IMG/VR virus record: IMGVR_UViG_3300036861_001034
Coordinates: 1-25,396 of that record
Source of the DNA: a virus
Strand: one strand, 5' to 3'
Length of the DNA stretch: 25,396 bases
Shown piece by piece: positions 1 to 25,396 of the stretch. Made by a program: the position numbers and the translations under genes. The notes beneath the pieces are model-generated. The model was not told where the DNA came from, ran no database searches, and saw nothing but the letters and a program-made list of their open reading frames with translations. The stretch's first letter is position 1; every line of letters begins with the position of its first letter.

Positions 1-1
1 A

Positions 2-160
2 AGAAAAGTTATTGTTTGGTATACCAGTACTCCCATGCCACGGAGGCCACTGATCACGACACGTATGCAGAAGATCGGAGTTTTTGTAGTGCTCTGCGCA
101 TGGCTTGTCTATGTTCTACAGTTGGCGCTTCTTATGAAAGGAGAAATACTGCCTCGGTGA
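2..160 (+). CDS. Possible partial small membrane protein (3' end)
   Basis: A plus-strand frame is open from the left edge of the window to a TGA at 158-160. Internal ATG codons lie at 35 and 65. From the second, the peptide is 31 residues, with a hydrophobic run at about residues 6-24 (IGVFVVLCAWLVYVLQLALL) flanked by Lys/Arg, so it would span the membrane once. No convincing Shine-Dalgarno sequence lies close to either ATG. I do not recognise the family. It could be the end of a longer gene entering from the left or a chance frame. The hydrophobic pattern is the only support. Confidence 0.3.
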   Translation, partial: RKVIVWYTSTPMPRRPLITTRMQKIGVFVVLCAWLVYVLQLALLMKGEILPR

Positions 161-221
161 CGCATGGCATTGACGATTCCCCTTGCCTTTTTGTCCCCCA
201 CCATGCTACCCTGCCAGCCCA

Positions 222-256
222 CAAAAAGAAACCCCCTGGGTGGGAACCAGGGGGTT
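222..256 (-). terminator. Intrinsic terminator for leftward transcription
   Basis: A perfect 10-bp stem, AACCCCCTGG (230-239) with CCAGGGGGTT (247-256), encloses a 7-nt loop. On the minus strand the stem is followed by TTTCTTTTTG. The T-run exists only on the minus side, so it ends leftward transcripts. It lies beyond the plus-strand lipoprotein gene, about 1 kb past the last minus-strand gene. Confidence 0.75.
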
Positions 257-300
257 CAGTGCTCACGGCAGCGCTAACCACAAGCAGGTGGGGAATCACC

Positions 301-1296
301 ATGCGGAGTCTACCACGTTTGCGCCCTCGCGTCCATCTGGCTGTGGGGCTCCTTTTCCTCCTTACGGCCTGCTCTGGCGGTGGAGGCAGTACGACTGGTG
401 GCAGCACGACCAGTGGCGCCCCGTCAGCCACGACCGGGACGAGTGCCCCACCACCAGGCGCTCCTCCGCCCCCTGCCCAGCAAGCGCAGATGGTTGGTCT
501 CTATCGTGGGACGTGGGTCAGTACCACGACACCCTCAGCCGGCGGGGCTGCTGATGTCGAGATAGCGCCGCCTGGCATCGCTGAGACCACAGGTGCCACC
601 TTTACCAGATCACAGTGCTATACGACGGGCGTGCTCCAACTACGCCAGGACGGGGCGCAGGTCAGTGGGCAGGTGCTGTGGATCACAGGTGGCGTGAGCA
701 CGTTCACGGGCACACTGAGCACAGATGGGCTTTCATTCGTCGCCACGTATCGGGTCACGACCACGACCAGCTGCTGTCCAGCGGACGAGGGGCAGGTGAC
801 GCTGGTGCAGGTGCTCGCACGCGGGTTGCTGGATGTGGCCGTGGTCTTGGATGACACCACCATGCCTGTCCTCCTCGGTATTCCCTTCCAGATGGTCCCC
901 GCGAGTGGGTTTGGTCCCCCTGGTGGGGCAGAGGCGGCGACCCTGACCTTTCTCACGGCACGCACGGGCCAACTCACCCTCGCAGGCGTTACGCACGACT
1001 GCGGGGTAAGTGCTTCTTCCAGAGGCACCCTCACCTTCACCTGCGCAGGGATGGCGACACTGACTTTTAGTCATCGCGGGCTCTTGGTGGATATGGGGCT
1101 CGTTATCGTTGGCGGGCCTTCCGCCATTGGGCAGTCCCACTTTGTCCTCACCGGCCCGTTTGCCGTGGTGCGCAGTGATCGCGTCCCCCTCACGTTGCGG
1201 ATTGCCGTCGATGGGCGACTCATCTTGTTTGCGTCTCAGGCGGGAGCCGAAGTGTCTACGACGGTCAATATTTTTCGGCTCCCGCCCGTACTTTAA
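301..1296 (+). CDS. Exported lipoprotein of unknown function
   Basis: The protein has 331 residues from ATG 301, preceded by a purine-rich AGGTGGGGA. The frame is open further upstream, but that stretch contains the minus-strand terminator and lacks protein character. The N-terminus is basic (MRSLPRLRPR), then hydrophobic, ending in the lipobox LLTAC. This predicts signal peptidase II cleavage and lipid attachment at that Cys. A low-complexity Gly/Ser/Thr/Pro linker follows, then a beta-rich body starting near GLYRGTW with scattered Cys (CY, CC, C). The fold cannot be named. It is the only substantial plus-strand gene in the window that is not an HNH endonuclease. It could be a lysogenic-conversion gene (moron) or a host gene at a prophage edge. 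It converges with the beta-helix gene, and the two stops overlap. Confidence 0.75.
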   Translation: MRSLPRLRPRVHLAVGLLFLLTACSGGGGSTTGGSTTSGAPSATTGTSAPPPGAPPPPAQQAQMVGLYRGTWVSTTTPSAGGAADVEIAPPGIAETTGATFTRSQCYTTGVLQLRQDGAQVSGQVLWITGGVSTFTGTLSTDGLSFVATYRVTTTTSCCPADEGQVTLVQVLARGLLDVAVVLDDTTMPVLLGIPFQMVPASGFGPPGGAEAATLTFLTARTGQLTLAGVTHDCGVSASSRGTLTFTCAGMATLTFSHRGLLVDMGLVIVGGPSAIGQSHFVLTGPFAVVRSDRVPLTLRIAVDGRLILFASQAGAEVSTTVNIFRLPPVL

Positions 1297-3524
1297 TCTG
1301 CCACATAGGAGCCGCTGAACATCATGGAAAACCCACTCCCGAGCTGGCTGCATAACAGAAAATTGTTGTTCCCCGTCGCAGCGGGTAGGCCGCCTTCTGC
1401 CAGGACAATGCGGGTATCATTCTGCGGCAAAAAGGCTACGAGTTGCGTCTCGCCGGTCGTGAACGTCACGCCGAGATATTTGCCAATCGCCACAGCATGA
1501 TGGACGTTCGCCGTATTGCTGGGAGTAGGAAAATTGTCCAACGGCGTGGGGCCAATATAGGCATTGCCGCTGCCACCACTTTTCGACGACAGGGCATAGA
1601 AGCCCTGATATGTCACTAGTTTCTTGTCGCCACTCGTCTGGATCGTTACGAGTCCTGCTGCCGCTGCCACCGCGAGCGTTGGCTCGCCGCCCTCGCAGTG
1701 CAGCGCAGGGGTCCAGCTATACGTGCCTGCCGTGCCAGCGGATCCGCTGGTTTTGTCCCACACGACCCGCGTCGGACTGGGAAACGGATTGTTCGGATAG
1801 AACGCTAAGTCAGGCTTCACAATATCAACAATAGACAGATTGCTGGAGAGAATAACTTTACCGGTGACAGCAACACAGTTACGGCACAGGATGTTGGCGT
1901 TATCCTGATTGACGCCCCCGCCAGTGGTTTTGTCAATATCGAGGATCATGGGCGCGGCAATCGTCGGTTTCGGGGTCGGCGTGTTGGGGCACAGATTGTC
2001 TACCAGCGCATTCGGGCAGACGGTGCAGGGATAGGTGGGATTCGAGCCTGCGCAATAGCCGTCTGCACTGAAATTGCCGTCATACTTGATGTTGTCGAGG
2101 GTCACGCCGTTTTGCCCCCGTAGCTTGAGCAGATTGGCGCCGTTCGTATAGACATTCATGATAACGGTATTGACAATCGGCGCCGCACCTCCGTCAGTGT
2201 CCGTTTGGAGGTCAAGGACATACCCCCAGTTGGCGGGATTTTGGAGATAACTGGCGACATTATATTGCGTATGATCTGCAATGAACCACTGTTCAAAAAA
2301 GAGCATATCAAAAATGTTCGGGCCAAAGCCGGGATTGGGATTGGTCCCATGATAGAGGATACAGTTCGTGCCCCCATTGCACACAATATTGCGAAAGACA
2401 TTGCGCGATAATCCCACAGTAGGATCAATCTCAATGTTCGGGTGATAGGCGGGAGGATCGCCGGCATACCCCCCATGGCCATAGGTGCCCCCGATGCCTG
2501 TCACCACAAGGTAGAGATCGTGGAAGATACTGCGGTCAATATTGCAGAAGCCCCCCGTGCCGCACCCTTCTGCGGGCGAGCCCGCCAGGACCATGGGACG
2601 GTCGGCTTGAATGAACAGCGGGCCATAATCGCTCGTATCCCGGCCTTCGAGGTGAAAGCCGATGCTGGCCCGGCTCGTATCAGTCCAGGCATATTCGGGA
2701 CAGCCAATCGTGACGTTGTAGACGTGGCTTGCCGACACGTCAATGAGGTGCAACGCTTTTTTGACATAGGCATTATAGGCACTGGTACTACACAGCGACA
2801 TATCGTGGAAACTAAAAGCGAGACTTTCCTTGTCCGTCCTGCCCAACGTAAACATGGTCTGATCATTGGCTGTCGGGGCAAACCGAATAATCGTGACGCC
2901 CTCACCGGCCCCCCGTACAGTGTACGCCCCTGAGATAATCTCATGACCAGGATAGGAGGTGTTCAGCACGATGGGTGTCGCGCCCGACACCTGGAAAAAG
3001 CCATTCGTGAAGACATACTCATACTGACTGAGGCTAAAAATATGCTCAAAGCCGGTCCAGGGACTCGCACTGGTGCCCGCGCCACCCGTGGCGTATTTGT
3101 GGACCTCCGTGGGGCAGCCGGGTGCGGTGAGGTTAACCTTCCCCGTGGTCCCTGGGGCCAACCACAACGGCGCATCCAGCTTGGGACACCCCGCTAGCGT
3201 CAGCGTCTTGCCATTAGCAATGCTGACGGTGGTGCCGTGCGGCACCCAGAGCTGGATGTTCGCGGGAATCGTGTGATCGGTTGTGAGGGACCAACTGCCC
3301 TGCGTCAGCCACAGGGTCCGTTTGTTCGTCGTACCCAGCGTGGTGATGGCAGCACTCAGGGTGGCGCTACTGAGCGTTCCAGGGCTACTGAGCACGGCGT
3401 TGTAGAGCCCGATGTCCTCCTGCATGAGCGTGCGCTTGCCCGTAATAGCAGCGACGCTTAGCACGGCAACGAGGAGGACCCAGCCAAGAGAGGACCTCAA
3501 AGCATTGGGACGAAAGAGCTTCAT
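1293..3524 (-). CDS. Exported beta-helix (tailspike-like) protein
   Basis: The protein has 743 residues. ATG 3524 is preferred over the adjacent TTG 3527 because AGAGGTG sits at normal spacing before it. Residues 1-30 form a positively charged, then hydrophobic segment (WVLLVAVLSVAAITG) that reads as a signal peptide or membrane anchor. The body is rich in Asn, Gly, Thr and short beta repeats, and includes an N-terminal IPANIQLWVPHGTTVSI-type stretch and segments such as NVFRNIVCNG and LDNIKYDG. These are typical of right-handed parallel beta-helices in tailspikes and pectate-lyase-like proteins. Several Cys pairs occur. The expected role is adhesion or polysaccharide binding or cleavage at the cell surface, but no catalytic residues can be assigned. 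A signal peptide on such a protein is unusual. It is the last gene of the leftward operon. Confidence 0.7.
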   Translation of the reverse strand: MKLFRPNALRSSLGWVLLVAVLSVAAITGKRTLMQEDIGLYNAVLSSPGTLSSATLSAAITTLGTTNKRTLWLTQGSWSLTTDHTIPANIQLWVPHGTTVSIANGKTLTLAGCPKLDAPLWLAPGTTGKVNLTAPGCPTEVHKYATGGAGTSASPWTGFEHIFSLSQYEYVFTNGFFQVSGATPIVLNTSYPGHEIISGAYTVRGAGEGVTIIRFAPTANDQTMFTLGRTDKESLAFSFHDMSLCSTSAYNAYVKKALHLIDVSASHVYNVTIGCPEYAWTDTSRASIGFHLEGRDTSDYGPLFIQADRPMVLAGSPAEGCGTGGFCNIDRSIFHDLYLVVTGIGGTYGHGGYAGDPPAYHPNIEIDPTVGLSRNVFRNIVCNGGTNCILYHGTNPNPGFGPNIFDMLFFEQWFIADHTQYNVASYLQNPANWGYVLDLQTDTDGGAAPIVNTVIMNVYTNGANLLKLRGQNGVTLDNIKYDGNFSADGYCAGSNPTYPCTVCPNALVDNLCPNTPTPKPTIAAPMILDIDKTTGGGVNQDNANILCRNCVAVTGKVILSSNLSIVDIVKPDLAFYPNNPFPSPTRVVWDKTSGSAGTAGTYSWTPALHCEGGEPTLAVAAAAGLVTIQTSGDKKLVTYQGFYALSSKSGGSGNAYIGPTPLDNFPTPSNTANVHHAVAIGKYLGVTFTTGETQLVAFLPQNDTRIVLAEGGLPAATGNNNFLLCSQLGSGFSMMFSGSYVAD

Positions 3525-3541
3525 CAAACACCTCTGAGAAA

Positions 3542-3561
3542 CTCCGTCCTTCAGGACGGAG
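3542..3561. repeat. Perfect 8-bp hairpin in the intergenic gap
   Basis: CTCCGTCC (3542-3549), loop TTCA, GGACGGAG (3554-3561). It lies between the small gene ending at 3589 and the beta-helix gene starting at 3524. On the minus strand it is followed by TTTCTC, so it could act as a weak terminator or attenuator. Its sequence resembles the GTCC-loop-GGAC hairpins at the right ends of IS200/IS605 elements. Confidence 0.7.
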
Positions 3562-3588
3562 AGTTGTCAAACTGCTGTCCTTGTCTCG

Positions 3589-3858
3589 TTACTCCTGGCC
3601 TTCGTGCGGTGGCTGCACAGGAGACGCCGCAGGATTCTGTGCCTGAAACTTTGCGATGCAATTCTGCTTGATCGTATCGATGACATTGGCGAATTTGTGT
3701 GGGAATTCATCCAGTAGTGCGAACAGGTCCTTGAGGTCTTGCGGCGTCAACTGCAAGACCGGCCCTGGGTGCTGGGGCGCCGGTGCCAGTGCACTCGGGG
3801 CAGCGATGCCATTTGAAGGAAGAGACCCGTGTGGAAGAGGTCTGGGTTTCTTGTGCAT
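3589..3858 (-). CDS. Small hypothetical phage protein
   Basis: The protein has 89 residues from ATG 3858, which has GAGGAG ten bases upstream. The in-frame ATG at 3879 lacks a ribosome site. The N-terminal 40 residues are Pro/Ala-rich and basic (MHKKPRPLPHG). Residues of about 43-75 (LQLTPQDLKDLFALLDEFPHKFANVIDTI) predict amphipathic helices, and the C-terminus is again Pro-rich and disordered. It has no signal peptide and no recognised domain. It sits in the leftward operon between the DUF2793 fibre and the exported beta-helix protein, so a role in fibre assembly or attachment is possible but only inferred. Confidence 0.6.
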   Translation of the reverse strand: MHKKPRPLPHGSLPSNGIAAPSALAPAPQHPGPVLQLTPQDLKDLFALLDEFPHKFANVIDTIKQNCIAKFQAQNPAASPVQPPHEGQE

Positions 3859-3883
3859 AGCTTTCTGACTCCTCTGCATGCCA

Positions 3884-6235
3884 TCATGCGAGACGTGTCA
3901 CCGTGGCGTTCCTGAGAACAATGGTATCCGCACTGCCGGTGGCCCCCCAGGTAATCCCTGGTACGACACTTAATCCGCCTGCCCCACTGGTATCCAGGGC
4001 CTGTGTCGCCGTGTTATTATGGTTGGTGTTGTTGAGAAACGTACTGACGTTACTCACTTCCACGTTCACTGCGCCTCCTGGCGCTGCGGTGCCATAGATA
4101 TGCAGAATCAAGGTCACATGGCGGGTAGACCCTGCGGTTAAGGTGACACTGCTTGCCGTGGCAAAGACCTTCGTCCCGCCCAATTTCAGATAGGGCAACG
4201 ACGTTGTGGGACTCCCGGACATCGTGTAGGTATAGTCCAGCTCGACACGCAGGTGTGTGCCCGTGGTGAGCATGTTTTGAGGAATCGTGTAGATTGACGC
4301 AAAATCGACATCCGTGGCACTGTTCGTAATCGTCTCGTTGGGCCGGGTCTTGGACAGCGTGCCTGGGAGCGTCACCGTGCTGCCCTTGCTGTCGGGGAAT
4401 GTCACCGTGTCTGCGGTCGCGCTGAGTTTCAGCGTGTGCGCCACATTTTGCATATCCACGGTGAGCGTGCGGTCTGCCGTCAAGGTGATGGAACTCGTTG
4501 CCACCACCGGGACAAAGTGCGCGGCGCTCGTGTCGCGCAGATAGAGGCTTGCCAGGCTCACGTTGCCGGCGCCCGGGTCCACCGTGGCCCCGACCATGAG
4601 CCCCCCCTGAATCCGCGCCGCCTCGGACAACGCGCTGTCGGTCGCGACCGTGCGGGTGAGCCAGGCGATGGCTCCCTGGGTGTTGTCCGCGCCATTCGTC
4701 AGTAAGCCCTTGATCGCGGCAAACCGTCCCTGGCTCGCGGCGAAAATGACTGCGCCCCCATTATTATTCCCGGCGCCGTTGTCTTTGAGTACGAGCGCCC
4801 CCCCCAGGTTGCCCGCCGTATTCAGGGCAGCCGTGGCTTGGCCAGTCCCCGACAGCAACAGACTCAACGCTGTGCTGCTGGCAATCGTCGTGGCGCCTGA
4901 GCCAGCGACCAAGAAGGAGGAGGCAGGCCCCATCAGGAAATTACCGGAGCAGGTCCAGGCGGAAAAATCGATGCCGTGGGTCACGGTGCGCGTGCCACGA
5001 GCTCCGATCATCGTCCCGCCCGTCGTCACTGGCGCCCCCCCGTAAATCTCCGCGAAGACCAGCCCATAATTCCAGCCGCCACTGCCGGCCGCGCCAATGG
5101 CGATCGCGGCATCCAGGTCTGCCCCCTGCCCTCCGCCCATGCCGTAATCCACCACCCCTGCACCCAGCCGATAGCGCATGGACGAGCCGGCGTAATTGAG
5201 CATGCCGAACTCGACACAGCCCATACCAAAGTAGTTGACGGCACCAGACAGTGCGAACAAGTTGCACGCCACCGCGGTCATCATGCCCTGGGCGCCCGCG
5301 CCTGTATTCGTCCCGCCATCGCTCACGTCAACGACCATGTCGGCGTTCAGCGCGATGTAATCCCGATTGCCACCAGGATTCGACGCGATATAATGATGCT
5401 GCCCAACGTGCATAGCATGCTTCTGGCCTTTGTCGTTGCCGCCTGATTTCATCACGAACGACCATCCATTCACCCCTACGCTCGTGGGGCCGCCACTGTC
5501 ATCGATCGTGATCTGGTCATTCAGGATGTTGAAGTCGTTGTAGGCAAAATACGTGGTGCCCGTGTCGTACGTCGTCGGACCAAGCATGAGATAATTGATG
5601 CCTTGCACGATGGTCCCAGAGGGAGGTCGTAACGTCAGCGTCCCCCCATGCGACACATTCAGGAGGGAGGCCCCGGCGGCGGTCTGGAAGTCCACAAACT
5701 TGCCAGTGATGTCCGCAGAGTGCCGCTTTAGGAGGAGATTCGTCAGGCCGTTCGCGCTCAGGTCAATACTTTGTGGCACGGTGAACGTGTTGCTGTTCGC
5801 CATATTCATAATGGCCGAGACTGATCCGGTCGTAGGCGTAATGGTGAGCGATCCGTTGCCCGCGGAGACGCTGAGAACATCCCCACCACCGCCGCCGCCA
5901 AAGAACGCGACCCAGGCCGTCCCGCTAAAGATAATTTCTTCATTGGTATTCTGGTCGTACGCATGCCAGCCCTCCTGGGGCGTGATGAAGATCCAGGCGG
6001 CACCGAGGAACGTGGTGAGGTGGGTGGCATGCCCACTCCACGCACCCGTAGGCGAGGAGGCGACAATGTACTGGTCCCCTTCGGCGGGGCTCCCTGGTGG
6101 TGCGGCGAGGTCGCGGCGGATGACCGTGCATTGCACGAGTATCCCGAGGCGGTTGGTAGCCTCGTTAGCGCTGACGTAGCCCAGAATCTCGTCATCGTCG
6201 ATCAATTCAAGACCGAGACGCGGGGTTGTGGTCAT
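3884..6235 (-). CDS. Tail fibre protein with N-terminal DUF2793 domain
   Basis: The protein has 783 residues. ATG 6235 follows AGGAGG at good spacing, and the neighbouring GTG 6238 is too close to it. Residues of about 3-112 match the DUF2793 pattern: PRLGLELI at the start, a VNEA-like SANEATNRL, the LAAPPGSPAEGDQYIV segment, GAW, then a W-rich turn (GWHAYDQ...GTAWVAFF). This domain joins GTA-type tail tips to fibres. A Gly run follows, then a long Ser/Thr/Gly/Ala-rich beta region and a C-terminal beta-sandwich from about residue 640. It is likely trimeric and receptor-binding. The gene is six bases downstream of the large baseplate protein gene, consistent with co-translation. The C-terminal half is not assigned to a family. 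Confidence 0.85.
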   Translation of the reverse strand: MTTTPRLGLELIDDDEILGYVSANEATNRLGILVQCTVIRRDLAAPPGSPAEGDQYIVASSPTGAWSGHATHLTTFLGAAWIFITPQEGWHAYDQNTNEEIIFSGTAWVAFFGGGGGGDVLSVSAGNGSLTITPTTGSVSAIMNMANSNTFTVPQSIDLSANGLTNLLLKRHSADITGKFVDFQTAAGASLLNVSHGGTLTLRPPSGTIVQGINYLMLGPTTYDTGTTYFAYNDFNILNDQITIDDSGGPTSVGVNGWSFVMKSGGNDKGQKHAMHVGQHHYIASNPGGNRDYIALNADMVVDVSDGGTNTGAGAQGMMTAVACNLFALSGAVNYFGMGCVEFGMLNYAGSSMRYRLGAGVVDYGMGGGQGADLDAAIAIGAAGSGGWNYGLVFAEIYGGAPVTTGGTMIGARGTRTVTHGIDFSAWTCSGNFLMGPASSFLVAGSGATTIASSTALSLLLSGTGQATAALNTAGNLGGALVLKDNGAGNNNGGAVIFAASQGRFAAIKGLLTNGADNTQGAIAWLTRTVATDSALSEAARIQGGLMVGATVDPGAGNVSLASLYLRDTSAAHFVPVVATSSITLTADRTLTVDMQNVAHTLKLSATADTVTFPDSKGSTVTLPGTLSKTRPNETITNSATDVDFASIYTIPQNMLTTGTHLRVELDYTYTMSGSPTTSLPYLKLGGTKVFATASSVTLTAGSTRHVTLILHIYGTAAPGGAVNVEVSNVSTFLNNTNHNNTATQALDTSGAGGLSVVPGITWGATGSADTIVLRNATVTRLA

Positions 6236-6244
6236 CACATCCTC

Positions 6245-8809
6245 CTAGAGCGCAGCTTCAGTCGGATGGCCTGCGCCGGTATAGTCGTTTCCTTGCTGCA
6301 CGCGGAGATAGACCGGATCGCCTGGAACCAGGCCATCCTCCGTCTGTTCTGCCGCTGTATACGTCACCGTCCGGCTTGTCAGGTTCCAACTCCGCAATAC
6401 AATAGGGCTCCCCAGGCCGAGAATGCTGCTCACGACGTAGCGCTCCTCCCGTTCGCCCAACGGCCCCGCGATGCCAGCGATGCGCGTCCAGGGAATGCGC
6501 GTGCGCGGGCGCCACGTCACCGCAATATCATTGCTACTATTGCGTGTCCCTCGGAGATGACTAGGACTGAAACAGATTTGCCCGCGGCCCTGATTCACCA
6601 CGGCTACGGCGCTCACATCATCGATGCTTTCGCCAGAGGAGACGGTCTTGTAATAGCGCGTCTGATTCAAGTCTGAGGGCGGTGCGGCGTAGCGCTTGAT
6701 CGTCTCCGAATCCAAGATGATGAACGCCTCGCCTTCCTCGTGGTCGCCAGTCGCCCAGTCGGTCCCACGACGGGCACGCAATAAGGTATCGAGACGCCAG
6801 GTCACGTCGTCCAACTGCGTAGCATTTTGCCAGTAGAGGATCTCATTGCCCAGCAATGCCGCCCGCGCCAGCCCTGCAAGGACCGCCGCCTCGGTAAAAC
6901 TCTCAGGCACGCCAGCCGTCATGGTGATATCCACCGTGTGCGCCCGGTCCCAGGTATTGTAGCCTGGCCAGTCCTCGAGCACCGTCGCCGCCACCCCATG
7001 CCGAGCGATGGCTTGAAAGGTTGCGACAGGTTGCCAGTCGCTCACCCCGTCCACCGAGCGCAACACCGCGGCCCCGCGCCACCGTACATCCTCACTCGCC
7101 ACAGCAAAATACAGGCCGGTGTCATCATCTGCAGCACTCACAATAGAGGTGTCGAGGACAAGCAGTGTCGTCGGTTCCGGCGTCGCAATGAAGTGCGTCG
7201 TGCTTGGAGACGACAGTCCTTGCGTGGTATTCGTAAAGACGCTCGCCTGCTCGCTCACGCCCTGCCAGCGGAGGAGTCCCTGTGCGCCGTAATCATTCTG
7301 CGTCAGGCGGAGCGTGTGCAGCGCATCTGTCTGGATGTTCACCACGTCGGTGGGATTGAGCCGTGCCAAGGCCCGGCTGCTGGCAAAGGCCCCCTGGTCC
7401 CGACCAATCCAGCTGTTATAGAGGAGTTTGAGGGCTTGCTGCTTCGCCGCGTCGGGGGACATGACGATGGGCGCCTGGATCTGCCGCACGCGCCGGCTGA
7501 ATTGCGTGGGGACAGGCCGCGCCACCCGCTCACCCGGTTGCATATTCCAGTCGTAATCGCGTTCCCGATCCATGTAACTCAACTCCACGCGGGCCGGGAT
7601 CTCGATCTCCTGCATGTGCGTCAGGCTCAGCGGTGGGGGTACCGGCTCCTGCGCCTCGTGTGCGCCCAGGCAGGCCTGGGGGATGGTGAACAGGGGCGCT
7701 TGGCCGCGCGGCACAAAGATGATCTGGTCATCGGTCTCGACGCAATCAATGAGAAACACGTCAAGGAGCGGTTGGATGGCGGCACGGGCGGAGGGCCTGT
7801 TCAGCAACACATAGCCCTCAACCGTTTGTTCGACGCGGCTCACGTCGATTTGTCCCTCTTCCAGGCCGGCGCTCAGACAGAGGCTGTGCAAGATCGTGGC
7901 GATCGGAATGGGCGAGGCGGTAAAATTCACTTCTGCGGTGGGGAGCAGGAGGTGGTTGCCGAAGTCCGCCAGCGGCATGTTATTGAGCAGCACGTACACA
8001 CTGTCGCGCCACGCTGGCACTTGCGTCGTACCGCTGGCAATGCTCGTGATGTGTAGGGATGCATTGGTGCCGTGCCCTTCCTGCACGCCACCCCGATGCA
8101 AGGGGTAGCTGGGGCCGATGACGTAGCCCGTCCCGCCAAAGAGTTGCACACTCAGGACAGCGCCTCCACCCCCGATGGTGAGCACTTTGTAGCCTAGGTC
8201 ATCATTGCCACCCCCTATGCCGCCAGTATCTCCTACGACGTAGCCCGTACCGCCGGCGGTCATGGCATAACCGCTAATTGTGGCACGCCCGGCCTGGATT
8301 GTGGGATCCGGCTCCTGCGTCTCTTCCCCCAGGTAGACGCGCACGACGCCGGGGTATTTCTCTTTCGCCGTGGCGGGATTGACGCCGTCCCACGAATAGA
8401 ACAACTTGCCATCACCCCACAGGCGCGTAATCGACACGGCGGGACCTTGGCCAAAGAGGAAGGCCGCTGTGGTGCTGTAACTGTAGGTCGTTTGCCCCTC
8501 ACCGCCCTTGATGCCGCTCCCTTGGCGACTGATGCGCTCCTGGAGTTGGTTGCCCAACTGCCAGATCATCTTGCCAGGGATGCGGCAGCGCCCCCAGCCG
8601 ATGGGGCGGAACGAGCGAATCACGCTGCCTTGCGGCGTCGCCAGGTCGCCCAGGCGCGGGCCGAAGGCTTCGCTGCTGGGGGGGAACAAAAGAAAATTTG
8701 CGACTGCCTCCCCAGCCGCATAGGCGGCGGCCCCGGCAAAAGGGCCGCCATAGGCCGCCGCGACAATGGAACCTGCAATATTGGCAACTTCCCAGGCTAT
8801 TCTACCCAA
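6245..8809 (-). CDS. Large baseplate/host-specificity protein (Phage-tail_3, GTA g15/gpJ-like)
   Basis: The protein has 854 residues. The N-terminus (VANIAGSIVAAAYGGPFAGA) is a hydrophobic Gly/Ala segment followed by FGPRLGDLATPQGS and IGWGRCRIPGKMIW. This is the conserved start of GTA-type megatron and gpJ-like tail tip proteins. The central part (about 400-650) fits the Phage-tail_3 region, and the end has fibronectin-like beta segments. It would form the tail tip that contacts the receptor and carries the fibre encoded downstream. It is shorter than the roughly 1,300-residue GTA protein. The only in-frame start before an upstream TAG (8822-8824) is TTG 8809, with a weak GAAAG before it. 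The native start may have been disturbed by the HNH remnant that fills the gap upstream. Confidence 0.85.
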   Translation of the reverse strand: MGRIAWEVANIAGSIVAAAYGGPFAGAAAYAAGEAVANFLLFPPSSEAFGPRLGDLATPQGSVIRSFRPIGWGRCRIPGKMIWQLGNQLQERISRQGSGIKGGEGQTTYSYSTTAAFLFGQGPAVSITRLWGDGKLFYSWDGVNPATAKEKYPGVVRVYLGEETQEPDPTIQAGRATISGYAMTAGGTGYVVGDTGGIGGGNDDLGYKVLTIGGGGAVLSVQLFGGTGYVIGPSYPLHRGGVQEGHGTNASLHITSIASGTTQVPAWRDSVYVLLNNMPLADFGNHLLLPTAEVNFTASPIPIATILHSLCLSAGLEEGQIDVSRVEQTVEGYVLLNRPSARAAIQPLLDVFLIDCVETDDQIIFVPRGQAPLFTIPQACLGAHEAQEPVPPPLSLTHMQEIEIPARVELSYMDRERDYDWNMQPGERVARPVPTQFSRRVRQIQAPIVMSPDAAKQQALKLLYNSWIGRDQGAFASSRALARLNPTDVVNIQTDALHTLRLTQNDYGAQGLLRWQGVSEQASVFTNTTQGLSSPSTTHFIATPEPTTLLVLDTSIVSAADDDTGLYFAVASEDVRWRGAAVLRSVDGVSDWQPVATFQAIARHGVAATVLEDWPGYNTWDRAHTVDITMTAGVPESFTEAAVLAGLARAALLGNEILYWQNATQLDDVTWRLDTLLRARRGTDWATGDHEEGEAFIILDSETIKRYAAPPSDLNQTRYYKTVSSGESIDDVSAVAVVNQGRGQICFSPSHLRGTRNSSNDIAVTWRPRTRIPWTRIAGIAGPLGEREERYVVSSILGLGSPIVLRSWNLTSRTVTYTAAEQTEDGLVPGDPVYLRVQQGNDYTGAGHPTEAAL

Positions 8810-8858
8810 GATTAATACTTTCTATACTATTGAGATACATAGTCTTTTTTGTTATACA

Positions 8859-8915
8859 CTCAGCAATATTGTGCCAGCATGCCGCAGTTGTAATAGCAAG
8901 AAGGGGACAAAACCA
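8859..8915 (+). pseudogene. Remnant of an HNH endonuclease C-terminus
   Basis: Between the NlpC/P60 and baseplate genes, one plus-strand frame reads LSNIVPACRSCNSKKGTKPP. This is the typical last segment of an HNH nuclease core (N-I-V-P-A-C-x-x-C-N-x-x-K-G). The first Cys-His half of the domain and any start are missing, and the DNA before it is AT-rich non-coding. It corresponds to DNVALAHRRCNSKRG in the HNH gene at 20.2 kb. I read it as the decayed end of a lost homing endonuclease gene, in the same orientation as the three other HNH loci. Because it is short, chance similarity cannot be fully excluded. Confidence 0.6.
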
Positions 8916-8919
8916 CCGC

Positions 8920-9402
8920 TTAAGCCTGTTCAACCATTTCTCCTGCTCTAGGCAGCCATGGTCCCACGCCAGGAAACTGATACGCCCACCGTACCAGGCG
9001 CGGCCATGGGGGCACATAGTCATGTGTCATGACAGCCGCATACCGCACCATCGCATGGATCATGGTCACGTGCCCGTTCTCCCACCCCAGCAGCGCCAGG
9101 TTGCAGGGTGGGCGGGGCTTGCCTCCGAAAGGGGTTGGTTCGGCCCATTGCACCACGTCTGCGGGGACGGCCTCCGCCATGGGGATCTCCACAAGCTGCC
9201 GTTGGCACTCCTGTCTGAGGAGCATCCCGTCTGTTGCGGCGGGGTAGCCGTGCATATCCTCCAGCGGAATGCCATGCTCTTTCGCCACGAACATGATCAC
9301 ACCTAAACAATCCAATCCCGCAGATCGCGTGCGTCCTTGGTGACAAAAAGGCACGCCAATCAGCGTGGCAAGCGTGGTGAGGATGGCATGGCGGTCGATC
9401 AT
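8920..9402 (-). CDS. NlpC/P60 family tail peptidase (GTA g14-like)
   Basis: The protein has 160 residues, the usual length for phage tail NlpC/P60 cysteine peptidases. The nucleophile motif is GLDCLGVI with Cys32. The second catalytic element is GHVTMIHAM with His111. This family cuts peptide cross-links in peptidoglycan, helping the tail cross the cell wall. It sits between the hub protein (BR0599) and the megatron-like protein, as in gene transfer agents. The ribosome site before ATG 9402 is a weak AGAAAGAGAAAG. Plus-strand HNH sequences flank it on both sides. Confidence 0.9.
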   Translation of the reverse strand: MIDRHAILTTLATLIGVPFCHQGRTRSAGLDCLGVIMFVAKEHGIPLEDMHGYPAATDGMLLRQECQRQLVEIPMAEAVPADVVQWAEPTPFGGKPRPPCNLALLGWENGHVTMIHAMVRYAAVMTHDYVPPWPRLVRWAYQFPGVGPWLPRAGEMVEQA

Positions 9403-9424
9403 GCTTTCTCTTTCTAGGCCAATT

Positions 9425-9516
9425 TGCTATACTTGCAACGCCGGGTAGAGCCTAGCTAGCCCTCGTAAGCGTTCGTGTCCATTGCGCGAGCGGCCCGGCG
9501 CCCCACATACACCACA
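9425..9516 (+). promoter_or_regulatory. Leader of HNH gene with extended -10 box and conserved hairpin
   Basis: TGCTATACTT (9425-9434) fits an extended -10 box (TGnTATACT). A hairpin follows: AGAGC (9447-9451), loop CTAGCTA (9452-9458), GCCCT (9459-9463), with one A·C mismatch. CCACATACAC follows at 9503-9512. The same elements, in the same order, precede the truncated HNH gene at 18819. The shared block is evident over about 60 nt with one or two small gaps. Confidence 0.6.
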
Positions 9517-9531
9517 ATGGAAGGTGATCAG

Positions 9532-10254
9532 ATGCAATACGTTTGTCAGCATTACGGCAAATCGTTTCAGAACCATCGACAAGGAGTACAGTCTTGTTCT
9601 CGTGCCTGTCGAGGCAAGGCGCAAACGGCTGCTGCACAAGTCGAGTTGCAATGCTATACATGCAGGAAATCGTTTCAACGTACACGGAGCCGTATTCGCG
9701 GAAAATATGTTCAGTATTGTTCTGAACAATGCGAACGGAAAAGACCACCAGAAGATATTGCTATTCGCTTCTGGAAACTTGTAGATCGCCGTGGTCCAGA
9801 TGAGTGCTGGCCCTGGCAAGGAGCGACAGGCAAATTTGGCCATGGCGTTTTTCGCCTGCGTGCTAAAAAAGCCTGTCCTGCTCACGTTATGGCCTGGGAA
9901 TTGACCTATGGACCTATGCCAGAAGGTATGCAAGGGAATCATACGTGCGATAACGCTTGGTGCTGTAACCCCAAGCACTGCTATCCTGGAACGCAACAAG
10001 AAAACATGGAAGATCTTTTGTATGCCGAAAAACGCGCTGGAAGAAAAGCAGTATTGAGTGATTCTAGTATAAACGAGATTGAACAATTGCTTAATAGAAT
10101 GCCTCAAATAGAAATTGCCTCTATGTTTCATATAAGCCCAAGCGTTGTAAGCGCTATAAGACATAAATATTATAAACGTCCTAAATATCCAATAACTGAT
10201 CGTCCAGATAGAAGCGATAGAATCCCAAAAGTACAACTTCGTCTTCCTTTATAG
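9532..10254 (+). CDS. HNH homing endonuclease, intact
   Basis: The protein has 240 residues from ATG 9532 (AAGG about eight bases upstream). An ATG 15 bases earlier is possible. Residues 5-67 hold two zinc-knuckle-like modules: C5, C22, C26, and the complete C41/C44/C63/C67. In the first, the expected second Cys is Tyr8. The nuclease core follows: FWKLVDRRGPDECWPWQG (about 79-96), AHVMAW (His118), NHTCDN (136-141) and CCNPKHCYPGTQQEN (144-158). This is the HNH_3-type pattern of phage homing nucleases. The C-terminus (about 175-215) is a helix-turn-helix, IEIASMFHISPSVVSAI. It is expected to cut HNH-free alleles and spread its own gene. It is inserted antisense to the tail operon between the hub and NlpC/P60 genes. 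The second half is AT-rich compared with its neighbours, a sign of transfer. Confidence 0.9.
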   Translation: MQYVCQHYGKSFQNHRQGVQSCSRACRGKAQTAAAQVELQCYTCRKSFQRTRSRIRGKYVQYCSEQCERKRPPEDIAIRFWKLVDRRGPDECWPWQGATGKFGHGVFRLRAKKACPAHVMAWELTYGPMPEGMQGNHTCDNAWCCNPKHCYPGTQQENMEDLLYAEKRAGRKAVLSDSSINEIEQLLNRMPQIEIASMFHISPSVVSAIRHKYYKRPKYPITDRPDRSDRIPKVQLRLPL

Positions 10255-10264
10255 TTGGTCCTCT

Positions 10265-11116
10265 CTATACGTGGGAATCCGGATAGCTGAGAAGCTGATC
10301 GCTTATGGCCGCAAAAGGGTACGAACGATTGTTCGGAACATTGTTAAACTTGTCCCTACAATCTGCTAATGATTTTGAACAGCCCGGATAGACGCTATAC
10401 TGATCACCCACCTGGATCACGTGTCTCATAGGAAGAAATAACACAAAGTCATTTGTAGGCGAGAAATACTCTACCTCGATTCGCCTTCCAACATTTTGGC
10501 CTGTCAGGAAGGTAAGGACGCCCTGGTCGAACCAGTGCTCGGCCTCCGTGCGCCCGCTATCGCCAAAGATGCGCCGATTGTCGGCGATGCTCGTCACGGT
10601 TCCGGTCACCGTCAGCGGTGCCAGGTCCACCTTGCACCGGGCGTCTCCCAGATCGGCCTGACAAGTCGTACTAATCGTATCCCCGATCTCCCGGACCAGC
10701 GCCTGCATGAGCCCGCGCAACTCTGCCACGTACAGCGTACGCGCCAATTTGATCTCGCCGACCCATCCCCGACGCAGCTTGAGTTGCCCGAGGCTCAAGT
10801 CCTGCCAGTTGACCTCGAAGAAGCGCACCTCGGCGAAGTCCCACAGGCCAGCCTCAATATCTTCGGCTTTGATCGTGTCATCGTCGATGGCGCCCATGAT
10901 ATCCGTGTTGCCCACGGCCAGACTACTGTGTGTCTGCACCGCAAAATCCTGCATGCCGGGCATCGGCGTATAGGTATCGCCCTCAATGACCAGGGCCTCA
11001 TCAAACGAGGTGAACGCCAGCACCGTGCCATTCTGCCACTGCACGCGGCAACACTTGGCCATGGTGGTCAGGGGTTGTACGAGATGGAGGGCCATGCCTG
11101 GCGTAGCGGCTTTCAT
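10265..11116 (-). CDS. Hub protein, phage BR0599/DUF2163 family (GTA g13-like)
   Basis: The protein has 283 residues. It has the family layout: an N-terminal beta domain with YTPMPG, the SSLAVGNTDIMGAIDDDTI region, LKLRRGWVGEI, and a C-terminal Cys module. Four Cys (C152, C161, C246, C253) appear in TCQADLGDARCKVDL and PGCSKSLADCRDKFNN. In the gene transfer agent particle the equivalent hub protein uses conserved Cys to hold an iron-sulfur cluster, and these four are the obvious candidates here. The protein would form the hub ring below the distal tail protein. It starts four bases after the stop of the upstream DUF2460 gene. Its 3' end lies 10 bases from the convergent HNH stop. Confidence 0.88.
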   Translation of the reverse strand: MKAATPGMALHLVQPLTTMAKCCRVQWQNGTVLAFTSFDEALVIEGDTYTPMPGMQDFAVQTHSSLAVGNTDIMGAIDDDTIKAEDIEAGLWDFAEVRFFEVNWQDLSLGQLKLRRGWVGEIKLARTLYVAELRGLMQALVREIGDTISTTCQADLGDARCKVDLAPLTVTGTVTSIADNRRIFGDSGRTEAEHWFDQGVLTFLTGQNVGRRIEVEYFSPTNDFVLFLPMRHVIQVGDQYSVYPGCSKSLADCRDKFNNVPNNRSYPFAAISDQLLSYPDSHV

Positions 11117-11120
11117 GACC

Positions 11121-12197
11121 CTATTTTACTCCGATGACGGGAATCGGCTCAGTCTCTCCCAGTGCGTCGAACGCGGCAGCGGCTTCCTCTGTGACGGTGT
11201 GATACACATAGATCTGTCCGGCAGAATCAGCGGCCAGCGTGTAGAGCGTCTGTCCATCCTCGCCCCGGAGCTGTGGCCCGGCCAATGGGAACGGGAGCGG
11301 CACGTTATAGTTGATGCCTGTCCCGAGCGGGGGCGGCACACTATCGATGCTGAGTTGCCCCATCTCATCAGGGAACAGGTACCATGTGAGCGTCGTCTCA
11401 TCGGAAACCCCCAGCCACGAGGGAGGTTGTCCCACGGTAATGCCCTCAAACGGCGGAATCGGCGGGGGGGCATCGAGACGGGCAATCGCTCCCCGCGTAT
11501 CGATCCAGTAGAACCACCAGGCGCCCGACTGATCCGCCAGAATGAAATATTGTGGCGGGCCGGGAGAGAGTGTCGCGTCCTGCACCGCGCGCGTGAGAAT
11601 GGCCTGGAGGCTGGTGAGAAACGTACTACTGGCGAATCGCATCGGCCAGTCGAACTCATACGTAGCCGTGAGGGTGACACCCAAAGCGAGGGGGTTGTCC
11701 AGCGTGATCCCCCCCGTGGTGTAGTCGATAGTATAGCCGCCGAAAAACATCTGCACGCCATCCTGGTAAAGGATGACACTATCGTAGGTGTTCCCGATGG
11801 GGAATCCAGGACCGACAGGTTTGCGGATTTTCTTGATATATTGAAATTCTTGCGGCCCCGAATCATAAATCTTGAGGAGCTGGTATTGCGTCGTGGCGCC
11901 ATCGCCGATGCCAACAAATTGCTGTGTCCCTTGGTAATCAAGATGCCATTTAAACCGCCAGGATTGGGCTTCCCCGCGCCGCGCATGGACAAAGGCCAAC
12001 AATTGTTGAAGATAGGCCAGCGTGCGCACGCTATAGCGCAAGTCCCCGCGTGGTTTGTCTTCGCGCCATCGACTATTGCGCTGCTCTGCGCCTTCCAAAA
12101 GCGTAACGACATCTGTGGCAAACTCCGGGCCAAACTCTGAGCCAAAACTGAGGGCTGTGGGCAACCTGACGTTTGCAAAGTCCAATGTGGTTGGCAC
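11121..12197 (-). CDS. Second DUF2460 distal-tail paralogue with C-terminal extension
   Basis: The protein has 358 residues from GTG 12197, preceded by GGAAGGGA. Residues of about 5-200 repeat the DUF2460 pattern of the upstream gene: VRLPTALSFGSEFGPEFATDVV, the QQFVGIGDGATTQYQLLKIY block, KPVG, IDYTTGGITL and FDWPMRF. Residues 205-358 are an extra Trp/Pro-rich beta region (YFILADQSGAWWFYW) not expected in the family. DUF2460 proteins form the distal tail ring linking tube and hub. Two adjacent copies suggest duplication and divergence, with this one perhaps forming an outer ring or carrying an adhesion domain. Gaps to its neighbours are only 21 and 4 bases. Confidence 0.85.
   Translation of the reverse strand: MPTTLDFANVRLPTALSFGSEFGPEFATDVVTLLEGAEQRNSRWREDKPRGDLRYSVRTLAYLQQLLAFVHARRGEAQSWRFKWHLDYQGTQQFVGIGDGATTQYQLLKIYDSGPQEFQYIKKIRKPVGPGFPIGNTYDSVILYQDGVQMFFGGYTIDYTTGGITLDNPLALGVTLTATYEFDWPMRFASSTFLTSLQAILTRAVQDATLSPGPPQYFILADQSGAWWFYWIDTRGAIARLDAPPPIPPFEGITVGQPPSWLGVSDETTLTWYLFPDEMGQLSIDSVPPPLGTGINYNVPLPFPLAGPQLRGEDGQTLYTLAADSAGQIYVYHTVTEEAAAAFDALGETEPIPVIGVK
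11893..11924. repeat. 32-bp direct repeat, copy in the second DUF2460 gene
   Basis: Identical over 32 bp to 12592-12623, in the same strand and codon phase. It encodes the QQFVGIGDGAT segment shared by the two DUF2460 proteins. Confidence 0.9.
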
Positions 12198-12218
12198 AGA
12201 TTCCCTTCCACCATCATC

Positions 12219-12893
12219 TTAGGCCGCCAATTCTGCTGGGAAATCTACAAAAGGCAACAATTCTACAATAGGGGCTGATTTGGCCGTGCCCCCTACCGCA
12301 GGAGTAGACAAACTCAGGGGCAAGTAATCGGTGTCAAAGCGACAGGGTACGTCAAAAAGAAAAGAGGCTGTAAGCGTCACGCCCACTGGAAGAGGAAACG
12401 CCAGCGTGATACGACCAGTGGTATAGTCCACGCCATAACCGCTCTCTAAGAGCGTCCCATCAAGGTACAGCTTGACCGTATTTTCTGTGGAACCATATGG
12501 CATATCGATGCCAACAGGCTTCGTGATTATTCTGACGTATTGATCAGCTTGGAGCCCGCTATCATAGATTTTGAGGAGTTGATACTGTGTTGTGGCGCCA
12601 TCGCCGATGCCAACAAATTGCTGCGTTGCCACATGGTCTTTGTGGTCAAGGAAACGCCAGCCCATGGCGCGCCCCCGCGACACCCGAAAGAACGCATCCA
12701 GCGCTTGCAGTTGCACTAGCGTCCGGTTGTGATATCGCAGTTCCCCCCGGTGCCGATGCTGGGGCCAGAGCACCGTCCGTGCCTCATGCCCCGAGGAAAA
12801 CGGCACCAACTCGGTGGCGCTCTCAGGGCCGAAGGTCGAACCGAACGCGAGATAAGAAGGCAGGCGCACCTCACGAAATGCAGCGAGAACCAT
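12219..12893 (-). CDS. Distal tail protein, DUF2460 family (GTA g12-like)
   Basis: The protein has 224 residues, close to the family norm of about 200-220. Family signatures: FREVRLPSYLAFGSTFGPESATELV at the start, FFRVSRGRAMGWRFLD (about 70-83), GIGDGATTQYQL (about 94-105), KPVG, VDYTTGRITLAFPLPVGVTLTASFLFDVPCRFDTDYL near the end. The CRFDTD motif is especially typical. It would form the ring that caps the tail tube and meets the hub. It begins 10 bases after the tape measure stop. The gene downstream is a paralogue. The last 30 residues extend beyond the usual end. Confidence 0.9.
   Translation of the reverse strand: MVLAAFREVRLPSYLAFGSTFGPESATELVPFSSGHEARTVLWPQHRHRGELRYHNRTLVQLQALDAFFRVSRGRAMGWRFLDHKDHVATQQFVGIGDGATTQYQLLKIYDSGLQADQYVRIITKPVGIDMPYGSTENTVKLYLDGTLLESGYGVDYTTGRITLAFPLPVGVTLTASFLFDVPCRFDTDYLPLSLSTPAVGGTAKSAPIVELLPFVDFPAELAA
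12592..12623. repeat. 32-bp direct repeat, copy in the first DUF2460 gene
   Basis: Matches 11893-11924 exactly. The rest of the two genes differs much more at DNA level, so this block is either under strong codon constraint or was recently exchanged. Confidence 0.9.
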
Positions 12894-12902
12894 CGGCTTC
12901 CC

Positions 12903-15900
12903 TCACGAATTTCTTGCCCACTGCCGTTGAAACTCTTGCGCCGCCCGGCGCATGACTTGTGACTCTGTGGCCCGGAAGCCCTGCGTGTCCTGGACGCCAT
13001 GGACGTGCATCGTCAGGTTGAGCATGGGACCTGTCCCCATACGGCCCCCATTGGTTCCCTGTGGCATACTCGCCCACATGGCCGGCGACATCGCCGTGTA
13101 GCCGCCGTTCACCAGGGCGCCATCCGCAAAGCGCGGCGTGTGCAGGATGGGAATCTCCACGCCGCTGGGCAGGTGCGCCATCAGGCGTCCGTACTGGTCG
13201 GTCATCGCCGGGATACCGCCACGCTTCAGAGGCACCACGGCTTCCGGGCCGGCTTCCCCGATGAGGGCCAGCGTCGGCCCGTGGACCCGGCCTCCCCGTT
13301 GGAGGCCAGCGATGCCGCCCAGCGCAAACTGCGCGTTGTCCCCCGCCAGGTTAGTGGGGGGATTCTCCACACCCCCGCTGCCACTCAAGGCACTGCCCGC
13401 TGCACTCCCTGCATAGGCGCCGGCAAGACTCCCAATCAACCCCAGAATCTGCCGCCCAATCTGCCGCATGGTATCAATCTGTGGAGGCCGCACATATCCC
13501 ACTGCGCCAGGCACGCGGCTGGCCCAGTTGATATTGGAGGAAGCATCGATGCCGTGGATGAAGATGTGGCCCGTGCCCCGGTCTGTGCGGGCGACAAATT
13601 GATTCTCGTAGTCGCGCTGCTCCGCGTTCACGTCCTGCGCAGGAATCAGGTTGGCTAGGGCTGCGCCCAAACCGCTGCCCACCGCAGCGCCGAAGCCCGC
13701 ATAGCGTGAGCGCTGGAAGCGACGCTCTGCCTCAGCATAGATGGCCTCGAGTGCGGCACGTCGTGCTTCGATGGCGGTACGCGCCTCTGCGGTACTGGCG
13801 GTATCACCCCACCAGTCCACCATGCCGCCCTCGGCCATCGGGACCACCCACTCAGGACCACGCTCCCCGAGGAGGGCAAGCGTGGGGCGTGTCACGAGGC
13901 CTCCCTGTGCGAGTTCGACTGGCTTATCGACAAGCCCTCGCAGGAAGCCCCCTGCACCCGTGTTGTTAAAAAGGCTATCGAGGGCACCCGCCAGCGGCTT
14001 GGTAAAGAGGGTGCGGGTGGTCATCTGTTGCAGGTCACGCAGGATGCCTTGCATCAGACCGGCGAAGTCAAACTTGCCGGTGCTAAAGAAGTCCACGAGG
14101 GCCGATTCGGTCTTTTGCAGGGCGCCAAGCGTCGTCTCTTGGATCTTGACAAAGGTAGACTCATATTTCTCGCCGAACGCTTGCAGGGGGCGCTGGGCGC
14201 CTTCGAGGGCGTGTTGCAGTTGGACGAGGTGGCCTGCCTGGCTACGGATCGCCGCCTCGGTCTTTGGCTCCACCGGAATGCCCCGATCAATCAAGCGCTG
14301 AATCTGCTCCTGCACCAACGCTTCACGCTGTTGTGCCACCAGCGATTGCCCCATGACGCGCAGTCGTGCCTGGAGGGCACTGGTTTGCTGCGTGATGTTC
14401 TGGAGGGCTTCCTCGCCATAGAGACGGTCTTGCAGGTCAAGTAAAATGCGCGCCGCACGGATGGCCCCGGCCTGCTGATCTTCCGGCAGAGCGGTAATCT
14501 GTGGTAATAGCCGCGCTGCGGTTTGGGCGCGGGCACTGGGAATGGCCCGGCCTGCTTCCGTTTGGAGGGTGATGCCGAGCTGTTGCGCCAAGTCGGGCTG
14601 TTGTAACGCCAGATTCTCAATGGTGAGTTGGGCGCGGAGGCTTGCCTGATCCTGGGCAAGGCCAGCGAGAAAGGTTTTTTGCTCGTTTTCGATACGCTGG
14701 CGGATTTGGTTGCGGGCGGACGTGAGCGGGTCTGTCGGGAGAACACCCAGCCCTTGAAGCCGCTCGCGCTCTTGCTGAAACTCCGCCAGTTGCTTGCGCA
14801 TACTAGCCAATTGGACTGTGAAGGCAGCTTCGGCTTTTGGGTCAATGAAATCTAGACGACTCCCCGCTTCCAGACGGGTAAGGAACTCTTGCAGGTAATC
14901 AATATTGCGGGTGAGCGGATCGCGCCAGTCCACTTCCTCACGGGCGGTACGTAAGCCAGCAGTAATCGTCTCAACACGACCAGCGAACAACCCCAGGGCA
15001 ACGTTGGTCTTGGTAAGGTCGCCTTCAGCGTCACGTACCCGTTGGAGAAGAGTGCCACGAATGCCCTCTAGCGCCTGGAGTGGCCCCTCAGTCCCTCCTG
15101 CCCCATAGAAGCGTAGCAAGTTGCCCGCATGCGCCTGATTGAGGCCTGTAGGGTCATTGGCCGCACCGAGAGGCGCATAGACATTGGAAAAGAATCGAAT
15201 GAAGTCTGGGGTATAGCGCCCAGAAGTAGGATCAACCGCTGTGCGTCCTTGTGCTTCAAAGCGCTGCCGATTGGCCGCAATGGTTTGTGCGGCAATGCGG
15301 GCCTGGTCTTCATAGGTGGGTGCTGACACAGACAGGACGCCAAACTCACGCCCTGGTCCGCCATTTTCCGCCCGGCGCAGTGCCGCCAAAAACTCGGGGT
15401 CCACATTCTGGGTTTGCGCGATACGGCGAATGGTCTCTTGCTCACGCTGTGGTAAGGCAGGGAGTGCGCCCGCGCCTGTAGCCCGCAACAACTCAGACAC
15501 ACCACTGCCGGCAATGGTGCTATTCAGCTTCTTAATGGCCTCGTCAATCTTCTCCAGCAAGTCCTGCCAGATTTTCAGCCGCTGTTGCCCGCTTGTTGCC
15601 CCCGCAATCTCGTCGTCAGCCTTACGGAGTTGCTCACTGATACTCTGCACCTGCGTCTGAATCTCTTGGCGTATCTGGCGGACCTGGCGACTGACTTCTT
15701 GCCCCCGTTGGAAGGCTTCGCCAACGTCAGGCGGCTCCCCAAGCCCTGCCACGTCCCGGCGCTGCTCCGCCGCCGTAGTGGTTTGTTGTCGCACCGTGGC
15801 CAGGCGTTGCTCAAGGTCGGCAATACGTGCTGTCGCGGCACGTATATCATCATTCAGAAGAGCCATGACCCCTAACTCAGGAGGTTGCCGTGTCTCAAGC

Positions 15901-17024
15901 TCACGCTTGCGTGCCTCTAACGCCCTGAGATCAGCCCGTGTCTGCTCAAGGTCTGTTCTGGTTTTCCCAAGGGCAGCTTCTTCTTGCGGTGTCGCTGCCA
16001 ACCCACGTTGTGCAAGCGGGCGTGTTTCCTGTTGCCCTATGCTCTTCTGGACGTCCTCTAAGGCTTTTGCAGCGTCTGGCCCAGCCTTAATAATGTCTGC
16101 GAGCTTGTCAACCACACTGCCGAGCCACGTCAGGACACCACTTTTATTCAGGGTGCCACCGACCTCGGTGAACGCATTGCCGAGGCGTGCAAAGGATTCT
16201 GTAAAGGTCCGCACGCCCGCTGCCGCATTCTGGCCGAGTTCCCGCTGGAGTTGGGAGGCAAAGCGAGGCAAGAAGGTCGTGGACAGGACACTGCCAGTCT
16301 CCAGCATCTTGGACAACTCAGCCGTGGTGACACCCATGGCCCGCGCGGCAATCTGAAACGCGCCGGGGAGACGCTCACCGAGTTGTTGGCGCAACTCCTC
16401 ACTGCTGACCGTCCCCTTGGACATAATTTGCTGGACAGCGAGTAACACGCCTTGGATGTCATTCTGGGACAGTTGCAGCGCACGACCTGCGGTGACAATC
16501 GAGGTAAAGATGCGCTGGGTTTCGGCGCCTGCCAAGACTGTCCCCTGACTCGCCGCCTCAAAGCCCTTATAGGCATTCGCCAGCGCGAGCACCGAGAAGC
16601 CCAAGCGGTCAGCGGTCGTGCGCACAAACTCCATACTGCGCTGGGCGCCGGCGCTACTGCCGGTGATAGCCGTAAACGCGGCGTCGAGGCGCTGGAGTTG
16701 TACAGCGCTGTCTACGAGGCCACTCACACCAGACCGCACGAGTTGGAGGCCACTATAGATGCCGGCGAGGGCCAGACCGCCACGCACAATGGAGGCGGTC
16801 ATGCCGCTAAAGGCGGTCTGTGTGGCCTGCACCGACTGTTCCATCTGCCGCAAACCCTGCGTATGCTGGCCGGTGTTCAATTGGAAATCTGGCAGGCGCA
16901 CCTGGGAAAGGCGTTGCTGAAACGCATCCGTCGCGCTCTGTGCTTGCCGCAAGCCCTGGAGCCATTGGCTCACGTCGAGGCTGAGTTGTGATCGCACTAC
17001 GCCTGCATTTGCTTCTTCCGCCAT
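12903..17024 (-). CDS. Tape measure protein with embedded lysozyme-like domain
   Basis: The protein has 1373 residues, the longest gene in the window. Residues 1-80 are coiled. About 80-300 match the tape measure N-terminal domain (AFTAITGSSAGAQRSMEFV; LSQNDIQGVLLAVQQIMSKG; SEELRQQLGERLPGAF). Residues 340-500 are a Gln/Arg/Glu-rich coiled coil. Residues of about 525-645 look like a lysozyme/transglycosylase fold: FLAALRRAENGGPGREFGVL with candidate acid Glu553, then DPTGLNQAHAGNLLRFYG. More coiled coil follows. The C-terminus has two copies of a GG-x-V-x-x-PTLALxGExGPExVVP motif (about 1039-1067 and 1243-1270). The protein sets tail length and is ejected into the cell envelope. The cell-wall domain would help it cross peptidoglycan. 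Its start lies 12 bases after the chaperone fusion stop. Confidence 0.93.
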   Translation of the reverse strand: MAEEANAGVVRSQLSLDVSQWLQGLRQAQSATDAFQQRLSQVRLPDFQLNTGQHTQGLRQMEQSVQATQTAFSGMTASIVRGGLALAGIYSGLQLVRSGVSGLVDSAVQLQRLDAAFTAITGSSAGAQRSMEFVRTTADRLGFSVLALANAYKGFEAASQGTVLAGAETQRIFTSIVTAGRALQLSQNDIQGVLLAVQQIMSKGTVSSEELRQQLGERLPGAFQIAARAMGVTTAELSKMLETGSVLSTTFLPRFASQLQRELGQNAAAGVRTFTESFARLGNAFTEVGGTLNKSGVLTWLGSVVDKLADIIKAGPDAAKALEDVQKSIGQQETRPLAQRGLAATPQEEAALGKTRTDLEQTRADLRALEARKRELETRQPPELGVMALLNDDIRAATARIADLEQRLATVRQQTTTAAEQRRDVAGLGEPPDVGEAFQRGQEVSRQVRQIRQEIQTQVQSISEQLRKADDEIAGATSGQQRLKIWQDLLEKIDEAIKKLNSTIAGSGVSELLRATGAGALPALPQREQETIRRIAQTQNVDPEFLAALRRAENGGPGREFGVLSVSAPTYEDQARIAAQTIAANRQRFEAQGRTAVDPTSGRYTPDFIRFFSNVYAPLGAANDPTGLNQAHAGNLLRFYGAGGTEGPLQALEGIRGTLLQRVRDAEGDLTKTNVALGLFAGRVETITAGLRTAREEVDWRDPLTRNIDYLQEFLTRLEAGSRLDFIDPKAEAAFTVQLASMRKQLAEFQQERERLQGLGVLPTDPLTSARNQIRQRIENEQKTFLAGLAQDQASLRAQLTIENLALQQPDLAQQLGITLQTEAGRAIPSARAQTAARLLPQITALPEDQQAGAIRAARILLDLQDRLYGEEALQNITQQTSALQARLRVMGQSLVAQQREALVQEQIQRLIDRGIPVEPKTEAAIRSQAGHLVQLQHALEGAQRPLQAFGEKYESTFVKIQETTLGALQKTESALVDFFSTGKFDFAGLMQGILRDLQQMTTRTLFTKPLAGALDSLFNNTGAGGFLRGLVDKPVELAQGGLVTRPTLALLGERGPEWVVPMAEGGMVDWWGDTASTAEARTAIEARRAALEAIYAEAERRFQRSRYAGFGAAVGSGLGAALANLIPAQDVNAEQRDYENQFVARTDRGTGHIFIHGIDASSNINWASRVPGAVGYVRPPQIDTMRQIGRQILGLIGSLAGAYAGSAAGSALSGSGGVENPPTNLAGDNAQFALGGIAGLQRGGRVHGPTLALIGEAGPEAVVPLKRGGIPAMTDQYGRLMAHLPSGVEIPILHTPRFADGALVNGGYTAMSPAMWASMPQGTNGGRMGTGPMLNLTMHVHGVQDTQGFRATESQVMRRAAQEFQRQWARNS

Positions 17025-17036
17025 CGTCTCGTCTCG

Positions 17037-18217
17037 CTATGCCTTGTCGTGCTTCTTGGCCTTTTTCCGCTGCTTCTTCGTTTGCAGCTCGGCGGCGTCC
17101 TTGCCATAAACCGTCGCCGTCATCGCCCGGAGCATCGTAATTTCCGACCATGCCTGCGTCTCAGCGGGGGACAGTTGCTCAGAGGAAGGGTGCGTATGCT
17201 TAGTGTCTCTAGGTGTCACTCGTGACCACTGATGAATCGGGAAATCCTCCAGGGTAAATGACTCAGGCTTTTTCTTATGATCTCGGTTGATTTCCGCAAA
17301 CATCCACATGATGGCCTGCGCACGGCGGTCTGCGCGGGCCTCGCGTTCTTGCCACACCGTGATGAGCGCGTCATACTCACGCCAGGTCAGTCCCCAAAAT
17401 TCTGTGTCCGTTAACCCGAAGTCGAGGCGAGCGCGTCCCCAGAGGGCGCGCCAGTCAAGTCCGGGGGGCTCGCAGGGCGCGTCTCCTCTGTGGGCGGCTG
17501 CTCCACGGCCTGCGGTGGATGTGCCGCAATCCAGGCGTCGTTTACGAGTCGCACGACCGGAAAAATCTGTAAGAACGGAATCGCCCGTCCCACCTGTTCT
17601 AAGGTCAAGGGTGGCGGGGCGAGTGGCGTCCGCAAGCCGTTACGGATCAAGACCAGCAAGTGCGTGGCATGGAGATAATCGGCGATTAAATCCGCAATCT
17701 GGGTGCTTTCTGGCAGTAATTCCAAGAGTTGTTCATATTCGCGGGCAGCAAAATATTCTGCCGCAAAATTCAGGCGATACCGATAGGGCTTATTGAGCGT
17801 GAGCGTGATGCCCTCTTGGAAAGGCAGCGCCTCAGAGATTGCAGGCACGAGAGAGGCTGACACCTGTGCCGCTTGCCCTTCCTTGGCAATGACCTCATCC
17901 AACAAGCGATAATCAAACCAAGCTGCCACCTCCTCAAAGGTCACGAGATCATCAAAGTGTTTAAGACCATACAGGACCCACAAGATCAGTTTGGTAATCG
18001 GAATACTGGCATAGGGGTCCAGCAACAGCGGGCGCAAAAACGACTCCGCTCCTTGCTTGAGTCCTTGGCGCCGCTCCCACTCCCGCTCAGCCTGGTATAC
18101 CGTCCAGAGATTGAGGGAGATACGGCGGGGCTTATCAAGGTCGATGAGCACGCCTGTGCTGCCAGATGGACCTGTTGGCGCTCCTACAACTCCATTTTCA
18201 TAGCCTTGCTCGACCAC
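17037..18217 (-). CDS. Tail assembly chaperone, long form (predicted -1 frameshift fusion, lambda GT-like)
   Basis: Predicted product of 393 residues: 252 codons from GTG 18217 to the slippery site at 17462-17468, then 141 codons in the -1 frame to the TAG at 17037. The second frame encodes a clear protein well upstream of its first usable start (GTG 17357). LDWRALWGRARLDFGL, FWGLTWREYDALI and ADRRAQAIMWMFAEINRD resemble the second-frame tail chaperones typified by GTA g10.1 (LGLxxxxFWxLTxRE pattern). No ATG, GTG or TTG precedes that stretch in its frame, so it needs a frameshift from the upstream gene. The C-terminus is Lys-rich (KKQRKKAKKHDKA). In lambda, G and GT chaperones bind the tape measure and recruit tube protein. 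The gene position, between tube and tape measure genes, is the same here. Confidence 0.82.
17411..18217 (-). CDS. Tail assembly chaperone, short form (lambda G-like)
   Basis: The zero-frame product has 268 residues, ending at TAA 17411-17413. GTG 18217 is chosen because AGAAAGGA lies six bases upstream. An in-frame ATG at 18355 would overlap the previous gene and read through a strong hairpin. Two similar blocks are visible: DLDKPRRISLNLWTVYQAEREW (about 26-47) followed by LWVLYGLKHF, and TLNKPYRYRLNFAAEYFAAREY (about 139-160) followed by LLVLIRNGLR. This suggests an internal duplication of a GTA g10-like chaperone domain. The end (PPQAVEQPPTEETRPASPP) is a disordered linker just before the slippery site, as expected where two chaperone domains are joined by frameshifting. 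Confidence 0.78.
   Translation of the reverse strand: MVEQGYENGVVGAPTGPSGSTGVLIDLDKPRRISLNLWTVYQAEREWERRQGLKQGAESFLRPLLLDPYASIPITKLILWVLYGLKHFDDLVTFEEVAAWFDYRLLDEVIAKEGQAAQVSASLVPAISEALPFQEGITLTLNKPYRYRLNFAAEYFAAREYEQLLELLPESTQIADLIADYLHATHLLVLIRNGLRTPLAPPPLTLEQVGRAIPFLQIFPVVRLVNDAWIAAHPPQAVEQPPTEETRPASPPDLTGAPSGDALASTSG
17431..17451 (-). promoter_or_regulatory. Frameshift-stimulating hairpin
   Basis: On the minus strand, GCGCGCCC pairs with GGG-A-CGCGC (8 bp, one bulged A, TCTG loop). It begins 10 nt after the slippery heptamer. A GC-rich stem at this distance is the usual stimulator of -1 frameshifting. Confidence 0.6.
17462..17468 (-). promoter_or_regulatory. Slippery heptamer C CCC CCG (-1 frameshift site)
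   Basis: On the minus strand the zero frame reads AGC CCC CCG GAC. Slipping back one base gives CCC CCC GGA CTT GAC TGG, which enters exactly the frame of the conserved second chaperone domain. It fits the X XXY YYZ rule with full re-pairing in the P site and a wobble change only in the A site. Confidence 0.78.
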
Positions 18218-18240
18218 AGACCGTCCTTTCTGAGAAGGGG

Positions 18241-18274
18241 GCGTGTGCCTCTCGGAGAAGGCAGAGGCACGCGC
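18241..18274. repeat. 12-bp intergenic hairpin before the chaperone gene
   Basis: GCGTGTGCCTCT (18241-18252) pairs with AGAGGCACGCGC (18263-18274), with one G·T pair and a 10-nt loop. It lies between the stop of the coiled-coil gene and the GTG start of the chaperone. It has no T-run, so it may be an mRNA processing or attenuation element rather than a full terminator. Confidence 0.65.
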
Positions 18275-18293
18275 CAAGCGATCCCTCGGTGCG

Positions 18294-18608
18294 TTACGGC
18301 GCCGCTGGCGTGTTGGCCACAATGGCATCCGCCAGGGCTTGCGTTTTTGCGCCAAGCTCTGCCGTTAATGCGGCGACCCGCGCCATATCCCCGCTGGCAA
18401 TCGCTTCGTCGAGTTTCATTTTGAGTTCCACCAACAGCGTCATGGCAGAATCGGTCACATCGCTGTTGTGTCGGACCATGGCTTCCATCGCATCCAGTTC
18501 ACCGGCCATAGCAATAATCCTTCCATGTACGACGCTCAGTTGCGTCTCAATGCGTTGTAGCCGTTGATTGATGTCTTTGAGGATGGTAAACGGCCAATAA
18601 AAGCCCAT
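18294..18608 (-). CDS. Small coiled-coil protein of the tail operon
   Basis: The protein has 104 residues. Residues of about 10-60 form heptad-like helices (LKDINQRLQRIETQLSVVHG, then MAGELDAMEAMV). The C-terminal half ends with ALTAELGAKTQALADAIVANTPAAP, a tail often seen on small phage coiled-coil proteins. It has no signal peptide and no membrane segment after the short hydrophobic start (MGFYWPF). GGTGAGGT precedes the ATG. It lies between the tail tube and chaperone genes, a position where small tail accessory proteins occur. The function is unknown. Confidence 0.7.
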   Translation of the reverse strand: MGFYWPFTILKDINQRLQRIETQLSVVHGRIIAMAGELDAMEAMVRHNSDVTDSAMTLLVELKMKLDEAIASGDMARVAALTAELGAKTQALADAIVANTPAAP

Positions 18609-18680
18609 ACCTCACCTAGCACCTGTGCCGAGGAACGCTGATCCCTTGCGCTGGCACAGACCGCGCCAGGACATACGCTA

Positions 18681-18774
18681 TATACTTTTCTCGACGAGGT
18701 TCTATCTAGCCTGTATACTTCCTACGATTGGGTAGCGTCTAGCTAACGCTCGCAAGTCTCGGTGCCACATACAC
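18681..18774 (+). promoter_or_regulatory. Leader of truncated HNH gene, homologous to the 9425 leader
   Basis: The -10-like TATACTT occurs at 18714-18720, with an earlier copy at 18681-18687. A hairpin follows: AGCGT (18734-18738), loop CTAGCTA (18739-18745), ACGCT (18746-18750), fully paired. CCACATACAC follows at 18765-18774. Order, spacing of the first two elements and much of the sequence match the leader of the intact HNH gene. The fifth stem pair is T-A here and C-G there, a compensatory change. Confidence 0.6.
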
Positions 18775-18818
18775 GGGGAGCCCAATCGCCTACCAGAAAC
18801 CTTATGTGGAGGTTGCCC

Positions 18819-19049
18819 ATGAAGACCTGTACTGTTTCTGACTGTCATCGTCCCCATAAAGCACAAGGCTTGTGCGGCCCTCATTATCATCGTTTGCTGC
18901 GCCACGGTGATGCCCTCGCCGATGTGCCCCTGCGTGAGACGTTTGCCACACAGGAAGAACGCTTCTGGGCCAAGGTGTACCGCTCGGGTGGTCCTGATGC
19001 GTGCTGGCCATGGCAGGCAACGCTTCTGTCGTACATGCTTAGGGCTTAA
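18819..19049 (+). pseudogene. 3'-truncated HNH endonuclease gene
   Basis: From ATG 18819 (GGAGGT five to six bases upstream) 76 residues are encoded. The N-terminus is a zinc-binding knuckle (C4, C9, C19, H22; KAQGLCGPHYHRLLRHG). Then comes the segment that starts HNH_3-type nucleases, ERFWAKVYRSGGPDACWPWQ, equal in position to FWKLVDRRGPDECWPWQ in the intact gene at 9532. Just after CWPWQA the match stops and the frame ends with TLLSYMLRA, so the catalytic His and Asn residues are absent. About 95 bases of AT-rich DNA without coding signs separate it from the tail tube gene stop. A deletion has probably removed the catalytic half. It is likely inactive, although a DNA-binding peptide could still be made. 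Confidence 0.8.
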
Positions 19050-19143
19050 TCCAAATCGTTCCTCTTAAATAAGTTGCTAAAAGCTTATGAACCTTTTATA
19101 CTTAGACCACACAGCTAAGTGTAAGTAAACAAACGAGTTAAGG

Positions 19144-19581
19144 TCAGCTCCAGGTACTATACACTGGTGCCCCACTCGGCCTGAGTCGTAACGTGTGACT
19201 CGCAATGGCATTCGCATCGTAGGTATGCGAATGTTCGAGCACCTTTGCTGTGATCACCATTTGCCAGTTCGGGGTCGTTTGCGGCCAGCGGATGCGCCAC
19301 TGGCGGGCCTCGCCACTCGCATAGATGGTGGCGATGGTCTGATGGGAGGCTTTATGCGGGAGCCAGTTGCCTCCGAGGTTTATTTGGAAGTCCTTAAAAC
19401 CGGACACGAACTCCCGGTAGGCTCCGACCGTGTCATGGTTCGAAGCGTCCAGTTCTTCCGCCCGGTCGGTGTCATTCGAGATGCGGAGTTCTTCGACCAG
19501 GTTGTAGTCGTTGTCTACGGAGCCACTGGCAAGATCGCTGACTTGAATAATGGTGCCCTGGCCCTTCCAGGCTTCGGTCAT
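19144..19581 (-). CDS. Major tail tube protein
   Basis: The protein has 145 residues, typical for siphovirus and GTA tube proteins. TAGGAG lies 10 bases before ATG 19581. Features of the tube fold: IIQVSDLASG near the start, EELDASNHDTVGAYREFVSGFKDF (about 42-65, the T-H-x-D-x-x-x-x-REFxxGLxD-type loop), QWRIRWP in the middle and LRLRPSGAPVY at the end. It would polymerise around the tape measure to form the tail tube. It lies upstream of the chaperone and tape measure genes, as expected. The gap to the next tail gene is filled by the truncated HNH gene. Confidence 0.88.
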   Translation of the reverse strand: MTEAWKGQGTIIQVSDLASGSVDNDYNLVEELRISNDTDRAEELDASNHDTVGAYREFVSGFKDFQINLGGNWLPHKASHQTIATIYASGEARQWRIRWPQTTPNWQMVITAKVLEHSHTYDANAIASHTLRLRPSGAPVYSTWS

Positions 19582-19711
19582 AAAGAATTACTCCTATGTA
19601 TACTATATATTTCTAGTACACAATCCTAGGAGTTGCCACGCACCTCTCAAGCAGCTAGACTGTCAATACCCTCGCTGGGTGTACCGCAGACCGCCATCTG
19701 GTGTGTGGTAC

Positions 19712-19744
19712 GCCTCTCTTCCTGTTGCAAGCAGGGAGAGAGGC
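19712..19744. repeat. 13-position hairpin between tail tube gene and HNH locus
   Basis: GCCTCTC-tt-CCTG (19712-19724) pairs with CAGG-ga-GAGAGGC (19732-19744), with one T·G pair and a 7-nt loop. There is no T-run on either side. It shares a GCCTCTC/GAGAGGCAC core with the hairpin at 18241-18274. It may insulate the divergent tail and HNH transcripts. Confidence 0.6.
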
Positions 19745-19754
19745 ACATTTAGGG

Positions 19755-19783
19755 TTGAAATGTACCGCAAAAAGACATACAAT
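19755..19783 (+). promoter_or_regulatory. Sigma70-type promoter
   Basis: TTGAAA (19755-19760), a 17-bp spacer, then TACAAT (19778-19783). It lies directly before the ribbon-helix-helix/HNH locus and points rightward, so this selfish locus has its own promoter. Confidence 0.65.
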
Positions 19784-19806
19784 CTCCTCTAAGGATGTTG
19801 TGCTTT

Positions 19807-20097
19807 ATGAAGCAAGCCACCAGTATGCGCCTGAGCATCGAAGCTAAGCGACTTTTAGCATTGTTGGCGAGCAAAATGAGTATCAGCCAAACAGCCGTCG
19901 TTGAATTAGCTATCCGCGAAAAGGCGAAAAAGGAGCGCGTCAACGCTATAGAACAGACACTGCCTATCGACAGAAAAGAATCAAGCAACAAAAAATTAGA
20001 AACGCAGCAAAGCCCGACCATGGCATTGGTCGCCTGTTGGCCTATATCGCTCAACAACCAGAAGGTTGGCAAGAAGAAGCTAAGCAACGATGGGTGA
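19807..20097 (+). CDS. Ribbon-helix-helix reading frame (possible front part of HNH protein)
   Basis: From ATG 19807 (MKQATSMRL) the first 40 residues read as an RHH/Arc-type DNA-binding unit: MRLSIEAKRLLALLASKM, then SISQTAVVELAIREKAKK. An ATG 12 bases earlier has AAGG directly against it, so 19807 is preferred. After about residue 42 the frame looks non-natural (NAIEQTLPIDRKES, ending KKLSNDG), whereas the -1 frame starts to look like HNH protein (ARQRYRTDTAYRQKR). The real product is probably either a short RHH protein or an RHH-HNH fusion reached by a -1 shift near GCG AAA AAG (19924-19932). The DNA is AT-rich relative to the tail genes. Confidence 0.5.
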   Translation: MKQATSMRLSIEAKRLLALLASKMSISQTAVVELAIREKAKKERVNAIEQTLPIDRKESSNKKLETQQSPTMALVACWPISLNNQKVGKKKLSNDG

Positions 20098-20459
20098 AAG
20101 AACATCCTGTGGAATGGAGCGCCAAGAGCCAACGTTATGCTGCCCGCAAAAGAGGTGCACCTATTGTGGAAAATATCGACCTGTTGACACTGGCCGAGCG
20201 TGATAATTGGACTTGTCATTTGTGCCATAAACGTGTTACTCGTCAAACATGGTCTATGGATCATCTTCTCCCACTGAGCCATGGCGGCTCTCATACGTGG
20301 GACAATGTTGCCTTGGCCCATCGTCGTTGTAACTCTAAGCGTGGTCCAGGGAGACAACCTGCCCAACTCTTGCTAGGCGTCATTGCTCGTCCGCCTTCGT
20401 TTTCTGAGCCAAACTTCAATCGCTCACTGCCCACGCCCGCTCCTCCATCGCCGCCTTGA
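20037..20459 (+). CDS. HNH endonuclease, frame-split or lacking a normal start
   Basis: From TTG 20037 the protein has 140 residues. The frame is open back to 19905 with no ATG or GTG. That upstream part (ARQRYRTDTAYRQKRIKQQK) and AKSQRYAARKRGA have the basic, Tyr/Arg-rich look of the region before the nuclease core in this HNH type, so the native protein begins further up. The core is RDNWTCHLCHKRV (first Cys pair), MDHLLPLSHGGSHTWDN (catalytic DH, His and Asn) and AHRRCNSKRG (second Cys region). All key residues are present. It is a presumed homing nuclease. Its last 44 bases overlap the 3' end of the convergent glycosyltransferase gene. The C-terminus (SLPTPAPPSPP) is antisense to it and may be acquired sequence. 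Confidence 0.75.
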   Translation: MAYIAQQPEGWQEEAKQRWVKEHPVEWSAKSQRYAARKRGAPIVENIDLLTLAERDNWTCHLCHKRVTRQTWSMDHLLPLSHGGSHTWDNVALAHRRCNSKRGPGRQPAQLLLGVIARPPSFSEPNFNRSLPTPAPPSPP

Positions 20460-21678
20460 GATACGTCGCCATCTGCGCGGCGACAGACTCCCACCGAAAC
20501 CGCTCGTCCTGCACCAGCGCAAGCCCGGCCTCTCGCAAGCGCTGCCGCTCCCCCGCATCCCGGAGCATCCGGTTGAGGGTCTGCGCCAGCGTCTCAGGAT
20601 GGACGAGCGCACCCATCGTGCCCGTTACGGGATCCACAAGCGGCAGACAGCACGGGAGATGGCCTACGGTCGCTGCTCCCGTAGCGTCCCGATGCCAGTC
20701 CGCACAAAGCCCCTGCTGGGGGACAAGCACGGGCACGCCGCATGCCTGGGCTTCCAGGGCACCACACCCCCACCCAGCATCGACCGCCAGCGACAGCGAC
20801 ACATCCCAGGCGCTATAGAGCCACGAGAGTTCCTCGTCGCTCAGCGCTCCTTGATAGGCGGCAAGGTGCGCCGGGGGCATAAGCAGATTGCCTTCTACCT
20901 CCAGATGCCGTGCGAGTTGCTGGAGATCCCATCCCGCACCAGGGTAGGGCCGCTCCCACGGCTCACCCTGATTAGTGCATTGCAGCCAGAGATACGCCGT
21001 GTCTTGCAATCCCTGCGCATGCACCCAGGACGCGAAGCCAAGTACCGCGATATCAAGGCGTTGACGTAGCATGTTCTTGCCGATATTGCCCACCATCCAG
21101 ATATCCGGCGTGGCCAGGGCCTCCATCCCAAAGTGCGCTCGTGCGTCGTCTCGGGGGCGGGGCGTAAACAGCCCCAGGTCCACCCCCGGTGCCAATACGG
21201 TCAGTGGCCCTTCATAGCCATCCCGGCGCAATTGCTGGGCACCCCACGGCGTGGGCGTGAGCACCAGCGTGCACTCATTGAGATACACGGTGTCCGGTGA
21301 GCCCATCCCCCGCACGGGCACATAGGCCACGACAGGCGGGCGTTCCATCTGCGGCCAACCCGGCAATTTGCCATGCGCCATCAGATACTGCCGCGCCACG
21401 CCGACATCGCAAATGAGTAACACGCAGTTCGGCTCCAGATGCGTCACCAGTGCCTGGTAGCGGTACACGCCATAGAGATCATCCGGGCCGGCCAAATCTG
21501 CCCGGTAGACGGTATAGGGATATGGCGACGGATACGGCGTGTCCCCGGTCCAGTGCGCGGCGCACAGGTGAATGTCCCAGGCATCAGCGAGGTGTGCGAG
21601 CACGCTACTCGTCACACGAGCAGTGCCCGAGGGGATGCTGAGTTCACCAAAGACCAGAAGGCGGGGTTTCTGGCTCAT
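20416..21678 (-). CDS. GT-B fold glycosyltransferase (family 4-like)
   Basis: The protein has 420 residues. The N-terminal Rossmann half starts RLLVFGELSIPSGTARV. The C-terminal half has LAPGVDLGLFTP (about 162-173), WMVGNIGKN (194-202) and the nucleotide-sugar loop GWGCGALEAQACGVPVLVP (302-320). In the GT4 EX7E motif the second Glu is present (E309), but the first position is Ala301, with Asp300 beside it. Acceptor and donor cannot be read from the sequence. In a phage it could modify host surface glycans (receptor masking), a virion protein or DNA. Its ATG overlaps the stop of the upstream HTH gene by ATGA, so the two are translationally coupled. There is no signal peptide, so it acts in the cytoplasm. 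Confidence 0.85.
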   Translation of the reverse strand: MSQKPRLLVFGELSIPSGTARVTSSVLAHLADAWDIHLCAAHWTGDTPYPSPYPYTVYRADLAGPDDLYGVYRYQALVTHLEPNCVLLICDVGVARQYLMAHGKLPGWPQMERPPVVAYVPVRGMGSPDTVYLNECTLVLTPTPWGAQQLRRDGYEGPLTVLAPGVDLGLFTPRPRDDARAHFGMEALATPDIWMVGNIGKNMLRQRLDIAVLGFASWVHAQGLQDTAYLWLQCTNQGEPWERPYPGAGWDLQQLARHLEVEGNLLMPPAHLAAYQGALSDEELSWLYSAWDVSLSLAVDAGWGCGALEAQACGVPVLVPQQGLCADWHRDATGAATVGHLPCCLPLVDPVTGTMGALVHPETLAQTLNRMLRDAGERQRLREAGLALVQDERFRWESVAAQMATYLKAAMEERAWAVSD

Positions 21679-22304
21679 CGTGCCGCCCTCCTATGCTCCT
21701 CCAGGCTCCTCACGTTGCTTTGGGGGTCAGGGTGCGTCTGGCACCAGCGCCAGACCGTCCGCTTGACCACGTGCAAGCTGTTCCCAATTGCCCTATAGCT
21801 CCGTCCCTCCCGGCGCATCTGCCAGACCACGTCGGCATAGGCATCCAATTGGCTCTTATGCGTGGGAGGTGGGCACGGATCACGAAACTGCAAAAAGCGC
21901 CAGATCGTCGAGGGCGAGACGCAGAGCCGTACCGCAATCTCGGGGACCGGCACCTCTGCCCGCCGCCAAGCCAAAATCGTGGTGGCATGCTGCGCTACCC
22001 TACTGGCAGGCAGTCGCGCTGGCATCGGCTCCGGATCCCGCAGATGCCGCACCAGTCGGGGCTGGAACGGGATCGCCAGTTCGTCGGCTGGCGCAGGCTC
22101 GTCCACCTGACGCACGTATTCCTGCAACGCTGCCCCCAACTGCGCATAGAGGCTGGCCGTAAACTGGAGGGAGCAGACGAGCGCCATCGAGAGGCCCGCG
22201 GTCACGCCGGGGACATCCGTGCCCAGCAACAGCCAGCACTCCCGGTCCGTGATCCGGATTGTGCCCATGTTCACGAAGATTGGCGTGCCGACAACGGTAC
22301 TCAT
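21675..22304 (-). CDS. Double helix-turn-helix DNA-binding protein
   Basis: The protein has 209 residues. AGAGGGT lies before ATG 22304. Residues 1-75 (PIFVNMGTIRITD, SMALVCSLQFTASLYAQLGAALQEYV) are an unassigned domain. Residues of about 105-142 form a resolvase/transposase-type HTH (ILAWRRAEVPVPEIAVRL, CVSPSTIWRFLQF). A second HTH at about 158-190 reads VVWQMRREGRSYRAIGNSL then HVVKRTVWRWCQ. There is no catalytic domain of a transposase or recombinase. It could regulate the appendage genes or the coupled glycosyltransferase, or bind DNA for another purpose. Coupling by ATGA to the glycosyltransferase suggests a shared process. Confidence 0.65.
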   Translation of the reverse strand: MSTVVGTPIFVNMGTIRITDRECWLLLGTDVPGVTAGLSMALVCSLQFTASLYAQLGAALQEYVRQVDEPAPADELAIPFQPRLVRHLRDPEPMPARLPASRVAQHATTILAWRRAEVPVPEIAVRLCVSPSTIWRFLQFRDPCPPPTHKSQLDAYADVVWQMRREGRSYRAIGNSLHVVKRTVWRWCQTHPDPQSNVRSLEEHRRAAR

Positions 22305-22334
22305 GCTACCCTCTATTGTTACGCTCCCTCTCCT

Positions 22335-22703
22335 CTACGGCGGGCACGGACTATTGCCGTTGAGGGTCGTGATGATCGTATTTTGCTGTGCTGCTGTGAG
22401 CGTCTTGAACTTCGTACACGCATCAATGTGATCCAACCCTACGCTCTGCACCCTGTAGCCGCGCACCATATCAATAACCAGATCGCGCACAAATTCCTCT
22501 AGCGTCAGCGCTGCCAACGGAGGCGCCTGGGCTGCACGCCGGGTGTTCTCGCGGGTGAGCATGCGGGTGAGCATCGCCTTGTTCGTGGCGTTGACGGCCA
22601 GCACCACGGGCGTACCACCGAGGTCAATGGTCACTGCATCAGCGGCGTGCGCCAGCGTACAGGCCAGCAAGAGCAGACCAGCGGCGAGAAGAAATATACG
22701 CAT
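22335..22703 (-). CDS. Small exported protein of unknown function
   Basis: The protein has 122 residues. GGAG lies at good spacing before ATG 22703. A classic Sec signal peptide (MRIFLLAAGLLLLACTLAHAADA) has a likely cleavage after AHA. The mature part has a short beta start (VTIDLGGTPVVLAVNATNKA), then helical segments (RMLTRENTRRAAQ, LEEFVRDLVIDMVRGYRV). Two Cys residues (DACTKF and the C-terminal SPCPP) could form a disulfide in the periplasm. I do not recognise the family. It sits between the exported fibre-tip-like protein and the HTH gene. Confidence 0.7.
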   Translation of the reverse strand: MRIFLLAAGLLLLACTLAHAADAVTIDLGGTPVVLAVNATNKAMLTRMLTRENTRRAAQAPPLAALTLEEFVRDLVIDMVRGYRVQSVGLDHIDACTKFKTLTAAQQNTIITTLNGNSPCPP

Positions 22704-22711
22704 AAAGTCTC

Positions 22712-23059
22712 CTAATTATTATCCCAACAGATATATGCAATCTTTGTACTCGGTAGCGTCACTGTGAGTCCTATCGTTACTGTCGTTGTGCTTACTGCAC
22801 TGAGAAAGGCTACCGATGCGCCACTTGCCGTCATGAAAATGCACATGGGGTCCGTTTTTGTATTCGTGAAAGTCAGTATGCATGATGTTACTACGCCAGT
22901 ACCAGTAGTGATATATCCACTTAGATCATTACCAACAACAGTTGGTGAAGTCCCGCAACTGGAGACAGATGGCTTCGCACCATGCATACGTAGTTGCTCA
23001 GCATAGCTACTTAATGGAAGCAAAAAACATAGAATGAGAAATATCACCAACCGTTTCAT
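22712..23059 (-). CDS. Exported stand-alone fibre-tip-like beta domain
   Basis: The protein has 115 residues. Signal peptide MKRLVIFLILCFLLPLSSYA, then a mature domain with PSVSSCGTSPTVVGNDLSGY, ITTGTGVVTSCILTF, a PMC motif and a C-terminal KIAYICWDN. This set (SSCGTSPxVVGND...GTGxVTSCxLTF...YICxD) recurs at the C-terminal tips of phage tail fibres and related surface proteins. Here it is a separate secreted protein of only that domain. Four Cys are well placed for disulfides in an oxidising compartment. It may bind the preceding fibre-like protein or a cell-surface target. The DNA is AT-rich compared with the tail genes. Confidence 0.72.
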   Translation of the reverse strand: MKRLVIFLILCFLLPLSSYAEQLRMHGAKPSVSSCGTSPTVVGNDLSGYITTGTGVVTSCILTFTNTKTDPMCIFMTASGASVAFLSAVSTTTVTIGLTVTLPSTKIAYICWDNN

Positions 23060-23071
23060 TCTACTAGTCCC

Positions 23072-24523
23072 CTAGGCTGTTGGTGGTGTACTAGACACAT
23101 GACAAATATCAAGTCTAATAGAGCCAAGAGCATCTGTTGTTGGTGCATCAAAAGTCAGTGTAACAGTTTGTGCTGCCACTCCATTGTAATTCGCCTCAGT
23201 ATTCTTGGTACCAGGATCAGTAGTTCCCGCAACAGTGCTGATACTTGCACCTTTTTGAAAGGCTGTCCCTGATGTTGTTGCAGTGACAGTCGTTGTAGTT
23301 GTCCCACCAGGTTGGGTAATGACACGTACTGGCACAGCTTGTACACGAGCGTCAGCAGGAATAGTGATGGTACTTGCTTTAGTGCTCACGCCACTACCGA
23401 CACTTAGCAGTTCGGTATCACATTTGCGATCATAAGCGTGACCCGAACCGGCAGAGAGACGATACGTTTGGGCATTGGTGCCATTGCGTTGAGCAAGAGT
23501 ATTGGCTGCATCACGGACAAGGTATAGATCCATAGAGTTAAATACTGACGAAAAAGCAAGTGATAATCCAGAAAGTTCGAAGAAGCCATCGGTAGCTACA
23601 CGAGACTTTGTTACCCCATTTAGTACAAAGGTTAGATCACCATTTGCGTTACTAAGTCCCGTTGCTGAAGTTCCTACGGCAACTGATGCAACACTATTAC
23701 TCCCTGCTGGGGCTCGGATAATACCATTCCCAATGCTGAAGGTATTCCCTGGTTCATCCCTGATATTCAGACACGCCGTCCCTGCCCCTGCACAATCACT
23801 CACCCACAGCTGCACCGTATCCGCTGGGCTGGTGGTAGGGGCGGTACCAGCGAACAGGGCAAGGACGCCAGCAGCGTTGGTGCCCGCAGCTGGCGTCCCT
23901 GTTCCGAAGAAATAGTTTGTTGGTGAAGCAAATTGAAGAATACGCGTGTTATCAGTAGAGTGCAGAATAATACGAGACTCAAGTTGCCCAGTAATAGTAT
24001 CGAATACCTGCAACTTAGCTGCGTTGTTTGCTACATCGTACACAAAAGCTCCACGCTTGGAGCCTGCCTCCTGCAACTCAACACCGAGCCCGGAGGCATT
24101 GTCGAGGATAAGGCTGCCCCCCAGCGTCACCGTGCTCCCCGAGACGCTGCTGCCCGTGACCGCGTCAAACGCGCTGGCGCTGCTGCGGTATTGCAGCTCG
24201 GAGCCGCTGCCGGCGGGGAGAGCACCGGCGGTGGAGCAGGACAAAACGCCGCTCGCACTGATGCTGTCCGCCTTAGTTCCCACCCCACAAGCTGACCCTC
24301 CATACGCACTCAGCGTCCCCGTGCCGCCGCTCACGGTGTTCAGGAGTAAGCCGGTGGTAAGTGCGCCGAGGCTCTGGGCATTGGGCAGCGTAGCATCTAC
24401 AGTGCTCAACACATAGGGCGCCGTCGTCGCAGCCCCACCACCCCCACTGAAGCCCGAGGCTGTGGCAAGCGTGGTCCACAGGAGGAGGAGGCAGAGTGTC
24501 AGGCTACTGAGTTTGCGCAACAC
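23072..24523 (-). CDS. Exported Gly/Ser-rich fibre-like protein
   Basis: The protein has 483 residues if GTG 24523 is the start. AAGGA lies eight bases upstream, and this start gives a clean signal peptide (MLRKLSSLTLCLLLLWTTLATA). ATG 24547 is the alternative. The mature part has repeated Gly/Ser/Thr beta segments (SLGALTTGLLLNTVSGGTGTLSAYGG), a shaft-like region (LILDNASGLGVELQEAGSKRG), DTVQLWVSDCAG, and a C-terminal beta-sandwich beginning near residue 370. Such sequences occur in tail fibre and appendage proteins of environmental phages, but the secretion signal is unexpected for a virion protein. The 5' third is GC-rich and much of the remainder AT-rich. Its start overlaps the 3' end of the coiled-coil gene by 20 bases. 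Confidence 0.7.
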   Translation of the reverse strand: MLRKLSSLTLCLLLLWTTLATASGFSGGGGAATTAPYVLSTVDATLPNAQSLGALTTGLLLNTVSGGTGTLSAYGGSACGVGTKADSISASGVLSCSTAGALPAGSGSELQYRSSASAFDAVTGSSVSGSTVTLGGSLILDNASGLGVELQEAGSKRGAFVYDVANNAAKLQVFDTITGQLESRIILHSTDNTRILQFASPTNYFFGTGTPAAGTNAAGVLALFAGTAPTTSPADTVQLWVSDCAGAGTACLNIRDEPGNTFSIGNGIIRAPAGSNSVASVAVGTSATGLSNANGDLTFVLNGVTKSRVATDGFFELSGLSLAFSSVFNSMDLYLVRDAANTLAQRNGTNAQTYRLSAGSGHAYDRKCDTELLSVGSGVSTKASTITIPADARVQAVPVRVITQPGGTTTTTVTATTSGTAFQKGASISTVAGTTDPGTKNTEANYNGVAAQTVTLTFDAPTTDALGSIRLDICHVSSTPPTA

Positions 24524-24833
24524 CAGGCGTTTCCTTCTTGAGTGCATCAAGTTGCTTGCTCAGGTCGTCGAGCTTCTGCTGCTTCGCGGTATCGTCGGCT
24601 TTCAGCTTGTCGTACTGGCCTTGCAACAAGAAAATCTGGCCCCGCTGGCTCCCGTTACTATCAGGACCAAGCCAGCCAATCGTCTGCCGCAGCCGCGCTT
24701 CCCGGTCGAGGGCTTCCTGTAGCAACGCCTCACAGGACGGGGGCTGGGGGGCCTGTTGAGCCAGGAGCGGGGCGGTGACCACAAGGTGCAGTCCCGAGAC
24801 AATGGTCCAGAGCCGCATCCGCCTCGTCATCAT
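24504..24833 (-). CDS. Exported coiled-coil protein (possible spanin-like)
   Basis: The protein has 109 residues. AGGAG lies upstream of the double ATG at 24833/24830. Signal segment MRLWTIVSGLHLVVTAPLLAQ is followed by a Cys (PSCEALLQEAL) and then helices with heptads: EREARL-type at about 45-52 and LQGQYDKLKADDTAKQQKLDDLSKQLDALKKE at about 72-102. A secreted or membrane-tethered helical rod next to a holin-like gene recalls phage Rz-type spanins, but there is no lipobox and no partner gene is seen. It overlaps the next gene, so the two are likely co-translated. Confidence 0.6.
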   Translation of the reverse strand: MMTRRMRLWTIVSGLHLVVTAPLLAQQAPQPPSCEALLQEALDREARLRQTIGWLGPDSNGSQRGQIFLLQGQYDKLKADDTAKQQKLDDLSKQLDALKKETPGVAQTQ

Positions 24834-24886
24834 ACTGCTCCTCTTCGCAACTTCATGGCGTAGTCATCCTTCGTCTGCTGTAGTAG

Positions 24887-25228
24887 TCACCGTTTTTCCT
24901 GGCTCAGTAACTCTGTCTTGCGACTTGATCCCACCGATGACCCAAAGTAATACGACAGAATGGTACTCACCCCCGCTGTGAGCGTGCCCAGCAACACACT
25001 GATGGTACTATTTGCGCTGGGTGGCAACTCTTTAAACGCCAAAATCCCCAGCACGGCAAAAAAGCCCAAGAAGACCAGTAGCGCAAGGATGGTCATCGTC
25101 CAGTTCTGGCGCGGCTCCATCACGGTCGGTCCGGTACTGACCGTTACCGTTTGTGCAGCAGCAGCCTCGCTGGGTGCCTCTGGGACACGCCGGTCTGGCT
25201 CGCCCTCTATGTGCCCATGCTCTAGCAT
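24887..25228 (-). CDS. Two-helix membrane protein, holin-like
   Basis: The protein has 113 residues. An acidic, hydrophilic N-terminal 45 residues (MLEHGHIEGEPDRRVPEAPSE) are followed by a first membrane helix (MTILALLVFLGFFAVLGILAF) and a second (ISVLLGTLTAGVSTILSYYF). It ends with GSSVGSSRKTELLSQEKR. The FGSSxGSxxKTELL ending after a second helix is common in small phage membrane proteins near lysis genes. Holin function is plausible but no endolysin is seen in the window. Its ATG overlaps the stop of the upstream gene by seven bases. Confidence 0.65.
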   Translation of the reverse strand: MLEHGHIEGEPDRRVPEAPSEAAAAQTVTVSTGPTVMEPRQNWTMTILALLVFLGFFAVLGILAFKELPPSANSTISVLLGTLTAGVSTILSYYFGSSVGSSRKTELLSQEKR

Positions 25229-25396
25229 TCGCTTTGTGCGGCCAGCGCGTCTGCCGCGTCTTTCAGCGCTTGCCGGTGTGCAGCCCCCAACGTGCTCAAC
25301 TCAATGGGTGACTCCATATCCAGGAGCCCACCCACCGTCGCGGCCTGGAGCGCCTGGCTGAGCGCCATCATCAATTGCAAGATCATCATTGGGGTC
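25222..25396 (-). CDS. Partial or very small hypothetical protein (right edge)
   Basis: A minus-strand frame enters from the right edge and ends at TAG 25222-25224. The visible end reads MMILQLMMALSQALQAATVGG, then LLDMESPIELSTLG and a helical Ala-rich C-terminus (KDAADALAAQSEC). Two ATG codons close to the edge lack a visible ribosome site, so the start is probably outside the window. The overlap with the holin-like gene indicates that they are in one operon. Confidence 0.5.
   Translation of the reverse strand, partial: TPMMILQLMMALSQALQAATVGGLLDMESPIELSTLGAAHRQALKDAADALAAQSEC

Follow-up and report, generated by a model that had tools for sequence, protein, structure and literature searches.

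Slippage of the ribosome into the -1 frame to make a long tail-assembly chaperone is well known in phages. Among the closest described systems is that of lambda, where G attaches to the tape measure protein and T to the tube protein, and where the proportion of the products matters (PMC5009743); the lambda-type G/GT -1 frameshift is attributed to Xu, Hendrix and Duda 2004, as cited in PMC5009743 and PMC10885494. Another is the g10/g10.1 pair of gene transfer agents (GTAs; PF11836/PF09550), in which g10.1 has its own ATG or GTG start and the junction carries no slippery run. For the slip site itself there is an experimental precedent: C_CC.C_CC.G slips in E. coli at >0.10% when no stimulator is present (Sharma et al. 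2014, PMC4066793), with CCN codons on average shifting less well than AAN and UUN codons (same source). A run of six identical bases also forms the 'six' class of PRFect, described in PMC10885494 as a -1 site of phage tail chaperone genes.

The stretch analyzed here, referred to as the window, is a virus record of 25,396 bases whose minus strand carries a siphovirus tail module. The genes at issue are:

19144-19581, minus strand: major tail (tube) protein gene, upstream of G (phrog_158, E 3.4e-9; PF16461, E 9.4e-5)
17411-18217, minus strand: G gene, putative tail assembly chaperone, 0 frame; 268-aa ORF with a GTG start at 18217, picked by inspection and preceded by AAAGGA
17037-17462, minus strand: predicted T domain, -1 frame, 141 aa; aligns with relatives, with 18 homologues by iterative HMM
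12903-17024, minus strand: tape measure protein gene, 1373 aa, directly downstream of T (PF20155, E 1.5e-28; PF09718, E 2.5e-10)

The minus-strand order is tail tube, G (18217-17411), T (to 17037) and tape measure (17024-12903), which places G and T, two ORFs that overlap by 226 nt, in the lambda-type position between the tube and tape measure genes. The window also encodes two DUF2460 proteins, a BR0599/Gp84 protein and a megatron-like protein; the DUF2460 genes are neighbors (11121-12197 and 12219-12893, minus strand) and apparently a tandem duplication. Upstream of the tail genes, but on the other strand, is an HNH endonuclease gene (20037-20459, plus strand), and a glycosyltransferase-like gene (20416-21678, minus strand) adjoins the tail module; the 25,396-base contig yielded no identifiable head genes.

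The locus resembles lambda-type G/GT in its position between tube and tape measure genes, in its -1 overlap, in an X XXY YYZ heptamer close to where G ends, and in a T of the Phage_tail_T family; it differs in that the heptamer is C CCC CCG where lambda has GGGAAAG, and in that G is about twice the usual length, with two domains. With the GTA pair it shares both domain families in the same order, as seen through its relatives, and GTA-type tail genes downstream (DUF2460, BR0599, phiJL001 Gp84, megatron-like); unlike g10.1, however, the window T has no start codon before residue 38, and it has an additional Phage_tail_T part. The heptamer is identical to the C_CC.C_CC.G of Sharma et al. 2014 (PMC4066793), but that was an E. 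coli reporter; the literature searched gave no example of C_CC.C_CC.G used naturally at a tail chaperone gene. We consider it likely that this is a lambda-type G/GT pair in which a -1 slip at C CCC CCG gives GT, because the T reading has homologues, relatives keep the -1 layout, and codon usage changes frame at the heptamer. The initial annotation, which had predicted from the letters that a -1 frameshift joins tail-chaperone domains, was right in substance; the locus is a variant of a known system and not a new system.

The elements around the proposed slip site are arranged on the minus strand as ...AGAGGAG-ACGCGCCCTGCGAG-C CCC CCG-GACTTGACTG-GCGCGCCCTCTGGGGACGCGC..., and comprise:

17483-17489, minus strand: Shine-Dalgarno-like AGAGGAG, a possible stimulator, 14 nt before the heptamer
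17462-17468, minus strand: candidate slippery heptamer C CCC CCG, in phase near the 3' end of G (G-frame codons AGC CCC CCG GAC)
17431-17451, minus strand: hairpin, possibly a weak stimulator; 8 bp, one bulged A, 4-nt loop, -13.2 kcal/mol
17411-17461, minus strand: unshifted tail of G after the heptamer; 16 codons in the 0 frame (DLTGAPSGDALASTSG), then TAA

Heptamer, 10-nt spacer and 8-bp hairpin all lie where the initial annotation had placed them, apart from the one bulge in the stem, which a terminal G-U pair lengthens by one. C CCC CCG is the sole in-phase X XXY YYZ of the 226-nt overlap. At least one in-phase heptamer nevertheless occurs in 50% of codon shuffles of the whole overlap and in 29% of those of the 41 junction codons, the expectation under the window's general codon usage is 16%, and six-C runs are common in the window; we therefore rejected the presence of a heptamer, expected by chance in 16-50% of comparable stretches, as evidence in its own right. 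The hairpin, offered by the initial annotation as a supporting element, proved weak evidence. Its folding energy has a z of -1.3 over 51 nt (27/200 shuffles fold as well), -1.9 over a 33-nt segment chosen around the hairpin and +0.5 over 121 nt, which is not unusual for this GC-rich region; hairpins meeting published rules follow 52% of random in-frame positions; and a hairpin of the kind set by the stimulator rule of PMC4066793 (4-10 nt after the motif, starting with a G-C pair) does not follow 17462-17468. With no excess over shuffles or random positions, it too was rejected as evidence for frameshifting. The Shine-Dalgarno-like sequence (AGGA/GGAG) falls inside the 6-17 nt range of PMC4066793, as do matches at 18.5% of random in-frame positions. 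Heptamer, hairpin and Shine-Dalgarno-like sequence are thus each common by chance and not individually significant, and the case for frameshifting rests on comparison rather than on signal elements taken by themselves.

What goes beyond chance is the coincidence at this point of T homology that starts exactly after the heptamer, a change in codon usage, and the layout found in relatives. Using codon usage trained on the window's own genes, the log-odds over 17500-17469 are +1.1 for the G frame and -5.0 for the T frame, and over 17461-17360 they are -13.5 and +7.3, respectively; codon usage switches from the G frame to the T frame at the heptamer. The open stretch of the -1 frame spans 17642-17037, and its first ATG, GTG or TTG is the GTG at 17357, residue 38 of the T reading, which falls 3' of the conserved GLDW...FWGLT block; the conserved T domain (GLDWRALW..FWGLT) begins right after the heptamer, bearing out the earlier claim of a chaperone-like domain ahead of any start codon. 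The window T matches PF06223 (Phage_tail_T) at E 7.6e-5 over residues 28-90 and PF09550 (TAC_6, GTA g10.1) at E 0.07 over residues 4-48, both below the curated cut-offs. It aligns along its length with the T of relatives, four of four of which exceed the Pfam cut-off for Phage_tail_T and three of four that for TAC_6 among those tested; these matches argue that the window's -1 ORF encodes a genuine T domain. A T structure predicted without an alignment was weak (pLDDT 62, with the first 40 residues at about 79-92), and a PDB search using the T alignment gave matches at chance level only.

Relatives came from tape-measure-based searches and a DNA signature of the T domain, where direct searches of viral contigs and phage records with G, T or the tail tube protein found nothing closely related, and neither G nor T had a sequence match among 50,697 phage records. 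An alignment-based search gave 19 T relatives, and for 17 of these the T frame is -1 relative to a G-like ORF; of the 18 homologues from the iterative HMM search, 15 are likewise -1 relative to an upstream ORF and have a heptamer. Ten of the 19 have an in-phase X XXY YYZ, six of the ten beginning CCC (GGGAAAC, AAAAAAC, AAATTTT, AAACCCT, CCCTTTA twice, CCCTTTC, CCCTTTG, CCCAAAA and CCCAAAC). The closest relative (L215) has GGGAAAC 5 nt before GLDW, and its T matches the T proteins of HK022 and HK140. Some entries coincide: L296 is the same contig as L215 and L314 the same as L244, and the sequence of L312 is that of L142. In L142, L244, L298, L304 and L313, T lies in the -1 frame of G and the overlap has no X XXY YYZ heptamer. 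L306 and L311 carry an in-phase GGGGGAA near the junction, the 'fivetwo' motif reported by PRFect for SEA-PHAGES genomes.

Gathering loci through the conserved tape measure protein gave 131 non-redundant loci with a -1 pair, the window included. In the last 90 nt of their overlaps, 80 heptamers are in phase, against 22 and 17 in the other two phases; together with the 17 of 19 T relatives, this count supports the frameshift. An all-C heptamer occurs in the window only among these 80, and neither the 19 T relatives nor the 131 loci include another C-run slip site, other heptamers being found at the same place. The comparison across related phages that the initial annotation had proposed therefore finds the G/T -1 layout kept but the C-run heptamer in no relative.

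The T-domain signature, chosen independently of the slip site, retrieved 80 viral loci (L177-L256), 73 of which are GTA-type, with an ATG, GTG or TTG no more than 12 codons upstream of the GxDW..FWxLT domain; this start often overlaps the g10 stop, and the junction has no slippery run. Six others (L190, L196, L215, L228, L232 and L236) have no start before the T domain and carry AAAAAAC, AAAAAAG or GGGAAAC. Against PF11836 (GTA-gp10) the G of one relative scores below cut-off, and against PF09550 the T of relatives scores above it, so that the earlier description of the partners as GTA g10/g10.1-like holds at the family level. The initial annotation had also held that homologues starting T from their own codon, with no conserved slippery run, would speak against its reading; the 73 GTA-type loci are of this kind, but in the closer phage relatives, as in the window, no start precedes the domain.

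Among the alternatives, the one that survives best, though we consider it unlikely, is a real frameshift at a different site or by different means: either only the P-site tRNA slips, during a Pro-Pro-Asp pause, or RNA polymerase slips on the C run. The -1 layouts without a heptamer in L142, L244 and others are consistent with it. Against it, the overlap offers no in-phase X XXY YYZ candidate besides C CCC CCG, and six Cs are short for polymerase slippage, which counts against that variant in particular. The site reads as PPD in the 0 frame and as PPG after a -1 shift, and both motifs cause pauses that EF-P relieves (PMC4140641), which favors a pause-driven slip.

An error in sequencing or assembly, or a recent indel, in the C6 run seems to us quite improbable. 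Homopolymers are error-prone, the sequence is an IMG/VR virus record, and a C7 run would make G and T one ORF encoding the identical fusion protein (SPPGLDW); yet independent contigs keep the G/T -1 relation at the same place (17/19 relatives and 131 tape-measure loci), and no other long gene of the window is broken. That T is translated apart from G, by reinitiation or from an internal start (the apparent situation of g10.1 in GTAs), is very improbable here, the 73 own-start loci notwithstanding: close phage relatives likewise lack a start before the domain, inspection of the window found no CTG or ATH codon upstream of the GLDW block, and with residue 38 as the first start the own-start model was rejected for the window, although it holds for GTAs.

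The initial annotation spoke of two joined domains; chaperone domains do appear to be fused, but there are three, since G holds two tandem copies:

17858-18145, minus strand: predicted G domain copy 1 (HMM of relatives' G, i-E 4.3e-6 in a 3-sequence search and 1.9e-4 in a 131-ORF search)
17477-17812, minus strand: predicted G domain copy 2 (same HMM, i-E 6.8e-6 and 3.0e-4, respectively)

The HMM, built from the G ORFs of 17 relatives (mostly 100-190 aa, or one copy plus a tail), matches the window G twice, at ORF residues 71-166 and 182-293, and both matches are kept in the 131-ORF search. The two copies align with each other at a score of 59, compared with 27 +/- 4.9 for shuffles, of which 0/2000 reach 59. 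By sequence, the window G appears to be a tandem duplication of the chaperone domain, its relatives appearing to be single-copy. The whole G gene had no match in Pfam, PHROG or NCBIfam, nor did either half in Pfam, and a G structure predicted without an alignment was useless (pLDDT 38).

Returning to the lambda-type G/GT reading, we infer that slippage occurs, that it occurs at C CCC CCG and at a useful rate, and that the products act as chaperones; the exact slip site is placed only by inference because the C run was seen in no relative and there is a small chance that it is one base too short. Most ribosomes would stay in frame and make G of 268 aa, stopping at 17411, 16 codons past the heptamer. 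A minority would slip one base back, the prolyl-tRNA of the P site (on CCC) and that of the A site (on CCG) re-pairing to CCC CCC, and would then read GGA CTT GAC TGG to give a GT of 252 + 141 = 393 aa. By analogy with lambda, G would coat the tape measure protein, while GT would recruit the tail tube protein through its T part, with the G:GT ratio set by the frequency of slippage. A role for a Pro-Pro pause at the slip site is only an idea; the bolder version, in which this is a natural all-proline -1 signal driven by slow Pro-Pro decoding and not by RNA structure, GT is EF-P-dependent and G is a fused tandem dimer, we regard as doubtful.

The locus is unusual in its all-C slip site and its tandem-duplicated G domain, as is the own-start T domain in gene transfer agents. 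If the reading is correct, the natural range of G/GT slip sites would extend to an all-C heptamer, and a 393-aa GT product that gene callers would miss could be annotated. With its G domain doubled, the locus also poses a testable question, that of chaperone stoichiometry on the tape measure protein. One T domain would have two modes of expression: fused through a -1 shift in phages, and started independently in gene transfer agents.
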